Shown here: one piece after another, positions 1-64,000 of the stretch
How the letters are laid out: the number at the start of each line of letters is the position of its first letter
Numbering within the stretch: position 1 is the stretch's first letter
Origin: Paracoccus sp. (in: a-proteobacteria)
Lineage (GTDB): Bacteria; Pseudomonadota; Alphaproteobacteria; Rhodobacterales; Rhodobacteraceae
Reading direction: 5' to 3'
Assembly: GCF_030538655.1 (NCBI RefSeq)
Contig: NZ_JAUNTO010000001.1
Coordinates: 270,809-334,808, forward strand
DNA length: 64,000 nt
Made by a program: the position numbers and the translations under genes
Notes under the pieces: model-generated
What the model was told of the DNA's origin: nothing
Database searches by the model: none
The model's input: only the letters and a program-made list of their open reading frames with translations

Positions 1-1
1 C

Positions 2-838
2 ATCACCCATGGGATGCCCTATCCGCAGAACCTTGAAATGGCCCGCAAGGTCGAAGACACGATCCGTCAGGCTGGTGCCGAACCCGCCACTATCGCGGTG
101 ATGAGCGGTCATATCCACATCGGCCTGACCGATGACGAACTGGAACGCCTCGCCCAGACCCCGCAGGATCAGGCGATGAAGGTCAGCCGCGCCGATATGC
201 CCGTCTGTCTGGCACAGGGCCGCACCGGCGCGACCACCGTTGCCGCCACCATGATCGGCGCGCATCTGGCCGGAATCCGCGTCTTTGCGACGGGCGGCAT
301 CGGCGGCGTGCATCGTGGGGCTGAAACCAGCTTTGACATCAGCGCCGACCTGTATGAGCTGGCGCAGACCCCGGTGACGGTGGTCTGTGCGGGGGCCAAA
401 GCGATTCTGGACCTGCCCAAGACATGGGAAACGCTGGAAACCCTGGGCGTGCCGGTGATCGCCTATGGCCAGGACGACCTGCCCGCCTTTTGGTCGCGCC
501 AGTCCGGCCTGCCCGCGCCCCTGCGCATGGACAGCGCCGCCGACATCGCCGCCGCCGCCGATATGCGCGCCGCATTGGGTCTGCCCGGCGGGCAACTGGT
601 GGCGAACCCGATCTCGCAGGCCGACGAAATCCCGCTGGACGAGATCACTCCGGTGGTTGAACAGGCCCTGGCCGATGCCGACGCCCAGGGCATCACCGCC
701 AAGGCGGTCACGCCGTTTTTGCTGCAACGCATCTTTGAACTGACCGGCGGCCGCTCGCTGGAATCCAACATCGCGCTGGTGCTGAACAATGCGCGGCTGG
801 CGGCAGAGATTGCAGCGGAAATGGCGCGGCAGCCCTGA
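2..838 (+). CDS. psuG: pseudouridine-5'-phosphate glycosidase, 5' end cut off by window
   Basis: Cleaves pseudouridine 5'-phosphate into uracil and ribose 5-phosphate (reversible), in cytosolic pseudouridine catabolism. The reading frame is open to the left edge and already reads ITHGMPYPQNLEMA, matching the family's STIISHGMPFPQN segment, so roughly the first 30 residues lie outside the window and the ATG at 14 is internal. The conserved segments KVSRADMP, ATGGIGGVHRG, FDISADL and VVCAGAK are all present. The Lys of CAGAK (codon 129 counted from the ATG at 14) corresponds to the Schiff-base lysine of the E. coli enzyme. The C-terminal TPFLLQRIFELTGG is also typical. It is convergent with the following dehydrogenase. 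Any partner kinase gene (psuK) would lie upstream, outside the window. Identification is secure. Confidence 0.95.
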   Translation: MTHGMPYPQNLEMARKVEDTIRQAGAEPATIAVMSGHIHIGLTDDELERLAQTPQDQAMKVSRADMPVCLAQGRTGATTVAATMIGAHLAGIRVFATGGIGGVHRGAETSFDISADLYELAQTPVTVVCAGAKAILDLPKTWETLETLGVPVIAYGQDDLPAFWSRQSGLPAPLRMDSAADIAAAADMRAALGLPGGQLVANPISQADEIPLDEITPVVEQALADADAQGITAKAVTPFLLQRIFELTGGRSLESNIALVLNNARLAAEIAAEMARQP

Positions 839-858
839 GCACAAAGCCCGTTCGAAGG

Positions 859-906
859 TGCGGATTCAAGCAAACAGGAAACCGACTCAAGCCGCTTCCT
901 GTTTGC
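859..906. terminator. intergenic hairpin with TGCG-ATT-GCAAACAG motif
   Basis: Between the converging psuG and dehydrogenase genes an 11-bp perfect inverted repeat (GCAAACAGGAA at 870-880, its complement at 896-906) encloses a 15-nt loop. It has no U-run on either strand, so it is at best a bidirectional transcript end or processing hairpin. The left arm carries a TGCGGATTCAAGCAAACAG string that recurs with small changes at 26833 and 33100, each time between converging genes. Confidence 0.5.
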
Positions 907-928
907 CCCGCCCCCCTTGGGCGATCCC

Positions 929-1792
929 TTACCGCAGCCGCGCGATCAGGGACGACGTGTCCCACCGCCCGCCGCCCATGCGCTGCACATCCTTATAGAA
1001 CTGATCGACCAGCGCCGTTACCGGCAGGCTGGCCCCGACCTCATCGGCGGCGTCCAGACAAATCCCCAGATCCTTGCGCATCCAATCCACCGCAAAGCCA
1101 AAGTCGAACCGATCCTCGGCCATGGTCGCGTGACGGTTGACCATCTGCCAGCTGCCCGCCGCGCCCTGAGAGATCACCTCGACCAGCGCCGCCACGTCCA
1201 GACCGGATTTCTGCGCGAAGGCCAGCGATTCCGACAGCGCCTGCACCAGCCCGGCGATGGCGATCTGGTTGCACATCTTGGCCACCTGCCCCGCGCCCGC
1301 CTCGCCCATGCGGCGGCAGATGCGGGCATAGGCGGCGATCACCGGCTCGGCCCGCGCGTAATCGGCGTCAGAGCCGCCGCACATTACCGACAGCACGCCG
1401 TTTTCCGCCCCCGCCTGCCCGCCCGAGACCGGCGCATCGACCCAGCCCAGCCCGGCCCCGCGCGCCACCTCGGCCAGTTCGCGCGTGATCTTGGCCGATA
1501 CCGTGGTGTGATCGACGAACACCGCGCCCGGCGTCATCCCGGCAAAAGCTCCGTCATCACCTAACACAACCGATCGCAGGTCGTCGTCATTGCCGACACA
1601 GGCCATGACGAAATCCGCCCCCTCGGCGGCCTGACGCGGGGTGGGCGCGCTGCGGCCACCATGCTGCGCCACCCATGCGCCGGCCTTGGCGGGGCTGCGG
1701 TTATAGACCGTCACCTGATGCCCCGCCGCGCGTAAATGCCCGGCCATCGGAAAACCCATCACGCCCAGTCCCAGAAACGCCACATGCGCCAT
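929..1792 (-). CDS. NAD(P)-dependent 3-hydroxyisobutyrate / tartronate-semialdehyde-type dehydrogenase
   Basis: A beta-hydroxyacid dehydrogenase of the 6-phosphogluconate-dehydrogenase-like family, oxidising or reducing a short 3-hydroxyacid/semialdehyde pair. It shows an N-terminal Rossmann motif GLGVMGFPMAGHL, the substrate-site segment DAPVSGGQAGAENG and the catalytic-lysine segment GQVAKMCNQ, with normal length (287 aa). The start is placed at MAHVAFLG (1792) because AAAGGAC lies about 8 bases upstream; the reading frame extends six codons further but without a better site. Whether the substrate is 3-hydroxyisobutyrate, tartronate semialdehyde or another hydroxyacid cannot be decided from sequence. 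It is divergent from the acylase gene. Confidence 0.85.
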   Translation of the reverse strand: MAHVAFLGLGVMGFPMAGHLRAAGHQVTVYNRSPAKAGAWVAQHGGRSAPTPRQAAEGADFVMACVGNDDDLRSVVLGDDGAFAGMTPGAVFVDHTTVSAKITRELAEVARGAGLGWVDAPVSGGQAGAENGVLSVMCGGSDADYARAEPVIAAYARICRRMGEAGAGQVAKMCNQIAIAGLVQALSESLAFAQKSGLDVAALVEVISQGAAGSWQMVNRHATMAEDRFDFGFAVDWMRKDLGICLDAADEVGASLPVTALVDQFYKDVQRMGGGRWDTSSLIARLR

Positions 1793-1917
1793 GCTGCCTT
1801 GTCCTTTCACTCTGCCGTGCGTTGAAAATCCTGCGCGGCTGTCCTATGCAGCACCCCACCACCCAAGGGCGCGCGGGTCAAGCCGCCCTGCCAGCCGCCA
1901 AGGACCGCCACGACCCC

Positions 1918-4320
1918 ATGCTGACGCTTTTCCGCTGGCTGCTGAGGATCACCATCGGCATGATCGCCGCCTTTGTGGCCGGTGCCGTGCTGATCTGGTA
2001 TTTCGCCATCCGCTCGCTGCCCGATTATGACACCACGATCAGCGTGCCGGGCATCAGCGCGCCGGTAGACATCATCCGCAGCACCGAAAACGTGCCGCAT
2101 ATCTTTGGGCAGAGCGACGAAGACGTGTTCTTTGCCCTCGGGCTGGCCCATGCGCAGGACCGGCTGTTTCAGATGCTGGCGCTGCGCCGCGCCGCGCAGG
2201 GCCGTCTGTCGGAAATCTATGGCGAACGCACGCTGCCCGCCGACGATCTGGCCCGGCGCATCGGCTTTCAGCGGCTGGCGCAGCAGGCACTGACATCGCA
2301 GACGCCACAGGCCCGCGCCGCGCTGGACGCCTATGCGCGCGGCGTGAACGAGTGGATTCGCCAGATCAACCAAGGCGCGCGGGGGCGGGGTGCGCCGGAA
2401 TTCTTTCTCTATCCCGGCGACATTGCCTATTGGCAGCCCGCCGATTCGCTGGCCATCCTCAAGCTGATGGCGGCGGCCTCCAGCACCGCCATGGCGGACG
2501 AGGTGCTGCGCGCGCGCCTGTCGCTGGCCGCGCCCGGTCGCGGGGTCGATCTGCTGGCGCCGCCGGGGGGAATGGCGCTGCCGGATTATGCCGGGCTGTT
2601 CCCCGGCGCACGGCTGTTGCCGCCCGAGCGGTTGCCCTTGCCCCCCGGCCGGGCGACCGAACTGGCGGGATTTTTGCCCTCCGATGCCGGGCTGACGGCC
2701 AATGGTTTCGCGGTCGCCCCCAACCGCACCGCCATGGGGGGCGCGATTCTGGCCAATGATCCGCAAGGCCCGCTGACCGCGCCCGGCCTGTGGTATCTGG
2801 CGCGGTTGGATCTGACCTCGGGCGGGGTGATGGGCGGCACGATTCCGGGGCTGCCGCTGGTGCTGTCGGGGCGCAACGCCGCGCTGGCCTGGGGGATCAC
2901 CCCCGCCGCGCTGGACGATACCGACGTGCTGATCGAAGAAGTGCAGCCGGGCGACAACAACCGCTATCGCACCGAACAGGGCTGGACCAGCTTTGACACC
3001 GCGCGCGAAATCATCCGCGTTCTGGACGGGCAGGACCGCGCCATCACGCTGCGCAGCACCGTGAACGGGCCGGTGATGACCAGCCCGGCCTTGGCGCAGG
3101 TTGCGCCCGTGGGGCATGTGACCGCGATCAGCTGGACCGGCGCGCGGGCCGATGACGCCAGCTTTTCCGCGCTGCTGGGGCTGATGACGGCGCGTGACCG
3201 CAACGCGGCGGCCCGCGCGCTGACCAGCATGACCGCTCCGGCGCTGAACGTGCTGCTGGCCGATCAGCAGGGCGTCGCCCACATCATCGCCGGCGCGGTG
3301 CCGCGCCGCGACCCGGCCAGCCAGACCGCAGGCCGCCTGCCCGCCCCCGGCTGGGTGCCCGCGAACCGCTGGCAGGGGCAGGAACCGGCCCCGCAACCCG
3401 CGCCTGCCGTTGGTCTTGTCACCGCCACCGGCGAGGGGGCGGGCGGTCCGCGCATGGCCCGCCTTGGCCGGTTGATGAACGACCGCGACATCCATTCCCG
3501 CGACAGCCTGATTGAAACGCAACTGGACATCGTGTCACCGGTGGCGCGGCAGTTGCTGCCGCTGGTCGGGGCGGAACTGTGGTTCACTGGCGAACCCGCC
3601 GCCCCCGGCACGACCGAACGGCAGCGGCAGGATGCGCTTGGCCTGCTGGCCGAATGGGACGGCGCCATGAGCGAACACCTGCCCGAGCCGCTGATCTATG
3701 CCGCCTGGATGGCCGCCTTGCAGGACCGGATGATCCGCGACGAGCTTGGCCCTCTGTCTGACGACATCCGCCGCCTGTATCCGGCCTTTATCGAGGCCGC
3801 CTTCCGCAACACCCGTGGCGCGGCGCGCTGGTGCGACGTGGTGCAAAGCGCCCCGGTCGAGGATTGCGCCACGCTGGCCCGGCAGGCGCTGGACGCGGCG
3901 ATTCTGGACCTGAGCGCCCGCTTTGGTCCCGATGTCACCAGCTGGCGGTGGGGCAACGCGCATGAGGCGCATCAGATCAACCCGGCGCTTGGCGGCATCC
4001 CCGGCCTTGGCTGGGTGGTCAATCTGGTGCAATCGACCTCGGGCGGGGATTTCACGCTGGCGGGGGCAGGATCGGCAGGTTTCGGGCCTGATCCGTGGCG
4101 GCAGATCACCGGGGCAGGCTATCGCGCGGTCTATGATTTGGCCGACCCGGACAGTTCGGTGTTCGTGATCTCGACCGGGCAATCGGGGCACCCGCTGTCG
4201 CGCCATTATGACGACATGGCCGGGCTGTGGCGGCGGGGCGAATATGTCACCATGTCGCTGGACCCGGCCCTTGCCCGCGCCGCCGCGCGCGGGATCACCC
4301 GGCTGGAACCGGCTCCCTGA
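1918..4320 (+). CDS. penicillin acylase family protein, membrane-anchored, nucleophile apparently lost
   Basis: Family members are N-terminal-nucleophile hydrolases that mature by self-cleavage and cut amides such as penicillins or acyl-homoserine lactones in the periplasm. This protein (about 800 aa) begins with a hydrophobic anchor (LFRWLLRITIGMIAAFVAG) and the family's SLPDYD segment, then an alpha-chain region (residues 30-240). The beta-chain start would be near residue 261. Where the family has Ser-Asn followed by an aromatic, this protein reads LTANGFAVAP, so Ala261 sits at the position of the Ser that is both cleavage site and nucleophile; Thr260 is the nearest hydroxyl. Downstream family segments (ILANDPQ, GGTIPGLP, WGITPAALDDTD, NARNTRG-like, GWVVNLVQSTSGGDFT) are intact. 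The start at 1918 is chosen from the anchor; an upstream in-frame ATG lies at 1846. Function is uncertain. Confidence 0.8.
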   Translation: MLTLFRWLLRITIGMIAAFVAGAVLIWYFAIRSLPDYDTTISVPGISAPVDIIRSTENVPHIFGQSDEDVFFALGLAHAQDRLFQMLALRRAAQGRLSEIYGERTLPADDLARRIGFQRLAQQALTSQTPQARAALDAYARGVNEWIRQINQGARGRGAPEFFLYPGDIAYWQPADSLAILKLMAAASSTAMADEVLRARLSLAAPGRGVDLLAPPGGMALPDYAGLFPGARLLPPERLPLPPGRATELAGFLPSDAGLTANGFAVAPNRTAMGGAILANDPQGPLTAPGLWYLARLDLTSGGVMGGTIPGLPLVLSGRNAALAWGITPAALDDTDVLIEEVQPGDNNRYRTEQGWTSFDTAREIIRVLDGQDRAITLRSTVNGPVMTSPALAQVAPVGHVTAISWTGARADDASFSALLGLMTARDRNAAARALTSMTAPALNVLLADQQGVAHIIAGAVPRRDPASQTAGRLPAPGWVPANRWQGQEPAPQPAPAVGLVTATGEGAGGPRMARLGRLMNDRDIHSRDSLIETQLDIVSPVARQLLPLVGAELWFTGEPAAPGTTERQRQDALGLLAEWDGAMSEHLPEPLIYAAWMAALQDRMIRDELGPLSDDIRRLYPAFIEAAFRNTRGAARWCDVVQSAPVEDCATLARQALDAAILDLSARFGPDVTSWRWGNAHEAHQINPALGGIPGLGWVVNLVQSTSGGDFTLAGAGSAGFGPDPWRQITGAGYRAVYDLADPDSSVFVISTGQSGHPLSRHYDDMAGLWRRGEYVTMSLDPALARAAARGITRLEPAP

Positions 4321-4374
4321 TCCGGCACCACCCGCCCCCGGCGCCACCGCGCATTCATGAGTCCGCGACATAAC

Positions 4375-4392
4375 GACAAGCTGAAACTTGTC
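4375..4392. promoter_or_regulatory. inverted repeat GACAAG-N6-CTTGTC upstream of alcohol dehydrogenase
   Basis: A perfect 6-bp inverted repeat with a 6-nt spacer (4375-4380 and 4387-4392) lies 75 bases before the alcohol dehydrogenase start and 55 bases after the acylase stop. It could be an operator for a dimeric repressor or a weak transcript-end hairpin; no T-run follows. Confidence 0.3.
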
Positions 4393-4466
4393 ATAGTCAG
4401 CCGGGCGTTTTGCGCTATCATCGCGCCACGACCGGCAGTTTGCCGGCACCCGGAAGGAGAAATCCC

Positions 4467-5486
4467 ATGTATGCCACCGTCATGCACGGTCCGCGCGATG
4501 TGCGGTTTGAACAGGTCGAAGACCCCAAAATCCTGAAGCCCACCGATGCCATCATCCAGCTTGCCGCAACCTGCATCTGCGGATCAGACCTGTGGCCCTA
4601 TCGCGGGGCGCAGGCGCTGGATCAGCCGATGCATATGGGGCACGAATATTGCGGCACCGTGATCGAGGTCGGTTCCGAGGTGAAAACCCTGCGCCCCGGT
4701 CAGTTCGTCGTGGGCAGCTTTTGTCTGTCGGACAACACCTGTCCGCATTGCCAGTTCGGGTTCCAGTCATCCTGCGTGCAGCGCGAATTCATGCTGGGCG
4801 CGCAGGCCCCCTTTGCCCGCGTGGCGCTGGCCGACGGCACGCTGGTCGCGACGGAACACACGCCCGACGCCGACATGATCCCGCATATGCTGGCCGTGTC
4901 GGATGTGCTGGGGACGGGCTGGTATGCCGCCGTTGCATCGGGCGTGCGTCCGGGCGGCACGGCGGTCGTGGTGGGTGACGGCGCGGTGGGGCTGATGGGC
5001 GTCATGGCCGCGAAGCAGCTGGGCGCGGAACGCATCATCGCCATGTCGCGCCACGAACCCCGGCAGAAACTGGCGCTGGAGTTCGGCGCAACCGACATCG
5101 TGGCCGAACGCGGTGCCGATGGCATCGCCCGTATCATGGACCTGACCGACGGGGTGGGCGCGGAATCGGTGCTGGAATGCGTCGGCATGGCGGAATCCAT
5201 GGAGCAGGCCATGGGTGTCTGCCGTCCGGGCGGCACCATCGGCTATGTCGGCGTGCCGCATGGGGTTAATCTGGAAGGGCAGCAACTGTTCTTTAAACAA
5301 CAGCGGATGCTGGGCGGTCCGGCCCCGGTGCGCCGCTTCCTGCCCGACCTGATGGCCCGCGTGCTGGACCGCCAGATCCAGCCCGGCAAGGTCTTTGATC
5401 TGGTCCTGCCACTGGCCGAGGTCGCCGAGGGCTATAAAGCCATGGACGAACGCCGCGCCATCAAGACGATGCTGACGGTATCGTAA
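4467..5486 (+). CDS. zinc-dependent alcohol dehydrogenase family protein
   Basis: A medium-chain dehydrogenase/reductase. The catalytic-zinc region is visible (CICGSDLW, then GHEYCGTVIEVG) and the nucleotide-binding fold follows (VVVGDGAVGLMG, residues about 165-180). The structural-zinc lobe reads NTCPHCQFGFQSSC, which has three of the usual four cysteines, so the structural zinc may be absent or use another ligand, as in some subfamilies. The start at 4467 is supported by AAGGAGA six bases upstream; length 339 aa is normal. It stands alone between the acylase and an empty stretch. The substrate is not predictable. Confidence 0.85.
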   Translation: MYATVMHGPRDVRFEQVEDPKILKPTDAIIQLAATCICGSDLWPYRGAQALDQPMHMGHEYCGTVIEVGSEVKTLRPGQFVVGSFCLSDNTCPHCQFGFQSSCVQREFMLGAQAPFARVALADGTLVATEHTPDADMIPHMLAVSDVLGTGWYAAVASGVRPGGTAVVVGDGAVGLMGVMAAKQLGAERIIAMSRHEPRQKLALEFGATDIVAERGADGIARIMDLTDGVGAESVLECVGMAESMEQAMGVCRPGGTIGYVGVPHGVNLEGQQLFFKQQRMLGGPAPVRRFLPDLMARVLDRQIQPGKVFDLVLPLAEVAEGYKAMDERRAIKTMLTVS

Positions 5487-5853
5487 CCATCAAACCGCCG
5501 CGCCGGTCGATCTGGCGTGGCGGTGCCCATGTGGCAGCGGGGGGCGGTTGCGTTTGTGCACCGCTGTCGGATGCGCTGGCGCAGCAAACCGGCCCAGGGC
5601 GCGGCGGTGCCTTTGCGCATGACCACACCCGTTGGTGCCGGATTTCATCAGCAATCCCCCGCTTACCACAGTCGCACAGGCTGCCCGCACCAGTGTTTCT
5701 GCCGGTGGAAAATGGTCCCGGTGGCAGCGGCGGATCAAATCAGCCCATATGCGGACGGTGTATCACCGCGACGTTCACCAACCTCAGCACATTGTTTTAT
5801 CGCTTGCGCCACGGGATGCCCCACTCATCTGCAAACAGCGCAAAGCCGGGCAG
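5487..5853. other. 367-base stretch without a convincing gene
   Basis: Open frames exist on both strands but show no family motif, no ribosome-binding site and low-complexity compositions typical of GC-rich shadows. I see no tRNA, no clear intrinsic terminator and no repeat. It separates the converging alcohol dehydrogenase and diguanylate cyclase genes. Confidence 0.5.
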
Positions 5854-6867
5854 TCAGCCGTCGTGCAGCGTCGCCCTGCCCCGCCCCGCGTTCTTGGAGG
5901 CATACAGCGCTTCGTCGGCATCGGACAGCATCCGTTCCGGGTTCGGGTGGCGATAGCGCGACGAAATGGCGATGCCGATACTGGCCGAGACCTGGCAGGC
6001 GTTGCCATCCACCTCGACCGGCTGTTCGATGCCGCTGATGATGCGGCGGGACAGCGCGTTCAGCGCCTCGGGGGCGGTGGTGCCGGACAGGATCAGCACG
6101 AATTCATCCCCGCCCACCCGCGCCACCGTGTCATTGCTGCGGGTCGCGGCGCGCAGCACATCGGCGACGTGGATCAGCACCTCATCGCCCGCGGCATGGC
6201 CCAGACGGTCGTTCACCTCTTTGAAGCGGTCCAGATCCAGATGCGCCAGCGCAAAGCCGCCACGCTCGCCCTGCCCCCGCGCCGCCTCGGCGGAACGAAG
6301 GGCGACCGACAGCGCCAGTTCCAGCCCGCGCCGGTTGTAAAGCCCGGTCAGCGGATCGGTGAAGGCCTGAATTTCCGCCGCCTCGCGCGCTTCTTCCAGG
6401 CGGAGGTTAAAGCGGGACAGTTCGTCCATGACGGCACGGTTCGCCTCGTGCAGAAACATCAGCTCCATCGCCAGTTCCGGCGGGGCAAAGTCGCCATCGG
6501 TCAGGGCCAGATCGCGCACCGCATCAGCCAGCCCGATGCCGAACCCCAGATTGACCAGCAGCGCACCATCATTCAACGGCACCGCATGGCCGCGCAACGA
6601 CAGGCCCGGCGGCTGCGTCATTCGCAAAAACACCCGGTCCCCACGCCGCGCCGCTGCCGCCAGCACGATCAGATCATCCTCGGCCGAGACGGGCCGCGTC
6701 AGCACAAAGGCATCGCTCAGCCGCTGGCAATCTTCGGGCAACAGCTTGCGCAACGTCGGCCCGGCCCCCAGCACCGCGCCATCGGCATCCAACCGCAGGT
6801 GCATCGGCAACAAGGCATCCAGCGCTGCAAGGGCCATGGCGATGGCGGGGGGCAAGGCGCCGCTCAT
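5854..6867 (-). CDS. diguanylate cyclase (GGDEF) partnered with the H-NOX-like protein
   Basis: Makes cyclic di-GMP from two GTP. The C-terminal half (residues about 170-335) is a full GGDEF domain: FTDPLTGLYNRRG, HLDLDRFKEVNDRLGH and the active-site loop RVGGDEF. The inhibitory I-site RxxD (RSND, five residues before GGDEF) is intact, so product feedback is expected. The N-terminal 165 residues have no recognisable catalytic motif; from their position they may be a sensor/interaction domain (HNOBA-like), followed by a short coiled-coil linker (LSRFNLRLEEAREAAEIQ). The ATG overlaps the stop of the upstream H-NOX-like gene (ATGA), so translation is coupled and the two proteins probably form a signalling pair. 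Soluble, no membrane segments. Confidence 0.9.
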   Translation of the reverse strand: MSGALPPAIAMALAALDALLPMHLRLDADGAVLGAGPTLRKLLPEDCQRLSDAFVLTRPVSAEDDLIVLAAAARRGDRVFLRMTQPPGLSLRGHAVPLNDGALLVNLGFGIGLADAVRDLALTDGDFAPPELAMELMFLHEANRAVMDELSRFNLRLEEAREAAEIQAFTDPLTGLYNRRGLELALSVALRSAEAARGQGERGGFALAHLDLDRFKEVNDRLGHAAGDEVLIHVADVLRAATRSNDTVARVGGDEFVLILSGTTAPEALNALSRRIISGIEQPVEVDGNACQVSASIGIAISSRYRHPNPERMLSDADEALYASKNAGRGRATLHDG

Positions 6868-7442
6868 CTTGCCGCCTCGGGCGCGGGGAACGCGCCCAGT
6901 TCAAAGGCGCGGCCTTCGGCAAAGGCATCATCGGAAATCTGCACCCGCACGCCGTTACCCTCGACCGCGATCAAGCCAAGCGCGCCGTAATCGTCGGCCA
7001 TCGCGCGGATCAGCCCCGCCATCACACTGCGCCATTCGTTGAAACAGTCCGGCATCACCACGCGCAATTCATCCCCCGATTTCGGCTCGATCCGAATGCG
7101 CGGCATCCCCAGATCCGGGATCACCATATGCGCCCGGCCCGGCCATTCTTCCAGCGAGAACAGGAAATCCGCGAAATCACGCCCCGAAAACCGCAGCAGC
7201 CGCCGCAAGGGTTCGCGCGCCGCCAGCCACGCGCCCAGATCCTCAAGCAATTCGGCCTCGGGCTTGTCCAGCCGCAGCGCCGCCTGATTGATAAGCCCAA
7301 AGCTGACTGCATCGGGATAGTTGCGGATCGTCTGAAAGCCGCGCGCATCAATCCCCGAGGCCCCGGCGACATCATGCCAGAACGAATCGCCATAGGTATG
7401 GCGCAGGAAACCTTCGATCGAGCGATTTATCAATCCGTGCAT
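6864..7442 (-). CDS. H-NOX-like (heme NO-binding domain) protein lacking canonical heme ligands
   Basis: H-NOX proteins bind heme and sense NO or O2, controlling a partner kinase or cyclase. This 192-aa protein has the family's opening MHGLINRSIEGFLRHTYGD and the core LLEDLGAWL...LLRFSGRDFADFLFSLEEW. Two hallmark features are missing. The proximal heme histidine position (LxxLH in classical members) reads EEWP, giving Pro101; and the YxSxR heme-propionate motif is replaced by PDCFN (about residues 131-135). It may bind heme differently, another ligand, or none. The start at 7442 is chosen because AAGGGGG precedes it; the frame extends five codons upstream. It is translationally coupled to the GGDEF gene. 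Confidence 0.8.
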   Translation of the reverse strand: MHGLINRSIEGFLRHTYGDSFWHDVAGASGIDARGFQTIRNYPDAVSFGLINQAALRLDKPEAELLEDLGAWLAAREPLRRLLRFSGRDFADFLFSLEEWPGRAHMVIPDLGMPRIRIEPKSGDELRVVMPDCFNEWRSVMAGLIRAMADDYGALGLIAVEGNGVRVQISDDAFAEGRAFELGAFPAPEAAR

Positions 7443-7525
7443 TGTGCCCCCTTGCACAGCGGAACTAGCACTAAATTGTTAATAATTCGATAAGCCGATA
7501 CGTGGATTGCGGCGATGTGATCGCC

Positions 7526-7816
7526 TTAATCCGCCGACCACCCGGCACTGCCCGGCCCGGCCAGAACGGTGCGCGCGGCCATCACCGCCTCTGGCCGGAT
7601 GCCGGTGCTGGCCGCGAAATCCAGCACACGGCGGTCGTCCTCAAGGATGAAATCCAGCACGAACTGCCCCAGATCGGGGCTGGTGGCCAGGTGCCGCAGA
7701 TCTTCGGGGCGCAGCCCGGCATTCGCCAGCAAAGCCTGCACCATCTCGGGGTCGGCGGCGATAAAGCCCAACGCCTCGACCGCCAGATCGCGGGCGCTGT
7801 CCTGCGTCCATGTCAT
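7526..7816 (-). CDS. DUF3572 family protein
   Basis: A 96-aa soluble, acidic, mostly helical protein. The pattern ALGFIAADPEMVQALLANAGL, SPDLGQFVLDFILEDD and IRPEAV matches the alphaproteobacterial DUF3572 family, whose function is not known to me. It is transcribed divergently from the PleD-like gene, 111 bases away, so the two may share a control region. Confidence 0.75.
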   Translation of the reverse strand: MTWTQDSARDLAVEALGFIAADPEMVQALLANAGLRPEDLRHLATSPDLGQFVLDFILEDDRRVLDFAASTGIRPEAVMAARTVLAGPGSAGWSAD

Positions 7817-7927
7817 CGGATCTGCCCTATGGTTTTTTCGTCACTGCGTTCAGATCGAAAGGGTTTATTAAACATTTGCTGCCAAGGTGCCAATCACAGG
7901 CAGGCGTGTAAAGGACGCAACGCAAGA

Positions 7928-9316
7928 ATGACAGGCCGTATCCTTATCGTGGACGGATTGGCAACGAACCGCCTTGTGCTCAAGGGGCGGTTGACGCCTG
8001 CCAGCTATGACATCGCTACCGCCGCCACTCTGCCCGAGGCGATGGCGCGGCTGCGTGCCTTCGCGCCCGATCTGGTCATTGTGGGCGAGGCGGTGCCGGA
8101 CCATGATTGCGCCGCGATCTGCGCGATGATCCGTGACGATTGCGGTCAGGACGGGGCGGCGATCATCGCGCTGTGCCCGACCGATCAGCGACTGGCGGTG
8201 ATGCGGGCCGGCGCCTCGGCGGTGCTGGAACCGCGCGGGGATGCGCTGCTGTTGCTGGCGCGCATCCGCGGCCTGCTGCGCAACAGTGCCAGCGTCGATC
8301 TGCCACGCGCCTTTGCCGAATCGCAGGTGCCGTTTCAGCATGGCCGCACAGCAGGCAGGTTGCCGCATATCGTGCTGGTGGCGGAAACGCCCTCGCAGGC
8401 TCTGGGCTGGAAACATGCGCTGTCGCAGCGCCTGCGCTATCGCTTTTCGGTGCAGGATGCGGGGCAGGCTCTGGCCTCGGTCGCGCGGGGCGAGGCGGGC
8501 GACCTGTATCTGATCGCCGCCGACCTTGACCAGCGTAGCGAGGGGCTGCGCCTGCTGTCGGAACTGCGCTCGCGCGTCGCGTCACGCGATGCGGCCTTTG
8601 TGATCGCCGCCCCCCCTGATCGGCCGGAAATGGCCGCCATCGCGCTGGATCTGGGCGCGGGCGAAACGCTGGGGCCTGATCTGGCCACCCCCGAGATGAT
8701 CGAGATGACCGTGCTGGCGCTGCGCGAACAGATCGTGCGCAAACGCCACGCCGACGAACGCCGGGCCGAGGCGCGTCAAAGCATCGCCTGGTCGCTGGTC
8801 GATCCGCTGACCAGTCTCTATAACCGCCGCTTCGCCCTGCCCCGGCTGCGCCAGATGATCGCCGAAACACAGGCGCGCGGCGGCGAATGTGCCCTTCTGG
8901 CCCTGGATGTGGACCGCTTCAAGCAGATCAACGACCAGCACGGCCACGCCGCCGGAGACGCGGTTCTGGCCGAAATCGCCGCCCGGATTCAATCGGTTGC
9001 CGGTCCGGTCGGCCCCGTCGCGCGCTTTGGCGGTGAAGAATTTCTGGTGCTGCTGCCCGACACCGCCGCACCTCAGGCCACCCGCTGCGCCGAAGCCATC
9101 CGCCACGCCGTCATGTCCACCCCGATCCCCCTGCCACGGGCTGCGGACAGCCGGGCGCTGTTCGTCACCGTCTCGATCGGCGTAGCGACCTTTGGCGCGC
9201 ACCCCGGTCAAACCGACGCCGAGCATGAAACCGATTCGCTGCTGGAACGTGCCGATCAGGCAATGCGCGCGGCCAAATCCGGCGGGCGCAACCGCTGTAT
9301 GCTGGCCGCCGCCTGA
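7928..9316 (+). CDS. pleD: PleD-like diguanylate cyclase with degenerate receiver domain
   Basis: PleD proteins carry receiver-receiver-GGDEF domains; phosphorylation at Asp53 of the first receiver drives dimerisation and c-di-GMP synthesis. This 462-aa protein has the same layout (receivers about 1-120 and 140-260, GGDEF 290-460). The position equivalent to Asp53 is Gly53 (VIVGEAVPD) and the acidic pair VDD near the N-terminus is VDG, so classical phospho-activation should not work. The cyclase site GGEEF is intact at residues 368-372, but the RxxD inhibitory site before it is lost (AGPVGPVARF). The predicted result is a cyclase without the usual phospho-control and product inhibition. The start at 7928 is chosen by alignment to the PleD N-terminus. 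The usual neighbour divK is absent. Confidence 0.85.
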   Translation: MTGRILIVDGLATNRLVLKGRLTPASYDIATAATLPEAMARLRAFAPDLVIVGEAVPDHDCAAICAMIRDDCGQDGAAIIALCPTDQRLAVMRAGASAVLEPRGDALLLLARIRGLLRNSASVDLPRAFAESQVPFQHGRTAGRLPHIVLVAETPSQALGWKHALSQRLRYRFSVQDAGQALASVARGEAGDLYLIAADLDQRSEGLRLLSELRSRVASRDAAFVIAAPPDRPEMAAIALDLGAGETLGPDLATPEMIEMTVLALREQIVRKRHADERRAEARQSIAWSLVDPLTSLYNRRFALPRLRQMIAETQARGGECALLALDVDRFKQINDQHGHAAGDAVLAEIAARIQSVAGPVGPVARFGGEEFLVLLPDTAAPQATRCAEAIRHAVMSTPIPLPRAADSRALFVTVSIGVATFGAHPGQTDAEHETDSLLERADQAMRAAKSGGRNRCMLAAA

Positions 9317-9331
9317 GCGTCTTGCAAACCC

Positions 9332-9361
9332 GTGACAATCCGCACAAGCCTGACCTATATT
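9332..9361 (+). promoter_or_regulatory. sigma70-type promoter candidate for the DUF983 gene
   Basis: GTGACA (9332-9337), an 18-base spacer and TATATT (9356-9361) lie between the PleD-like stop and the DUF983 start. A start site near 9368 would leave about 20 untranslated bases, including the AGGGA site at 9376. Confidence 0.4.
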
Positions 9362-9387
9362 GCGGCACGGTTTTCAGGGACACATAT

Positions 9388-9789
9388 ATGAGCGGACACA
9401 GCGACACCCCGGAACGGCAGACCGGCCTCGCGATGCGGCGCGGTTTCATGGGTAAATGCCCCTCATGCGGCGAGGGGCGGTTGCTGCACAGCTACCTCAA
9501 GGTCAATGATACCTGCCCGGCCTGCGGCGAAGCCATGCACCATCAGCGCGCCGACGACGGCCCGGCCTATCTGACCATCCTGATCGTATCGCACCTTGGC
9601 GCGCCGCTGCTGCTGTGGGTCTATATGGCGTTCCGCCCGTCGCCCATGACGATGCTGATCGGCTTCAGCCTGGCGTCGGTGGCTCTGTCGCTGCTGCTGC
9701 TGCCGCGGATCAAGGGCGCGATGGTCGGGCTGCAATGGGCGCGGCGGATGCACGGTTTCGGCACCAGTGCCGAACCCGATTCGGCATGA
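9388..9789 (+). CDS. DUF983 family membrane protein with zinc-ribbon Cys pairs
   Basis: A 133-aa protein with two CxxC pairs (CPSCGEG and CPACGEA, residues about 24-50), typical of DUF983, followed by two hydrophobic helices (YLTILIVSHLGAPLLLWVYM and LIGFSLASVALSLLLLP). The start at 9388 has AGGGA seven bases upstream; the frame extends further but without such a site. It overlaps the NUDIX gene by four bases (ATGA), so the two are co-translated. The molecular role of DUF983 is unknown; its Cys pairs suggest metal binding. Confidence 0.85.
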   Translation: MSGHSDTPERQTGLAMRRGFMGKCPSCGEGRLLHSYLKVNDTCPACGEAMHHQRADDGPAYLTILIVSHLGAPLLLWVYMAFRPSPMTMLIGFSLASVALSLLLLPRIKGAMVGLQWARRMHGFGTSAEPDSA

Positions 9790-10472
9790 CCGACACCGCC
9801 CCGCCGATCCGCGACGCGGCCACGGTGCTGCTGATCCGCCGCGATCAGGGCGCGCCCAGTGTGCTGATGGGGATGCGCGGCGCCAAGGCGGTGTTCATGC
9901 CGTCGAAATACGTCTTTCCGGGCGGCGCCGTTGATGCCGAGGATACCGCCCTGCCACTGGCCCGCCCGCTGGCCGCGCCGCATCATAACCGCCTGCTGGC
10001 CGAGCCACGTGACAACGCCCCCACCAACCCTGCCGCCTTGGCCGGTGCCGCCCTGCGCGAACTGGCCGAAGAAACCGGCCTGCTGCTGGGGCGCCCCGGT
10101 GCCGGATGCGCCCTACCCGGCTTTGGCCCGGCCGGGCTGATCCCCGATGCGGGGGCGCTGCATTTCGTCTTTCGCGCCATCACTCCGCCGGGCCGCCCGC
10201 GCCGCTTTGACGCGCGCTTCTTTCTGGCCGACGCCACCGATGTCGCGGGCGATCCTGAGGATTTCAGCGCAGCCTGCGACGAACTCTCCCATCTGCACTG
10301 GGTGCCGCTTGCTCAGGCGCGGGCGCTGAACCTGCCCTTCATCACCGAAGTCGTGCTGGCCGAAGTCGCCGAGCTGATCCACAGCGCCGACCACGGCCCG
10401 CTGCCCATCCCCGACAGCGTGCCGTTTTTCGACAACCGCAGCACCAACCCGCGCTTTGCGCAAATCACCTGA
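9786..10472 (+). CDS. NUDIX hydrolase
   Basis: Hydrolyses a nucleoside diphosphate linked to another group; the substrate is unknown. The 228-aa protein has KYVFPGGAVDAED, then an insertion of about 40 residues, then the core Nudix helix AALRELAEETGLLLG, which supplies the metal-binding glutamates. This split arrangement resembles the larger NUDT19/CoA-type NUDIX proteins. Translation starts at the ATG overlapping the DUF983 stop. It converges on the enoyl-CoA hydratase gene. Confidence 0.85.
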   Translation: MTDTAPPIRDAATVLLIRRDQGAPSVLMGMRGAKAVFMPSKYVFPGGAVDAEDTALPLARPLAAPHHNRLLAEPRDNAPTNPAALAGAALRELAEETGLLLGRPGAGCALPGFGPAGLIPDAGALHFVFRAITPPGRPRRFDARFFLADATDVAGDPEDFSAACDELSHLHWVPLAQARALNLPFITEVVLAEVAELIHSADHGPLPIPDSVPFFDNRSTNPRFAQIT

Positions 10473-10499
10473 CGCCCACAGTTTCGCACGCAGGCATCT

Positions 10500-10552
10500 T
10501 CTGTCCAGAAATATCCTCGGGGGTCCGGGGGTGGAAAACCCCCGGCTTGGGG
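10500..10552. repeat. ATATCC-CGGGGG intergenic repeat with hairpin
   Basis: Lies between the converging NUDIX and enoyl-CoA hydratase genes. It begins TCTGTCCAGAAATATCC and contains a perfect hairpin CCGGGGGT (10525-10532) / ACCCCCGG (10538-10545). The same TCTxxTGTCC-AAATATCC-CGGGGG opening followed by a G/C hairpin recurs at 50754-50822, so this is a dispersed repeat unit that may double as a bidirectional transcript end. Confidence 0.6.
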
Positions 10553-10559
10553 TGCGACC

Positions 10560-11330
10560 TTACCGCCCGGTAAACCGCGCCGGGCGTTTTTCCAGAAACG
10601 CGGCCACACCTTCGCGGAAATCGGCGCTGCGGCCCGCCACGCCCTGCAATTCGGCCTCAAGCGCCATCTGAGCCTCAACCGTGTTCTGCCCCGATTCCAC
10701 CAGCGCGCGGCGGATCGCCAGATAAGCTCCGGTCGGCCCTGCGGCCAGTTGCCGGGCGCGGCGGGCGACGCCCTCGGCAAAGGCGTCGTCGGGCAAAGCT
10801 TCCCAGATCAGGCCCCAGTCGGCGGCCTGGCGCGCGCTGACAGGCTCGGCCAGCAGCATCATCCCCATGGCGCGCGCATGGCCCGCCAGCCGAGGCACCA
10901 GCCAGGTGCCGCCCGCGTCAGGGATCAGGCCGATGCGCGTAAACGCCTGAATGATCGAAGCGCTTTCCGCCGCAATCACCAGATCGGCGGCCAGCGCCAG
11001 ATTGGCCCCGGCCCCCGCCGCCACGCCGTTCAGCGCCGCGATCACCGGCGCGCGACAGCCCATCACCGCGCGCAGCATCGGCTCGTATTCCTCGCGCAGC
11101 ACCCGCCCGAAATCGGCATCCGCAGGTGCGTCGGTCAGATCCTGCCCGGAACAAAAGCCGCGCCCCGCGCCGGTCATCACCACGCAACGCACCGCTTCGG
11201 GCATATTGCTCAGCGCGGTGGTGATTTCGGTCCGCATCTGCGCGTTCAGCGCGTTCATCACCTGCGGGCGGTTCAGTGTCAGCGTGGCGATACCGTCAAC
11301 GACGGTGAACAGGATGGTCTGGAATGTCAT
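10560..11330 (-). CDS. enoyl-CoA hydratase/isomerase family protein (PaaG-like)
   Basis: A crotonase-fold enzyme acting on acyl-CoA thioesters. Visible are TLNRPQVMNALNAQM, the oxyanion-hole segments GRGFCSGQDL and NGVAAGAGANLALAADL, and IGLIPDAGGTWLVPRLAG. FCSGQDL and the Asp in LIPDAGG resemble PaaG, the ring-epoxide isomerase of phenylacetate degradation, but no other paa genes are nearby, so only the superfamily is firm. The start at 11330 (AAGGGGGAAACC upstream) gives 256 aa, the usual length. It lies downstream of ccmH on the same strand with a 64-base gap, so it may be read through from the ccm genes. Confidence 0.85.
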   Translation of the reverse strand: MTFQTILFTVVDGIATLTLNRPQVMNALNAQMRTEITTALSNMPEAVRCVVMTGAGRGFCSGQDLTDAPADADFGRVLREEYEPMLRAVMGCRAPVIAALNGVAAGAGANLALAADLVIAAESASIIQAFTRIGLIPDAGGTWLVPRLAGHARAMGMMLLAEPVSARQAADWGLIWEALPDDAFAEGVARRARQLAAGPTGAYLAIRRALVESGQNTVEAQMALEAELQGVAGRSADFREGVAAFLEKRPARFTGR

Positions 11331-11394
11331 GGTTTCCCCCTTGCTGCCGCGCATCCTGCACAGTTGCGTGCCGCCGCGCCAGCAAGACCCGGCG

Positions 11395-11868
11395 TCAGTC
11401 CTGCATCAGCCGGTCCAGTCGGGCTTTTTCCTCGTCCGTCAGTGGTGCCGGCCCGGCCCCTCCCTGTCGGCGGCGCAGGAAACCGGCGGCAAAGGCCAGC
11501 GCCACCAGCCCCATCACCGGCCCGGCCAGCCACAGCACCCAGTTGGCGCCTGTCGCACGCGGCTCGAACAAGACGAATTCGCCATAGCGCGCCGTCACCG
11601 CGTCGATCACCTGATTATCACTGTCGCCCGCAACCAGCCGTTCGCGCACATAAAGCCGCAGGTCGCGGCTGATGGCGGCATTGGAATCGTCGATGTTTTC
11701 GCCCTGACACACCGGGCAGCGCAGCTTTTGCGAGATCGCCCTCGCCCGCGTTTCCAGCACCGGATCATCCAGCACCTCATCGGGCTGCACCGCAACCGCA
11801 GGCATCGGCGCCACCGCCACAGTCACCGGCGCAAAGGCCAGCAGCGCAATCAGAACCAGCCGTTTCAT
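11395..11868 (-). CDS. ccmH: cytochrome c maturation protein CcmH
   Basis: Periplasmic thiol protein that handles apocytochrome c cysteines before heme attachment. The 157-aa product has a signal peptide (MKRLVLIALLAFAPVTVAVA), the redox motif LRCPVCQ in the context SQKLRCPVCQGENIDDSNA, and a C-terminal membrane helix (NWVLWLAGPVMGLVALAFAAGF). This is the short CcmH form with no TPR (CcmI) half. Its start overlaps the ccmF stop by four bases, so the two are coupled and form the heme lyase complex together. Confidence 0.95.
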   Translation of the reverse strand: MKRLVLIALLAFAPVTVAVAPMPAVAVQPDEVLDDPVLETRARAISQKLRCPVCQGENIDDSNAAISRDLRLYVRERLVAGDSDNQVIDAVTARYGEFVLFEPRATGANWVLWLAGPVMGLVALAFAAGFLRRRQGGAGPAPLTDEEKARLDRLMQD

Positions 11869-13835
11869 TCCGCAGGCACCCCCGTTGCAGCACGGCGCGA
11901 GTCGCGGCGCGCGCCCGCAGCCACGCGATAGCGCCGGTCAGACAAGGAAATCAGCCCGCCCAATGCCATCAGCGCCGACCCGGCCCAGATCCAGTTGGCA
12001 AAGGGTTTGATATAATAACGCACGGCCCAGCCTCCGCCCGCCTGCGCGTCACCGATCACCAGATAGATGTCGCGGAACACGCCATTGTTGATCGCCGCCT
12101 CGGTCGTGGGCATGGCCTGCACCGGATAGACGCGCTTTTCCGGGTGCAGCGTGGCGACCTGACGGCCATTGCGGGCCACATCCATCGTGGCCATGGTGGA
12201 CAGATAGTTCGGGCCTTCGACCTCATCGACCGAACGCAGGGTGATCGTGTAACCGCTCAGTTCGAACGATTCGCCGATATGGGCGACCCGGATGTTTTCG
12301 GTTTCCCATGCCATCAGCAGCGACACCCCGATAAAGGTCACGCCCAATCCGGCATGAGCCACCGCCTTGCCCCAATCGGCGCGCGGCAGCCGCGCCAGAC
12401 GCGACAGACCCGACCCGCCGGTGCGGTGGATCAGTTCGGCGCCCGCGCCAAAGATGATCCAACTGCCCAACCCGGTGCCGATCACCGCCAGTGCCGAATG
12501 CCCGGTCGAGACCGCAAACACCAGCAGCATCACCGCCGCCGTCAGCGCGAGCGCCCCCCGCAGCGGCATCAGCGCACGCCGGATGGTGGCGCGTTTCCAC
12601 GGCATGATCGCGCCCAAGGGCAGCACGATGGCCAGAACGATCATGAAGGGGGTAAAGGCCTTGTTAAAGAACGGCTCGCCCACCGACAGCTTGGCACCCC
12701 AGCCCAGTTCGGCGATCAGCGGCCAGACCGTGCCGATGAACACCACGAACGAGGCCACCGCCAACAGCACGTTGTTCAGCACCAAGGCCCCCTCGCGCGA
12801 TACCGGCGCGAACACCCCCTTGGCGGCCATCGCCTGCGCGCGCACCGAATACAGCGTCAGCGCGCCGCCCACGAACACCGCCAGAATCGCCAGAATGAAC
12901 ACGCCGCGTTCCGGGTCGCTGGCAAAGCTGTGGACCGAGGTAATCACGCCCGAGCGCACGATGAACGTGCCGATCAGCGAAAAGCCGAATGCCATGATCG
13001 CCAGCAGGATCGTCCAGCTTTTCAGCGCCTCGCGCTTTTCGACGACGATGGCGGAATGCAGCAAGGCGGCTGCCAGCAGCCACGGCATGAAGCTGGCGTT
13101 TTCGACCGGATCCCAGAACCAGAACCCGCCCCAGCCCAGTTCGTAATAGGCCCACCACGACCCAAGCGCGATGCCGATGGTCAGAAACACCCAGGCCGCC
13201 AGCGTCCACGGCCTGACCCACCGCGCCCAGGCGGCATCGACACGGCCTTCGATCAGCGCCGCGACGGCAAAGCTGAACGACATCGAAAGCCCGACATAGC
13301 CAAGGTAAAGGAACGGCGGGTGCAGCGCCAGGCCGACGTCTTGCAGCAGGGGGTTCAGGTCGCGCCCGTCAAAGGGCGGCACTTCCAGTCGCAAAAACGG
13401 GTTCGAGGTGAAGATGATAAACGCATAGAACGCCGCCCCGATCGCCGCCTGCACCGCCAGAACGCGCGCGCGCAATGCGGGCGGCAGATTGCCCCCCCAG
13501 GCCGCCGCCGCCGCACCGAACAGCGCCAGGATCAGCACCCACAGCAGCATCGAACCTTCGTGGTTCCCCCACACGCCGCTGATTTTATACAGCATCGGTT
13601 TGGCGGTATGCGAATTTTCGTAAACCAGCCTGAGCGAGAAATCCGAGGTGACAAAGGCCACGGTCAGCGCACAAAAGGAAAGCCCGGTCAGCAGGAACTG
13701 CGCCATCGCGGCGGGCCGGGCGCTGTCCATCCATGCGGTCCACCCGCGCGACGCGCCGATCATCGGCACGATCATCTGATACAGAGCCACCATAAAGGCC
13801 AAAATCAGGGCGAAATGGCCGAATTCTGCGATCAT
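11865..13835 (-). CDS. ccmF: heme lyase subunit CcmF
   Basis: Integral inner-membrane heme lyase that transfers heme from CcmE to apocytochrome c. The 656-aa protein has many hydrophobic helices and the tryptophan-rich WWD signature WGGFWFWDPVENASFMPWL. The start at MIAEFGHFALILAF (13835) is chosen because AGGGAGA precedes it; the frame runs 24 codons further upstream without support. It overlaps ccmH. Upstream, the holin and endolysin genes separate it from ccmE, an interruption of the normal ccmE-ccmF order. Confidence 0.95.
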   Translation of the reverse strand: MIAEFGHFALILAFMVALYQMIVPMIGASRGWTAWMDSARPAAMAQFLLTGLSFCALTVAFVTSDFSLRLVYENSHTAKPMLYKISGVWGNHEGSMLLWVLILALFGAAAAAWGGNLPPALRARVLAVQAAIGAAFYAFIIFTSNPFLRLEVPPFDGRDLNPLLQDVGLALHPPFLYLGYVGLSMSFSFAVAALIEGRVDAAWARWVRPWTLAAWVFLTIGIALGSWWAYYELGWGGFWFWDPVENASFMPWLLAAALLHSAIVVEKREALKSWTILLAIMAFGFSLIGTFIVRSGVITSVHSFASDPERGVFILAILAVFVGGALTLYSVRAQAMAAKGVFAPVSREGALVLNNVLLAVASFVVFIGTVWPLIAELGWGAKLSVGEPFFNKAFTPFMIVLAIVLPLGAIMPWKRATIRRALMPLRGALALTAAVMLLVFAVSTGHSALAVIGTGLGSWIIFGAGAELIHRTGGSGLSRLARLPRADWGKAVAHAGLGVTFIGVSLLMAWETENIRVAHIGESFELSGYTITLRSVDEVEGPNYLSTMATMDVARNGRQVATLHPEKRVYPVQAMPTTEAAINNGVFRDIYLVIGDAQAGGGWAVRYYIKPFANWIWAGSALMALGGLISLSDRRYRVAAGARRDSRRAATGVPAE

Positions 13836-13928
13836 GGTCGTCTCCCTTGGGCTGATGTCGACCATAAACACATGACAAAGGGGGGAACAGTCCCCCCTTT
13901 GCCGCAATGGTTCAGTTTTCTGTGTGAC

Positions 13929-14585
13929 CTATCCGCGCAGGCCGGCCGACCAGTCGCGCAGCGCGGCATTATCGGCAAAGGTATCGGCAGGCAGGCGCCA
14001 GCCTTGCGGGGGGGCGGCGGACGCAGCGCTCACAGATGCCGCCACCGGCATCACCGGATCGACCGGCGCGGTCATGGCGGCGGCCAGCGCGGCATCCAGC
14101 GCCGCCTGCCCTTCCGTGTCATGCAGGGCGACCATGCCCGCGCCGCTGGCATCCGCCGTGCCTTGCGCCCGCCCTTTGCGACCGGATCGTTCCAGCACGA
14201 CGCGATTGCGGAAATAATGCGCCTCGCGCGCGCCGAAATAAAAGCTGACAATCGCCCCCAGCAGCCACCACAGCGGTTCGGGCACCTCGGCCAGCCCCTC
14301 CATCCGCAGGCCGAATCCGGCGGGATCGACCATGGCATAGGTGAACAGGCCCAACACCCCCACCGTCATCCCCGGACGCGGCAGGCGGTTCAGCCCGTTC
14401 ACGAAACTGTCGAACCACGTCTGCGGCGCGTGCGCAAATTCCAGCCCAAGCTGTTCGATGGCGCGGGCATAGGCCTCTTCGTCCAGTTCCATCCGGCGAG
14501 TGGCGTTCTGGCGAAAGATCTCGGCCACATTCCCCGCCGCCGTGACGGTGCCCCCCAGATTCAGAAAGCGGTCGATCATGCCCAT
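13929..14585 (-). CDS. holin (3TM family), gene-transfer-agent lysis type
   Basis: Holins permeabilise the inner membrane so that the endolysin can reach the wall. The 218-aa product has a soluble N-terminus (residues 1-60), hydrophobic stretches at about 70-110 (MTVGVLGLFTYAMVDP, LWWLLGAIVSFYFGAREAHY) and an Ala/Pro-rich C-terminal tail, matching the phage 3TM-holin family. It directly follows the endolysin gene with a 10-base overlap. In Rhodobacter capsulatus an equivalent endolysin-holin pair away from the main capsid cluster releases gene transfer agent particles (established knowledge); that role here is inferred. AAAGGACC before the ATG supports this start. Confidence 0.8.
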   Translation of the reverse strand: MGMIDRFLNLGGTVTAAGNVAEIFRQNATRRMELDEEAYARAIEQLGLEFAHAPQTWFDSFVNGLNRLPRPGMTVGVLGLFTYAMVDPAGFGLRMEGLAEVPEPLWWLLGAIVSFYFGAREAHYFRNRVVLERSGRKGRAQGTADASGAGMVALHDTEGQAALDAALAAAMTAPVDPVMPVAASVSAASAAPPQGWRLPADTFADNAALRDWSAGLRG

Positions 14586-15187
14586 TTCGCGGTCCTTTCC
14601 CGGTGCTGCGCGGCGCTGAGGTGGTATTTCGGGCTGATGAACTCTTCGGCCCGCGTGATCCAGCCGCCCTTGCCGCCATCCTTGCGCCGGGCATATTTGC
14701 GGCTGGCCGGGCGATTATCGGCGATGGCGTAGTAATAGTTGCGCCGCGCGATGCCATAGGCGTCGGCCAGATGCTGTGGCGCGACCTGTGCCGCCGATTG
14801 CGCCGCCGCGATGGTGCGCGGGCCGATCACGCCGTCATCCTTGGCCGCAAAGCCCATGCGCGTCAGCAGCCGTTGCAGGATTTTCACCGCATTCGCACCG
14901 GCGTTCACCTGCATGTCGAACACGCTGGCCTGCACCGTGACCGGCAGTTCGGCCAGACGCGGACGGCGAAAATAATGTTCGACATAAACCTGAACGGCCT
15001 GCGCGCGGGTCAGCGCCCGCACGTCGCGTTCATCGACACGGCCATCGCCGTTCAGGTCCATGCCCAGACGGCGCATTGTCCCGATGGTGACGCCGTAATT
15101 CGTCGCCCCGCCGGGATCGTCGGGGTCGTTGACGTAGCCCCCTTCACGCGCGACGATTTCGGTCGCGATCTGCTCGACAGTTTTCAT
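14576..15187 (-). CDS. endolysin (glycoside hydrolase family 108), gene-transfer-agent lysis type
   Basis: Muramidase-type wall hydrolase. The N-terminal GH108 domain shows IVAREGGYVNDPDDPGGATNYGVT, with the catalytic Glu in AREGGY, and the C-terminal part (about residues 100-175) is a peptidoglycan-binding region (DMQVNAGANAVKILQRLL, GVIGPRTIAA). Inserted in the catalytic domain is a perfect EF-hand-like loop DLNGDGRVDERD, suggesting calcium binding. There is no signal peptide, consistent with holin-dependent release. The ATG at 15187 is preferred; a TTG lies four codons upstream. It sits between ccmE and ccmF and is preceded by a CtrA box, linking it to CtrA control as in gene transfer agents. 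Confidence 0.85.
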   Translation of the reverse strand: MKTVEQIATEIVAREGGYVNDPDDPGGATNYGVTIGTMRRLGMDLNGDGRVDERDVRALTRAQAVQVYVEHYFRRPRLAELPVTVQASVFDMQVNAGANAVKILQRLLTRMGFAAKDDGVIGPRTIAAAQSAAQVAPQHLADAYGIARRNYYYAIADNRPASRKYARRKDGGKGGWITRAEEFISPKYHLSAAQHRERTAKWA

Positions 15188-15231
15188 CCTTGCCCCCAAG
15201 GTTAACCAGGGGGAAAGGTCGCGCAGACGGG

Positions 15232-15246
15232 TTAACGCCGGATTAA
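15232..15246 (-). promoter_or_regulatory. CtrA-binding site, TTAA-N7-TTAA
   Basis: TTAA at 15232-15235 and TTAA at 15243-15246 are exactly seven bases apart, the consensus site of the response regulator CtrA. It lies 45-60 bases before the endolysin ATG. A further TTAA half-site is at 15202-15205. In a GC-rich genome such a pair is rare by chance, and its position before lysis genes fits CtrA control of gene transfer agent release. Confidence 0.65.
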
Positions 15247-15265
15247 GGCTTCGCGCGTTGCGAGA

Positions 15266-15724
15266 TCAGGCGTTCGGATCCTGATAGACGCCGGTTTCTT
15301 TCAGCGTGTCCATCACCTCGCGCGGCATATAGTTTTCGTCGTGCTTGGCCAGCAGGTTATCGGCCTGAAACACGCCGTCGCGGTAATAGCCCTTGGCAAT
15401 GGTTCCCTGCCCCTCGCTGAACAGATCGGGGGCCGGGTCACGCCCGACATAGGCCACCGGAATTTCCGCCAGCCCGTCGGTGATGACAAAGCGGAACTCG
15501 ACCCCGTGGCGGTCGGTGATGCTGTCTTCCTTGACCAACCCGCCAAGCTGGAAATACTCGCCCGGATCGGGCGCGTTTTCCGTCACCTGCGAGGGCGAGC
15601 GATACAGGTTGATCCCGTCGCGAAAGCCATAGCCAATCAGCCCCGCCGCCACGACCAGCGCCACGGCAGCCGCCGACATGATCTGGATACGGCGCGTTTT
15701 CTTGAGCGATTTCAACCCGGCCAT
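15266..15724 (-). CDS. ccmE: cytochrome c maturation heme chaperone CcmE
   Basis: Periplasmic, membrane-anchored heme chaperone that binds heme covalently and passes it to CcmF. The 152-aa protein has one N-terminal anchor (IMSAAAVALVVAAGLIGYGF) and an OB-fold domain. The heme-attachment histidine is in LLAKHDENYMP, with the following Tyr also conserved. AAGGGGGAAC precedes the ATG. On the minus strand it is the first ccm gene of the cluster, followed by the endolysin-holin pair and then ccmF-ccmH. Confidence 0.95.
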   Translation of the reverse strand: MAGLKSLKKTRRIQIMSAAAVALVVAAGLIGYGFRDGINLYRSPSQVTENAPDPGEYFQLGGLVKEDSITDRHGVEFRFVITDGLAEIPVAYVGRDPAPDLFSEGQGTIAKGYYRDGVFQADNLLAKHDENYMPREVMDTLKETGVYQDPNA

Positions 15725-15739
15725 GGGTTCCCCCTTTGA

Positions 15740-16552
15740 TTAAGCGGCCTCAAAGCGGATCGGGCGGCGCAGGAATTGCGTGGCCTTGCCCGACACCCGC
15801 ACAGGGTCGCCGGTGGTCAGATATTTCGATTCCGTGCCCGGTCCGATGAACTCGGGCCTGCGGGTAAGATAGTCAGCCAGGCTTTCGGCAACCAGCCCCG
15901 CCTGACTGAAAACCTTGACCTGCGACCCTAAGGCGCGCTGGAAGGCATTCTGCACCAGCGGGTAATGGGTGCAGCCCAAAACCGCCGCCTCGGGGTGGGG
16001 CATCCGGCGCAGCAGCGCCTCGACATGGCTGGCGACCAGCGCCTCGGCCAGAATTTCGTCACCCATTTCAATGGCATCGACGACACCACCGCAAGGCTGC
16101 GCCTCGACATCGACGCCCACGGCGCGAAAGGCCAGTTCGCGCTGAAAGGCCCGGCTGGCGACCGTGGCCGGGGTCGCGAACAGCGCGACATTGTTCACCG
16201 CCACCCGCCGGGGCGGCGAATTGTCGCCCCATGCGCGTTCGGTCAGCGCCTCGATCATCGGAACAAAGACGCCCAGCACCCGCTTGCCCTCGGGCAACCA
16301 TGTTTCCTGCATCCGGCGCAGCGCGGCGGCGCTGGCGGTGTTGCAGGCAAGGATCACCAGATCGCAGCCCTCGGCCCACAGCCGTTCGGTGGCGGCGGTC
16401 GTCAGATCAAAGATGTCGTCTGGCGTGCGCACGCCGTAAGGCGCATGGGCGTTGTCGCCCAGATAGACCAGCGGCAGATCAGGCAACCGGGCCGCGATGG
16501 CCTGATGCACCGTCAGACCACCCAGACCGGAATCGAAAACACCAACCGCCAT
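15740..16552 (-). CDS. murI: glutamate racemase
   Basis: Interconverts L- and D-glutamate to supply D-glutamate for peptidoglycan. The 270-aa protein contains [12 protein letters not shown], the first catalytic cysteine in [13 protein letters not shown], and the second in [10 protein letters not shown]. Length is normal. An AGGGGG ribosome-binding site precedes the ATG. It lies just upstream of ccmE on the same strand with a 15-base gap, so the two may be cotranscribed. Confidence 0.95.
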
Positions 16553-16616
16553 GCAGAAATCCCCCTTCGCGCGCCGCAGTCATAGCGCCGCCGCGCGCGA
16601 AGGGAAATGACCTAAG

Positions 16617-19600
16617 TCATTCCGCCGCTTCACGCATGGGCGAGCCACCGGCACGAAATTCGGCCAACAGCTCGGCACGGCGGGCGGCGGCGGCCTTGAT
16701 CGCATCGTCTTTTATCATGCCGTAGCCCTTGATGGTCAGCGGCAATTCGGCCAGTTCGCGCAAGCAGGCCATGGTCGCGGGCGTGACCTTGGGCAGCAGT
16801 TCGGCCATGTCGGATTCGTATTCCGCGATGGCCGCGCGTTCGATCCGACGCTCGGCCAGCCAGCCGAATGGATCGTAGGGCTTGCCGCGCAGCCCCTTCA
16901 TCCGTGCCAGCAGCCGGAACAGCGGCAGCGCCCACGGACCGAACTCGCGCTTGCGCGGGCGGCCATTGGCATCGCGCCCCGGCAGGATCGGCGGCGCAAG
17001 GTGGAAAGATAGCCGCGTATCGCCCTGCCACTGCGCGGCGACCTGATCGGCGGTGGTCAGATGCAGCCGCGCGACCTCGTATTCGTCCTTATAGGCCAAC
17101 AGCTTATAGTAACCGCGCGCCACGGATTCGCGCAGATCGGCGGGCGCGCGGTTCACCAAGGCCATGAACCTGTCGGCCAACGCCTGATCCTGATAATCGA
17201 CCAGCCGCGCGGCACGATAAGCCACCGGATCGGGCGCCGCCTCAGGCTCGGGCGGGCGGGCCGCCGCTGCCGCCTGTTCGGGAAAGACCATCGCCCAGCG
17301 GCCAATCTGAAAGGCGCGCTGGTTTTCAGCCACCTTAGCACCGTTCATTTCGATCGCGCGCAGGATCGCCGCTTCGCTCAGCGGGATCAGCCCCTGCTGC
17401 CAGGCCGCGCCCATCACCAGCATGTTGGAATAGATCGAATCGCCCAACACCCGCAGCGCCAGATCGCTGGCATCGAAAAACGCCGCGCGATCCGCCAGAC
17501 GCGCCTGCAACGACAGTTTCAGCCGGTCAGAGGGCACCTGAAAATCGCGAAAGCGCGTAAATTCGCCGGTGATGATCTCGTGATCGTTGACCACCGCGCC
17601 GGTGCGGCCCTGCGTCATCAACCCGATGGTTTTCGCCCCCGCCGTCACCACCAGATCGCCGCCGATGATGCAATCAGCCTCGCCCACGGCGACGCGGATG
17701 GCGGAAATATCGGCGGGATCGTTGGCCAGCCGCAGGTGGATATGCACCGCCCCGCCCTTTTGGGCCAGACCCGCCATCTCCATCATGCCGGCGCCCTTGC
17801 CATCCAGTTGCGCGGCCTGCGCCAGAACGGCACCGATGGTCACAACGCCCGTGCCGCCGACGCCGGTAATCACCACGTTATGGGTGCCGTTGATGACGGG
17901 CAGCGCGGGCGCGGGCAGGTCGGGGATCGTGATGTCAGACCCCTTGGGTCGCCGCAGCTGGCCGCCGCGCACCGACACGAAGGACGGACAAAAGCCGTTC
18001 ACGCAGGAATAATCCTTGTTGCACGACGACTGGTCGATGGCGCGCTTGCGGCCCAGTTCGGTGTCCAGCGGCACGACCGAAACGCAGTTGGACTGGACCG
18101 AGCAATCGCCGCAGCCCTCGCAAACCTCGGGGTTGATAAAGATGCGGCGGTCGGGGTCGGGGAACTGGCCTTTTTTGCGGCGGCGACGCTTTTCGGCGGC
18201 GCAGGTCTGGATATACAGGATCGCACTGACGCCCGTCACCGTTTCCAATTCGCGCTGCACCGCCATCATGCTGCCGCGTTCCTCGAACCGCATCGCCTGC
18301 GGGAACTGGCTGCGGTCAACGTCCTCTTTCTCGTCATAGACGACAACCACCGGGGCGACGCCCATAGCCAGCAATTCGCGCGCGATCTGCGGGGCGGTCA
18401 GCTCACCCTCGTTCGGCTGACCGCCGGTCATCGCCACCGCGTCATTATACAGGATCTTGTAGGTGATATTCGTGCCCGCCGCCTTGGCCGCACGGATCGC
18501 CAAAGAGCCAGAATGGTTATAGGTTCCGTCGCCAAGATTTTGAAACACATGGTTTCTTGTGCTGAATGGCGATTCGCCGACCCAGTTCACCCCCTCGCCG
18601 CCCATATGGGTGAAACCATTGGTTTCCCGACCCATCCACTGCACCATATAATGACAGCCGATACCCGCATAAGCGCGGCTGCCCTCGGGCACGCGGGTGC
18701 TGCTATTGTGCGGGCAACCCGAACAAAACCAAGGGGTTCTGACGGAAATCTCAGGCGCATTGTCATTGCGGCGCACTTCATTGATGCGGTCCAGCCCGGC
18801 CTTGATGGCATCGGTGCCGCGCCCTTCCTCAATCAGAATGCCGCCCAGCTTTTGTGCGATCATCACCGGGTCCAGCGCGTAACGGGTCGGGAACAGTTCC
18901 TCGCCGGTGCGGTCGTGACGCCAGCCATGGACACGGCGGCCACGGCGATTGTCAAAGATTGCCTCTTTCAACTGCACTTCGATCAGCTTGCGCTTTTCCT
19001 CGACGCAGACAATAAGCTCAAGGTTTTCAGACCATTCCTGCATGGACCTCATGTCCAGAGGCCAGGTCTGACCGACCTTGTAGATGGTGATGCCCAGCCG
19101 GTCGGCCTCGGCCTCGTCGATGCCCAGCAGGGACAGGGCATGGACCAGATCCAACCAGTTCTTGCCCGCCGCGACAAAGCCGATGCGCGCGCCCGGCTTG
19201 CCCCAAACCTTGCGGTCGATGCGATTGGCGCGGGCAAACGCCTCGGCCGCCTTGCGTTTATGGTCGATCATCCGCGCCTCTTGCGCGACGGGCGTATCGC
19301 CAACGCGGATGTTCAGCCCGCCCTCGGGCATGTTGAAATCAGGGACGACAAAGCGCATCCGGTTCGGATCGCCGTTCACCACGCTGGTGACCTCCACCGT
19401 GTCTTTCATGGTTTTCAGGCCGGTCCAGACACCGGCAAAGCGCGACAGAGCGAAACCATACAGCCCGTAATCCAGAATTTCCTGCACCCCGGCAGGCGAC
19501 AGCACCGGGATATAAGCGTCGATCATTGCCCAATCCGACTGATGCAGCACGGTCGAGGATTCGCCGGTGTGATCGTCGCCCATGGCCATCACCACGCCAC

Positions 19601-20012
19601 CATGCGCCGACGATCCGGCCATATTGGCGTGCCGCATCACGTCGCCCGAACGGTCCACCCCCGGCCCCTTGCCATACCACAGCGCGAACACGCCATCGTA
19701 TTTGCCCTCGCCCCGCATCTCGGCCTGCTGGCTGCCCCAGATGGCGGTGGCGGCCAGATCTTCGTTCAGGCCGGGCTGAAACAGCACACCTGCGGCGGAA
19801 AGCCGCCTGGTTTCGCGCATCATTTGCAGATCGACACTGCCCAAGGGGCTGCCGCGATAGCCGGTCACCAGCCCCGCCGTGTTCAGCCCCGCCGCCTGAT
19901 CGCGCGCCGCCTGCATCAGCATCAGCCGCACCAAAGCCTGCGTGCCGTTCAGCAACACCTGCGATTTCGACAGATCGAAACGGTCCGCCAGTGAAAATTC
20001 CGTTTTGCCCAT
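16617..20012 (-). CDS. indolepyruvate ferredoxin oxidoreductase family protein, alpha-beta fusion
   Basis: A 1131-aa thiamine-diphosphate enzyme that oxidatively decarboxylates aryl- or other 2-oxoacids to acyl-CoA with ferredoxin as acceptor. The N-terminal two-thirds is IorA-like: GLVTGYRGSPLGSVD, CSGCPHNSS and GIGCHYM. A cysteine cluster (CEGCGDCSVQSNCVSV, then CNKDYSCVNGFCPSF) around residues 620-680 should hold iron-sulfur clusters. The IorB-like gamma domain (GVGGTGVVTIGAVLAQAA) follows. The start at 20012 is favoured by GGGGAGGGGAG just upstream. It is divergent from a LysR gene with a candidate operator between them. The true 2-oxoacid is unknown. Confidence 0.9.
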   Translation of the reverse strand: MGKTEFSLADRFDLSKSQVLLNGTQALVRLMLMQAARDQAAGLNTAGLVTGYRGSPLGSVDLQMMRETRRLSAAGVLFQPGLNEDLAATAIWGSQQAEMRGEGKYDGVFALWYGKGPGVDRSGDVMRHANMAGSSAHGGVVMAMGDDHTGESSTVLHQSDWAMIDAYIPVLSPAGVQEILDYGLYGFALSRFAGVWTGLKTMKDTVEVTSVVNGDPNRMRFVVPDFNMPEGGLNIRVGDTPVAQEARMIDHKRKAAEAFARANRIDRKVWGKPGARIGFVAAGKNWLDLVHALSLLGIDEAEADRLGITIYKVGQTWPLDMRSMQEWSENLELIVCVEEKRKLIEVQLKEAIFDNRRGRRVHGWRHDRTGEELFPTRYALDPVMIAQKLGGILIEEGRGTDAIKAGLDRINEVRRNDNAPEISVRTPWFCSGCPHNSSTRVPEGSRAYAGIGCHYMVQWMGRETNGFTHMGGEGVNWVGESPFSTRNHVFQNLGDGTYNHSGSLAIRAAKAAGTNITYKILYNDAVAMTGGQPNEGELTAPQIARELLAMGVAPVVVVYDEKEDVDRSQFPQAMRFEERGSMMAVQRELETVTGVSAILYIQTCAAEKRRRRKKGQFPDPDRRIFINPEVCEGCGDCSVQSNCVSVVPLDTELGRKRAIDQSSCNKDYSCVNGFCPSFVSVRGGQLRRPKGSDITIPDLPAPALPVINGTHNVVITGVGGTGVVTIGAVLAQAAQLDGKGAGMMEMAGLAQKGGAVHIHLRLANDPADISAIRVAVGEADCIIGGDLVVTAGAKTIGLMTQGRTGAVVNDHEIITGEFTRFRDFQVPSDRLKLSLQARLADRAAFFDASDLALRVLGDSIYSNMLVMGAAWQQGLIPLSEAAILRAIEMNGAKVAENQRAFQIGRWAMVFPEQAAAAARPPEPEAAPDPVAYRAARLVDYQDQALADRFMALVNRAPADLRESVARGYYKLLAYKDEYEVARLHLTTADQVAAQWQGDTRLSFHLAPPILPGRDANGRPRKREFGPWALPLFRLLARMKGLRGKPYDPFGWLAERRIERAAIAEYESDMAELLPKVTPATMACLRELAELPLTIKGYGMIKDDAIKAAAARRAELLAEFRAGGSPMREAAE

Positions 20013-20051
20013 CTGCTCCCCTCCCCAAGAACGCGGATGACGTATTGTCGC

Positions 20052-20096
20052 AGTATAGGTCAGAATTATTGACCGATGAAGGAAAAAATTCATACT
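20052..20096. promoter_or_regulatory. divergent promoters with LysR-type box
   Basis: A dyad GGTCA-N7-TGACC (20058-20074) contains the T-N11-A pattern (20060-20072) of LysR-family boxes. On the minus strand it fills the 17-base spacer between TTCATC (20075-20080) and TATACT (20052-20057), a promoter for the oxidoreductase. On the plus strand TTGACC (20069-20074), 16 bases and CATACT (20091-20096) could drive the LysR gene. One site could therefore control both directions. Confidence 0.45.
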
Positions 20097-20173
20097 CTCG
20101 CACTATTGGCACGCGGTGGACCTGTCGCTAGGGTTGCGCTGATTGCATGACAGTCTTCGCGGGAACAGAACCC

Positions 20174-21094
20174 ATGGATTGGGACAAGTTACGGATTTTC
20201 CACGCGGTTGCCGATGCGGGCAGCCTGACCCACGCGGGCGATGTTTTGCATCTGTCGCAATCCGCCGTCAGCCGCCAGATCCGCGCGCTTGAGGAATCGC
20301 TGGGGACAACGCTGTTCCATCGCCACGCACGCGGCCTGATTCTGACGGAACAGGGCGAATTGCTGTTCGACGCAACCTCGTCAATGGTGCGCAAACTGGA
20401 AACAACTTCCGCGAGAATCAAGGACAGTGAGGAACACGTATTTGGCGAACTAAAGGTGACGACGACGGTGGGTTTCGGCACGCTGTGGCTGGTGCCCCGG
20501 CTGTCGAAGCTGTATTCGCGCTATCCCGATCTGAAAATCGACCTGCTGCTGGAAGAACGGGTGCTGGACCTGCCCATGCGCGAAGCCGATGTCGCCATCC
20601 GCATGAAAGAGCCGCAGCAATCCGATCTGGTGCGTCGCCGCCTGCTGAACATCCGCATGCAACTGTTCGCCACCCGCGCCTATCTGGACAGCGCCGGGGT
20701 GCCCGACCGGCTGGAGGATCTGGCCCCGCACCGGCTGATCTGTCAGCAGCCTTCGACACCGCAGGTCTCGGCCGGGGCGGTGCTGTCGCACACGCTGTTG
20801 TCGCATAATGTCAGTTCGACGCTGATGGTGAACAACTATTTCGGGGTGTTGCAGGCGGTGCTGGCAGGGGTGGGGATCGGTGTGCTGCCGGATTATCTGA
20901 CCGCCGATTTCCCCGACCTTATCCGGGTATTGCCGGACATAGAATCAGTCGAGGTTCCCGTTTTCCTGGCCTTCCCCGAAGAACTGCGTCAGTCCCGGCG
21001 CGTGACCGCCTTTCGCGATTTCGTGCTGGAGGAAATTCAGGCCTATCGCCGCAAGCAGGTCGAATCGGATGCGATCCGCGATACAGTCGATTGA
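20174..21094 (+). CDS. LysR-family transcriptional regulator
   Basis: A 306-aa DNA-binding regulator. The winged helix-turn-helix is at the N-terminus (LRIFHAVADAGSLTHAGDVLHLSQSAVSRQIRALE) and the effector-binding domain follows (about residues 95-295). I start it at MDWDKLRIF (20174), the usual N-terminus of this subgroup; an in-frame ATG at 20147 would add nine residues. Divergent from iorAB with a LysR-type dyad between, so autoregulation and control of the oxidoreductase are plausible. The effector is unknown. Confidence 0.9.
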   Translation: MDWDKLRIFHAVADAGSLTHAGDVLHLSQSAVSRQIRALEESLGTTLFHRHARGLILTEQGELLFDATSSMVRKLETTSARIKDSEEHVFGELKVTTTVGFGTLWLVPRLSKLYSRYPDLKIDLLLEERVLDLPMREADVAIRMKEPQQSDLVRRRLLNIRMQLFATRAYLDSAGVPDRLEDLAPHRLICQQPSTPQVSAGAVLSHTLLSHNVSSTLMVNNYFGVLQAVLAGVGIGVLPDYLTADFPDLIRVLPDIESVEVPVFLAFPEELRQSRRVTAFRDFVLEEIQAYRRKQVESDAIRDTVD

Positions 21095-21244
21095 GACAAT
21101 TAACTTTTATTTCCGAATCATGCCCTGATCGCCCGGCCCCCACAACCAGCGCGTGTAGCCATTCAGCAACGACATAGGTGCTATGCTGCAATTGCAGCGT
21201 GAAATTTCTTGATCCAGCGGCCTGCTGCCCATACATCCGCCAAG

Positions 21245-21324
21245 AGGGTGATAATTGCGCATTCGCGTATCGCCTTCAACCTCCCTGTTGGACTATGGCC
21301 GGGCTTCGTGCCCGGCTTTTTTTT
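21245..21324 (+). ncRNA. candidate cuckoo-like small RNA (anti-Shine-Dalgarno loop plus terminator)
   Basis: Between the LysR gene and the secreted-protein gene lies a two-hairpin unit typical of alphaproteobacterial small RNAs. The first hairpin is a 6-bp stem (UUCAAC 21275-21280 with GUUGGA 21287-21292) presenting CUCCCU in the loop. The second is a strong intrinsic terminator. A promoter-like TTGATC (21209-21214), 18-base spacer and TACATC (21233-21238) would start transcription near 21245, giving about 80 nt. C/U-rich loops that pair with ribosome-binding sites define the cuckoo/CcsR-type RNAs of Rhodobacter relatives (established knowledge); membership here is inferred. Confidence 0.5.
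21298..21324 (+). terminator. strong intrinsic terminator
   Basis: A perfect 7-bp GC stem (GCCGGGC 21298-21304, GCCCGGC 21310-21316) with a UUCGU loop is followed by eight T. It lies 204 bases after the LysR stop and about 90 bases before the next gene, so it most naturally ends a short transcript in this intergenic stretch. Confidence 0.85.
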
Positions 21325-21412
21325 CATCTGCCGGGCGATCACGCCAAGGTGCCTTTCCGCTGTGCAGCGCAGATGGCAAAATGGCAGTAACCAAAAAACC
21401 AATGAGGCAGAG

Positions 21413-22444
21413 ATGATGATGCGGCTGATGCTTGTCACCACGGCAGGTCTGATCTGGGGCGGGGCGGCTTTTGCGCAATCGGGTTGCGGCGGGCCTGTAA
21501 CCTTTACGCAGGGTCAGAACAATGCGCTGGTTGGTGGCCGGATCGTCGGCGCCTCGGCCTGCGACTTTCAGTTGAGCGGACAGGCCGGGCAGCAGTTGTC
21601 GGCCCGCATCGCCTCGCAGGGGCAGATCACGGCGCGGGTGATCGCGCCGGTGCAACACGATCTGACCGGGCAACCGTGGCAATTGCCGCAAAGCGGCGAA
21701 TATACGGTGCGTCTGGCGCAGAATGCGGATCATGCCGCCATGGGGCAGGCACCACAGTTTACGGTTGAATTCCAGATCATCGGCACGGCCACCGCCGCCG
21801 CGCCCCCAGCAACCGGCCCCAGCACCAAGCGCCCGCAGGCCCGACCCGCCGGGCGCACGTTCACGCCCCCCGTCGCCCCGGCCGAGCCAGCCCCCGCCGC
21901 GCGCCCCGCCGCCCCTGACAGCGCCGCCGCCACCGCGCCCGCCGCCCGCCCTGCAACCACCGCCGTTGCCGACACGCGTCCGCAGCCGCGCCCGGCGCAG
22001 GCGGCAACGGGAACAGTGCCCGCCGCGCGCCCCGCTGACAGCAGCGCAGCCCCTGCCCCCGTTACCGCCCCCGCGCCGACAGCCGCCAGCAGCCCCGCCC
22101 CGGCAGAAACGGCGGCCGCACCACAGGCCACGCCCGCCGCCAATGGCGCGGCCACCTGCAACCCGGTCGAGCCGCTGGATCGTGGCTCTGTCGCTGTATC
22201 GGGCCGCATCTCCAGCGGCGCGCATTGCGATTATACTGTCACTTCCGTTCCCGGTCAGACGCTGACTCTGGTCATGCCCCGTGCCGATGGCTTTCGGGTG
22301 CAACTGACCGCGCCGACGCAGGCCACGCTGACTGCGGATCAGCCGCTGCCCTTGCCGCAGGATGGTGTGCAGACCGTTCGCATCACCCGCACCGGCAGCG
22401 GTGCGGGTGATTTCGTGGCGCGGCTGCGGCTGGATATGAACTGA
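21413..22444 (+). CDS. secreted protein with Pro/Ala-rich linker, unknown function
   Basis: A 343-aa product. Residues 1-21 form a signal peptide (LMLVTTAGLIWGGAAFA) with a likely cut before QSGCGG. A compact beta-rich domain with two cysteines (about 22-125) is followed by a long Ala/Pro/Arg linker (about 130-240). A second domain contains CNPVEPLDRG and HCDYTV and repeats the layout of the first (Cys, GRI.G..CDF/YxV, PGQ.L), suggesting an internal duplication. GAGG precedes the triple ATG at 21413; the first or second is the likely start. I recognise no family; a periplasmic or surface binding role is only a guess. The linker may make it span the periplasm. Confidence 0.7.
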   Translation: MMMRLMLVTTAGLIWGGAAFAQSGCGGPVTFTQGQNNALVGGRIVGASACDFQLSGQAGQQLSARIASQGQITARVIAPVQHDLTGQPWQLPQSGEYTVRLAQNADHAAMGQAPQFTVEFQIIGTATAAAPPATGPSTKRPQARPAGRTFTPPVAPAEPAPAARPAAPDSAAATAPAARPATTAVADTRPQPRPAQAATGTVPAARPADSSAAPAPVTAPAPTAASSPAPAETAAAPQATPAANGAATCNPVEPLDRGSVAVSGRISSGAHCDYTVTSVPGQTLTLVMPRADGFRVQLTAPTQATLTADQPLPLPQDGVQTVRITRTGSGAGDFVARLRLDMN

Positions 22445-22531
22445 AGGCAGGCGGCAGCGCCCCCTTCCTTGCGCCCCGCCGCGCCGCGCCCTAAAAGCAG
22501 AGGAAATTTCCAACGCAGGGCGCGAGCGAAG

Positions 22532-24712
22532 ATGCACGAACCGGCCATCACCCCCGAACTCATCGCATCGCACGGGCTGAAGCCTGACGAATATCAGCGG
22601 ATTCTGGACATCATCGGGCGCGAACCCACGTTCACCGAACTGGGTATCTTCAGCGCGATGTGGAACGAACATTGTTCCTATAAATCATCCAAGAAATGGC
22701 TGCGCACGCTGCACACCACCGGCCCGCAGGTCATCTGCGGCCCCGGCGAGAATGCGGGCGTGGTGGACATCGGCGACGGGCAAGCCGTTGTTTTCAAGAT
22801 GGAAAGCCACAACCACCCATCCTATATCGAACCGCATCAGGGCGCGGCCACCGGCGTCGGCGGCATCCTGCGCGACGTGTTCACCATGGGCGCACGCCCG
22901 ATTGCCGCAATGGACGCGCTGTCCTTTGGTCGGCCTGAACACCCCAAGACCGCGCACCTGGTCAAAGGCGTGGTCGAAGGGATCGGTGCCTATGGCAACG
23001 CATTCGGTGTGCCGAACGTCGGCGGCGAGGTGCGATTCCACCCCGCTTATGACGGCAACTGTCTGGTGAACGCCTTTGCCGCCGGTCTGGCCGATACGGA
23101 CAAGATTTTCTACTCGGCCGCCTCGGGCGTCGGTATGCCGGTGGTGTATCTGGGCGCGAAAACCGGCCGCGATGGCGTCGGCGGCGCGACCATGGCCTCC
23201 GCCGAGTTTGACGACACGATCGAGGAAAAGCGCCCCACCGTGCAGGTCGGCGACCCCTTCACCGAGAAATGCCTGCTGGAAGCCTGTCTTGAGCTGATGG
23301 CGACCGATTCCGTGATTTCCATTCAGGATATGGGCGCGGCGGGGCTGACCTGCTCGGCGGTGGAAATGGGCGACAAGGGCGGGCTGGGCATTCAGCTGAA
23401 CCTTGACCACGTGCCGCAGCGCGAAACCAATATGACGGCTTATGAAATGATGCTGTCGGAATCGCAAGAACGGATGCTGATGGTATTGAAGCCCGAGCGC
23501 GAGGCCGAGGCACGGGCGATCTTTGAAAAATGGGATCTCGATTTCGCCGTGGTCGGTGAAACCATCGCCGAGGACCGCTTTCTGATCCTGCATGGCAACG
23601 AGGTGATGGCCGATCTGCCGCTGTCGAAACTTTCCTCATCGGCGCCGGAATATGACCGGCCTTGGGTCGAAACGCCCCCCGCCGCGCCGCTGGAGGCGCT
23701 GCCCGAGATCACCCCGATCAAGGCACTGCGCGCACTGATCGGCAGCCCGAATTATGCGCATAAGGCGTGGGTCTGGGAACAATATGACACGCAGGTGGGC
23801 GCCGATACCCTCCGCCGCCCCGGCATGGGCGCGGGCGTGGTGCGCGTCCATGGCACCGACAAAGCGCTGGCCTTTACCAGCGACGTGACCCCCCGCTATG
23901 TCAAAGCCAACCCGTATCAGGGCGGCAAGCAGGCCGTGGCCGAGGCTTACCGCAACCTGTCCGCCGTGGGCGCGACCCCCTTGGCGACAACCGACAACCT
24001 GAACTTTGGCAACCCGGAAAAGCCTGAAATCATGGGCCAATTCGTCGGCGCGATCAAAGGTATCGGCGAGGCGTGCCGGGCGCTGGACTTTCCCATCGTG
24101 TCGGGCAACGTGTCGCTGTATAACGAAACCGACGGCAAGGGCATCCTGCCGACCCCCACCATCGGCGCTGTCGGGTTGATCGAGCGGCTGGACGATCTGA
24201 TCGCGGGCCAGCCGACCGAGGGCGACGTCGCCATCCTGATCGGCGCGCCCGGCAGCCACCTTGGCCAATCCGCGCTGGCCGCCGAAGCCTTCGGCATCGA
24301 GGGTGGCGACGCCCCGCCCGTCGATCTTGCCGCCGAACGCGCGCAGGGCGAATTCATCCGCGCCAATCGCGCCCATATCCGCGCCGCCACCGATCTGTCG
24401 GACGGCGGGCTGGCCTTGGCCGCGTTTGAAATGGCCGAGGCCGCGGGCTTGGGCATCCGCCTGGAAACCGGCGACATCGCCGAACTGTTCGGCGAAGATC
24501 AGGCCCGCTATCTGATCGCCGCCGACGCGCCCGGCGCGGACGCGCTGCTGAAAGCCGCAGCCAAGGCGGGCATCGCGGCGGCTCAAGTCGGGCAATTCGG
24601 CGGCATGGCGGTGCAATTCGGCGATGACGCGGGCGATCTGGCCGATCTGTCGGCGCTGTATCGCACGGCCTTTGCGGCCGCGATCCACGGCGACACCCCC
24701 GACCACGCATGA
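22532..24712 (+). CDS. purL: phosphoribosylformylglycinamidine synthase, PurL subunit
   Basis: The ATP-dependent amidotransferase subunit of the fourth purine-synthesis step (FGAR to FGAM), working with PurS and PurQ, which are not in this window. The 726-aa protein is the small-PurL form. Signatures are [12 protein letters not shown] near the N-terminus, [27 protein letters not shown], and [15 protein letters not shown]. The start at [10 protein letters not shown] is set by alignment to the family; the upstream site (GCGAGCGAAG) is weak. The stop overlaps ispDF by four bases, an unusual coupling of purine and isoprenoid genes. Confidence 0.95.
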
Positions 24713-25851
24713 GTGTCACCGCGCCCCCCGGCTATGCCGCGATCATCACCGCCGCCGGGCGCGGCACCCGCGCCGGGGGTGATTTGCCGAAACAATGGCA
24801 AAGCCTTGGCGGGCAAACGGTGCTGGCGCGCACATTGGCCGCCTTTGCCGGGTTCGACCGCGTAATCCTGACGGTCCACCCCGACGATATGCCCCGCGCG
24901 ATCGAGGCATTCGGCGGGCGCTGCATCATCGTCGCAGGCGGCGACACCCGTGCGGCCAGCATCGCCAACGCCCTGCAAACGCTGGGGGATGACACAACCC
25001 ATGTGCTGATCCACGACGGTGCCCGCCCCTTGCTGCCCGATCAGGTCATCCAAGGCGTGATCGAGGCGCTGCAATCCGGCGCACCCGCCGCCGCGCCTGC
25101 CCTGCCCGTCACCGATGCGCTGTGGCGCGGCGAAAACGGCACCGTGACCGAACCGACCCCGCGCGACGGGCTATTCCGGGCGCAGACGCCGCAGGGTTTC
25201 CTGTTGGCCCAAATACGCCATCATTACATCGACGCAGGCGATGCCGCCGATGATGTCGAACTGGCCCTGCGCGCAGGTATCCCCGTCACGATCACAGCGG
25301 GCAGCGAAGACAATCTGAAAATCACCTACCCCGCCGATTTTGCGCGGGCCGAACGTATTCTGGGGGCCGCAATGGATGTTCGCCTTGGCAACGGTTTCGA
25401 TGTTCACGCGCTTGGGCCGGGCGATCATGTCTGGCTGTGCGGCGTGAAAATTGCGCACAGCCACGGGCTGATCGGCCATTCCGACGCCGATGTGGGGATG
25501 CACGCGCTGACCGATGCGATCTATGGCGCGCTGGCGCAGGGCGACATTGGCCGCCACTTTCCCCCCAGCGATCCGCAGTGGAAAGGTGCCGACAGCGCGA
25601 TTTTTCTGGCGCACGCCGCCGATCTGGCGCGCGACATGGGCTTTCGGATCGGCAATGCCGATGTGACGCTGATCTGCGAACAGCCCAAGATCGGCCCGCA
25701 CGCCCCCGCGATGATGGCCCGTCTGGCCGAAATCATGGGCATCTCAGCCGACCGCATCAGCGTCAAGGCCACCACGTCCGAACGGCTGGGATTCACCGGG
25801 AGGGGTGAGGGCATCGCCGCCATCGCCACCGCCACGCTGCTGGGAGGCTAA
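24709..25851 (+). CDS. ispDF: bifunctional IspD/IspF, non-mevalonate isoprenoid pathway
   Basis: A 380-aa fusion. Residues 1-220 are IspD (2-C-methyl-D-erythritol 4-phosphate cytidylyltransferase): [21 protein letters not shown], then IHDGARPLL and RAQTPQGF. Residues from 223 on are IspF (2-C-methyl-D-erythritol 2,4-cyclodiphosphate synthase): [12 protein letters not shown], with zinc ligands in DVH and later [15 protein letters not shown]. The fusion is usual in many alphaproteobacteria. Its ATG overlaps the purL stop. Confidence 0.95.
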
Positions 25852-25852
25852 G

Positions 25853-26344
25853 ATGGACCGCATCCTTTGCATCTGGTTCGGCGCGGGCCTGTTGCGCCCG
25901 GCCCCCGGCACCTGGGGATCGGCGGTCGCGGTCGCACTTGGGCTGCTGATCCACCACATCGGGCATTTCCCGCTGTTGGTCCTCGCCACCATCGCCGTCA
26001 CCGCATTGGGTTTCTGGGCCGTCGCCCGCCACACCGCAGGTATGGACGACCCCGACCGCAGCGAGATCGTTATCGACGAGGTGGCCGGGCAATGGTTGGC
26101 GCTGTGTTTTCCGTCCTTTGGCTTCTGGATGGCCGGGCTGCCCGCCGACAGCTTCCCCTATCCCGGCTGGGTCGCGGCCTTTCTGTTTTTCCGCCTGTTC
26201 GACATCTGGAAACCGTGGCTGGTCGGGCGCGCCGACCGGCGCGGCGATGCGGCGGGGGTCATGCTGGATGACCTGTGGGCCGGCCTCTTCGCGGGCCTTG
26301 CCACGATGGCCGCCGCCACGATCAGCCATGGGTTGCTGATGTGA
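25853..26344 (+). CDS. pgpA: phosphatidylglycerophosphatase A
   Basis: Membrane enzyme that dephosphorylates phosphatidylglycerophosphate to phosphatidylglycerol. The 163-aa protein has PAPGTWGSAVA, the acidic motif IVIDEVAGQWLAL, FRLFDIWKPW and a late DD pair (MLDDLWAG), with several hydrophobic segments. GGGAGG upstream of 25853 sets the start, one base after the ispDF stop. It overlaps pncC by four bases (GTGA). Confidence 0.9.
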   Translation: MDRILCIWFGAGLLRPAPGTWGSAVAVALGLLIHHIGHFPLLVLATIAVTALGFWAVARHTAGMDDPDRSEIVIDEVAGQWLALCFPSFGFWMAGLPADSFPYPGWVAAFLFFRLFDIWKPWLVGRADRRGDAAGVMLDDLWAGLFAGLATMAAATISHGLLM

Positions 26345-26808
26345 ACGCCACGCAGGTTCTGGCCGCCGCCCGCGCGCGCGGCGTGATGATCGCCACCGCC
26401 GAAAGCTGCACCGGCGGGCTGATCGCCGGGGCGCTGACCGAGGTTCCGGGGTCCAGCGATGCCTTTGAGCGCGGCTTTGTCACCTATTCCAACGCGGCCA
26501 AGCAAGACATGCTGGGCGTCACCGCCGCGACGCTGAACAACCATGGCGCGGTCAGCGAACAGACCGCCGCCGAGATGGCGGCGGGGGCGCTGGAACGGTC
26601 AGCCGCCGGGATCGCGGTCTCGGTCACCGGCATCGCCGGGCCGGGCGGGTCGGATCACAAACCCGAAGGCCGCGTCTGCTTTGGCATCGCCACGCCAGAT
26701 GGCACCCACACCGAAACCGTCGATTTCGGGGCGCTTGGCCGCCACAATGTCCGTGCGGCAACCGTAAACCACGCGCTGACACTGCTGCTGGCGGCGCTGA
26801 CGCGCTAA
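26341..26808 (+). CDS. pncC: nicotinamide-nucleotide amidohydrolase (CinA C-terminal domain)
   Basis: Deamidates NMN to nicotinic acid mononucleotide in pyridine-nucleotide recycling. The 155-aa protein is the stand-alone CinA C-terminal domain: TAESCTGGLIAGALTEVPGSS, GFVTYSNAAK, VSVTGIAGPGG and PEGRVCFGIA. It begins with GTG at 26341 overlapping the pgpA stop, so it is the last gene of the purL-ispDF-pgpA-pncC string. It converges on bdhA. Confidence 0.9.
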   Translation: MNATQVLAAARARGVMIATAESCTGGLIAGALTEVPGSSDAFERGFVTYSNAAKQDMLGVTAATLNNHGAVSEQTAAEMAAGALERSAAGIAVSVTGIAGPGGSDHKPEGRVCFGIATPDGTHTETVDFGALGRHNVRAATVNHALTLLLAALTR

Positions 26809-26832
26809 GCGGCGATGCCGCGCGCCCCAAGC

Positions 26833-26895
26833 TGCGTATTCGGGCAAACAGCAAGCATCCGCGCCGTTATATGAACCTGGCGGGCTTGCTGTTTG
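26833..26895. terminator. intergenic hairpin with recurring TGCG-ATT-GCAAACAG motif
   Basis: A perfect 12-bp inverted repeat (CAAACAGCAAGC 26845-26856, complement 26884-26895) with a 27-nt loop lies between converging pncC and bdhA. No U-run is present. Its left flank TGCGTATTCGGGCAAACAG matches the motif at 859-877 and 33100-33119. Confidence 0.55.
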
Positions 26896-26920
26896 GATAG
26901 GTATCTTGGGGCAGCACCGA

Positions 26921-27703
26921 TCAGAGTGCGGTCCAGCCGCCATCCACGCTGATGGTGGTGCCGGTGATCTGATCCGCCGCCGCGCTGCACAGGAACACCG
27001 CCGTGCCGCCCAACTGCTGCACCGTGGCAAATTCCTTGGACGGCTGGCGGGCCAGCATGACGTTGCGCACCACCTCGTCCCGGTCCATGTTGTATTTCTT
27101 CATGGTATCAGGGATTTGCGCCTCAACCAGCGGGGTCAGCACATAGCCGGGGCAGATCGCATTGGCAGTGATCGGTTCCTCGGCGGTTTCCAGCGCCGTC
27201 ACCTTGGTCAGCCCGACAACACCATGTTTCGCCGCGACATAGGCCGATTTATAGGGCGAGGCCGTCAGCCCGTGCGCCGAAGCGACGTTGATGACCCGGC
27301 CCCAACCCGCCGCACGCATCAACGGCAGCGCGGCGGCAGTGGTGTGAAAGGCCGAATTCAGGTTGATCGCAATGATCGCATCCCATTTCTCGGTCGGGAA
27401 CTCGTCAACCGGCGCGACGTGCTGGATACCGGCATTGTTCACCAGAATATCGCAGGCCCCGGCCTGTTCGATCAGCGCCCGGCACTCGTCGCCCTTGGAC
27501 ATATCGGCCTTGATATAGCGGGCCGTAACGCCATGTTCCTTGCCCAGCTTTTCGGCCAATGCATGATCTTCGTCGCGGTCGGTAAAGCTGTTCAGCACGA
27601 CATCAGCACCGGCACGCGCCAGTTCCTCGGCCACGCCCAGCCCGATGCCCGAGTTCGATCCGGTGATAACCGCCGTCTTGCCGGTCAGGAATTTCTGAAA
27701 CAT
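26921..27703 (-). CDS. bdhA: 3-hydroxybutyrate dehydrogenase
   Basis: Short-chain dehydrogenase that oxidises D-3-hydroxybutyrate to acetoacetate during polyhydroxybutyrate use. The 260-aa protein has TGSNSGIGLGVAEELA (NAD site), LVNNAGIQHVAPV, the catalytic SAHGLTASPYKSAYVAAKHG (Ser, Tyr-x-x-x-Lys), and ICPGYVLTPLVEAQIPD, typical of this enzyme rather than general reductases. The start at 27703 has GAAGGACAAG just upstream. Confidence 0.9.
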   Translation of the reverse strand: MFQKFLTGKTAVITGSNSGIGLGVAEELARAGADVVLNSFTDRDEDHALAEKLGKEHGVTARYIKADMSKGDECRALIEQAGACDILVNNAGIQHVAPVDEFPTEKWDAIIAINLNSAFHTTAAALPLMRAAGWGRVINVASAHGLTASPYKSAYVAAKHGVVGLTKVTALETAEEPITANAICPGYVLTPLVEAQIPDTMKKYNMDRDEVVRNVMLARQPSKEFATVQQLGGTAVFLCSAAADQITGTTISVDGGWTAL

Positions 27704-27946
27704 CTGCTTGTCCTTCGTCTGATGGCAGCCTGTTGCGCCGCAGCATGGGGGAAATCGGCAGGGCGCACAAGCGGCGCGGGCACCCTGCCCGCTGCCTGCT
27801 ATCCGCGCCGCACACCCGCGAACTGGTGGTTCCATGGGCAAACTTGCCCTCAAATCGGGCCTTCCCGTTGATCTATGATAGCTGGCGCGCCGCAACCATT
27901 GAAACCTGTGCCGCGTTGGTAAGATGGTTAACCAAGGAGAAATGCC

Positions 27947-28369
27947 ATGTTCACCAAATCAGGCTCGGCCATCTGGGAAGGCGGTCTCAAGGACGGCAAG
28001 GGTCAGGTCTCGACCCAATCCGGCGCGCTGGAGGCCCAGCCCTATGGCTTTAACACCCGTTTCGAGGACAAGCCCGGCACCAACCCCGAAGAACTGATCG
28101 GCGCCGCCCATGCCGCCTGTTTCAGCATGGCGCTGTCCAAGATGCTGGAGGAGGCCGGGATCAGCGATGTGCGGGTTGAAACCACATCCGCCGTGACGCT
28201 GGACAAGGACGGCGACGGTTTTTCGATCACCAAAGCGCATCTGACCACAAAAATCAGCGGTAGCGGCGACAAGGCAAAAATCGAGGAACTGGCGGGCAAG
28301 GCCAAAGAAGGCTGTCCCGTCAGCAAGCTGATGAACGCAACCATCACCATGGAGGCAACCGTCACCTGA
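27947..28369 (+). CDS. OsmC-family peroxiredoxin
   Basis: Reduces organic hydroperoxides through two cysteines. In this 140-aa protein they are in HAACFSMALSK and EGCPVSKLMN, with the family's GTNPEELIGAAHA. AAGGAG precedes the ATG. The stop overlaps the next start by one base (TGATG), so it is cotranslated with the transglutaminase-like gene. It could be an OsmC or Ohr-type enzyme; the GGLKDGKG opening favours the OsmC type. Confidence 0.9.
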   Translation: MFTKSGSAIWEGGLKDGKGQVSTQSGALEAQPYGFNTRFEDKPGTNPEELIGAAHAACFSMALSKMLEEAGISDVRVETTSAVTLDKDGDGFSITKAHLTTKISGSGDKAKIEELAGKAKEGCPVSKLMNATITMEATVT

Positions 28370-29202
28370 TGCTGATCCGCTATGGCTATGAGATGACCAT
28401 CGAAAGCCGGGGGCCGCTGCCGCTGATCGCGCAGATGTCGGCACGGCCCGAGCGGAAGCTGGACCTGCGCGGACCCGAGCGGTTCACCACAGATCCGGGC
28501 GTTCCTTTTTCGACCTATCTGGACGGGTTCGGGAATTTCTGTATCCGGCTGACCGCGCCCGGCGGCCCGTTGACCCTGCGTTCAGACGCGATCATCGCGG
28601 ACAGCGGCCTGCCCGACCCGATCTGCCACGCAGCGCAGGAAATGCCGGTCGAGACCCTACCCGATGATGTGCTGATCTATCTGATGGCCTCGCGCTATTG
28701 CGATGTAGAACTGGTCAGCCCGGCGGCATGGGACCTGTTCGGTTCGATGCCGCACGGGTGGGACCGGGTGCAGGCGGTGGTGGACTGGGTGCATGGGCAT
28801 ATCGCCTTTAACTATGGCGACGCCGATGCGACGCGCACCGCGCATGACGCGCTGGAACAGGGCAAGGGCGTGTGCCGCGACTTTGCACATCTGGCGATTT
28901 CGATATGCCGGGCGCTGAATATTCCCGCCCGCTATATCAACGGTCATCTGGGCGACATCGGCGTTCCGCCAGTAGACGACCCGATGGATTTCGCCGCATG
29001 GATGCAGGTCTATCTGTCGGGCCGCTGGTGGACCTTTGACCCACGCAACAACGCCGCCCGCATCGGCCGCATCGTTATCGGCCACGGCCGCGATGCGGCG
29101 GATGTTGCGCTGATCTCCAGCTTTGGCCCGCATGAATTGCGGTCATTCACCGTCTGGACGGACGAGGTGGACGCGGCGGGGAATGTGGTGGTGCCAGACT
29201 AG
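28369..29202 (+). CDS. transglutaminase-like family protein
   Basis: A papain-fold domain protein of 277 aa. The nucleophile region is clear: GKGVCRDFAHLAISICRALNIPARYING (Cys169). The Asp region WWTFDPRNN (Asp224) is also present. The histidine usually found in HAWxE/Q is not: the segment reads MDFAAWMQVYL, with Ala209-Ala210. Close relatives may share this, so activity could rely on another residue or the protein may be non-catalytic. No signal peptide. It follows OsmC in one operon and converges on the CMD gene, sharing a CTAG at the stops. Confidence 0.85.
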   Translation: MLIRYGYEMTIESRGPLPLIAQMSARPERKLDLRGPERFTTDPGVPFSTYLDGFGNFCIRLTAPGGPLTLRSDAIIADSGLPDPICHAAQEMPVETLPDDVLIYLMASRYCDVELVSPAAWDLFGSMPHGWDRVQAVVDWVHGHIAFNYGDADATRTAHDALEQGKGVCRDFAHLAISICRALNIPARYINGHLGDIGVPPVDDPMDFAAWMQVYLSGRWWTFDPRNNAARIGRIVIGHGRDAADVALISSFGPHELRSFTVWTDEVDAAGNVVVPD

Positions 29203-29582
29203 GCGCGACCAAACACCGCCTTTGCCGCCACCAGACCGTTCAGCGCGGCGGGAAAACCGGCATAGACTGACATCTGGATCAGCACCTCGGTGATTTCCTC
29301 GCGGGTCAGACCGACATTCAGCCCGGCCTGAATATGCACTTCCAACTGAGGACGGGCATTTCCCATTGCGGCAAGCGCGGCGATGGTGGCGATTTCCCGG
29401 TCCCGCAGCGCAAGGCCCGGTCGGGCATAAATATCGCCAAAGGGGAACTCGAACAGCAGTTCCGCGAAATCGGGGGCAATGTCGGCAAGGTTGTCGATAA
29501 CCTGCTGCCCTGCCGCGCCGTCGATCTGGGCCAGCAGGCGGCGGCCACGTTCGTTGCGGGTCTCATCGGTTTTTGGGGTCAT
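29199..29582 (-). CDS. carboxymuconolactone decarboxylase family protein
   Basis: A 127-aa all-helical protein. LRDREIATIAALAAMGNARPQLEVHIQAGLNVGLTREEITEVLIQMSVYAGFPAALNGL is the family's core. It lacks a CxxC pair, so it is the decarboxylase-like rather than the AhpD-like peroxidase branch. The gene overlaps the MerR gene by 20 bases and AAAGGACG precedes the ATG. Co-transcription with a MerR regulator suggests it answers a signal sensed by that protein; the substrate is unknown. Confidence 0.85.
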   Translation of the reverse strand: MTPKTDETRNERGRRLLAQIDGAAGQQVIDNLADIAPDFAELLFEFPFGDIYARPGLALRDREIATIAALAAMGNARPQLEVHIQAGLNVGLTREEITEVLIQMSVYAGFPAALNGLVAAKAVFGRA

Positions 29583-29949
29583 GGTCTGCGTCCTTTTCTG
29601 AAACCATCGCCTGATAGATGGCGATCTTTTGATCCAGAACGGAAAGGCATTCGCTTAACCCGTCGATCCGTGCCGCCAGCGCCGCACGATGGCGGGCCAG
29701 CAGATCACGGCGGGCAACCGCGGTTACGTCACCCCCGGCACGCAGCCGGGCATAGGTCAGCATCTCGGCAATTGGCATACCGATCTGCCGCAGGCGGATC
29801 AGAAACCGTGCCCAATCCAGATCGCGTCGCTGATAAACCCGCCGCCCACCCGCATCGCGCAGCGGCGGCGGTAACAGACCGATCTTTTCGTAATAGCGCA
29901 GCGTATCCGGGCTTAACCCCGTCTGTTGCGCGAAATCTGCGATCTGCAT
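29563..29949 (-). CDS. MerR-family transcriptional regulator
   Basis: A 128-aa regulator with the winged-helix N-terminus MQIADFAQQTGLSPDTLRYYEKIGLLPPP, then RDLDWARFLIRLRQIGMPIAEM and a C-terminal coiled coil (about residues 75-110). No metal-binding cysteines are seen, so it resembles the aldehyde/small-molecule MerR branch. It is first in an operon with the CMD gene and has its own 19-bp-spacer promoter. Confidence 0.9.
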   Translation of the reverse strand: MQIADFAQQTGLSPDTLRYYEKIGLLPPPLRDAGGRRVYQRRDLDWARFLIRLRQIGMPIAEMLTYARLRAGGDVTAVARRDLLARHRAALAARIDGLSECLSVLDQKIAIYQAMVSEKDADHDPKNR

Positions 29950-29980
29950 GATTCGGGCCTTTCCGTCAGGAACGCCCGAT

Positions 29981-30011
29981 CATCTACGGGTTAGAGCGCG
30001 CTCCAGGTCAA
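29981..30011 (-). promoter_or_regulatory. MerR-type promoter, 19-bp spacer with operator dyad
   Basis: On the minus strand TTGACC (plus 30006-30011) and TAGATG (plus 29981-29986) are exactly 19 bases apart. The spacer contains the palindrome GAGCGCGCTC. An overlong spacer with a central dyad is the hallmark of promoters untwisted by MerR activators, so this is the operator and promoter for the merR-CMD operon. Confidence 0.75.
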
Positions 30012-30018
30012 GGCAGTT

Positions 30019-31614
30019 TTACACCATCATTTCCTTGGTCGCCGTCAGCCGCACATCCGGGTAATCGCGGGCCACGCGGTCGATGTCCCATTGCAGGCGG
30101 GTCAGGTAAACCGGGTCGCCATCGTGGTCGGTTCCCATGTGCTGCTTGTTGGTGTTGGCAAAGGCGTCGATCTTGTCCTGCGGCCCGGCAACCCAACGGG
30201 CCGAGGTAAATTGCGACGGCTCGAACCGCACCGGGATGCCGTATTCCAGTTCGATCCGGCTGGCCAGCACCTCGAATTGCAGGGCGCCGACGACGCCGAC
30301 GATATAGCCCGAGCCGATCATCGGCTTGAATACCTTGGCCGCGCCTTCCTCGGCGAATTGCATCAGGGCTTTTTCCAGATGCTTGGCCTTCATCGGGTCG
30401 GTGGCGCGCACGGTTTGCAGCAGTTCCGGCGCAAAGGACGGGATGCCGGTAAAGCGCAAGCCCTCGCCCTCGGTCAGCGCGTCGCCGATGCGCAGCTGGC
30501 CGTGGTTCGGGATGCCGATAATGTCGCCGGCCCATGCCTCATCCGCAAGTTCGCGGTCGGCGGCAAGGAACAGCACCGGGTTCGTGACCGCCATCGGTTT
30601 CTTGCTGCGCACATGGGTCAGCTTCATGCCGCGTTCGAAATGGCCCGAGGCGAGGCGCACAAAGGCCACGCGGTCGCGGTGTTTCGGGTCCATATTCGCC
30701 TGCACCTTGAAGACAAAGCCGGTGACGGGCTTTTCCTCGGGCGCGATCTGGCGTTCGGCGGTGTTTTGCGGCTGCGGCTCGGGGCCGTAATGGCCGATGC
30801 CCTCCATCAGCTCGCGCACGCCGAAGGAATTGATAGCCGAACCGAACCAGATCGGCGTCAGATGCCCTTCGAGAAAGGATTTTCGGTCAAAGGCGGGCAG
30901 CAGTTCGCGCGCCATCGCCACCTCCTCGCGCAGTTGCGCAAGCTGCGCCTCGGGGATGTGGTCGGCCAGTTTCGGATCGTCAAGGCCGGTGATCTTGACG
31001 GTTTCCGCGACCTTGTTCCGGTCGGCGCGGTCCATGATTTCCAGCCGGTCGTTCAGCAGGTCATAGGCGCCGATGAACTCGCGGCCCATGCCGATGGGCC
31101 AGGACGCGGGCGCGACGTCAATCGCCAGATTTTCCTGGATCTCGTCGATGATTTCAAAGGTATCGCGGCTTTCCCGGTCCATCTTGTTACAGAAGGTCAG
31201 GATCGGCAGATCACGCAAGCGGCAGACCTCGAACAGCTTGCGGGTCTGGCTTTCGACGCCCTTGGCCCCGTCGATCACCATCACCGCCGCATCCACGGCG
31301 GTCAGCGTGCGATAGGTATCTTCGGAAAAATCGCTGTGGCCGGGGGTATCGACCAGATTAAAGCGGAAATCGCCATATTCAAACGACATCGCGGACGCGC
31401 TGACGGAAATCCCCCGGTCCTGTTCCATCTTCATAAAGTCCGACCGCGTGCGCCGCGCCTCGCCCTTGGCGCGGACCTGACCGGCCATCTGGATCGCGCC
31501 ACCAAACAGCAGGAACTTTTCGGTCAGCGTGGTCTTGCCCGCATCCGGGTGCGAGATGATCGCAAAGGTGCGGCGGCGGGCGATTTCGGGCGGGAGTGCG
31601 GGGCGGTTTTCCAT
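30019..31614 (-). CDS. prfC: peptide chain release factor 3
   Basis: Translational GTPase that recycles RF1/RF2 from ribosomes. The 531-aa protein has the GTPase motifs SHPDAGKTTLTEK (G1), DTPGHSDFSEDTYR (G3) and CNKMDRESRD (G4), then domains II and III to the end. The start at MENRPALPPEIARRRTFAIISHPDAGKT is chosen by the family; upstream codons are unsupported. It stands between the MerR promoter and the esterase gene. Confidence 0.95.
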   Translation of the reverse strand: MENRPALPPEIARRRTFAIISHPDAGKTTLTEKFLLFGGAIQMAGQVRAKGEARRTRSDFMKMEQDRGISVSASAMSFEYGDFRFNLVDTPGHSDFSEDTYRTLTAVDAAVMVIDGAKGVESQTRKLFEVCRLRDLPILTFCNKMDRESRDTFEIIDEIQENLAIDVAPASWPIGMGREFIGAYDLLNDRLEIMDRADRNKVAETVKITGLDDPKLADHIPEAQLAQLREEVAMARELLPAFDRKSFLEGHLTPIWFGSAINSFGVRELMEGIGHYGPEPQPQNTAERQIAPEEKPVTGFVFKVQANMDPKHRDRVAFVRLASGHFERGMKLTHVRSKKPMAVTNPVLFLAADRELADEAWAGDIIGIPNHGQLRIGDALTEGEGLRFTGIPSFAPELLQTVRATDPMKAKHLEKALMQFAEEGAAKVFKPMIGSGYIVGVVGALQFEVLASRIELEYGIPVRFEPSQFTSARWVAGPQDKIDAFANTNKQHMGTDHDGDPVYLTRLQWDIDRVARDYPDVRLTATKEMMV

Positions 31615-31655
31615 GCCCGCGACATAACCCCGGCCCCGCAGCGGGGCAAGGCCGG

Positions 31656-32432
31656 TCAGCCCGGCCCGGCCAGATAGGCGGCAATTCCGCCCGCAGTGGT
31701 TTCCGGAGCGTCGGCATGCAGCCAATGGCCCGCCGCCTTGACCCGCACAATCCGCCCCAGCGGGAAATGGCTGCGCATCGCCACCCGGCCTTCTTCGGTG
31801 ACATAGTTGGAATCGTCGCCGGTCAGCAGCATGGTGGGGTTATAGAAATGCGTGCCGGTCAGTTCCGCGGGCCACCCCACCAGTTCGGGCATCCGCGCAC
31901 GCAGCACACGCAGGTTTGCCTTCCACTGCGCCGGGTCTTCCTTGACGTTCAGCGATTGCAGCAGAAAGGCGCGAATACCCGGATCAGAGATATGTTCGGC
32001 CAACAGCGTATCAGCCTGCGATCTCAGGCGGATGCCGGTCAGGTTGATCGCCTCCATCGCGTCGATCATACCCAACTGGTCATGCGCATAGGCGACCGGC
32101 GCAATGTCCATCACCACCAGACGACGCACCATATCGGGCTGGGTCAGCGCCAGCGTCATTGACGCCTTGCCGCCCATCGAATGGCCAACCAGATCGGCCC
32201 GCCCGCCAAGCATATCAACCACCTCGGCCAGATCATGGGCCATGGCGGGATAGGTATGATCGTCAGACCAGAAGCTGTCGCCGTGATTGCGCATGTCAAC
32301 GGAAACGACACGCCGCCCATCCTGTGCCAGACGGCGGGCAAGGGCACCCAGGTTCCGTGCCTGACCGAACAGACCGTGGACCATGACCACCGGCTTGCCG
32401 TCGCTGTCGCCGATCTCATACGTCTTCAGCAT
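31656..32432 (-). CDS. alpha/beta hydrolase (YbfF-type esterase)
   Basis: A 258-aa hydrolase. VVMVHGLFGQARNLGALARRL carries the oxyanion region, DMRNHGDS is typical of the YbfF-type esterases, VGHSMGGK holds the nucleophilic serine, and AGHWLHADAPE the catalytic histidine. A GGAAGGA site six bases before the second ATG favours MLKTYEIG (32432). The substrate is probably a short-chain ester or thioester; it is not predictable further. Confidence 0.85.
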   Translation of the reverse strand: MLKTYEIGDSDGKPVVMVHGLFGQARNLGALARRLAQDGRRVVSVDMRNHGDSFWSDDHTYPAMAHDLAEVVDMLGGRADLVGHSMGGKASMTLALTQPDMVRRLVVMDIAPVAYAHDQLGMIDAMEAINLTGIRLRSQADTLLAEHISDPGIRAFLLQSLNVKEDPAQWKANLRVLRARMPELVGWPAELTGTHFYNPTMLLTGDDSNYVTEEGRVAMRSHFPLGRIVRVKAAGHWLHADAPETTAGGIAAYLAGPG

Positions 32433-32675
32433 TTCCATTCCTTCCTGCCCCGGCGCAAAGCCTACGTTCAGACTGTGCAAATGCCGAAACGATCCTTTTC
32501 AGTTCAATTCTGTAAGAGAAGTCACAGCCATGATATAACCAGCCCGGCACGGCAGATCGAATCTGATTCATGTCTTCACGGAATGCAGCGTATTTTGCAA
32601 GCACACAGGCGCAAGGACCAGCAAAGTTTCGCGAATGACTGGCCTTGGCCAGCGCGCTGACCTATTCTTTGCACC

Positions 32676-33065
32676 ATGAAAGAGGCCCGCACACCCGAAG
32701 ATCTACGCCGCATGGCCAATGATGTGGCCCGCCTGATGGCCGACCGTTTTGGCGGGGCGCAGCGGGGCGAGTTTCCGTCGCTGGCCGATATGATCCGCAG
32801 GCGCGGTGCCGCCCTGCCCCGGCATCTGCGGCGGCAGGCGATGATTCTGGCGCAGGCCGATGCGGTGGTCGCCGCCCCCCGGATCGCCCGCCAGATCGAC
32901 AAGCGCCCGGCAACGCGCGCCCATCACGCGCTGATCCGCTATCTGACGCCGCTGGGGTCGGTCAGCCGGTGGAAAAACCGCACGGTGAATTTTGCCGCCT
33001 CGGTCGCCTTTGGCATGCTGATGTTGGGGGCGGTGATTGTCTGGGTCATGACGGCGCGGGGATAG
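32676..33065 (+). CDS. small membrane-anchored protein of unknown function
   Basis: A 129-aa basic protein. Residues 1-95 are helical and Arg/Ala-rich (LRRMANDVARLMADRFGGA, RRGAALPRHLRRQAMILAQADAVVAAPRI). A single C-terminal hydrophobic helix (FAASVAFGMLMLGAVIVWVM) makes it a tail-anchored protein. I recognise no family. It is divergent from the esterase across a 243-base gap that holds no other gene, and converges on glyA. Confidence 0.7.
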   Translation: MKEARTPEDLRRMANDVARLMADRFGGAQRGEFPSLADMIRRRGAALPRHLRRQAMILAQADAVVAAPRIARQIDKRPATRAHHALIRYLTPLGSVSRWKNRTVNFAASVAFGMLMLGAVIVWVMTARG

Positions 33066-33099
33066 CCGCGCGGGGCGCAGCCATGGCGCGGCCCAAAGA

Positions 33100-33159
33100 T
33101 GCGCATTTGGGCAAAACAGAAAGCGGCGGGCGCGGCGCATTGTGACAGGCGCCGCGCCG
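33100..33159. terminator. third TGCG-ATT-GCAAAACAG repeat plus GC hairpin
   Basis: Between converging genes the motif TGCGCATTTGGGCAAAACAG (33100-33119) is followed by a perfect 10-bp hairpin (GGCGCGGCGC 33130-33139, GCGCCGCGCC 33150-33159, loop ATTGTGACAG). No T-run. The upstream bases GGCGCGGCCCAAAGA also resemble the copy at 26833, so the repeated unit is at least 40 bases. Confidence 0.5.
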
Positions 33160-33165
33160 CGGATG

Positions 33166-34449
33166 TCACATGCCCTGATACAGCGGGAAGCGGGCGCAGA
33201 GGGCCGCCACCTCGTCGCGGACCTTGGCTTCGACTTCGGCATTGCCTTCATCGCCATTGGCGGCAAGGCCATCGACGACCTCGACGATCCAGCGGGCGAT
33301 CTGGCGGAACTCATCTTCCTTGAAGCCGCGCGTGGTGCCCGCAGGCGTGCCCAGACGGATACCACTGGTCACAAAGGGTTTTTCCGGGTCAAACGGCACG
33401 CCGTTCTTGTTGCAGGTGATATGCGCGCGGCCAAGCGCCGCCTCGGTCGCCTTGCCGGTCACGCCTTTGGGGCGCAGGTCGGCCAGCATCAGGTGATTGT
33501 CGGTGCCGCCCGACACGATGTCGATGCCGCCCTTCATCAGCTCGTCCGCCATGGCGCGGGCATTTTTCACGATCTGCGCGGCATAGTCCTTGAAATCGGG
33601 GCGCAGCGCCTCGCCAAAGGCGACGGCCTTGGCGGCGATGACATGCATCAGCGGGCCACCTTGCAGACCGGGGAAAACGGCGCTGTTGATCTTTTTCGCG
33701 ATGTCGGGGTCATTGGTCAGCACCATCCCGCCACGCGGGCCGCGCAGGGATTTATGCGTCGTCGTCGTCACCACATGGGCGTGCGGCAGGGGCGAGGGAT
33801 GTTGCCCGCCCGCGACCAGACCGGCGATATGCGCCATATCCACCATCAGATAGGCCCCCACCTCGTCCGCGATCTTGCGGAAGGCAGCCCAGTCCCAGAT
33901 GCGGGAATAGGCGGTGCCACCGGCGACGATCAGTTTCGGCTTGTGCTGGCGGGCGGCTTCGGCAATCGCCTCCATATCCAGCAACTGGTCCTGCTTGCGC
34001 ACGCCATAGCTGACCACGTTGAACCATTTGCCCGACATGTTCACCGGCGAACCATGGGTCAGGTGCCCGCCCGAGTTCAGGTCCAGCCCCATAAAGGTGT
34101 CGCCCGGAGCAAGCAGGGCCAGAAACACCGCCTGGTTCATCTGGCTGCCTGAATTGGGCTGGACGTTGGCGAATGCGCAGCCGAACAGTTCCTTGGCGCG
34201 GTCGATGGCCAGATCTTCCACGATGTCCACATACTGGCAACCGCCGTAATAGCGTTTGCCCGGATAACCTTCGGCGTATTTGTTGGTCAGAACGCTGCCC
34301 TGCGCCTCAAGCACGGCTTTGGACACGATGTTTTCCGATGCGATCAGTTCGATTTCATCACGCTGGCGCCCCAGTTCAAGGCCGATGGCGCGGGCGATAT
34401 CGGCATCGCGGTCGGCAAGGGACTGGGTAAAGAATCCGGTGTCGGTCAT
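33166..34449 (-). CDS. glyA: serine hydroxymethyltransferase
   Basis: PLP enzyme converting serine and tetrahydrofolate to glycine and methylene-tetrahydrofolate. The 427-aa protein has [51 protein letters not shown] and the PLP lysine segment [14 protein letters not shown]. Length is normal. No glycine riboswitch is evident in the 120 bases upstream. It is divergent from nadK. Confidence 0.95.
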
Positions 34450-34572
34450 AGGGGCCTCCTGCTGGTGTTGTCGTCATGTAGCCGGTTTGGCGCGGCGCGC
34501 AAAGGGCGCTTGCGACATCAAGCGGGGGCTTTTGCGACTTGCCAAGCGCGCACGGGCGGTGAAGATGCGGAT

Positions 34573-35325
34573 ATGGGGGACATACATTTCATCGCCAGCC
34601 AGACAGAGGTTGCCCAGACGGCATTGACACGGCTGACCGCGCGCTATGGTCAGGTGCCGCCGGACCGTGCCTCGGTGATCGTGGCGCTTGGTGGCGACGG
34701 GCTGATGCTGTCCACGCTGCACCTGATGACCGGGCTGCCGGTTTACGGCATGAACCGGGGCACCTACGGCTTTTTGATGAACGACTATGCCGAGGACGAC
34801 CTGCCCGAACGCATCACCGCCGCCGAGGTGACGCTGACCAACCCCTTATCCATGGTGGCAGGCATACCCGGCGGCGGCGAATGTCACGCGCTGGCCATCA
34901 ACGAGGTCAGCCTGCTGCGCGCCGGTGCGCAGGCGGCCAAGCTGCGCGTCTCGGTCAACGGACGGGTGCGGATGCCGGAACTGGTCGCCGACGGAGTGCT
35001 GCTGTCCACGCCGGCCGGGTCCACGGCTTATAACTATTCCGCGCATGGGCCGATTCTGCCGATGGGGTCCGAGGTGCTGGCCCTGACCGCCATCGCCGCC
35101 TTTCGTCCGCGCCGCTGGCGGGGGGCAATTCTGCCCAAAACGGCACTGGTGCGGTTCGACGTGCTGGAACCCGAAAAACGCCCCGTCATGGCCGATGCCG
35201 ATTCCCGCGGGGTCGAGCGGGTCGAGTGGGTCGAGATCCGTTCGGAACCCGGCATCGCCCACAGCATCCTGTTCGACCCCGGTCACGGGATGGAGGAACG
35301 GCTGATGCGGGAACAGTTCGTTTAG
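34573..35325 (+). CDS. nadK: NAD kinase
   Basis: Phosphorylates NAD to NADP. The 250-aa protein has the catalytic VALGGDGLMLSTLH, GMNRGTYGFLMND, AINEVSLLR and the nucleotide-binding STPAGSTAYNYSAHGPI. The start at MGDIHFIAS is chosen because the family begins here; the frame extends upstream but with an unlikely composition. The site upstream is weak. Confidence 0.9.
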   Translation: MGDIHFIASQTEVAQTALTRLTARYGQVPPDRASVIVALGGDGLMLSTLHLMTGLPVYGMNRGTYGFLMNDYAEDDLPERITAAEVTLTNPLSMVAGIPGGGECHALAINEVSLLRAGAQAAKLRVSVNGRVRMPELVADGVLLSTPAGSTAYNYSAHGPILPMGSEVLALTAIAAFRPRRWRGAILPKTALVRFDVLEPEKRPVMADADSRGVERVEWVEIRSEPGIAHSILFDPGHGMEERLMREQFV

Positions 35326-35328
35326 GCC

Positions 35329-35481
35329 ATGGCAGACGGTATTTTCGCCCTGATCTATGGCTTCGTGTCGATGCTGGCCGATCTGTTGCGCGGGCGGTTT
35401 CCGCGCGACCCCTATGACTTTGCCGTGCTGGTTCTGCTGGTGCTGATCGGCGCCGCTGCGCTGGTCTATGTCCTGACCTGA
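35329..35481 (+). CDS. 50-aa single-pass membrane peptide
   Basis: An ATG three bases after the nadK stop opens a 51-codon frame ending at 35481. The product begins MADGIFALIYGFVSMLAD, has a charged middle (RGRFPRDPYD) and ends in a strong hydrophobic helix (FAVLVLLVLIGAAALVYVL). Immediate placement after nadK and the clean membrane-helix composition support a real gene. Its last 16 bases overlap the convergent aldolase gene. Function unknown. Confidence 0.6.
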   Translation: MADGIFALIYGFVSMLADLLRGRFPRDPYDFAVLVLLVLIGAAALVYVLT

Positions 35482-36503
35482 TCCGCCAGCAGCACAGCCC
35501 GCGCCGCCGCTACCTGTTCGGGGGCGGTGGCCCAACTGGTCACAAGGCGGATCGCGGCGCTGTCGGTGCCATTGTCCGGCATATCCCAATCGGCGGCCTG
35601 TAACCCGGCGGCGCGCAGGGCGCTGATGCGGGCGGTGGGCAGGCGCAGGAAGACTTCATTCGCCTCGACCGGCCAGATCGGGGTCAGCCCCTGCGCCAGA
35701 TCGGCGGCCATGGCGTTGGCGTGGCGGGCCAGATCCAGCCACAACCCGCCGTCCAGCCAGGCCAGCATCTGCGCCGCCAGAAAACGATGCTTGGACCACA
35801 GCTGCCCGGCCCGCATCCGGCGAAAGCGAAAGCCAGCCGTGCGGGCAGGATCAAAGATCACGACGGCTTCCAGCGCCATACAGCCGTTCTTGGTGCCGCC
35901 CAGCGACAGCGCATCAACGCCCGCCCGCCACGTCAGATCGGCGGGCGAGGCCCCCGCCGCCGCCACAGCATTGGCAAACCGCGCGCCGTCCAGATGCACC
36001 AGCATTCCGGCAGCATGGGCGACATCGGCCAGCGCCGCCAGATCGGCAGGGCCATAGACGCGCCCGCATTCGCTGGCATTGGTGATCGACAGCACCGCGT
36101 TCTGCCCATCGTGCTCATCCACCTGTGGATAAATCGCCAAGGTATCGCGCAACGCATCGGGCGTGATGCGGCCATCGGCCCCCGGCACCAACGCCAGTTG
36201 CGCCCCACCCGACAGATAACCCGGCGCACCGGATTCGCTGGTGTGGATATGCGCAGCCTCGTGGCAAAAAATGCGCCCCCAAGACGGGCAAATCTGCGAC
36301 AGGGCCAGCGCATTCGACCCGGTTCCGGTGCCCAGCAGGAACACCTCGGCCTGCGGCGCCTCAAACGTCTGGCGCACTGCCGCGACCGCCGCCGCCGTCA
36401 GATCGTCGCGGCCATAGCCGGGAACCAGCCCGTCATTCGCACGCCCCATCGCGTCCCATATGGCGGGATGCACACCCGACCAGTTGTCCGATCCGAAATT
36501 CAC
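35466..36503 (-). CDS. threonine aldolase / beta-eliminating lyase family protein
   Basis: PLP enzyme that probably splits L-threonine or a related beta-hydroxy amino acid to glycine and an aldehyde. The 345-aa protein has NFGSDNWSGVHPAI, FLLGTGTGSNALAL, FCHEAAHIHTSESGAPG, VHLDGARFANA and the PLP lysine in LSLGGTKNGCMALEAV. It starts with GTG at 36503 overlapping the upstream stop (GTGA). Other family options are a phenylserine or low-specificity aldolase. Confidence 0.85.
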   Translation of the reverse strand: MNFGSDNWSGVHPAIWDAMGRANDGLVPGYGRDDLTAAAVAAVRQTFEAPQAEVFLLGTGTGSNALALSQICPSWGRIFCHEAAHIHTSESGAPGYLSGGAQLALVPGADGRITPDALRDTLAIYPQVDEHDGQNAVLSITNASECGRVYGPADLAALADVAHAAGMLVHLDGARFANAVAAAGASPADLTWRAGVDALSLGGTKNGCMALEAVVIFDPARTAGFRFRRMRAGQLWSKHRFLAAQMLAWLDGGLWLDLARHANAMAADLAQGLTPIWPVEANEVFLRLPTARISALRAAGLQAADWDMPDNGTDSAAIRLVTSWATAPEQVAAARAVLLADQVRT

Positions 36504-36943
36504 GACAAATCCTCGATCAGCAGGTTTTCCCAATCGTCTTCGGTCACGCTGGCTTCTGATACCGTCCAGCCGCGCACACTGACCCCGGCGGCGTGAACCG
36601 ACTCTGGATCGCCCGAGATCAGCGGATGCCAATGTTCCAGCGGCTTGCCCTCGGCCCGCAGGCGATAGGCGCAGGTGCGCGGCAGCCAATAGGCGATCCT
36701 GGCGATCTTGTCCGGCGTCAGCACCACGCATTCGGGCACATAATCGTGGCGATTATGATAGGACGAACAGCGGCAGGTCTGCCCATCCAGCAGCTTGCAG
36801 GACACGCGGGTAAAGGCAACCTCGCCGGTGTCTTCATCCTCCAGCTTGTTCAGGCAGCATTTGCCGCAGCCGTCGCACAGCGCCTCCCACTCGTCGCGGG
36901 TCAGGCTCTTCAGCGGCAATTCCCAGAACGCCGGGCGCATCAT
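36500..36943 (-). CDS. YcgN/UPF0260 cysteine-cluster protein
   Basis: A 147-aa protein rich in cysteine near the N-terminus: ALCDGCGKCCLNKLED, then VSCKLLDGQTCRCSSYHNR and PECVVLTP. These fit the UPF0260 family, thought to bind iron-sulfur or zinc. Coupled by four-base overlaps to both ribF upstream and the aldolase downstream. Function unknown. Confidence 0.9.
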   Translation of the reverse strand: MMRPAFWELPLKSLTRDEWEALCDGCGKCCLNKLEDEDTGEVAFTRVSCKLLDGQTCRCSSYHNRHDYVPECVVLTPDKIARIAYWLPRTCAYRLRAEGKPLEHWHPLISGDPESVHAAGVSVRGWTVSEASVTEDDWENLLIEDLS

Positions 36944-37869
36944 GGGCCTGCCAATATGGCGCGGGCCTGCGCCGCGTCCGCCTCAATCTGGGCGATCAGC
37001 GCGGGCAGGCTGTCGAATTTCGCCTCATCCCGCAGAAAATCGACCAAGGCAACCGACAGGTGCTGCCCATACAGATCGCCGGTGAAATCGAACAGATGCA
37101 CCTCGAGGTTGGGCAGGTTGACGCCGAACATCGGGCGCACGCCAAGGCTGGCGACGCCCTGCCACGGGCCTTTGTGCGGGCCGCTCAGCACATCGACCAG
37201 CACGGCATAGACCCCAAGGCGCGGCAGATGCAGGCCCTGAACCGACATATTCGCGGTGGGCCAGCCCAGATCGCGGCCGCGCTTGTCACCATGCAGCACC
37301 TCGCCCTCGATCCGGTGCCAGTGGCCCAGCATTCGTTCGGCATCGCGCGGGTGGCCATCGGCCAGCGCGGCGCGGATCGCGGTCGAACTGTAATCGGTGC
37401 CGTTCGCCCCGACCAGCGGCGCGATGGTCACGCCAAAGCCCAGATCGCGGCCCAGCCGTTCCAGCATCGCCGCATCGCCCGCCCGATCCTTGCCAAAGCG
37501 GAAGTCGGCGCCAACCGTCACATGCGCCACGCCAAGGCCATCGGCCAGCACCTGTTGCACGAAACCGTCGGGCGTCAGCCCCGCCATGACCGGACCAAAG
37601 GGCAGCTCATAAAGCTGCTGAACCCCCAGACGCGCCAGCCGGTTGGCCCGCGCCTCGGCATTCATCAGGCGAAAGGGCGGGGCACCGGGGGCGAAATATT
37701 CGCGCGGATGCGGTTCAAACGTAACCACACCCAGTGGCGCGGCAGCGGCGTGGCGGGCGGCGTCGATCACCGCACGATGGCCCAGATGCACGCCGTCAAA
37801 GTTCCCCATCGCCACGCTGGCACCGCGATCTTTGGCGGCAAGTCCGGTCCAGTCACGATGGATGCGCAA
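36940..37869 (-). CDS. ribF: bifunctional riboflavin kinase/FAD synthetase
   Basis: Makes FMN and then FAD from riboflavin. The 309-aa protein has an N-terminal FAD synthetase domain (VAMGNFDGVHLGHRAVI, VTVGADFRFGKDRAG, YSSTAIRAAL) and a C-terminal kinase domain (GKVxHGDKRGRDLGWPTANM-type segment, residues about 190-300). It heads the ribF-ycgN-aldolase string of overlapping genes. Confidence 0.95.
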   Translation of the reverse strand: MRIHRDWTGLAAKDRGASVAMGNFDGVHLGHRAVIDAARHAAAAPLGVVTFEPHPREYFAPGAPPFRLMNAEARANRLARLGVQQLYELPFGPVMAGLTPDGFVQQVLADGLGVAHVTVGADFRFGKDRAGDAAMLERLGRDLGFGVTIAPLVGANGTDYSSTAIRAALADGHPRDAERMLGHWHRIEGEVLHGDKRGRDLGWPTANMSVQGLHLPRLGVYAVLVDVLSGPHKGPWQGVASLGVRPMFGVNLPNLEVHLFDFTGDLYGQHLSVALVDFLRDEAKFDSLPALIAQIEADAAQARAILAGP

Positions 37870-37895
37870 TGCGGCCCCCTGGGGCCAGCGGCCCG

Positions 37896-38339
37896 TCAGT
37901 CGAATTTGCGGCTTGGGGCCAGCACGACCGCCTCGCCTTTCAGAACGACCGTATCACCGACAAGGCAGCGGGTTGCAAGCGTGACCCGCCGTTTCGCGTG
38001 GTCGATGGCATCCACCGTCACTTCGGCCCGGACCAGATCGCCGGGGCGCACGGGGGCCATGAATTTCAGCGTCTGGCCCAGATAGACGGTGCCATGCCCC
38101 GGCAGTTGTTCCCCGATCACGGCGGAAATCAGCCCGGCGGTCAGCATCCCATGGGCGATACGGCCCTCGAATATGGTGTCCTGCGCATAGGCATCGTCCA
38201 GATGCACCGGGTTGCGGTCGGTCGAGACCTCGGCGAACAGTTCGATGTCGCGATCCGTCACATGCTTTTGCAGGTAACGCATCATCCCGACCTCAAGATC
38301 CTCGATGACGATGGTGCCGCGGGGAAGGTTATCCAACAT
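37896..38339 (-). CDS. MaoC family dehydratase
   Basis: A hot-dog fold hydratase of 147 aa acting on enoyl-CoA-type substrates. The motif TDRNPVHLDDAYAQDTIFEGRIAHGMLTAGLIS holds the catalytic Asp and His. TTGGAGG upstream supports the start at 38339. A 26-base gap separates it from ribF downstream. Confidence 0.9.
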   Translation of the reverse strand: MLDNLPRGTIVIEDLEVGMMRYLQKHVTDRDIELFAEVSTDRNPVHLDDAYAQDTIFEGRIAHGMLTAGLISAVIGEQLPGHGTVYLGQTLKFMAPVRPGDLVRAEVTVDAIDHAKRRVTLATRCLVGDTVVLKGEAVVLAPSRKFD

Positions 38340-38457
38340 CCTGACCTCCAAAGAACGGATGCTGCATAGCAGCAACGAAACCGGCACGCAAGAAAATACC
38401 CACCAGGCGCAAGTGTTGATAATAATGTTACCGTCGTATTTCCAACCCCAAGACGCG

Positions 38458-38485
38458 AAACGCCCGCCGGATCGGGCGGGCGTTT
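38458..38485 (-). terminator. intrinsic-type hairpin between HAD gene and MaoC gene
   Basis: A perfect 11-bp stem AAACGCCCGCC (38458-38468) / GGCGGGCGTTT (38475-38485) with a 6-nt loop. It lies just after the HAD-gene stop and 120 bases before the MaoC start, so it ends the ppaC-HAD transcript. Confidence 0.75.
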
Positions 38486-38503
38486 GTGATCTATAGCGGC
38501 GAT

Positions 38504-39373
38504 TTACCTAAGCCGACCAATGGCATAATGCGGTGCCTGCCCCTGTTCGGCCAGCCATTCCGCCAGCAGGCCCGGATCGGGGTTTTCCACATCCGACCCC
38601 ATCAGGTCAGCGGCCAGCCCGCCGGTGACAAACAGCGCATCAATCCCTTGCTGCGCGGCACCCAGCACATCGGTAAAGATTCCGTCACCCACAGCCAGCA
38701 CCCTGGCATCCACCCCCAGAGCCAGCCGGGCGCGCGCCATGTCGTAAACCGGCGTGTGCGGCTTGCCGAAATAGAACGCCTGTCCGCCCATCTCTTGATA
38801 CAGCGCGGCCAACGCCCCGGCGCAATAAATCCGCGTCTCGCCCATATCCACCACGATGTCGGGATTGGCGCACAGCATCGGCAGGCCGCGCGCAATGGCA
38901 TCGACGAAACGGTCGCGGTAATCCTCGGGTGCTTCGGTGGCTTCGTCGAACGGGCCGGTGCAGATGATGCCCTGCGCCTGATCCAGCGGCACGCGCGCCA
39001 CCGGCGGCGCATCGGCAAAAGCAGCGGGCAGATCGCTAAAGAACACGTCGTCCTTGGCCGCGCCGATGTGCCAGACCTTGTGCCCGACCTGCCCCGCCAT
39101 CATCGCCGCCTGCGTCGCATCGCCGGAACTGACAATCACATCCCACGCATCGCGCGGCACGCCCATGCCATCCAGCTGTGCCTGCACCGCCCCGAACGGA
39201 CGCGGCGAGTTGGTCAGCAAACACACCTGCCCGCCATCAGCGCGAAACGCCTGCAACGCCGCGACCGCCGCTGGATAGGGCTGCTTGCCGTTATGCAAAC
39301 AGCCCCACAGATCACACAGCAAAGCACTGTAATCGCCGCCGATCTGCGACAGGCTGTCAATGATCCGGGTCAT
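38504..39373 (-). CDS. HAD-superfamily class IIA hydrolase (TIGR01459-type)
   Basis: A phosphatase-fold protein of 289 aa. CDLWGCLHNG is motif I (the family's DxWG variant), LLTNSPRP motif II, YFGKPHTPVY the lysine region and AVGDGIFTDVLGAAQQGID motif IV. Substrate unknown, probably a sugar or nucleotide phosphate. Its ATG shares one base with the ppaC stop, so it is coupled to the pyrophosphatase. Confidence 0.85.
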   Translation of the reverse strand: MTRIIDSLSQIGGDYSALLCDLWGCLHNGKQPYPAAVAALQAFRADGGQVCLLTNSPRPFGAVQAQLDGMGVPRDAWDVIVSSGDATQAAMMAGQVGHKVWHIGAAKDDVFFSDLPAAFADAPPVARVPLDQAQGIICTGPFDEATEAPEDYRDRFVDAIARGLPMLCANPDIVVDMGETRIYCAGALAALYQEMGGQAFYFGKPHTPVYDMARARLALGVDARVLAVGDGIFTDVLGAAQQGIDALFVTGGLAADLMGSDVENPDPGLLAEWLAEQGQAPHYAIGRLR

Positions 39374-40293
39374 CAGACCGCCAGAACGGGGATGATCTGC
39401 TTTTTGCGGCTCATCACGCCGGGCAGAACCACGCTGTCGCCGGTCACGACCACGCCAAAGCTGCGCTCGGCCACCTGTTTGACGAAATCGTTTGGCACCA
39501 GCAGGGTGGCTTCTTCTTTCAGGATGTCCACGATGAACAGCAGCACTTCGTCAGCGCCATCAGCGGCGGCGACGCCGGGCATCGCGGCCATCAGCGCGGC
39601 CTTGCGATCCAGCAGAACCTGCGGCGCGGTGGTTTCCAGCACCGACACGCGCAACTGCTTGCCGCCCAGTTCGTATTCCTTGCTGTCCATCTTCAGCAGG
39701 GCATCGTCGGAAAAGGCCGACACGTCCGATTTCGCGGCGAACATCTCGGTCGCGTAATCGGTGATGTTCACGCCCAGATCAGCCGCCAGCTTTTCCGCCA
39801 CGGCGCGGTCGTGCGGGGTCGTCGTCGGGCTGCGGAATTCCAGCGTGTCAGACAGGATGCAGGTCAGCATCGCGCCTTTGACCCCCTCGGGGGCGCGGGC
39901 CATGTCGTCGCCGATCAGGTCGTGCATGATCGTGGCGGTGCAGGCCAGCGGACGGATGGTGATGTTGATCGGGCTTTTGGTCTTCACGCCACCGGCCAGC
40001 AGGTGGTGATCGATGATCTCGATCACCTCGGCTTCGGCCAGACTGGCGGGCAGTTCGGCGGGGTTGTTGGTGTCCACGATCACGCATTTGTCGCCGGCGG
40101 CCACGTCAGCGATGATTTCGGGCTTGTCCAGACGCCAGCGGTTCAGCATCCACGCCGCTTCAGTGTTCGGTTCGCCCTGAAGAACGGCCTTGGCGGGCTG
40201 CTTGCGGACTTCGCTCAGATACCAGGCCCAGATAATGGGCGAGCCGGTCGAATCCGTGTCGGGGGCGGTGTGGCCGAAAACCTTGATCGTCAT
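39373..40293 (-). CDS. ppaC: manganese-dependent inorganic pyrophosphatase
   Basis: Family II soluble pyrophosphatase (DHH superfamily) of 306 aa. Metal ligands sit in FGHTAPDTDSTGSPI, IVDTNNPAELP and the DHH segment EIIDHHLLAGG; the C-terminal SRKKQIIPVL is the substrate-binding motif of the DHHA2 domain. Family II enzymes are less common in alphaproteobacteria than family I, but occur in this group. Confidence 0.95.
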   Translation of the reverse strand: MTIKVFGHTAPDTDSTGSPIIWAWYLSEVRKQPAKAVLQGEPNTEAAWMLNRWRLDKPEIIADVAAGDKCVIVDTNNPAELPASLAEAEVIEIIDHHLLAGGVKTKSPINITIRPLACTATIMHDLIGDDMARAPEGVKGAMLTCILSDTLEFRSPTTTPHDRAVAEKLAADLGVNITDYATEMFAAKSDVSAFSDDALLKMDSKEYELGGKQLRVSVLETTAPQVLLDRKAALMAAMPGVAAADGADEVLLFIVDILKEEATLLVPNDFVKQVAERSFGVVVTGDSVVLPGVMSRKKQIIPVLAV

Positions 40294-40374
40294 GTTGCGC
40301 CTTTGTGTCTATACGGGAATTTGCGCGCCTTATAGGCGCAGCGCGGCGCATTGTCCACGATCCGCCACGGTCAG

Positions 40375-40400
40375 AAAAAGGCCCGCCGGGTGGGCGGGCC
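40375..40400 (-). terminator. intrinsic terminator of the Hint-domain gene
   Basis: On the minus strand the 8-bp stem GGCCCGCC / GGCGGGCC (plus 40380-40387 and 40393-40400) is followed by five T (plus AAAAA 40375-40379), ten bases after the Hint gene stop. Confidence 0.85.
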
Positions 40401-40409
40401 GTGTCGCGA

Positions 40410-41753
40410 TCAGCTGACCAGCGGTTTAAGGTTTTGCGCATGGCGCACCGCCAGCTTGCGCGCCATGCGACCTGATGCCAGATGCCGGACTGGTTCCGGC
40501 ATATAGTCGCGGTCGCGCAGTTCAGGAAAGATCGCAAAGATTTCCCGACGCGCGGCAGCGCCCACGGATTTGATCGCCTCGGGGCCGGTATAAAGCGATT
40601 CCGTTTCCGCGCCGTTGGACAAGACAATCTGGTGCCGATCAAACATGAAGTGAACATACGTCACCGCATCCATGTCATCGGCAATGTCGATACCATCCAG
40701 TTGCAGCAATTGCTTGGCCGCAACCAAAACCTCGTTTGTGCCAAACATTCTGTGCGCAATGGCCGAACGCACCAAAATCCGGTGCTGCGGACTGACCAGC
40801 AAATCAGCTGAAGGGATACCATCCCCCAAAGCACCGGCCTTGATCCGAATCGGGCGAACATTATTCTGCTTTATCAGTGACAAGCGGGTCTGCCCGGTCC
40901 AACGAACGGGTTGGAAACCTTCGTCACGCGTCAGCACCATCATGCCTTCTTGCAGGTCTTCAACCGCAACCAGCCCCTGATCGGTTTCGATCAATGTGCC
41001 CGCGACAAAACAAACAACCGCCTCAGACCAATAGTTGATATCCGTCATCGTCGGGTATGCGTTACCATTGGTGTTCGTTCCAGTATATGTCGCCGTGACC
41101 TCAATCCGCGCAACCGGCCCGGCGATCTGGATCAATGCCGACACAGCCTCGGCCCGCGCAATAGCCGTAGAAGTAAAAGGAGGGTAGCCTTGGTCCCCCC
41201 AGTTTCTGGTGCCGGTCGAACTGCCCGAGGCCAATTTGCCCGTGACCACCACCGAACCATCTGCATTGGTCGTGACATCAACCATATTGCCCGCAGTGAC
41301 AGAAATGGGAACCAGATTACCATCTGCATCATAGGCTTTGATCGTGACTGCCGATCTTGATGTTGCGCTGTTTACGCCTGTCTGGCCATTTTCCAGACGC
41401 AAGATGCGAAAATCAACATTCGTCACCTCGACTTCCGGCTTCGCAGGGTCCGCAGGTGTGCTATCAGGATCAAAGTTGATATTTGTGGTTACACTTTGTC
41501 CACTACGCAAACCCATGCGCATTTCTGACTGATTATCGTAGGGCTGCCCACTCGGGTCATTACCTTGCGGGGTAGTTTGCGCAACACCGCTGTTGCCGGT
41601 GCTTTGAACATCGGCGGCACCCGCGCCAGTTGCCGGATCAACACGGATGGTGGCCGGGCCTTCATCGTCGTAGGTAAAGCCACCCTTTACGCTGGTCGTG
41701 GTGGATGAACTGTTCGCATAATCAGTCCACTTAAACGTCTGCTTGGTCGCCAT
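40410..41753 (-). CDS. Hint-domain protein (Hedgehog/intein fold), probably exported
   Basis: A 447-aa protein. The N-terminal 245 residues are Thr/Ser/Asn-rich, beta-predicted and without a classical signal peptide. At residue 248 begins a Hint domain: CFVAGTLIETDQGLVAVEDLQEGMMVLTRDEGFQPVRWTGQ, then VSPQHRILVRS and the C-terminal part to about 400. Such proteins are common in Rhodobacteraceae and are often type I secreted; cleavage after residue 247 would free the N-terminal part. No RTX repeats are visible here. GAAGGGATATG upstream supports the start at 41753. Function unknown. Confidence 0.85.
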   Translation of the reverse strand: MATKQTFKWTDYANSSSTTTSVKGGFTYDDEGPATIRVDPATGAGAADVQSTGNSGVAQTTPQGNDPSGQPYDNQSEMRMGLRSGQSVTTNINFDPDSTPADPAKPEVEVTNVDFRILRLENGQTGVNSATSRSAVTIKAYDADGNLVPISVTAGNMVDVTTNADGSVVVTGKLASGSSTGTRNWGDQGYPPFTSTAIARAEAVSALIQIAGPVARIEVTATYTGTNTNGNAYPTMTDINYWSEAVVCFVAGTLIETDQGLVAVEDLQEGMMVLTRDEGFQPVRWTGQTRLSLIKQNNVRPIRIKAGALGDGIPSADLLVSPQHRILVRSAIAHRMFGTNEVLVAAKQLLQLDGIDIADDMDAVTYVHFMFDRHQIVLSNGAETESLYTGPEAIKSVGAAARREIFAIFPELRDRDYMPEPVRHLASGRMARKLAVRHAQNLKPLVS

Positions 41754-41896
41754 AACATATCCCTTCAGACAGCCGCATAATCGCGGTATCGAGGCGGCAC
41801 GCCGCCGGTTGGGCCGGGTATCCGGCAGTATCACTGCTAGGCCCGGCAGGTATCAGAGTCAACTGACCTTTCCGGCTGATTTTATGACATTCTTAT

Positions 41897-41929
41897 GCAA
41901 AAGGGCACCCGCGCAAGGTGCCCTTTTGC
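41897..41929. terminator. bidirectional terminator between CarD and Hint genes
   Basis: A perfect 13-bp inverted repeat (41897-41909 and 41917-41929) with a 7-nt loop and A/T ends (GCAAAAGGGCACC). On the minus strand it ends the CarD transcript with TTTT within the stem; it is 17 bases past the CarD stop. Confidence 0.8.
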
Positions 41930-41945
41930 CGCTATGCCGCGCCAG

Positions 41946-42455
41946 TCACGCCGCGCGGCTGGTCAGCACCTCGTCCACGCGCTTTTGCGCCGCGCCTTCA
42001 TCCAGCCCGCCGACAGCGGCGACTTCGCGGGTCAGCCGGTCCAGCGCGGCTTCGTAAAGCTGGCGTTCGGAATAGGATTGTTCGCGCTGGTCGTCGTTGC
42101 GGTGCAGGTCACGCACCACCTCGGCAATCGACATCAGATCGCCGGAATTGATCTTTTGTTCATATTCCTGCGCCCGGCGCGACCACATCGCACGCTTGAC
42201 GCGGGCCTTGCCCTTCAGCGTTTCCAGCGCCTTGGCGATCATGTCGGGGCTGGACAGGCCGCGCATCCCGATTTCGGTGGCGCGCGCGGTCGGCACGCGC
42301 AGGGTCATCTTGTCCTTTTCAAAGGAAATCACGAACATCTCCAGGCGCAGCCCGGCAACCTCTTGTTCCTCAATCGACATGATCCGGCCCACGCCATGGG
42401 CGGGATAGACCACGAAATCATCGGGGCGGAATTCGGCTTTTTTCGTTTTCGACAT
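41946..42455 (-). CDS. CarD family transcriptional regulator
   Basis: RNA-polymerase-binding regulator that stabilises open promoter complexes. The 169-aa protein has the N-terminal RNAP-interaction domain FRPDDFVVYPAHGVGRIMSIEEQEVAGLRLEMFVISFEKDKMTLRVP and a C-terminal helical DNA-binding part (KRAMWSRRAQEYEQKINSGD). AAGAGGAAGCC supports the ATG at 42455. Upstream a TACAAT element (minus strand, near plus 42613-42618) may be its -10, leaving a leader of about 150 bases. Confidence 0.95.
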   Translation of the reverse strand: MSKTKKAEFRPDDFVVYPAHGVGRIMSIEEQEVAGLRLEMFVISFEKDKMTLRVPTARATEIGMRGLSSPDMIAKALETLKGKARVKRAMWSRRAQEYEQKINSGDLMSIAEVVRDLHRNDDQREQSYSERQLYEAALDRLTREVAAVGGLDEGAAQKRVDEVLTSRAA

Positions 42456-42795
42456 GGCTTCCTCTTGCATGTGTCCGGCGGGATGCAGGACACAAAGGGC
42501 CTTGGGCGGTGGCGACCGCCCTTGGCCCTTGTGGTTTTCATTCTGTCGCCCGCACCCGGCAGAGGGGCGGATCATCCAAGGATGCGCGCGCCGGATCGCG
42601 GCGGTGGCAGCGTAATTGTAACAACAACATAACACAAAAAACGCCGCAAAAAAAGCGGCTTGCGCGATGATGGGCGCGCGGCACCCCCGCGCGGGGATGC
42701 AAATCTTATCAATGCGTTAACAAATGACATCCCAGAACAGGGAAATGCTGCGGTGCCGAATCAGCACCGCAGCGGGTCGGGCGCGGCTGCGCTGC
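42456..42795. other. 340-base gap between CarD and ferredoxin genes
   Basis: Holds the CarD leader/promoter and two hairpins: GCCGC-A7-GCGGC (42643-42659), whose T-rich loop would lie on the minus-strand transcript, and the perfect stem GCTGCGGTGC / GCACCGCAGC (42747-42773). No gene of its own is seen. Confidence 0.5.
42747..42773 (-). terminator. hairpin after fdxA
   Basis: A perfect 10-bp stem (42747-42756 and 42764-42773) with a 7-nt loop, 22 bases beyond the fdxA stop. No long T-run, but position and strength suggest a transcript end. Confidence 0.6.
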
Positions 42796-43134
42796 TCAAT
42801 CGCCTTCGCCGGGGTTGGGCGAAAAATATTTGTCCAGCTTGCCCGTCACGCCATCCATTTCCGCGGCGGTGGGCATCGGGTCCTTCTTGCGGGTGATAAC
42901 GGGCCACTGTTCGGAATATTCCCGATTGAATTCGACCCATTTTTCCATGTCCGGTTCGGTATCCGGGCGGATCGCGTCGGCCGGGCATTCCGGCTCGCAC
43001 ACGCCGCAGTCAATGCATTCATCGGGGTGAATCACCAGCGTGTTTTCACCTTCGTAAAAGCAATCCACCGGGCAGACTTCGACGCAATCGGTGTATTTGC
43101 ACATGATGCAGTTGTCGGTGACGACATAGGTCAT
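42796..43134 (-). CDS. fdxA: ferredoxin FdxA (7Fe-8S type)
   Basis: Small electron carrier of 112 aa with a 3Fe-4S and a 4Fe-4S cluster. The first motif [18 protein letters not shown] and second [12 protein letters not shown] supply the cysteines, followed by the long C-terminal tail (about residues 60-112) of this type. It could serve the ferredoxin-dependent oxidoreductase at 16.6-20 kb, though this is inference. The start [10 protein letters not shown] is family-typical. Confidence 0.95.
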
Positions 43135-43222
43135 TGCGCGTGTTTCCTGTTCATTCGTGGGGGTAGTTACGCGCAGGCGCGCAATCATTCAAGGCCGGGC
43201 GGGCTGAAAAGCGGCGCGCCGG

Positions 43223-43504
43223 TCAGTCCCGCGACGCATCCTCGCCCAGCAATTCATACAGGCCCTGCGCCTCGGCCGCGGGACCGCGCCGGGTGCCGGG
43301 GGCCAGCACGCGCAGCGCGATCACGCGGCCATGCGCCGATACGGTGATCTGATCGCCGGGACGGATGCTGCGGCCCGGCTTGCGCACCGGCGCCCCGTTG
43401 ATCCGCACGCCGCCGCCCTCGATCCGTTCGGCGGCCAATCCGCGCGATTTGAAAATCCGCGCGAAAAACAGCCACTTGTCCAACCGCAGCGCGTCGTCGG
43501 TCAT
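43223..43504 (-). CDS. S4-domain RNA-binding protein (Hsp15-like)
   Basis: A 93-aa protein consisting of one S4 RNA-binding domain: LRLDKWLFFARIFKSRGLAAERIEGGGVRINGAPVRKPGRSIRPGDQIT. Hsp15 relatives bind stalled 50S subunits carrying peptidyl-tRNA. Its ATG overlaps the NTF2-like stop, so it is third in the helicase-NTF2-S4 string. Confidence 0.9.
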   Translation of the reverse strand: MTDDALRLDKWLFFARIFKSRGLAAERIEGGGVRINGAPVRKPGRSIRPGDQITVSAHGRVIALRVLAPGTRRGPAAEAQGLYELLGEDASRD

Positions 43505-43901
43505 TGCAGCGGATGATCCGTCAACAGCCCCTCGCCCCAGGCGGGCACCGGATAGGGATCGGGCCAGAATTCGGTCTGGCGGTGGATCAGATCGCCGCCG
43601 ATCTCATGAAAGGTAATGGCGCGAGTCGAAACATCCAGCCCCGCATTGGTGACGCGGATGTCCGTGACCACGCGCGCTCCCCCCGCCTCGGCCGCGAGGG
43701 AGAGGATTTCAAATCGCCAGTCACCCTGCCCGGCGAAACCGGCGTTGACGTGGACGAATGCCTCCGGCCCCTCGATCACCTTGGCGGACTGCGGCCAGAA
43801 GGCGGTGAAGTCGGGGGCCAGAAACCGTTCGGCCACGGCCCGCCAGTCATTGCTGTTCATTGCCGCCCAGAAAGCGCGGACAATCGCCGCGCCCTGTGCC
43901 G

Positions 43902-43905
<4 letters not shown>
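43501..43905 (-). CDS. nuclear transport factor 2 / SnoaL-like protein
   Basis: A 134-aa cone-fold protein. VRAFWAAMNSNDWRAVAERFLAPDFTAFWPQSAKVIEGPEAFVHVN is a classic SnoaL-like N-terminus. Catalysis is not predictable; members include polyketide cyclases and many of unknown role. Overlaps the helicase and S4 genes by four bases each. Confidence 0.8.
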
Positions 43906-46871
<2,966 letters not shown>

Positions 46872-46875
46872 GCAG

Positions 46876-47460
46876 TCAGATACCTGTTCCGGCCAAGGCC
46901 CTGTCCAGCCGGGCCACGCCGTCGATGGCCTCTTGCTGATGGGGGTGAATGTCAAGGCTGGCACGATAGGCGGCGCGGGCACGGGTGTTGTCGCCGATTT
47001 CCTCTAACATGCCGCCAAGCTGGGTCAGCGCCGCGAAATGGCGGGGTTCCAGCTCCAGCACGCGGGCCAGATCGGCGGCTGCGGGGCCGTAATCACCGCG
47101 CAGGGCAAAGGCGGCGGCACGGGCCTGAAAACCGGCTGCGAAATCAGGGGCATGATCGGTCAGCGCGGTCAGATGACCGATGGCCGCATTGGAATCGCCC
47201 GCATCCAGCGCCTGTTCGCCGCGTTTCAGCAACAAATCCATCGCCGCCGACCCCGAGCGCGACCATTCCCGCAAAATATCCGATTCGGCGATCCGCCACG
47301 ACTCTCCCTCGGGTTGAGAAAGCTGCGCGAACAAAGCCTCCATATCCGGCGAATTTTGTGCAAATGCTGCGGAAAAACCTGCCAGCATCAACCAAATAGT
47401 AATCATTGCGCGCTTGAATGCCGCAACGACAGAATGGAAACTTCCGTTCAGGTCAACCAT
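46876..47460 (-). CDS. TPR-repeat protein, exported
   Basis: A 194-aa product. A signal sequence is seen (ITIWLMLAGFSAAFAQ); translation may begin at 47460 or at 47406 (MITIWLML). The mature part has three TPR units (about residues 75-185: GDSNAAIGHLTALTDHAPDFAAGF, GDYGPAAADLARVLELEPRHFAAL, GDNTRARAAYRASLDIHPHQQEAI). A periplasmic scaffold role is likely. It sits just upstream of the helicase and is divergent from the SCP2 gene. No clear ribosome-binding site for either start. Confidence 0.8.
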   Translation of the reverse strand: MVDLNGSFHSVVAAFKRAMITIWLMLAGFSAAFAQNSPDMEALFAQLSQPEGESWRIAESDILREWSRSGSAAMDLLLKRGEQALDAGDSNAAIGHLTALTDHAPDFAAGFQARAAAFALRGDYGPAAADLARVLELEPRHFAALTQLGGMLEEIGDNTRARAAYRASLDIHPHQQEAIDGVARLDRALAGTGI

Positions 47461-47521
47461 AACGTGGATCTAACCCGACCAAGCCGTCGGTGACCAGCAA
47501 AAGCACAAGGAGTCTGATGGA

Positions 47522-47806
47522 ATGAGCGATGTTGTGAACAAGGCGGTCATCGCCCTGAACGAAAAACTGGGCAGCTTCGGCTCGACCGCGAAATTCGTGA
47601 TCGACGGTGAAGGCGCGATCATCATCGACGAAAACGGTGCCCGCGCCGCCGATGACCCGGCCGAGGTGACTTTGACCGCATCCGCCGAAACGTTTGAGGG
47701 CATCCTGAACGGCAGCGTGAACCCGACCATGGCCTTCATGACCGGCAAGCTGAAGATCGACGGCTCGATGGGGCTGGCGATGCAACTGGGCACCGCGCTG
47801 TCCTGA
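47522..47806 (+). CDS. SCP2 sterol-binding domain protein
   Basis: A 94-aa lipid-binding domain. VTLTASAETFEGILNGSVNPTMAFMTGKLKIDGSMGLAMQLGTAL is the core of the SCP2 family, which holds sterols, acyl chains or similar lipids. AAGGAG precedes the ATG. It is followed four bases later by a lysophospholipase-type hydrolase, so the pair may work on lipids. Confidence 0.9.
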   Translation: MSDVVNKAVIALNEKLGSFGSTAKFVIDGEGAIIIDENGARAADDPAEVTLTASAETFEGILNGSVNPTMAFMTGKLKIDGSMGLAMQLGTALS

Positions 47807-47810
47807 TCGG

Positions 47811-48785
47811 ATGGCACCCGGCCCGCTGACCGGCAGCCCCGGTCTGGAAACCGCGCCGTTTCACCAGTTGCCAGGCGACAACCTGCCGCCCGCGCGGGCC
47901 TTTTGGTTGCGCGCGGATGATGGCATTCGTCTGCGACTGGCCATCTGGAACGAACCCGCGACGGCAGGCACCGTGCTGCTGTTTCCTGGCCGCACCGAAT
48001 ATATCGAAAAATATGCCCCTGTCGCTGCCGAACTGGCGGCGCGGGGCTATGCCACACTGGCAATCGACTGGCGCGGTCAGGGTTTGGCCGACAGGTTGTT
48101 GCCCAACTCGCGCGCGGGGCACGTGGGGGCTTTTGCCGATTATCAGCGCGACGTGGCCGAAATGATCGCAGCCGCGACCGATCTGGGATTGCCCCGGCCA
48201 TGGCACCTGCTGGCGCATTCGATGGGCGGCTGTATCGGTCTGGCGGCGCTGATGAACAATCTGCCGGTCGCCTCGGCCGTGTTTTCCGCGCCGATGTGGG
48301 GCATCAATCTGGGGCAGATCCCGCGCGGCATGGCGCTTGGCCTCTCCTATCTGGCCGGGCGCCTTGGTCGTGGCGGACAGGCCGCGCCGGGCAGTGGCAC
48401 TGCCGCAGGCTGCTATGTGCTGGATGAAAGTTTCAGCGCCAACCTGCTGACCTCGGATGTTGGCGGATGGTGCCGCCTGCTGCAAGAGGCGGCGGCATGG
48501 CCCGAGCTGACCCTGGGCGGGGCCAGCTTTGACTGGCTTTCCGGGGCACTGAACGAATGCTCGCGCCTGGCCGCGCTGCCCTCGCCCCAACTGCCGATGC
48601 TGACATCACTGGGCGGGGCGGAAAAGATCGTCTCGGCACAGGCGATCCGTGACCGCTGCGCCCGATGGAGCGGCGCGCAATTGCTGGAAACCCCCGGCGC
48701 ACGGCATGACATCATGATCGAGACCGCCCCCCGGCGCGACCGTTTTCTGACCGCCGCCACAACTCTGTTCGCTTCAACCATCTAA
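47811..48785 (+). CDS. alpha/beta hydrolase, lysophospholipase-like
   Basis: A 324-aa cytosolic hydrolase of the PldB/monoglyceride-lipase type. TVLLFPGRTEYIEKYAPVAAELAARGYATLAIDWRGQGLADR is diagnostic; the nucleophile is in LLAHSMGGCIGLAAL and the histidine in GARHDIMIE. It is probably cotranscribed with the SCP2 protein. Substrate unverified. Confidence 0.85.
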   Translation: MAPGPLTGSPGLETAPFHQLPGDNLPPARAFWLRADDGIRLRLAIWNEPATAGTVLLFPGRTEYIEKYAPVAAELAARGYATLAIDWRGQGLADRLLPNSRAGHVGAFADYQRDVAEMIAAATDLGLPRPWHLLAHSMGGCIGLAALMNNLPVASAVFSAPMWGINLGQIPRGMALGLSYLAGRLGRGGQAAPGSGTAAGCYVLDESFSANLLTSDVGGWCRLLQEAAAWPELTLGGASFDWLSGALNECSRLAALPSPQLPMLTSLGGAEKIVSAQAIRDRCARWSGAQLLETPGARHDIMIETAPRRDRFLTAATTLFASTI

Positions 48786-48982
48786 GGTCTGGCCCCGGCG
48801 CAATCCAGCATGACCGGCCGGCCGCTGCGCCACCAGCGGCAAAACCGCCGCACAGCCAAAGTCCCGCCGCATCACCTGCCGGGCAAGGCTGCCCCCCAAC
48901 AGATAGCACCCCATGATGGGCCTGCATGTCAGACAGTGACACTGCCTCACCAAATCGTCCCCCCAACATCGGCGCAAAACGC

Positions 48983-49010
48983 AAAAACCGCACCCAAATC
49001 AGGCGCGGTT
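48983..49010 (-). terminator. intrinsic terminator of rpmG
   Basis: On the minus strand a 9-bp stem with one mismatch (plus 48986-48994 and 49002-49010) ends in a T-run (plus AAAAA 48983-48987), 26 bases after the rpmG stop. The remainder of the 250-base gap 48786-49035 shows no gene. Confidence 0.7.
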
Positions 49011-49035
49011 CATGCAATCCAGAAAAGGCGTGATC

Positions 49036-49203
49036 TTACTTGATCTTGCCTTCCTTGAATTCAACGTGCTGCCGGGCGACCGGGTCGTATTTGCGGACGA
49101 CCATTTTTTCGGTCATGGTGCGGGCATTTTTCTTGGTAACGTAAAAATACCCGGTCCCGGCGGTCGAGTTCAGACGGATCTTGATCGTCGTCGGCTTCGC
49201 CAT
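49036..49203 (-). CDS. rpmG: 50S ribosomal protein L33
   Basis: A 55-aa frame reading [18 protein letters not shown], then [22 protein letters not shown] and ending VEFKEGKIK is clearly L33. This is the cysteine-free form without zinc-ribbon residues. AGGAG lies about eight bases before the ATG. It stands between rnpB and the hydrolase gene, with its own terminator. Confidence 0.95.
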
Positions 49204-49297
49204 GGTTCATGCTCCTGCTGCGGCAGGGTAGCCCGCCGTAAAATCGTGAAGCTGCCTTTTAGCGCCCCACCCGACAGAGTCAACCGAAAAACCGGGG

Positions 49298-49668
49298 AAT
49301 CGCGCGGACGGCCTGTAAGCCGGATTCTGTCCCGAGGTCGCCCCCGGTGATGACCATTCCTCTGCGCACCGCATTGCTGCGGGCGTCAAGCTGCCAACCC
49401 GGACCACTGGGGCAAGGCCGCCCTGCCCAAAGGCGCGTGGTCCCTATTCGGCATTGCTCCCGGTGGGGCTTGCCATGCGGGCGCTGTTGCCAGCCCCCCG
49501 GTGGGCTCTTACCCCACCGTTTCACCCTTACCCGCGCGGACGCGGGCGGTCTGTTCTCTGTGGCGCTGTCCCTGGGGTTGCCCCCGCCGGGCGTTACCCG
49601 GCACCGATACCTTATGGAGTCCGGACTTTCCTCGGGCCAAAACCCGCGGTCATCCGGCCATCCGCGCA
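49298..49668 (-). ncRNA. rnpB: RNase P RNA
   Basis: The catalytic RNA that matures tRNA 5' ends. On the minus strand the conserved 5' block GAGGAAAGTCCGGACTCC is at plus 49617-49634 and the 3' block CAGAATCCGGCTTACAGGCC at plus 49311-49330. The terminal P1 helix pairs 49656-49667 with 49302-49313 perfectly. Length about 370 nt is as expected for a bacterial A-type RNA. The ends are estimated from P1 and the promoter. Confidence 0.95.
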
Positions 49669-49673
49669 AGGGG

Positions 49674-49703
49674 GATATGGCGGTTCAGATGGCAGACTGT
49701 CAA
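49674..49703 (-). promoter_or_regulatory. rnpB promoter
   Basis: Minus-strand TTGACA (plus 49698-49703), an 18-base spacer and CATATC (plus 49674-49679) place the start at about 49667, exactly the first base of the P1 helix. Confidence 0.7.
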
Positions 49704-49749
49704 TGGTATCGCCTTCATGGAATATTCCCCCGAAACAAAAGGGATCGAC

Positions 49750-50406
49750 ATGCGGTTCATGGCGGGGTTGGCGGCACTATTGGTGGCGGGCACCGCGCAG
49801 GCGGATATTTCGCTGGTCGCCAGCCAACTGACATGGGATTCGCCCGAGGTTCAGGCGGCGATTGGCCCAAAAGATCAATACGCCGCCGATGGCAAGCCCG
49901 GCTGCTTCATCGACAGTGAAACACTGACCCGCCTCGCCCGCGAACGCCGCGCATGGGACGCCGACACCGCCGAACACGAACGGGTCCGGTTCTTCGCCGC
50001 CGGGATTCTGGCAGGCGAGGTGACAATTTTCAGCGACAGCCCGCTGCGAACCCCTGTCAGTTTTCAGGCATTGCGCGGCGATTGCGCCAAGGTTCCCAAT
50101 AAAGACGCAATCGCCCGCAGCCACACCTATCTGATCGCCAATCTGGATCGCATCCTGCGAAACGCCGGGGCCAGGACTCCGTGCGGCAGCGATGCCACCG
50201 CCTTCGCAGATGCCCTGTTCGAACAGCACGACCCACAGGCGCCGAACGCCTGGATGCCGCTGGAGGTGTTTATAATCGCCCTCGGCTCGGACTGGATTCA
50301 AGGCAACAGCCTGACCGAAAAAGGCTGGCCGCGCCCGCCGCTGTGCTATGAAGATGGCGAAAACCGCAGCACACCCGCAACCCCGCCGCCACCATCGCGC
50401 GGGTGA
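49750..50406 (+). CDS. secreted protein of unknown function
   Basis: A 218-aa protein with a signal peptide (MRFMAGLAALLVAGTAQA) followed by a soluble, mixed domain containing four cysteines (GCFIDSE, GDCAKV, TPCGSD, LCYED) that could form two disulfides in the periplasm. I recognise no family. An AAAGGGA site precedes the ATG at 49750. The last 20 codons (Pro/Ser-rich tail) overlap the 3' end of the convergent GFA gene by 61 bases, which is unusually long. Confidence 0.65.
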   Translation: MRFMAGLAALLVAGTAQADISLVASQLTWDSPEVQAAIGPKDQYAADGKPGCFIDSETLTRLARERRAWDADTAEHERVRFFAAGILAGEVTIFSDSPLRTPVSFQALRGDCAKVPNKDAIARSHTYLIANLDRILRNAGARTPCGSDATAFADALFEQHDPQAPNAWMPLEVFIIALGSDWIQGNSLTEKGWPRPPLCYEDGENRSTPATPPPPSRG

Positions 50407-50756
50407 TTCTGCCCATCCATCACCGGCACATCAGTCAGATCAAAGGGCGAATGTCCGGCCAGACAGGCCAGATTCACCCCATATTCATTCGGATTCGACC
50501 GCCGCCGGTGATGCGTATAAATCCCGCACACCCGGCAGAAATAATGCTCGGCCACACGACTGCCGAACTGATACAGCGTCAGATCCCCGGCTCCGGCCAC
50601 AACCTCGAACCCGCCCAGCGGCGCGGATACCGCCACCGCGCCGCGCATCCGGCAGATCGAACAGTTACAACGCCGCGCCGTCGCCAGCCCGTCGCTCAAC
50701 CGCACCCGGAATCGCACAGCCCCGCAATGACACGCACCCTCGATCCAATCCGGCAT
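50346..50756 (-). CDS. GFA family (glutathione-dependent formaldehyde-activating enzyme-like) protein
   Basis: A 136-aa zinc protein. GACHCGAVRFRV, RRCNCSICRMRG and HYFCRVCGIYTHHRR carry the expected zinc cysteines. Many members are not true formaldehyde-activating enzymes, so the substrate is open. The gene follows the amidase on the same strand with a nine-base gap, separated by the ATATCC repeat. Confidence 0.9.
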   Translation of the reverse strand: MPDWIEGACHCGAVRFRVRLSDGLATARRCNCSICRMRGAVAVSAPLGGFEVVAGAGDLTLYQFGSRVAEHYFCRVCGIYTHHRRRSNPNEYGVNLACLAGHSPFDLTDVPVMDGQNHPRDGGGGVAGVLRFSPSS

Positions 50757-50822
50757 CTCTTGTCCTCAAATATCCGCGGGGGAGGGCTTGCCATCGGCAA
50801 GACCGGGGGCGGCAGCCCCCAG
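50754..50822. repeat. second ATATCC-CGGGGG repeat, overlapping the amidase 3' end
   Basis: Opens TCTCTTGTCCTCAAATATCC then GCGGGGG, matching the copy at 10500. It contains the hairpins CTTGCC-ATC-GGCAAG and GGGGGC (50805-50810) / GCCCCC (50815-50820). The repeat supplies the last residues (GAAAPGLADGKPSPADI) and stop codon of the amidase gene. Confidence 0.6.
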
Positions 50823-51437
50823 CGACGCAGCCGCCCGCCGATCCGCCTCGTTTTCCGCACCCCGCGCCCATGGTCGAAATCGCAGCCGGAACGCCGCCAA
50901 CCGCAGAGCGTCATCCACCGCGGGATAGCCGATCGCATCCAGCATTTCCGCCAATGGCCGATCATCCCCCTGCCCCGGCCAGACCGCCAGCCCCTGCCGC
51001 GCCAGCCGCGCCCAATCAAAGCGCGGGCCGGGGTCGATCTTGCGATCCGGCGCCATGTCAGAATGACCGATCACCCCCGCCGCAGCGATTCGCCAGCGCG
51101 CCATGATCCCGCGCAACAGCACCTCCAGCGCGGCCATCTGCGGTTCGGGAAAGGGGCGGTCGCCGGGGTTGGCCAGCTCGATGCCGATGCTGCGCGAATT
51201 CACATCCTCGCGCCCCTGCCACGACCCGGCCCCGGCGTGCCAGGCACGGCGTTCCTCGGGCACCAGGGCCTCGGCCCGGCCCTGTTCGTCGATCAGCCAA
51301 TGCGCCGAGACCTCGGCGGCGGGATCGCACAACCGGGCGCGGGCGCCCGCGCAATCGGACATCCCGGTATAGTGGATCACGATCAGATCAGGCACCTGCC
51401 CGCGCCGGTCGCCGTGGTTGGGCGAAGGCCAACCCAT
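50766..51437 (-). CDS. N-acetylmuramoyl-L-alanine amidase (AmpD-like)
   Basis: Zinc amidase cutting the muramyl-peptide bond in wall recycling or turnover. The 223-aa protein has VIHYTGMSDCAGARARL, VSAHWLID, RRAWHAGAGSWQGREDVNSRSIGIELANPG and the zinc/catalytic segment GVIGHSDMAPDRKIDPG. No signal peptide, so it is AmpD-like and cytosolic. The last 17 residues come from a dispersed repeat and are probably not functional. Three bases separate it from the lipoprotein gene upstream. Confidence 0.9.
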   Translation of the reverse strand: MGWPSPNHGDRRGQVPDLIVIHYTGMSDCAGARARLCDPAAEVSAHWLIDEQGRAEALVPEERRAWHAGAGSWQGREDVNSRSIGIELANPGDRPFPEPQMAALEVLLRGIMARWRIAAAGVIGHSDMAPDRKIDPGPRFDWARLARQGLAVWPGQGDDRPLAEMLDAIGYPAVDDALRLAAFRLRFRPWARGAENEADRRAAASLGAAAPGLADGKPSPADI

Positions 51438-51440
51438 GTG

Positions 51441-51986
51441 TTACAGCGGCGACTGCCGCCACGGCGCGGGGTTCCAGCCGCAGACGAAACCGTCGCCATC
51501 CGGGTCCATACCCTGCGGATCGGCTTCGGGGCCACCGGCCGTTAGAAACGCCACCTGCGCCTGATCGGCATTGGCGAATTGCGCGCAAACCCGCGCCGCC
51601 TGCGCCGCCGATACCGCCGCCGGACGCGCCCAGACACGCGTGCCCGGCGCGTGCTGCGCAGCAAAGGCAAAGCGGGTCAGAACCGGCGTCGCCCCGCCAT
51701 AGCGCGTGGTCTGCGCCGCCGGAGCCTGCGCGGGAACGGCGGCCACCGCAGCCTGCTGCCGCTCGGGCTTCCACATGATGTCCGCGGCGGTCGGCGCGTC
51801 GAACGGGCGGGCGACCGGCACCGTGCGCGGCGGTTGAGCGCCCGTCAGCAAGGCCGTTTCGCGCTCACGACGATATTCGTCGTAACGCCCCGAATCGCTC
51901 ATCTGATAGTTGGGATTAATCCCTTCGTTGATCGAACACCCGGCCACCGCCACGCTCGCCACCGTCATCATCGCCCAGAACCGCAT
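51441..51986 (-). CDS. lipoprotein with excalibur-like calcium motif
   Basis: A 181-aa protein with signal sequence and lipobox MTVASVAVAGC (lipidated Cys17). The middle is Ala/Pro/Arg-rich. The C-terminus DPQGMDPDGDGFVCGWNPAPW carries a DxDxDG loop with a following Cys, like excalibur domains. The start at 51986 has AAAGGGGCAGGC upstream. Function unknown; it is followed by the amidase, so a cell-envelope role is plausible. Confidence 0.75.
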   Translation of the reverse strand: MRFWAMMTVASVAVAGCSINEGINPNYQMSDSGRYDEYRRERETALLTGAQPPRTVPVARPFDAPTAADIMWKPERQQAAVAAVPAQAPAAQTTRYGGATPVLTRFAFAAQHAPGTRVWARPAAVSAAQAARVCAQFANADQAQVAFLTAGGPEADPQGMDPDGDGFVCGWNPAPWRQSPL

Positions 51987-52017
51987 TGCCTGCCCCTTTC
52001 CCAAGATCAGCCCGACG

Positions 52018-53502
52018 TTACCACCAGCGTTCCGGCTTGGCCACGAATCCCGCAGCGCGTTCCAGAACAAAGGCATGGTTCAGCAGATCGCCTTCCTCAA
52101 AGGGGCGACCGATCAGTTGCAGCCCCAGCGGCAGCCCCTTGTTATCCAGCCCGACCGGCACCGAAATGCCCGGCAGACCGGCAAGGTTCACCGTCACCGT
52201 AAACACATCGTTCAGATACATCTCGACCGGATCAGCCGATTCCATCGCCCCCAGCGCAAAGGCCGAAGACGGCGTGGCCGGAGTCAGGATCGCGTCGATC
52301 CCGCTGGCATAGGCCTGATCGAAGTCGCGTTTAATCAGCGCGCGCACCTTGCGGGCGCGGTTGTAATAGGCGTCATAGAACCCGGCCGACAGCACATAGG
52401 TGCCGATCATGATCCGGCGCTGCACCTCGGGGCCGAAACCTTCGGCGCGGGTCTTTTCATACATCTCGGTGATGCCGTCGCCGCGCCCCAGTTTGGCGCG
52501 GTGGCCGTAACGCACCCCGTCATAGCGCGCCAGATTCGACGATGCCTCGGCCGGTGCGATCACATAATAGGCCGGCAGCGCGTATTTCGTATGCGGCAGC
52601 GAAATATCCACGATCTCGGCCCCGGCATCGCGCAGCATATCCGCGCCCTTCTGCCACAGATCGGCGATCTCGCCCGGCATCCCGTCCATACGGTATTCAC
52701 GCGGAATCCCGATCTTTTTGCCGCGAATATCACCGCTCAGCGCGGCTTCGTAATCGGGCACCGGCAGATCGGCACAGGTGGAATCCTTGTCGTCGCCCGA
52801 TGCCATCGCGCCCAGCATGATCGCCGCATCGCGCACGGTTTTCGTCATCGGCCCGGCCTGATCCAGACTCGAGGCGAACGCGATCGTCCCCCAGCGGCTG
52901 ACCCGGCCATAGGTCGGCTTCAACCCCACCGTGCCGGTAAAGGCCGCAGGCTGGCGGATCGAGCCGCCCGTATCCGTCCCCGTCGCCGCCAGACACAGAT
53001 CCGCCGCCACCGCCGCCGCAGAACCACCCGACGACCCGCCGGGGGTCAGCGCCGCCCCATCCGCGCCGCGCCACGGGTTCACCGCATTGCCGTAAACGCT
53101 GGTTTCGTTGCTGGAGCCCATGGCGAATTCGTCCATGTTCAGCTTGCCCAGCATCACCGCGCCCGCGTTCCACAGGTTCTGCGTCACGGTCGATTCGTAT
53201 TCGGGCAGAAAGCCCTGCAAAATCCGGCTGGCCGCCTGCCCCGGCACGCCCTTGGTGCAGAACAGATCCTTGATCCCCAAGGGAATCCCGGTCATCGGCG
53301 CCGCATCGCCCGCGCGAATCCGCGCATCCGCCGCCGCCGCCATATCCCGCGCCTGATCCGCCGTGTGATGCACAAAGGCATTCAGCGCCCCCGCCGCGTC
53401 AATCGCCGACAGGCAGGCGTTGGTCAGGTCAACGGCGCTGGTGTCACCCTTGGCCAGCGCATCGCGCGCATCCGCAATCGTCAGTTCGTTCAGCGCAGTC
53501 AT
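52018..53502 (-). CDS. gatA: Asp-tRNA(Asn)/Glu-tRNA(Gln) amidotransferase subunit A
   Basis: Amidase subunit that releases ammonia from glutamine for transamidation of Glu-tRNA(Gln). The 494-aa protein has the Ser-cisSer-Lys triad: [29 protein letters not shown] and [15 protein letters not shown]. Coupled to gatC by a four-base overlap. gatB is not in the window. Confidence 0.97.
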
Positions 53503-53786
53503 TCCACCACCTTCGGCACGGCAAAAAAGCCCTCGCGCGCGTCGGGGGCATTTTTCAGGATCTTTTCGGGCATGTTGCCATCGGTGACGACATCAGCGCG
53601 CCGTTTCAGCCGCATGGGGGTGACGCCGGTCATCGGCTCGACGCCCTCGACATCGACTTCGTTCAGCTGTTCCATGAAATGCAGGATGCCGTTCAGCTTG
53701 TCGGCCAGCGCGGGCAGTTCGGCCTCATCGACCGCGATCCGCGCCAGATGAGCGACCTTGCGGGCCTCGTCTTGGGTGATGGACAT
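53499..53786 (-). CDS. gatC: Asp-tRNA(Asn)/Glu-tRNA(Gln) amidotransferase subunit C
   Basis: A 95-aa helper subunit that holds GatA and GatB together. [43 protein letters not shown] and [14 protein letters not shown] are typical. GAAAGGATC precedes the ATG at 53786. Confidence 0.95.
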
Positions 53787-53811
53787 GTCTGATCCTTTCG
53801 TTGTCGCGGGT

Positions 53812-54708
53812 TTACAGGCGGGGTCGGCCACGCGCAAGCAGCCCTCGGACGATCCGGCAACCCCGCGCAAGCGGCGTCAACGCCGCCCCGTCCCGCCAGC
53901 ACAGCGACAGGTGCCGCACAGTCCAGGGTTCGGTCAGCGGAATAACCACGATATGCACCGCCCTTTCAGCCACGACGCCGACGGCCTTCCCCGGCCCTAC
54001 GGCCAACATCGCCCAATCCGTGCAGCACGATGCGCGGGCACAGCCCCACCCGACGCGCGCCGCCTGCGCATTCGGATGATCGGCCAGCGCCCTATACGCC
54101 GACCCAGAGAACGGCAGGCCGACAAAATCGGTCCGCCACAATTGCCGCACGGCCTGCGGACGATCCGGCGCCGCCATGATGACCCGCCGGTCAATGGCAA
54201 AGACATACTGTGGCAGCCCCACCGCATCCGCCGCATCCAAAGGCCGCCACTCTGCGCGCCCCCGCGCCACGCCGCGCGCCATATCCGCGCCGGCCCGTTC
54301 CTTCGGGCCAACATCGGCCTGCGGATTCGCCGCCAGCCTCGGGCAGCCACGCGGGCAGAAATGCGGCCACCGCCTTGCCCAGCAGCCGGGCCGAGTCCTT
54401 GGCAAAGCCCCCCGCCCGGCAGCCGCGCCATCTGATGCAGGATCAGCCTCACATAATCGGCCCCCGCCCCGCACCAGTTCACCTGCCCGGCGGCCCCATA
54501 TCACGCAGCCTCTCGCTGACAGCAGACCGGGGAAACCCGGCTGCACGGCCGCACCATGGGTGATGCTGCCCGCCTCGGTCACAGTCACAGTCACAGTCAC
54601 AGTCACGGCAAGAAACAGACGCAAATCGGTCAGGTCAAATCGCACAAACCGCGACATAGCCCTCGGTTTCCCCACAGGCTGACAGCAGCAACCTCGGCAT
54701 TCAGTCAC
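53812..54708 (-). pseudogene. LysR-family regulator, frameshifted remnant
   Basis: One frame begins with a LysR N-terminus (RFDLTDLRLFLAVTV...TEAGSITHGA), loses it after about 50 codons, and regains effector-domain homology near the end (GLPQYVFAIDRRVIMAAPDRP, DFVGLPFSGSAYRALADHP, VVIPLTEPWTVRHLSLC). A second minus frame (53997-54482) carries the missing piece (YVRLILHQMARLPGG). At least two frameshifts are needed to rebuild a full regulator. A GTGACT tandem repeat inserts (TV) dipeptides into the recognition region. It is divergent from the TauE/SafE remnant, the usual layout of a LysR with its target. Confidence 0.7.
54578..54606. repeat. GTCACA hexamer tandem repeat
   Basis: Nearly five head-to-tail copies of GTCACA (54578-54606). 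On the minus strand they encode repeated Val-Thr within the LysR remnant. The unit keeps the frame, so slippage alone would not switch the gene. Confidence 0.9.
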
Positions 54709-54971
54709 ACGTCAGGGCCGCCATACCCAAGAGCATAAGCCAGCCCCTGACCCCAACCCTTTCCACCGCCCAAGCCATCGAGGACATCACCCGCATCGGC
54801 CTGACCCACCGACAGCCCCCAACAACCCTCGGCTTCATCACAGGCTGACAGCAGCAACCCCGGCATTCAGTCACGCGTCAGGGCCGCCATGCCCAAGAGC
54901 ATAAGCCAGCCCCTGACCCCAACCCTTTCCATCGCCCAAGCCATCGAGGACATCACCCGCATCGGCCTGAC
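54660..54971. repeat. 146-bp tandem duplication, period 166 bp
   Basis: Positions 54660-54805 and 54826-54971 are near identical (few mismatches), separated by 20 unrelated bases. The second copy runs into the permease remnant; the first copy starts inside the LysR remnant's 5' end. It marks a recent local duplication in the space between the two former genes. Confidence 0.9.
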
Positions 54972-54978
54972 AGCCATG

Positions 54979-55420
54979 GCGAAGGGCGCGCTGATCCGGC
55001 CTCTGACGGCGGCCAGCCTGCTGATCGTGCCGTCTTTCGTGACGAATATCTGGCAACTGCTGTCCGGCCCGCCCTTTGCCGCGCTGATCCGGTGGCTGTG
55101 GCCGATGGATGGCGATCTGCATCGGCGCCTTTGCCGGGTCGGGCTGGTTGGTGGGCTGTGGCCACCATCGTCCCTGGCATCGCGTGACAGGCCATACCGC
55201 CTTCCCCTTGCTGCCCATCCGACCACCGCACCGCCCGATACACCATCGTGGTCGCCCCGACCGGCCTGCGGACCTGCAAAACCGGCGTGTTCGTCACCCC
55301 CGCCGCGCCCTCTCTGCAAACCCATGGCCTGAACCGCGACAATCTGATGCCAGAGCTTGGGCTGTCCTTCGCCGTCTCGACCGTTGCACTGCCCTTGGGT
55401 CCAGGCGCACGCATGGCGGC
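54979..55420 (+). pseudogene. TauE/SafE (TSUP) membrane permease remnant
   Basis: Three frames in succession match one sulfite-exporter family protein: ALIRPLTAASLLIVPSFVTNIWQLLSGPP (frame of 54889), then AICIGAFAGSGWLVG (frame of 55109), then TCKTGVFVTPAAPSLQTHGL and LGLSFAVSTVALPLG (frame of 55248). The start of the gene is missing or buried in the duplication, and at least two frameshifts break it. The TSUP motifs PSFVTNIWQ and TGVFVTPAxPxLQ make the family assignment good. Confidence 0.65.
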
Positions 55421-55844
55421 TTGGATGCCGCGTTGCCGGACTATCCGCACCGCCCCCCACCCCGGCGCTGCGAGCATATTGAGCCACACCTGCGCCATCA
55501 CATCAGCCCGGCGACTTGGATGCCGTCTGTTCCTGACGTTTCTGCCGTTGCCGGTGGCAAACATCGCGATGCACCCGCTGTGACAGGATGGCGCGCAACG
55601 CCCGCAGCCTGTGTACAGGTTGTGTACAGCCGGTGCACGGCCTGTGCACAGGTTGTGCAGCCAAAATCCCAGCAAATACAGGGCTTGACGGAACACCCCC
55701 GTTGCGCCGATCGCCATGCAACGTCCGCAGCCGTTGCGGCCCCGAAAAAATCACCGCAGCATCTGATTTTTCCTCTTGCACCCCCGGTCACCTGTGACTA
55801 AACACCGCTCCACGCCGCCGGGCAGACCTGGCAGCCGCCATGAT
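55421..55844. other. no intact gene; degenerate TGTGYACA repeats
   Basis: Open frames here show no family features. From 55607 to about 55664 a unit of the form GCCTGTGYACAGGTTGTGYA is present twice (55607 on, 55640 on) with a GGTGCACGG between. The rest separates the permease remnant from tRNA-Glu. Confidence 0.5.
55607..55664. repeat. TGTGYACAGGTTGTGYA direct repeat pair
   Basis: GCCTGTGTACAGGTTGTG (55607 on) and GCCTGTGCACAGGTTGTG (55640 on) differ by one base and are 33 bases apart; each contains overlapping small palindromes (TGTACA, GTGCAC). Role unknown. Confidence 0.6.
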
Positions 55845-55919
55845 GGCCCGTTCGTCTATCGGTTAGGACGCCAGGTTTTCAACCTGGAAAGAGGGGTTCG
55901 ATTCCCCTACGGGCTGCCA
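55845..55919 (+). tRNA. tRNA-Glu (anticodon TTC)
   Basis: Cloverleaf is complete: acceptor GGCCCGT / ACGGGCT, D arm with GGTTAGGAC, anticodon arm CAGGTTTTCAACCTG with anticodon TTC, T arm GGGGTTCGATTCCCC, discriminator G and encoded CCA. The integrase gene follows 160 bases later on the same strand, so the 3' half of this tRNA is the likely attachment site of the element. Confidence 0.97.
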
Positions 55920-55941
55920 GTCACACGATTTTTCTGTCTCC

Positions 55942-56023
55942 ATGCGTCTCAAGCGCCAAGAAAATCGTTTAAAATCAATCTTCCGAAATTCCATGCGTCT
56001 CAGTGCGTCTCTATGCATCTCAG
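55942..56023. repeat. arm-type repeats ATGCGTCTCA beside the attachment site
   Basis: Copies: ATGCGTCTCA at 55942, ATGCGTCTCA at 55993, GTGCGTCTCT at 56003, ATGCATCTCA at 56013. Direct repeats between a tRNA attachment site and an integrase gene are typical integrase arm-binding sites. Two more copies in reverse orientation lie at 57576 and 57586. Confidence 0.55.
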
Positions 56024-56079
56024 CGATGTTGGTATCAAATGCTGGTATCGAAATTTTACGCGATACCAACAGGTGATCT

Positions 56080-57294
56080 ATGGCGCTGACTGATACAGCA
56101 TTGAGGGGCTTGAAGCCTGAATCCAAACCGAAAAAATACAGCGACGGCGGCGGGCTGTTCTTGATGGTCAACCCGAACGGCTCCAAGCTGTGGCGTCTGG
56201 CCTATCGGTTCGACGGGAAACAGAAGACTCTTGCCTTCGGCGCTTATCCTGCCGTGAGACTGGCCGACGCCCGCGCGCTGCGGGACCGGGCCAAGAAGGC
56301 GCTGGCTGATGGTATCGACCCGGCGCGGCATACCAACATTGCCACGACCGATCATGACACCTTCGCGGCTATCGGCAAGGAATGGTTGGCGGCTCAGGAA
56401 CCGACTTGGGCACCGAAGTATGCCCCGCAGGTGATGCGCCAGTTTGAACGCGACGTGTTTCCCGATCTGGGTCAGCGGCCAATCACTGAGATAGAACCCA
56501 GCGAAGTCTTGAAGGTGCTAAGGGCTGTTGAGGCGCGCGGCGCGCAGGACATAGCCAAGAGGCTGCGGCAGAAGATCAGCGCCATATTCCGCTTTGCCAT
56601 CGCCACCGACCGCGCGAAGCTGGACCCTGCCGCCAACCTGAAAGGCGCTCTAAAGCCGCCGCCTAAGACCCGGCACATGGCCGCGCTGCGGGCAGCCGAC
56701 ATGCCCGAATTCATGCAGAAGCTGCGGGCGTTCGACGGCGACCCCAAGACGGTGCTGGCACTGGAACTGCTGATTCACACCATGACCAGAACGAATGAAG
56801 TGCGCTATGGGCGCTGGGATGAAATCGACGGCGATCTGTGGCGCATACCCGCGGACAGGATGAAGGCCGGGCGCGATCACATCATCCCCCTGTCAAAGCA
56901 GGCCAAGGCGATCTTGGACAAGCTGCGGGCGCTGGCGGGCAAATCCGAATGGATAGCCGAAGGGTCACGCGGCAAGCCCATGTCTGAAAATACTATGCTA
57001 TTCGCGCTTTACAGGATGGGATACCACAGTCGCGCGACAACGCACGGCTTCCGTTCAACCGCGTCGACTATATTAAACGAATCCGAATTATGGCGGGCCG
57101 ATGCAATCGAGCGGCAATTAGCCCATGTGCCAACGGATTCGGTTCGCAGCGCATATAATGCGGCTTTGTATTTAGATGAGCGAAATCGGATGCTGCAATG
57201 GTGGTCCGATAAGCTGGATTCATTTGAATCTGCTGGAATTAGTCAACAGGTGACTAAAAACCCGGACACCGATATAAGCGATCTGCTTATCTGA
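56080..57294 (+). CDS. int: tyrosine-recombinase integrase (DUF4102 arm domain)
   Basis: Integrates and excises the element at tRNA-Glu. The 404-aa protein has an N-terminal arm-binding domain (DTALRGLKPESKPKKYSDGGGLFLMVNPNGSKLWRLAYRF), a core-binding helical domain (about 95-190) and the catalytic domain: MTRTNEVRYGRW (Arg), THGFRSTASTILNE (His-x-x-Arg), LAHVPTDSVRSAYNAA (His and Tyr nucleophile). Length matches P4/IntS-type integrases. Codon 320 on is more A/T-rich than the host genes. A terminator follows. Confidence 0.95.
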   Translation: MALTDTALRGLKPESKPKKYSDGGGLFLMVNPNGSKLWRLAYRFDGKQKTLAFGAYPAVRLADARALRDRAKKALADGIDPARHTNIATTDHDTFAAIGKEWLAAQEPTWAPKYAPQVMRQFERDVFPDLGQRPITEIEPSEVLKVLRAVEARGAQDIAKRLRQKISAIFRFAIATDRAKLDPAANLKGALKPPPKTRHMAALRAADMPEFMQKLRAFDGDPKTVLALELLIHTMTRTNEVRYGRWDEIDGDLWRIPADRMKAGRDHIIPLSKQAKAILDKLRALAGKSEWIAEGSRGKPMSENTMLFALYRMGYHSRATTHGFRSTASTILNESELWRADAIERQLAHVPTDSVRSAYNAALYLDERNRMLQWWSDKLDSFESAGISQQVTKNPDTDISDLLI

Positions 57295-57326
57295 GTCGGG
57301 CGACGGGTTGTCACCTGCCACTTGTC

Positions 57327-57353
57327 AAGGCCGCGCGTGAAAGTGCGGCCTTT
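57327..57353 (+). terminator. integrase terminator
   Basis: An 8-bp stem AAGGCCGC (57327-57334) / GCGGCCTT (57345-57352), then TTTCTCATTT, 33 bases after the integrase stop. Confidence 0.7.
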
Positions 57354-57362
57354 CTCATTTAC

Positions 57363-57410
57363 TGTGAATCTCACAATTACCGAGACATTTGGGACAGTTT
57401 CCGCTATGCT
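57363..57410 (+). promoter_or_regulatory. promoter and operator candidate for the primase gene
   Basis: A perfect inverted repeat TGTGA-ATC-TCACA (57363-57375) is followed by GAGACA (57382-57387), a 17-base spacer and TATGCT (57405-57410). The leader then holds an imperfect hairpin (57436-57444 with 57453-57461) before the primase start at 57486. The dyad could be an operator controlling element replication. Confidence 0.4.
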
Positions 57411-57485
57411 GACCAGCGTTAATGCAACGCAAAAACCGCCGCGGTTCTGACCCCGCAGCGGCTTTCAAGATGGGATAGCTTCTGA

Positions 57486-59873
57486 ATGCCTCTAGATAAT
57501 AGCGAATCTGCCCGGCGCGGGCAAGACCTTTCTATTAAAAACTGCGACAGCATAGCTGACCTTTTGGAACTCTCTGAGACGCATGGAGACGCATCGGGAC
57601 ACCCGTTAGACGCCACGAACTGCGCCCTGATCGCGGCAGGTGCCTCGCTGCACTGGCTGGTCGCAGGACAGAAACGCCCGGTTGCCGCAGACTGGTCAGC
57701 TTTGCCGAATCAGACCGAATCGGACCTGCGCGGCAGCTACCGCCAAGGTGCTAACGTAGGCATTCGACTCGGCGAACCGTCGAAGGTTGGCACCGACTAC
57801 CTGCATCTGATCGACCTGGACGTGCGCGACCCCAGCAAGGCGGCTGAGGCATGGGGCGCGTTGTTGGCGATCTGGCCGCAGGCGCGAACCTATCCCAGCG
57901 TCATCAGTGGCAGCGGCGGCGAGTCTCGCCACCTTTATTTCCTGACCAGCGCGCCGTTCCGCAAGCACAAGATCGCCAAGTCGACCGGCTTCACAATGGT
58001 GTTCGACGCCAGCAAGGGCCGCGAGGTGAAGAAGAACGACTGGGAGATCGACCTTATGGGAACCGGCTCGCAGGCCGTTATCCCGCCGTCGATTCACCCT
58101 GACACCGGCTTGCCGTATATATGGGAACGCCCGGTCGATCTGACGCTGGGCGGCTTGGGCATGTGGGTCAACGCGGACCAGGTGGCCCGCTTCGGCGCGC
58201 GGCAGGATACCGGCAGCACCGGCGAACCCGCTGCCCGTCTTGATGAGGTGAACCCCGATCACTTGGCGCAAGCCTTGGCCTTTTTCGATGTCGATGACCG
58301 CGACGATTGGAAAGATGTCGGCATGGCGCTGCATCACCAATTCGCCGGATCGAACAAGGGCTATTCTATTTGGAATGAATGGGCCAAAGCATCCAGCAAG
58401 CACATTGAAAAAGACTCCCGCACTGTCTGGAAGTCATTCAAAGCCGATAAGCCCGGCGCGCTTGGAATCTCGCATCTATTCGACCGCGCCGGAATTGATG
58501 GCTACGGGCGCGGCGTCCAGGTGCTGGATGACGACTTTGACGATCTGCCGGAACTGCCCGTCTCGGGCAAGCGCAACCCTGTCAACGATTTGAACCGGGA
58601 TCATGCCGCCGTGATGATCGGGGGCAAGTTTCGTATCATCATTGAGAACGGCGGTGACTATGAGGTTTTCAACGACACCGAACTTCACAAAATGAATGCG
58701 AACAGGCGGGTGAAGGTGCCCGGCACAAATCGCAGCGAACCTGTCACGGCAGCCTGGATGCGTCACCCGCAGCGGCGAGAGTATCGCGGCGGGCTGGTAT
58801 TCAATCCCAAGGAAACGCCAGTTGGGGCCTATAACATCTGGCGCGGCTGGGCAGTGCAGCCCGACCCGGACGCTTCCTGCGACCTGTTCCTTGCCCATGT
58901 GCGGGACGTGATATGCGATGGCAGCGAGCGGGATTACCACTGGTTGCTTGGCTGGATGGCGCATCTGGTGCAGCACCCCGAACAGAAGCCCGGCACCGCC
59001 GTTGTGCTGCGCGGCGCAAAGGGCGCTGGCAAGGATACCGTGGGCCACTATCTCGGGGCGCTGTTCCCGCGCCACCATGTCACCCTGTCGCAGCCGGAAC
59101 ACCTCACCGGGCGCTTCAATGCCCACATGGAAACGGCGATCCTGATTCACCTTGAGGAAGGTTATTGGGCGGGCGATCACCGGGCAGAAGGCGTCCTGAA
59201 AAACCTCATTACCTGCCAGTCTCTCGAAATCGAGCGCAAAGGCATTGACCCTTACAAGATCGACCATTTCGGGCGGCTGCTGATTACCTCTAACGCGGAA
59301 TGGGTTGTGCCCGCGACTCCCGGCGAACGGCGGTTTTTCGTGCTGGACGTGTCGCCTGCCCATGCGAAGGACACAGCTTATTTCGGTGCGATTTGGAAGG
59401 AACAGGCAAACGGCGGCGCGGGCGCGCTGCTGCACTTTCTGCAATCGTTCGATCTGAGCGACTTCGATGTGCGCAACCCGCCCGAGACGGCGGCGCTGAC
59501 GCGGCAGAAGCTGGAAGGGCTGCGGAACGTCGACGCCTGGTGGTATGACCGGCTTAGCGAAGGCGACTTGTCGCATGGCGTCGGGGATGGCTTCGACAGC
59601 GATCAACCGACTTGGGAAACTTCGGCGATCACAGTCGCCCGTGACGCGCTGCGGTGTAACTATGAAGCATGGCTTGAGCGGCAAAGGTGGCACGGCGCGG
59701 CAATCTCTAGCGAACGATTTGGTAAGAAGCTGCTTGAGTTGTGCGGCGATATTCAGTCGACCCGCCCGCGCGTTTCTGGCGAAAGGACGCGGAGTTACAC
59801 GGTCCCGCCGTTGGCACAATGCCGCAGTGCATTTGCTACGTTCATCGGCAGTGAAGTGGACTGGGATCAATGA
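57486..59873 (+). CDS. primase-polymerase/helicase replication protein of the element
   Basis: A 795-aa protein likely to start replication of the excised element. Residues about 45-230 form a bifunctional primase-polymerase (AEP) domain: IDLDVRD, SGSGGESRHLYF and the later WEIDLMGTGSQAVIPPSIHPDTG. Residues about 260-340 are a PriCT-like domain (ALAFFDVDDRDDWKDVGMALHH, IWNEWAKASS). The C-terminal third is a superfamily 3-type helicase/DUF5906 ATPase: Walker A in LRGAKGAGKDTVGHYLG, a Walker B-like ILIHLEEGYW and the arginine-rich GERRFFVLDVS. It resembles P4 alpha-type and satellite primases. Two GAGACGCAT repeats fall near its 5' end. The stop overlaps the next frame (ATGA). Confidence 0.85.
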   Translation: MPLDNSESARRGQDLSIKNCDSIADLLELSETHGDASGHPLDATNCALIAAGASLHWLVAGQKRPVAADWSALPNQTESDLRGSYRQGANVGIRLGEPSKVGTDYLHLIDLDVRDPSKAAEAWGALLAIWPQARTYPSVISGSGGESRHLYFLTSAPFRKHKIAKSTGFTMVFDASKGREVKKNDWEIDLMGTGSQAVIPPSIHPDTGLPYIWERPVDLTLGGLGMWVNADQVARFGARQDTGSTGEPAARLDEVNPDHLAQALAFFDVDDRDDWKDVGMALHHQFAGSNKGYSIWNEWAKASSKHIEKDSRTVWKSFKADKPGALGISHLFDRAGIDGYGRGVQVLDDDFDDLPELPVSGKRNPVNDLNRDHAAVMIGGKFRIIIENGGDYEVFNDTELHKMNANRRVKVPGTNRSEPVTAAWMRHPQRREYRGGLVFNPKETPVGAYNIWRGWAVQPDPDASCDLFLAHVRDVICDGSERDYHWLLGWMAHLVQHPEQKPGTAVVLRGAKGAGKDTVGHYLGALFPRHHVTLSQPEHLTGRFNAHMETAILIHLEEGYWAGDHRAEGVLKNLITCQSLEIERKGIDPYKIDHFGRLLITSNAEWVVPATPGERRFFVLDVSPAHAKDTAYFGAIWKEQANGGAGALLHFLQSFDLSDFDVRNPPETAALTRQKLEGLRNVDAWWYDRLSEGDLSHGVGDGFDSDQPTWETSAITVARDALRCNYEAWLERQRWHGAAISSERFGKKLLELCGDIQSTRPRVSGERTRSYTVPPLAQCRSAFATFIGSEVDWDQ
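57576..57594. repeat. inverted copies of the arm-type repeat
   Basis: GAGACGCAT occurs twice (57576-57584 and 57586-57594), ten bases apart, the reverse complement of the ATGCGTCTC copies at 55942-56023. They lie within the primase coding frame, 1.6 kb from the attachment site. Confidence 0.55.
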
Positions 59874-60364
59874 TGGCTTCCAGTGCATTTCCGCAGCTTG
59901 ATTGCAGCCCATTTGCCTCGCATCCGGTCCACGTGGTCCAAGTGAGGGATGTTTTTGGTCCAAGTGCCGAAGCCAGAAAAGTCCAGCAAAATCAATGCCC
60001 GGTCCAAGTGGTCCACGTGGTCCACGTAGAATCCTGTTTTGATCTGGACGGTGTGACATTGGACGCAGCGACGGCACAGCCGCAGCCACAGGACGGCACA
60101 GCGTCAGCCCTGAATGAAACTACGTGGACCACGTGGACCACTTGGACCAGCCAACGAATCCAATGGGTTACGAGACGTCTTGCTTGGACCGGCACGTGGA
60201 CCACGTGGACCGGCTCAAGATTGGCTGTGACCGATGATCGACCGCAGTGCATTAACCTTTTGTTCCCACTAGGTTCTTCCGCAGGGTGGCAGGCCGCGGG
60301 GGGCATGGACCCCGATTCGCGACCCGCAGAAGAAAATTTCAAATTGCAAGGCCAAAATAGGTAA
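59870..60364 (+). CDS. possible 164-aa protein spanning the repeat array
   Basis: An ATG overlapping the primase stop opens a frame that ends seven bases before the terminase small-subunit start, so it fits the gene string. Most of the product is made by the repeats (PVHVVQV, QVVHVVHV, TTWTTWTTWT, TGTWTTWT) with no recognisable domain. One repeat (59957) is in another frame. An open frame also exists on the opposite strand through the array, because the 9-bp unit keeps any frame open. Coding status is doubtful. Confidence 0.3.
   Translation: MMASSAFPQLDCSPFASHPVHVVQVRDVFGPSAEARKVQQNQCPVQVVHVVHVESCFDLDGVTLDAATAQPQPQDGTASALNETTWTTWTTWTSQRIQWVTRRLAWTGTWTTWTGSRLAVTDDRPQCINLLFPLGSSAGWQAAGGMDPDSRPAEENFKLQGQNR
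59926..60211. repeat. mirror-symmetric array of twelve 9-bp repeats
   Basis: Six forward copies of GGTCCAMGT start at 59926, 59935, 59957, 60001, 60010 and 60019. Six reverse copies (ACKTGGACC, one GCTTGGACC) start at 60122, 60131, 60140, 60182, 60194 and 60203. The grouping is 2-1-3 then 3-1-2 around a centre near 60072. The two inner triplets form a perfect 28-bp inverted repeat (60001-60028 with 60121-60148). It lies between the replication gene and the terminase genes. Confidence 0.9.
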
Positions 60365-60370
60365 GCGCAG

Positions 60371-60991
60371 ATGACCTATCAAAACTCGACTACCCTGGAT
60401 GATTTGTTCATCACCGCCGATCCGGTGCAGCCCGCCCCGCTTAATCAGCGGGCCGCTGGCAGCCCTTCCCCGGCTAAGGCTACCCGCACACCCAGGAAGG
60501 CCGCAAAGCCTGCCACGGATAAAACGACAATTGCTGAGGGCATACCCAGCATCATGAATGAGGTTGAGATAGCCGCGCTGCTGGGAATCGCCACCTCGCA
60601 GGTCCGAACAAAGACCCGCGACGGCATTCTTGTGAAGGCGCGTGATGCCCGATGGGATGTGCGCGCGTCCCTGCAAGGCTATCTGGCCCAGTTGCGTGAC
60701 GGCACGGTGAAGGGCGGGGGGCAGGTTCCCGACGATCTGAAAGCGGCCAAGCTACGCCAGACCGAAGCCGCAGCGCAAAAACTGGAAATCGCCAATAGCG
60801 TTTCTAAAGGCGAACTGATTCCGGTCGCGGATGTGCGGCGCGAATGGACGACTCTCGCAATCGACCTGCGCACGGCGATCATGGCAATTCCCGCCCGCGT
60901 CACAACTCAGCTTGGGCTTGACCGGGAAGCGCAGGCGGCAATTGAGGCCGAAATCAGATTGGCACTAGAGGAAATCGCAGATCATGGATGA
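60371..60991 (+). CDS. phage terminase small subunit (Nu1-like)
   Basis: Recognises the packaging site on phage DNA. The 206-aa protein has a basic, disordered N-terminus (about 1-50), a helix-turn-helix (MNEVEIAALLGIATSQVRTKTRDGILVKARDARWDV, about 61-95) and a helical oligomerisation part (LRQTEAAAQKLEIANSVSKGELIPVADVRREW). It overlaps the large-subunit gene by eight bases. Family assignment rests on the HTH layout and context. Confidence 0.75.
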   Translation: MTYQNSTTLDDLFITADPVQPAPLNQRAAGSPSPAKATRTPRKAAKPATDKTTIAEGIPSIMNEVEIAALLGIATSQVRTKTRDGILVKARDARWDVRASLQGYLAQLRDGTVKGGGQVPDDLKAAKLRQTEAAAQKLEIANSVSKGELIPVADVRREWTTLAIDLRTAIMAIPARVTTQLGLDREAQAAIEAEIRLALEEIADHG

Positions 60992-62762
60992 TTTGATTAT
61001 CGGCCTGCGCCGCGATGTATTTGCAGCCATCAAGCCGCCCGCGCGCCTCGATCTGGCGGAATGGGTGGAAAAGAATGTTCGCCTGCCTGCTACTGTGGCC
61101 GCGCAATCTGGCCGCTTCAAACTGTTCCCGTATCAGGTAGAAATCGCCCGAAGCATGGGCAATCCTGCCGTGGAGCGGGTTTCTATATTGAAATCAGCCC
61201 GAGTCGGCGCAACTCAATTGATGGTTGCTGCAATCGGGCATTATGCGCTGAATGATCCGGCGGCGCAGATGGTGGTTATGCCGTCCGAATCCGATTGCCG
61301 AATGCTGATGACCAATATCATCGAACCGACATTTGCGGCCAGCCCGGCGCTGCGCAACGCGCTGCTGGAAGATGTGAGCGGGCGCGATACGATGCTTTCG
61401 CGCCACTATCCGGGCGGCTCATTGGCGCTTGTTTCTGGCGGCAGCCCTAAAAATCTGCGCGCCCGAACTGTTCGCACCCTTTGGGTTGACGAAGTGGACG
61501 GACTCGCGCTTTCCGCCGGTGATGAAGGTGATCCGGTTGCCTTGGCCATTCGCCGCACGATGACTTATTCAAACAGGCTAATCGTCATGGCGTCAACGCC
61601 GGTCGACGAAGAAACCAGCCGGATATTGCGCGCCTATAATGAAGGCGATTGCCGTATTTATCAGGTGCCTTGCCCGGAATGCGGCGAATTCCACGAAATA
61701 GAATGGAAGGATATTCAGTGGCCCGAAGGCAAGCCCGAAGCGGCTTATTATGTCTGCCCAAGCTGCGGCTGCGTGACGCAGGAAACCGAAAAGGCAAGGA
61801 TGGTCGCGGCTGGTCGATGGGTTGCGACGAAGCCCGAAGTGACCGGCCATCATAGCTATCGCCTGAACTCGCTTGTTTCGACTCTGCCGAATGCTGCCTT
61901 GGGCCGTCTCGCAACTGAATTCGTCGCAGCCAAGCGCGACCCGTCGTTGCTCAAGACCTGGGTCAACACGGTTCTGGGCCAGGCATGGCGTGATGACAGT
62001 GAGGGACTGGACGAATCCGACCTGATGGCACGGGCCGAACCGTTTTGCCTCGACCGAATACCGCCCGAGGTGCTGACGATCACAGGCGGGGCCGATATTC
62101 AGCGCGACCGCATCGAATTGGCAACTCTGGGCTGGACGGCTGACGGCGCGGCGCTGGTGCTGCGGCATGACGTGTTCTGGGGCGATCCGCTGGCCGGTGA
62201 CGTATGGGTGGACCTGTTCGACGCGCTGCGCCGCAGCTTTCCGCATCCACGCGGCGGAACCCTGCGCTATGACGCGGCCCTTATCGATTCCGGCGATGGC
62301 GTCACCGTCGACGCGGTCTATGACGCGACCCGCGGCAGGTCGCATCAGCGCATCTTTCCGTGCAAAGGCGTATCGGGCTGGAAGCACCCGACTTTAACGG
62401 TCGGGCAGGCACGGCAGAAAACAGTCAGGCTTCAACTGGTCGGAGTCGACGGCGTTAAGGCGCGCATTATGCAGATGGTCGCCGCTGGCGCGTTCCGTTT
62501 TTCGGATCGCGTATGCGATGCAAACTGGTTCGAGCAATTCGTATCGGAGAGATTGCAAGTCAGATACAGCCGCGGCGTTCCGGTGAAGGAATGGCACCGC
62601 CTGCCCGGTCGCCGCGCTGAGGTTTGGGATTGCTGCGTTTATGCTGTGGCGGCTAAATCTCTGGTGCAAATAAATATGGACCGCCGCGCCGATGAACTCG
62701 CATCAGCCGCAGCACCAAAGAAACAACCTGCCGTGATTAAGTCAGCGTGGTTGAGCCGATAA
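60984..62762 (+). CDS. phage terminase large subunit (GpA family)
   Basis: ATPase and nuclease that cuts and packages phage DNA. The 592-aa protein has a variant Walker A ILKSARVGATQLMV, Walker B TLWVDEVDGL, and a zinc ribbon CPECGEFHEIEW...CPSCGCVTQE typical of the lambda GpA family. The C-terminal nuclease part contains GGADIQRDRIEL and ALIDSGDG acidic residues. It overlaps the small subunit. Length is slightly below lambda GpA. Confidence 0.9.
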   Translation: MDDLIIGLRRDVFAAIKPPARLDLAEWVEKNVRLPATVAAQSGRFKLFPYQVEIARSMGNPAVERVSILKSARVGATQLMVAAIGHYALNDPAAQMVVMPSESDCRMLMTNIIEPTFAASPALRNALLEDVSGRDTMLSRHYPGGSLALVSGGSPKNLRARTVRTLWVDEVDGLALSAGDEGDPVALAIRRTMTYSNRLIVMASTPVDEETSRILRAYNEGDCRIYQVPCPECGEFHEIEWKDIQWPEGKPEAAYYVCPSCGCVTQETEKARMVAAGRWVATKPEVTGHHSYRLNSLVSTLPNAALGRLATEFVAAKRDPSLLKTWVNTVLGQAWRDDSEGLDESDLMARAEPFCLDRIPPEVLTITGGADIQRDRIELATLGWTADGAALVLRHDVFWGDPLAGDVWVDLFDALRRSFPHPRGGTLRYDAALIDSGDGVTVDAVYDATRGRSHQRIFPCKGVSGWKHPTLTVGQARQKTVRLQLVGVDGVKARIMQMVAAGAFRFSDRVCDANWFEQFVSERLQVRYSRGVPVKEWHRLPGRRAEVWDCCVYAVAAKSLVQINMDRRADELASAAAPKKQPAVIKSAWLSR

Positions 62763-62765
62763 ACG

Positions 62766-62791
62766 AAAGCCCCCGATCAACGGGGGCTTTT
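62766..62791 (+). terminator. intrinsic terminator after the terminase gene
   Basis: The stem AAAGCCCCCG / CGGGGGCTTT with an ATCAA loop begins four bases after the terminase stop and runs into TTTT. It also covers the 3' end of the minus-strand 58-aa gene. Confidence 0.85.
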
Positions 62792-62953
62792 CACCTTAAA
62801 CACGGTTTCCAGATTGGCGACCGAGAATGCCCGCATATATTTCAGCCGCATTCCGATGATATAGCAAGTCGCTTCATAGGATATGCCGGAGCCTGTCAGC
62901 GTTCTGGCAAGTTGCCGCGTCGACCGTAATTCCATCTTTGATAGTCTGCGCAT
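62777..62953 (-). CDS. 58-aa basic protein, antisense to the packaging genes
   Basis: A short minus-strand gene with a very good ribosome-binding site (AAAGGAG, seven to eight bases before the ATG). The product begins MRRLSKMELRSTRQLARTLT, contains SYEATCYIIGMRLKYMRAF and ends VKSPR. It is basic, helical and may be a DNA- or RNA-binding regulator. No family is recognised. It is preceded on its strand by an intrinsic terminator at 62971-63021. Confidence 0.55.
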   Translation of the reverse strand: MRRLSKMELRSTRQLARTLTGSGISYEATCYIIGMRLKYMRAFSVANLETVFKVKSPR

Positions 62954-62970
62954 GGGGTGACTCCTTTCAT

Positions 62971-63021
62971 AAAAAGGGCGGCAGATTAATCGGGGCCACC
63001 ACTACCCGACAATCTGCCGCC
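62971..63021 (-). terminator. intrinsic terminator or attenuator upstream of the 58-aa gene
   Basis: On the minus strand a perfect 11-bp stem GGCGGCAGATT / AATCTGCCGCC (plus 63011-63021 and 62977-62987) is followed by TTTTT (plus 62971-62975), only 18 bases before the ATG at 62953. A second perfect hairpin AAGCCGGG / CCCGGCTT (63025-63048) lies just ahead of it. Together they could be an attenuating leader or a separate short RNA. Confidence 0.65.
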
Positions 63022-63165
63022 ATAAAGCCGGGAACAGGAACCCGGCTTATCTGCGCTGCTGGATGGATGGAGAACGGAGAGCCACGGCAGCGCAAATCTG
63101 AAATTCGATGGGTGGAGCCGGGCGACTCGCGCCGCCCGGAGCCGATTCGACATCTTGGACGACTC

Positions 63166-63219
63166 ACTTATCGCATAAGTAGATTGTGGATTGCAACTGT
63201 TAAGTTGTTGTGCTACACA
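63166..63219 (+). promoter_or_regulatory. palindromic operator and promoter for the next phage genes
   Basis: ACTTAT-CGC-ATAAGT (63166-63180) is a perfect 15-base palindrome. It is followed by TTGCAA (63191-63196), a 17-base spacer and TACACA (63214-63219). A start near 63226 leads into the 173-aa gene. The palindrome may bind the element's repressor. The stretch 62954-63247 has no other gene. Confidence 0.45.
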
Positions 63220-63247
63220 TCTTTCGAGATGAAGAGGAGTCGGCCCG

Positions 63248-63769
63248 ATGCGCCTATCTGAAATCGCTGACCGGCTGGCGGAACTGGAAGGCCGGGACGC
63301 TGACGAAATCCATATTCGCCTGCGGAATCCGCTGTTTAAGGGGCTGCTGACCGGCGAACCTGGTCGAACCCGCAATTCCCCCGCTGACTATCCGTTCCGC
63401 GAACTGATTCGGGCGCGGCTGCTGCTGGCGATGTTCGACTGCGGCCTTTCGACCGCCGAACTGGCACTTGTCAGCGACATGCTGAACGACCGCTATGGGG
63501 TGACGGGTCCGGGCGGCGCTGCGGTCGAAACGAACCCGCTGAACATGATGACCGATGGCACGGCAGCCGGGGAAAGCTGGTTTGTCACGATCCGCTTTGT
63601 TCGCGGCATGAATGGTGAACGCATCGTCACGCCGCTGTTCTTCAAGGACGGTTCTGCAAGCGTTAGGGACGTGGTTTCGCATGGCGGCGCTAAAGCAACG
63701 CATCTGATGACTTCGATTGTTCCCGCATCCGATCTGATCCGCCCGCTTCTGCCGGAGTCTTCGGAATGA
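63248..63769 (+). CDS. phage protein of unknown function
   Basis: A 173-aa protein encoded between the terminase and portal genes, where lambda-type phages carry a head-joining protein (gpW). It is larger than gpW and not clearly related: an N-terminal helix (MRLSEIADRLAELEGRDADEIHIRLRN) and a second helical segment (FRELIRARLLLAMFDCGLSTAELALVSDML) are followed by a beta-rich part (SWFVTIRFVRGMNGERIVTPLFF). AGAGGAG precedes the ATG. It overlaps the portal gene by four bases. Confidence 0.7.
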   Translation: MRLSEIADRLAELEGRDADEIHIRLRNPLFKGLLTGEPGRTRNSPADYPFRELIRARLLLAMFDCGLSTAELALVSDMLNDRYGVTGPGGAAVETNPLNMMTDGTAAGESWFVTIRFVRGMNGERIVTPLFFKDGSASVRDVVSHGGAKATHLMTSIVPASDLIRPLLPESSE

Positions 63770-64000
63770 GTTTCTTAGATCGCCTTTTCCGCAAAACCGA
63801 ACCCGTGCAAACCCGCCGCTTTGATGGCGCAGCCGGTGGCCGTCGCTGGTCCGCTGCGCCGTCCTTCGGGCGAACCGCGGCTGAGACTCTGGCCGCATCA
63901 GCCCCGATCCGGTCGCGCGCCCGCTATTTTGTGGCAAACAATCCTTGGGCTGCAAATGGCGTGGCCGCACTGGTCACTGGACTGGTAGGCTTTGGGATCA
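63766..64000 (+). CDS. phage portal protein (lambda family), 3' end outside window
   Basis: The first 78 codons of a portal protein, the ring through which DNA enters the capsid. The N-terminus MSFLDRLFRKTEPV is followed by SAPIRSRARYFVANNPWAANGVAALVTGLVGFGI, matching the lambda-type opening (R..NNPWA..AV..LV...VG.GI). The ATG overlaps the preceding stop. Confidence 0.85.
   Translation, partial: MSFLDRLFRKTEPVQTRRFDGAAGGRRWSAAPSFGRTAAETLAASAPIRSRARYFVANNPWAANGVAALVTGLVGFGI

Follow-up and report, generated by a model that had tools for sequence, protein, structure and literature searches.

The repeat array described here, which lies directly 3′ of a primase-helicase gene in an integrated phage-like element, is very probably the replication origin of that element, with its iterons predicted to be bound by the C-terminal domain of the adjacent helicase in a two-hexamer mechanism. 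This reading is based on the position and symmetry of the array, its recurrence behind homologous helicases, the change of the iterons while the geometry is kept, and the helical phasing seen across the family. Iterons 3′ of an initiator-helicase gene are a known kind of origin (that of the SaPIs); the phased two-arm variant of it recurs in a large part of the helicase class.

Results

A mirrored array behind a primase-helicase gene

The array spans positions 59926-60211 of the window (the whole 64-kb stretch of DNA analysed). It contains 11 exact copies of GGTCCAMGT and a 12th with one mismatch, and our analysis confirmed the grouping described in an earlier sequence-only reading, 2-1-3 forward and 3-1-2 reverse:

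59926, 59935, 59957, 60001, 60010, 60019, forward strand: starts of the six forward copies
60122, 60131, 60140, 60182, 60194, 60203, reverse strand: starts of the six reverse copies
59926..59943, forward strand: left outer iteron pair, 2 copies, 9-bp step
59957..59965, forward strand: left single outer iteron, 44 bp (~4 turns) start-to-start to the inner triplet
59990..60002, forward strand: left spacer with a putative, weak IHF-like site, 2 mismatches to WATCAANNNNTTR
60001..60027, forward strand: left inner iteron triplet, 3 copies, 9-bp steps
60028..60121: candidate melting region, the centre that separates the two inner triplets
60122..60148, reverse strand: right inner iteron triplet, 3 copies
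60158..60170, forward strand: right spacer with a putative IHF-like site, 2 mismatches
60182..60190, reverse strand: right single outer iteron, GGTCCAAGC, one mismatch, 42 bp start-to-start from the inner triplet
60194..60211, reverse strand: right outer iteron pair, 2 copies

The exact 9-mer was found nowhere else in the window (11 copies observed versus 0.63 expected; the maximum in 100 shuffles was 4), and two adjacent copies (GGTCCANGT twice) occur only at this locus in the source genome (3.08 Mb, 48 contigs, listed as 90% complete). The group centres nearly coincide, as had been noticed (60068.5, 60073.5 and 60074.5 by arithmetic), and the A/C variants do mirror each other within the inner triplets; those of the outer pairs do not. 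The inner inverted repeat is indeed perfect, but extends over 29 bp (60001-60029 with 60120-60148, 90 bp between the arms) and not over 28 bp.

The genes around the array are:

56080..57294, forward strand: tyrosine integrase gene (Pfam)
57486..59873, forward strand: primase-helicase gene, 795 aa, with Prim-Pol, PriCT_2 and DUF5906 (SF3) domains (Pfam; DNA primase in PHROGs) and a C-terminal winged-helix-like domain at about aa 713-763 (C-terminal profile)
59870..60364, forward strand: 164-aa open frame spanning the array, not a conserved protein
60371..60991, forward strand: terminase small subunit gene (phrog_57)
60984..62762, forward strand: terminase large subunit gene, gpA type (Pfam)

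The array starts 53 bp past the stop codon of the primase-helicase gene, whose product is the candidate initiator for it, and ends 159 bp before the terminase small subunit gene. Several phage records (RDJL Phi 1, RDJL6, Chuck) annotate homologues of this primase-helicase as integrase. A tRNA-Glu gene (55845-55919), just ahead of the integrase gene, is a likely attachment site. The window contig stops soon past the terminase genes. A relative from viral contigs, L060 (1-13977), has matches to integrase, primase, origin, terminases, portal, a capsid-protease fusion and head decoration, with no tail-gene match among the seven of its proteins scanned; judging by this gene content, the element (56080-63999 of the window) may be a capsid-forming, PICI-like satellite.

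Arrays in close relatives

A protein search of 196 related genomes gave 8 with a match at E 1e-20, the window's own among them. The array anticipated downstream of homologous primases is present, directly 3′ of the gene and with altered iterons, in each of the four relatives recovered at 72-82% identity over the helicase half:

L104: 82% (helicase half), array score 12, iteron GTCCAACCT
L105: 79% (helicase half), array score 4, degenerate form of the L104 iteron GTCCAACCT
L111: 72% (helicase half), array score 6, iteron GGTCCAAGC
L060: 80% over query residues 358-795, array score 11, iteron GGTCCAAGT

L104 and L111 belong to one genome (G118). An element with the same primase lacking the array had been named as grounds for abandoning the reading, and it applies in part: no array was detected 3′ of the primase gene of RHph_X2_30, at 45% identity, but the four closer relatives all carry one. 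L106 (63% identical over query residues 22-366) has a VapE-type helicase half and a different iteron, GTGAACC. Arrays of more distant relatives have GTGATCC (L107), GTGACCC (L108) and GCCCATG (L109, without an open centre). The L104 helicase (1498-3786) has the Walker A sequence GAGEDT where the window has GAGKDT, from which it may be inactive.

Mirrored arrays behind SF3 helicase genes

We surveyed SF3 helicase genes using profiles built from 15 DUF5906-type and 5 VapE-type helicases, some of which had come from array-selected loci. The scored region was 520 nt, beginning 20 nt before the helicase stop codon, and the score was that of the best mirrored 7-mer, with a threshold of 4. The first set of 233 sequences, phage records among them, gave 170 helicase open reading frames (loci without one dropped out), 166 of them with enough downstream DNA and 119 left after removal of near-duplicates. 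In this unsupervised scan a mirrored array was found behind 43 of the 98 protein-fetched genes, the window's own included (DUF5906-type, 17/52; VapE-type, 26/46). Only 12 of 2380 shuffles of the regions downstream of the helicases reached the threshold, and the window array, with a score of 8, exceeded them all (largest 4). In control regions an array was seen behind 4 of 266 other open reading frames (3/181 in protein-fetched loci) and upstream of the helicase in 5 of 95 cases. A further 21 loci had been fetched by GGTCCA patterns, and the arrays in 18 of them have no evidential value.

A replication set was assembled from 54 fresh viral loci fetched by a closer protein profile, which gave 51 helicase open reading frames, and 40 after 11 duplicates were dropped. 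Here an array was present in 25 of 40, versus 3/135 among control windows and 5/800 among shuffles. The proposal of an iteron-type origin for the neighbouring primase-helicase gains support from these two counts. Demanding a centre of 31-149 bp leaves 39/98 and 22/40. The eight arrays at or above threshold without such a centre (L030, L109, L167, L156, L229, L242, L268 and L286), some of which may be chance, contribute to the main counts and were omitted from the tests of phasing, IHF sites and AT content. When each cluster at 50% identity is given a single vote, the fraction averages 0.36 (at least one array in 27 of 67 clusters); at 40% identity it is 0.19 (6 of 21 clusters). No array was detected behind the helicase in 55 of the 98 and 15 of the 40 protein-fetched genes, phage records L081-L085 included; these negatives, and the low count of clusters at 40% identity, weigh against the origin reading. 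Among 73 negatives, 7 have an array scoring at least 5 elsewhere in the fetched stretch, in a search without a control.

Individual loci add some detail. The named lytic-type phage record L086 (Pseudomonas phage ZQG1) has a mirrored array of GGTCCGA, score 8, behind its primase gene, so the layout also occurs outside prophages and metagenome contigs. Three contigs of 10-15 kb (L015, L034, L062) have equal open reading frame lengths and the order Prim-Pol-like, VapE helicase, mirrored array, HNH, terminases, portal. In L005 (1861-2041) a GGTCCAAGT array lies at the 3′ end of a Prim-Pol/AAA_25 gene that Pfam does not call SF3, and in L043 (8169-8461) the two arms of a GGTCCA array are swapped in order, and the open reading frames listed nearby include no helicase. 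We rejected the idea that GGTCCA arrays are one conserved site: translating L013, L014 and L040 shows that some of the 67 viral pattern matches encode collagen-like Gly-Pro-x repeats. Among 14 matches to the GGTCCA pattern in genomes, L091 lies, by eye, within a repetitive coding frame; L092, L093, L095, L096 and L097 are further loci among the 14. A DNA-level search of phages for the window array gave nothing useful.

Geometry of the arms and of the centre

While iteron sequences differ between arrays, the geometry recurs. In the 46 arrays scoring at least 5, 54 of the 92 arms have an innermost step of 9 bp, and the centre exceeds 30 bp in 44 arrays (median 92, quartiles 82 and 107). Distances from inner to outer iterons cluster near 43, 54, 65, 75 and 86 bp, a period of 10.7. 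Over all 82 such distances that lie between 36 and 92 bp in open-centred arrays, the vector length R is 0.635, a value reached by 0 of 5000 smoothed resamples; protein-fetched loci alone give 0.56 (55 distances; 0/5000 as high). In the replication set 37 distances fall at 41-44, 53-55, 64-66 and 74-75 (R 0.87), and with one member per cluster R is 0.67 at both 50% identity (~47 distances) and 40% identity (~11 distances). The length of the centre shows no phasing (0.28 at best). Phased arms around an unphased centre suggest that each arm is one assembly on one helix face and that the arms are independent. For the window array, the 7-mer parse misses the first inner copy and gives inner-to-outer distances of 53 and 54, whereas the 9-mer copies give 44 and 42.

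Exact mirror symmetry was rejected as a family rule. Left and right inner-to-outer distances are uncorrelated (r -0.23, 29 arrays), and their mean difference is 14.0 versus 15.4 when shuffled (p 0.21); the near-perfect mirror in the window is a single case.

The spacers within the arms are enriched in IHF-like sites. With the IHF consensus and no more than one mismatch allowed, we found a site in 27 of the 116 inner-to-outer spacers versus 22 of 1160 control segments of the same loci, and an exact site in 7/116 versus 0/1160. The centres show no such enrichment (4/78 versus 4.6 expected). The right-spacer site in the window equals AATCAATGGGTTA of L087 and L099 plus one extra C.

On average the AT content of the centre lies 9 points above that of its own locus, and it is the higher of the two in 56 of 64 arrays. 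Of the 64 centres, 12 contain an alternating purine-pyrimidine run of at least 18, versus 1 of 1280 shuffles. The centre of the window array has no such run and is not AT-rich (AT 0.42 versus 0.41 for 55001-64000); this, and the two mismatches in each of its IHF-like sites, counts against the origin reading. In L020, L099, L108 and L237 alternating runs of 36-41 bases lie between the arms, and these are possibly easily melted or Z-DNA-prone.

The C-terminal domain of the helicase

A C-terminal profile of 42 relatives was compared with six C-termini that are Pox_D5-like by Pfam (Sfi21, P4 alpha, L099, L049, L102 and L098). The hhalign probability was 95.5% (E 1.5e-8, 47 columns), so that by profile comparison the window helicase has a winged-helix C-terminus of the D5/P4-alpha type; Pfam gives no winged-helix match in the window protein itself. 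The PDB matches of the helicase profile are chains deposited as Primase (6k9c, 6k9e), and RFX5 aligns weakly with its C-terminal part (E 0.034).

Similarity of iterons follows similarity of the C-terminal 100 aa with rho 0.46 and of the core with 0.43 in 37 protein-fetched arrays, and the partial rho is 0.19 (p 0.012). The partial value is 0.57 when array-selected loci are included (n=27) and shrinks to the former without them. The association itself speaks for the origin reading, its modest size without those loci against it. The VapE-type set gives a partial rho of 0.22 (p 0.0005, n=29). The best 40-residue stretch is aa 756-795 (0.49), with aa 566-605 of the core close behind (rho 0.45), which also counts against. 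The helicases of the window and L104 have 96% of the core and 55% of the C-terminus in common, and their iterons differ.

Comparison with known origins

The sequence-only reading knew of no described origin with this mirrored layout, a statement that does not hold well in view of the SaPI iteron origins. Their two iteron sets are reportedly symmetric, and the centre of the SaPI origin is AT-rich, whereas that of the window array is not. According to the available portion of PMC7581432, the SaPI iterons lie directly downstream of the Rep helicase gene, are apparently bound as two hexamers and are recognised by the helicase C-terminal domain. The likeness covers the short iterons and the place of the origin directly 3′ of an initiator-helicase gene (Ubeda et al., as described in the same portion). 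Against the features of SaPI, P4 and Sfi21, the window has an array directly 3′ of an SF3 primase-helicase gene and multiple short iterons in two opposed sets, and lacks an AT-rich region between the sets. For SCCmec, the same portion of PMC7581432 reports that the C-terminal domain of Cch2 binds the region 3′ of its own gene and that this binding requires direct repeats in the region; these are three 5-nt direct repeats, not mirrored, and the polymerase is separate.

In the record of Streptococcus phage Sfi21 (NC_000872), 302 bp immediately 3′ of a DUF5906/Pox_D5 gene are annotated as the replication origin. This origin contains mirrored TTAGTTAC pairs with 8-bp steps around an AT-rich centre. 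It differs from the window array in its AGTTAC-core iteron, AT-rich centre and fewer copies, and in having Prim-Pol and helicase on separate genes. In P4 (NC_001609) crr lies directly 3′ of the alpha gene, whose product has a C-terminal Pox_D5 domain, and has 8-bp type I iterons in both orientations, some with a 9-bp step. However, crr is two direct 120-bp units and not one mirrored array (score 1), ori lies about 4.5 kb away and the primase is of the TOPRIM type. The place and form of the Sfi21 origin, the place of crr and the findings on Cch2 and pRN1 (below) speak for the origin reading. That crr is not mirrored overall, and that Sfi21 and phage BPP-1 (below) score no higher than the threshold of 4, counts against it.

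Alternative readings

pRN1 and the Bordetella phages BIP-1 and BPP-1 share with the window an AEP primase, an SF3 helicase, a winged helix and an inverted repeat 3′ of the gene. The available part of PMC4234260 reports that the region 3′ of the AEP-SF3 replication gene of pRN1 is required for replication, proposes that a stem-loop 3′ of the pRN1 and BIP-1 genes is recognised as a structure, and terms BPP-1 nearly identical to BIP-1; the model of its authors is a stem-loop, and they found no iteron origin. By the same token the 29-bp inverted repeat of the window, perfect as it is, could form a DNA stem-loop or cruciform recognised by its structure. This would also be an origin, so that its odds overlap with those of our preferred reading; taken by itself we consider it unlikely. 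The array strand folds far better than shuffles (z -8.6), but mirrored repeats must fold, and the fold score is a by-product of them; an RNA hairpin control element, suggested earlier, is not needed, although the strand can fold. A hairpin leaves the outer groups and the helical phasing unexplained. In 28 arrays with varied inner triplets (4 invariant arrays omitted), mirror partners are more alike than other copies in 8, less alike in 4 and equal in the rest (p 0.11), which gives no support for selection on pairing, although a hairpin may contribute. Moreover, what lies in the stem-loop region of BPP-1 is 9-bp repeats in a mirrored pair: behind the replication gene TTGCCTCGT occurs twice and its mirror twice. 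Since shuffling, at its best in 1000 trials, also yields a score of 4, it is the exact tandem pairs that carry the case. We infer that these pairs are the stem of PMC4234260, as far as the available part describes it. BPP-1 differs from the window in that an inner pair alone was found, with a small annotated gene between it and the replication gene.

Equally improbable, in our estimate, is an operator array for autoregulation or copy control, bound by the helicase or a repressor, although such a role may coexist with that of an origin. Iterons often control copy number too, and by annotation the crr iterons behind P4 alpha are a second site apart from ori. The window array, however, is 3′ of the primase-helicase gene, the comparable site in Sfi21 is annotated as a replication origin, and the 3′ region of pRN1 is needed for replication (PMC4234260, available part).

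A packaging (cos or pac) site for the terminase small subunit, also raised from the sequence, is very improbable. Terminase genes do come directly after the array here and in L060, L049 and L015, but the array recurs behind the helicase gene in both survey sets (43/98 and 25/40). The gene next to it is not a terminase gene in L105, L111, Sfi21 or P4 crr: in L105 and L111 the next open reading frame of at least 110 aa encodes a resolvase, at or just before the end of the fetched stretch, and Sfi21 has an annotated cos site about 6 kb from the annotated origin. An array that travels with the terminase and not with the helicase, as a packaging site would, is not what L105, L111 and Sfi21 have. 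Finally, coding repeats of the 164-aa protein, or a chance repeat, can be all but dismissed: the open frame spans the array and 24 residues of its repeat part match L111 at E 1.2e-4, but the peptide has no family match in Pfam or PHROGs and lacks a conserved counterpart in L060 despite 80% identity of the primases (best match E 0.23), copy 59957 is, as had been pointed out, off the frame of the remaining forward copies, and shuffles never attain the score of the array, all of which bears out the view that it functions as DNA rather than protein.

Discussion

In the mechanism that we propose for the origin, the C-terminal winged-helix-like domain of the primase-helicase would bind the 9-bp iterons, with one oligomer per arm (outer group plus inner triplet, ~4 helical turns apart and hence on one helix face) and a bend of the spacer DNA, possibly by IHF, presumably aiding assembly of the arm. 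Two oriented SF3 hexamers would thereby be loaded face to face across the ~94-bp centre and would melt it, and the fused Prim-Pol domain would prime bidirectional replication.

A broader proposal, to which we give an even chance, is that a single grammar is common to SF3 origins in phages, prophages and satellites: a pair of mirrored arms, each with an inner block in 9-bp steps and an outer block 4-8 whole turns away, a spacer bent by IHF where the host has IHF, and a centre of about 60-130 bp. The iteron ‘word’ would change with the C-terminal domain and so give each element a private origin, as L104 and L111 would have within one genome, and the published stem-loops would be the inner blocks. 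A general phased grammar or IHF-like spacer sites were not found in the literature searched, with most subscription journals outside its scope, nor was the phased grammar found in the available portions of PMC7581432, PMC7145576, PMC4234260, PMC13376191 and PMC5043065.

For many phages and satellites no replication origin is known. Should the grammar hold, the origin could be read from the sequence behind many SF3 primase-helicase genes, and pairing iteron words with initiator domains would lead to a recognition code. The helical phasing would then mean that each arm works as a single folded assembly, and the orientation of self-loading helicase double hexamers at origins would become directly testable in small replicons.

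What the first reader, a model, noticed from the sequence alone, without database searches (positions are those of the whole stretch)
59926..60211. Mirror-symmetric 12-copy 9-bp repeat array next to the element's replication gene
Seen directly: six GGTCCAMGT copies then six reverse copies, grouped 2-1-3 and 3-1-2, with group centres within about 6 bp of one another (60068-60074). The inner triplets form a perfect 28-bp inverted repeat (60001-60028 with 60121-60148), and even the C/A variants of the inner triplets mirror each other. One copy (59957) breaks the reading frame shared by the others, so DNA function is more likely than protein function. Placement just after a primase-helicase gene fits an iteron-type origin bound by that protein; it could instead be a packaging/cos-like site, since terminase genes follow, or an RNA hairpin control element. 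I know of no described origin with this mirrored layout.
Basis: partly seen in the sequence, partly recalled or inferred. Interest (0 to 1): 0.85.

Follow-up and report, generated by a model that had tools for sequence, protein, structure and literature searches.

The report
Mirrored binding-site replication origin of prophage
A stretch of twelve short mirror-arranged DNA words just behind a prophage's primase-helicase gene is most likely the element's replication origin, read by that enzyme's tail domain, and relatives show the same kind of layout spelled with other words.

Summary
In detail: 11 exact GGTCCAMGT copies plus a twelfth (GGTCCAAGC), six per strand, grouped 2-1-3 | 3-1-2; shuffles average 0.63. 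It is neither chance nor a gene. Mirrored arrays recur just 3' of primase-helicase genes: 23 of 71 inverted-doublet hits lie within 700 bp of one, 0 of 10 for a reversed-word control. Searched by primase protein alone, 34 of 79 viral loci carry a strictly defined array, in about a dozen words. Two satellites with 95.8% identical primases and 98.2% identical small terminases use GGTCCA at twelve positions and GATCCA at eleven of the same twelve. Across three GGTCC and three GATCC primases of that clade one column alone is fixed-different, Arg/Gly in the C-terminal winged-helix wing. The layout is not new: the E. coli PICI EcCICFT073 has nearly the same order behind its primase gene, and P4's ori one half. 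Best reading: a symmetric iteron origin, PICI/P4-like, read by the primase's C-terminal domain. Neither replication nor binding was shown here; 45 of 79 loci lacked a strict array, and the window's centre is not AT-rich.

The parts
59926..59943 (+). left outer pair of iterons (GGTCCACGT, GGTCCAAGT)
59957..59965 (+). left single iteron
60001..60027 (+). left inner triplet of iterons, 9-bp period
60028..60121 (.). centre between the triplets (100 bp between the GGTCCA cores); presumed melting region, but not AT-rich here (GC 0.58 against 0.60 in the flanks)
   Evidence: role inferred
60122..60148 (-). right inner triplet of iterons; 60121-60148 is the perfect mirror of 60001-60028
60182..60190 (-). 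right single iteron, last base deviating (GGTCCAAGC)
60194..60211 (-). right outer pair of iterons
57486..59873 (+). primase-helicase gene (Prim-Pol, PriCT_2, DUF5906 helicase, C-terminal winged helix): presumed initiator
59628..59870 (+). C-terminal winged-helix part of the primase (residues about 715-795): presumed iteron reader
   Evidence: reading inferred
59784..59786 (+). codon of Arg767 in the wing, matching the Arg that is Gly in the GATCC-type relatives
55845..55919 (+). tRNA-Glu gene beside the integrase gene, likely attachment site
   Evidence: attachment inferred
56080..57294 (+). tyrosine integrase
60371..60991 (+). small terminase subunit (phrog_57)
60984..62762 (+). large terminase subunit, gpA type

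Best explanation
The array is the replication origin (ori) of an integrated phage-like element. The primase-helicase encoded just upstream binds the 9-bp iterons through its C-terminal winged helix, loads from the two oppositely facing iteron sets as a pair of helicase assemblies facing the centre, melts the roughly 100-bp middle and starts bidirectional replication. It works like the symmetric origins of phage-inducible chromosomal islands (PICIs) and like the iteron halves of phage P4. Shown here: the array, its recurrence beside primase-helicase genes, conserved positions among near relatives, concerted change of the word within arrays, and the link of one word change to one wing residue. 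Inferred: binding, melting, assembly of two helicases, and origin function in this element.
Against: No replication or binding experiment. The window's centre is not AT-rich, although 30 of 39 measured arrays have a centre poorer in GC than their flanks. 45 of 79 protein-selected loci lack a strictly defined array in the stretch searched. In L111, L114, L115, L116, L121 and L172 it lies 1-3.6 kb from the primase. The wing-residue link rests on six sequences; Arg is also kept with quite different words (GAACCT, GAACAG), and Gly also occurs in L181, whose word is provisional, so it is not a general code. Distant row L127 (GGTCCA) showed Gly at that column in the 7-row alignment but Arg in the 58-row one. 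In the second switched pair (L122 against L092) TerS is only 92.0% and primase 90.5% identical, so that pair does not separate the two readers. Sequence profiles do not join this primase firmly to P4 alpha or the EcCICFT073 primase (hhalign probability 15 and 7).
Confidence: 0.87

Rival explanations
1. Packaging (cos or pac) site read by the small terminase subunit, whose gene follows.
For: TerS and TerL genes follow directly in the window, and matches to both follow the array in L042, L046 and L063.
Against: The word changed from GGTCCA to GATCCA between two elements whose TerS is 98.2% identical. In L026 the TerL match starts 2.7 kb beyond the array. The closest match in layout is a replication origin. 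Against this, the second switched pair has TerS at only 92.0%.
Confidence: 0.05
2. A stem-loop (DNA cruciform or RNA hairpin) is the functional feature, as proposed for the pRN1 plasmid origin and phage BIP-1.
For: The + strand folds far better than shuffles (z -6.9); pRN1 needs a stem-loop 3' of its prim-pol/SF3/winged-helix gene (PMC4234260, abstract and passages).
Against: The fold follows trivially from inverted repeats. The bases between the words match across the two arms at only 59% of positions in 37 arrays (28% between elements), so long stems are often broken while the words are kept; word identity was a condition of the caller. Single and outer copies, several in the orientation opposite to their neighbours, carry the same word as the triplets. 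No Rfam family matches.
Confidence: 0.05
3. Operator array for self-regulation of the primase or of the late genes rather than an origin.
For: It lies between primase and terminase genes; iterons often double as regulators (general knowledge).
Against: It lies 3' of the primase gene, and the layout matches that of a functional origin.
Confidence: 0.02
4. Coding repeat of the 164-aa open frame 59870-60364.
For: The frame is open, as are long frames in relatives.
Against: 9-bp repeats keep a frame open by themselves. Within the window's clade a 10-bp gap puts the inner triplet in another frame in L042, and between L190 and L096 the array-region ORF is 54% identical against 95-98% for primase, TerS and TerL.
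Confidence: 0.01

Closest known systems
Replication origins of PICIs, experimentally EcCICFT073 of E. coli CFT073 (PMC6092414)
   Same: Directly 3' of the primase gene; two opposed iteron sets; exact copies of TCTACC run 2-1-3 | 2-1-2, that is the same order with one right-triplet copy not matched; DUF5906 helicase domain in the initiator.
   Different: Other word; centre about 25 bp there against 100 bp here; its singles are inverted, the window's are not; AT-rich region reported there, absent here; no Prim-Pol domain among its Pfam hits.
Phage P4 ori and crr type-1 repeats read by alpha protein
   Same: Annotated ori repeats run 3-1-2 with an inverted single, a match to one half, and crr, with further copies, lies directly 3' of the alpha gene; alpha carries DUF5906. 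That alpha binds them with its C-terminal winged helix is recalled, not from a call.
   Different: One half at ori and a separate crr, not one mirrored array; TOPRIM-type primase; other word.
SaPI origins and Rep helicases (SaPI5, SaPIbov1)
   Same: Iterons directly downstream of the helicase gene, read by its C-terminal domain, apparently as two hexamers (PMC7581432, passages); the fold of the SaPI5 primase-helicase matches. The symmetric order of SaPI iterons is recalled.
   Different: No SaPI sequence was fetched, so layout was not compared here.
pRN1 plasmid origin and phage BIP-1 (PMC4234260)
   Same: Inverted-repeat origin 3' of a prim-pol/SF3/winged-helix gene.
   Different: Described as a stem-loop; no origin iterons were found and no specific binding of the replication protein was seen.
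NrS-1 phage primase-polymerase
   Same: Best sequence and fold match of the helicase and C-terminal region.
   Different: Reported recognition site is one 8-nt sequence, two copies in the genome (PMC7102993, passages).

Membership tests
PICI-type symmetric iteron origin | lies immediately 3' of the replication initiator gene | tested here: met
   52 bp lie between the primase stop and the first copy
PICI-type symmetric iteron origin | two sets of iterons flanking a central region | tested here: met
   layout compared with EcCICFT073
PICI-type symmetric iteron origin | central region AT-rich | tested here: not met
   window centre GC 0.58 against 0.60 in the flanks (profile); so it is not filed as a strict member, only as working like one
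PICI-type symmetric iteron origin | supports autonomous replication with its initiator | not testable with these tools
   needs a replicon test
PICI-type symmetric iteron origin | initiator is a helicase with a C-terminal winged-helix domain | tested here: met
   model and fold matches; that this domain reads the iterons is inferred
PICI / capsid-forming satellite (the whole element) | small element with integrase, primase, terminase and head genes but no tail genes (definition recalled) | tested here: inconclusive
   contig ends at the window end; nearest relative found, L042 (14-kb contig), has integrase, xis-like gene, capsid, portal, decoration, adaptor, TerL, TerS and primase, and no tail gene among the 8 further ORFs scanned
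P4 ori/crr | type-1 repeat word of P4 | tested here: not met
   P4 copies read TGTTCACC-like, here GGTCCAMGT
pRN1-type stem-loop origin | stem-loop without iterons | tested here: not met
   iterons present; arms imperfect in most relatives
cos/pac site | read by the small terminase | tested here: inconclusive
   word switches in one pair with TerS 98.2% identical; no binding test

The most novel reading that the evidence does not exclude
One origin architecture, 2-1-3 | 3-1-2 mirrored iterons behind a primase-helicase gene, is shared by satellites, temperate phages and a phage isolate (RDJL Phi 1) across several phyla, and its iteron word is a swappable address: arrays re-spell themselves in concert as the initiator's wing changes, creating new replication-compatibility groups, with at least one natural switch tied to a single Arg/Gly wing residue.
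Probability: 0.45. Interest if true: 0.72.

Novelty: new variant of a known kind. Interest (0 to 1): 0.52.

Why it matters
[quoted passage not shown] The arrays found here beside primases on viral contigs of 40-74 kb (for example L017, L083, L086, L117, L137) and, as 1-1-3 | 3-2, 2 kb behind the primase of Roseobacter phage RDJL Phi 1 speak against that and suggest a common phage-satellite origin type. Natural pairs of nearly identical initiators beside different words make initiator-origin specificity directly testable without engineering, and the layout gives a simple sequence sign for finding origins in unannotated prophages.

Tried and rejected
Narrow pattern scan of 385 genomes of the class: 1 of 385 matched, the window's own, probably because words differ and such elements are sparse. 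DNA comparison of the array region with 50,697 phage records: no match. Rfam: none. Open frames were tried as a sign of coding repeats: of the 48 of 71 pattern hits without an A1-type primase within 700 bp, 35 lie inside open frames of 250 or more codons, as do 8 of the 10 control hits; but 6 of the 23 hits with the primase do so too, and L045 and L070 of the 35 turned out to lie beside primase-helicases of other classes (counts from the table). So an open frame decides nothing by itself. Fold search did not list the P4 alpha origin-binding domain among the rows shown; with one domain filling the list this says nothing. Literature: ten searches, among them the exact word string (0 papers); judged by titles and abstract starts, none of the listed papers describes this array in alphaproteobacterial prophages. 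The library lacks most subscription papers, and one DOI that I recalled for the SaPI origin paper is not held. Papers were seen as listings, abstracts or passages only, never whole.

Dropped rows: L008 (same contig as L042) was left out of the 79-locus counts; two of 79 (L155, L177) were too short; L015, L131, L136 and L159 were dropped as redundant, and L054 dropped out; 39 of 51 arrays could be measured and 37. Loci L119, L124, L131, L134, L138, L154 and L159 come from contigs also found by pattern (L096, L092, L072, L033, L095, L108, L026). Twelve of the words were assigned by eye, five of them marked '?'. The seven arrays in the order-wide scan were also picked by eye.

Full report
What is there. 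The array is real. Twelve copies of GGTCCA, eleven of them matching GGTCCAMGT exactly, lie at 59926-60211, six on each strand, ordered 2-1-3 then 3-1-2. Shuffles of the window give 0.63 matches on average and at most 4. The inner triplets form a perfect 28-bp inverted repeat. The outer parts are only roughly mirrored. In the held genome the tandem word pair occurs nowhere else.

Setting. Going rightward: tRNA-Glu (55845-55919), integrase (56080-57294), primase-helicase (57486-59873; Prim-Pol, PriCT_2, DUF5906), the array, small terminase (60371-60991, phrog_57), large terminase of gpA type (60984-62762). The contig ends with the window, so the right end of the element is unknown. The nearest relative found, L042, a contig of 13,977 bases with a primase 80% identical over the C-terminal half, holds integrase, a putative xis/regulator, head decoration, adaptor, capsid, portal, both terminases, array and primase; no tail gene was seen among the 8 further ORFs scanned. 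This resembles a capsid-forming satellite (family recalled), but the window's element cannot be classified.

Recurrence, searched by DNA. The pattern of two inverted doublets 76-106 bp apart gave 20 genome and 51 viral stretches. Of these 71 loci, 23 have a primase of this type (profile of 19 C-terminal halves) ending within 700 bp upstream, three of them (L059, L064, L087) only as weak matches; of 10 stretches found with the reversed word, none has. Of the 48 others, 35 lie in open frames of 250 or more codons, as many coding repeats would, but so do 6 of the 23. Of eight neighbours tested from the 48, six are primase-helicases of other classes, with DUF5906 or VapE helicase domains, beside arrays in a planctomycete, a Desulfobacteraceae and a Sulfurovum record among others; in five the array is at the 3' side, in the Sulfurovum record at the 5' side. 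So the array goes with primase-helicases, not with one protein subfamily.

Recurrence, searched by protein. A scan by the primase C-terminal half alone returned the best 80 of 281 viral loci. Of 79 examined (the 80th is L008, already known), 77 had enough sequence; 32 of 77 carry 7 or more copies of one 6-letter word, on both strands in each of the 32, between 30 bp before and 420 bp after the stop, while 60 shuffles each never gave more than 6. A stricter caller that demands two inverted doublets found arrays in 34 of 79 (28 near, 6 further away), and in all 17 loci previously chosen for their array. The rest lack a detectable array in the stretch searched. A few of these show 6 or more copies by the loose count, or an array 0.6 to 4 kb away, for example L113, L120, L128, L149; one search stopped with an error after L178, so later loci were not scanned in full.

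The word varies, the layout stays. The 6-letter words called include GGTCCA, GATCCA, TGGTCA, GTCACC, CGTCCA, TGTCCC, GTCCAT, GAACCT, CTGCCC, GGTGTC, GTCTAG, GAACAG, CAGGGT and GTGAGT; some other calls (TCCCAC, TCCCAT, GTCAGG, TGGTCC) are windows of longer words that overlap these, so I count about a dozen. Of the neighbouring same-strand copies up to 14 bp apart, 216 of 261 stand 9 bp apart (redundant loci included). In the satellites L124 (GGTCCA), L123 (GATCCA) and L122 (TGATCC) the copies stand at the same or nearly the same distances from the primase stop. In an order-wide genome scan 30 of 390 genomes, the own one included, had a primase match; among the 30 loci returned, seven carry what look by eye like arrays with further words directly behind the gene (L215, L217, L220, L221, L223, L229, L232).

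Satellite elements L096/L119 and L190/L123 are near twins: primase 95.8%, large terminase 95.6%, small terminase 98.2% identical, but the array-region frame only 54%. One uses GGTCCA at 12 positions; the other GATCCA at 11 of the same 12, the twelfth still reading GGTCCA. The primases differ at 30 of 709 residues, 11 of them in the last 97 (Fisher p = 0.001). Comparing three GGTCC-type (L119, L124, L126) with three GATCC-type primases (L123, L125, L122) of this clade, exactly one alignment column is fixed-different: Arg697 of L119 against Gly. The distant L127 was aligned with them but left out of the groups. A tree from the helicase part, leaving out the last 100 residues, does not group the GATCC rows (L123 sits with L119 at 100/100, L124 next to them at 98/96), so the word and the residue changed together more than once. 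In 58 C-terminal domains beside arrays (5 with provisional words) the column is Arg in 48; Arg in 25 of 25 with GGTCC words, Gly in 3 of 3 with GATCC words. But Arg also goes with GAACCT and GAACAG, and Gly with L181's provisional TCCCAT, so this is no general code. In a second switched pair, L122 against L092, TerS is 92.0% and primase 90.5% identical, which does not separate the two readers. The fold model (mean pLDDT 87.3) ends in a winged helix; the equivalent window residue, Arg767, lies next to the tip of the wing. Profile hits to RFX DNA-binding domains at the same end of two other primases (L056, L061) and, weakly, of this family (E 0.024) fit, since RFX1 is known to read DNA with its wing (recalled). 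A protein that reads each copy, and that is the primase, is the simplest account.

Comparison with known origins. In the region 3' of the primase gene of EcCICFT073, the E. coli PICI whose rep-ori segment sustained plasmid replication (PMC6092414, passages), the word TCTACC stands at 16, 25, 71 (inverted), 93, 104, 113 and then, in opposite orientation, at 144, 155, 177 (inverted relative to its set), 223 and 232. That is 2-1-3 | 3-1-2 with one copy of the right triplet not matched exactly. P4's GenBank record marks type-1 repeats in ori in the order 3-1-2, the single inverted, and further copies in crr, directly 3' of the alpha gene. SaPI Rep helicases use their C-terminal domain to read iterons directly downstream, apparently as two hexamers (PMC7581432, passages). 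The SaPI5 enzyme and the NrS-1 polymerase CTR are among the best fold matches; by sequence profile the link to P4 alpha and the EcCICFT073 primase is weak, though all carry DUF5906. So the mechanism and the layout are of a known kind. What differs: the word, a centre of 100 bp that is not AT-rich in this element, a Prim-Pol initiator, and spread to phages.

Mechanism proposed. Primase subunits bind the iterons through the winged helix; the two opposed sets place two helicase assemblies facing the centre; ATP-driven motion melts the centre; the Prim-Pol domain primes both strands. Only the sequence facts above are shown; each step of this mechanism is inferred.

Weighing rivals. A terminase site is disfavoured by a word switch with TerS almost unchanged. 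A stem-loop is disfavoured because bases between words match across arms at only 59% of sites (37 arrays), and because single and outer copies carry the same word. A protein product is disfavoured by frame changes among close relatives.

Limits. There are no binding or replication data; the capped searches did not touch metagenome contigs; word detection needs exact 6-letter copies, so arrays with degenerate copies are missed; counts include related loci.

Noticed in passing
59822-59833 and 60242-60253 (also 59861-59889 with 60225-60253): Direct repeats flank the array: CCGCAGTGCATT twice exactly, and a 29-nt stretch at 72%; they may mark a past insertion or exchange of the array as a cassette.
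   Followed up: no
window 60149-60182 and matching stretches of L042, L057, L047: A non-iteron stretch between the right triplet and the right single is well conserved in the window's clade, perhaps a host-factor site.
   Followed up: no
centres of arrays in L063, L118, L150 and others: Long alternating purine-pyrimidine runs (40, 46 and 29 nt) lie between the triplets; possible easily melted or Z-forming DNA. Not seen in the window (run of 5).
   Followed up: partly
L237 about 4714-4991 (Roseobacter phage RDJL Phi 1): Mirrored CTATAC array (1-1-3 | 3-2 by exact copies) about 2 kb behind the primase, in a stretch without an annotated gene.
   Followed up: partly
L096 (12,347-base contig): The array lies at one contig end and the small terminase gene at the other, as if the contig were a circularly permuted whole satellite.
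   Followed up: no
L055 7521-7656: Mirrored GGTCCA array with a sigma-70-like gene as the nearest gene held; the stretch ends 344 bp beyond the array.
   Followed up: no
L056 4022-4134 (Sulfurovum record): Inverted GGTCCA doublets on the 5' side of a DUF5906/Pox_D5 primase-helicase gene, the opposite of the usual side.
   Followed up: no
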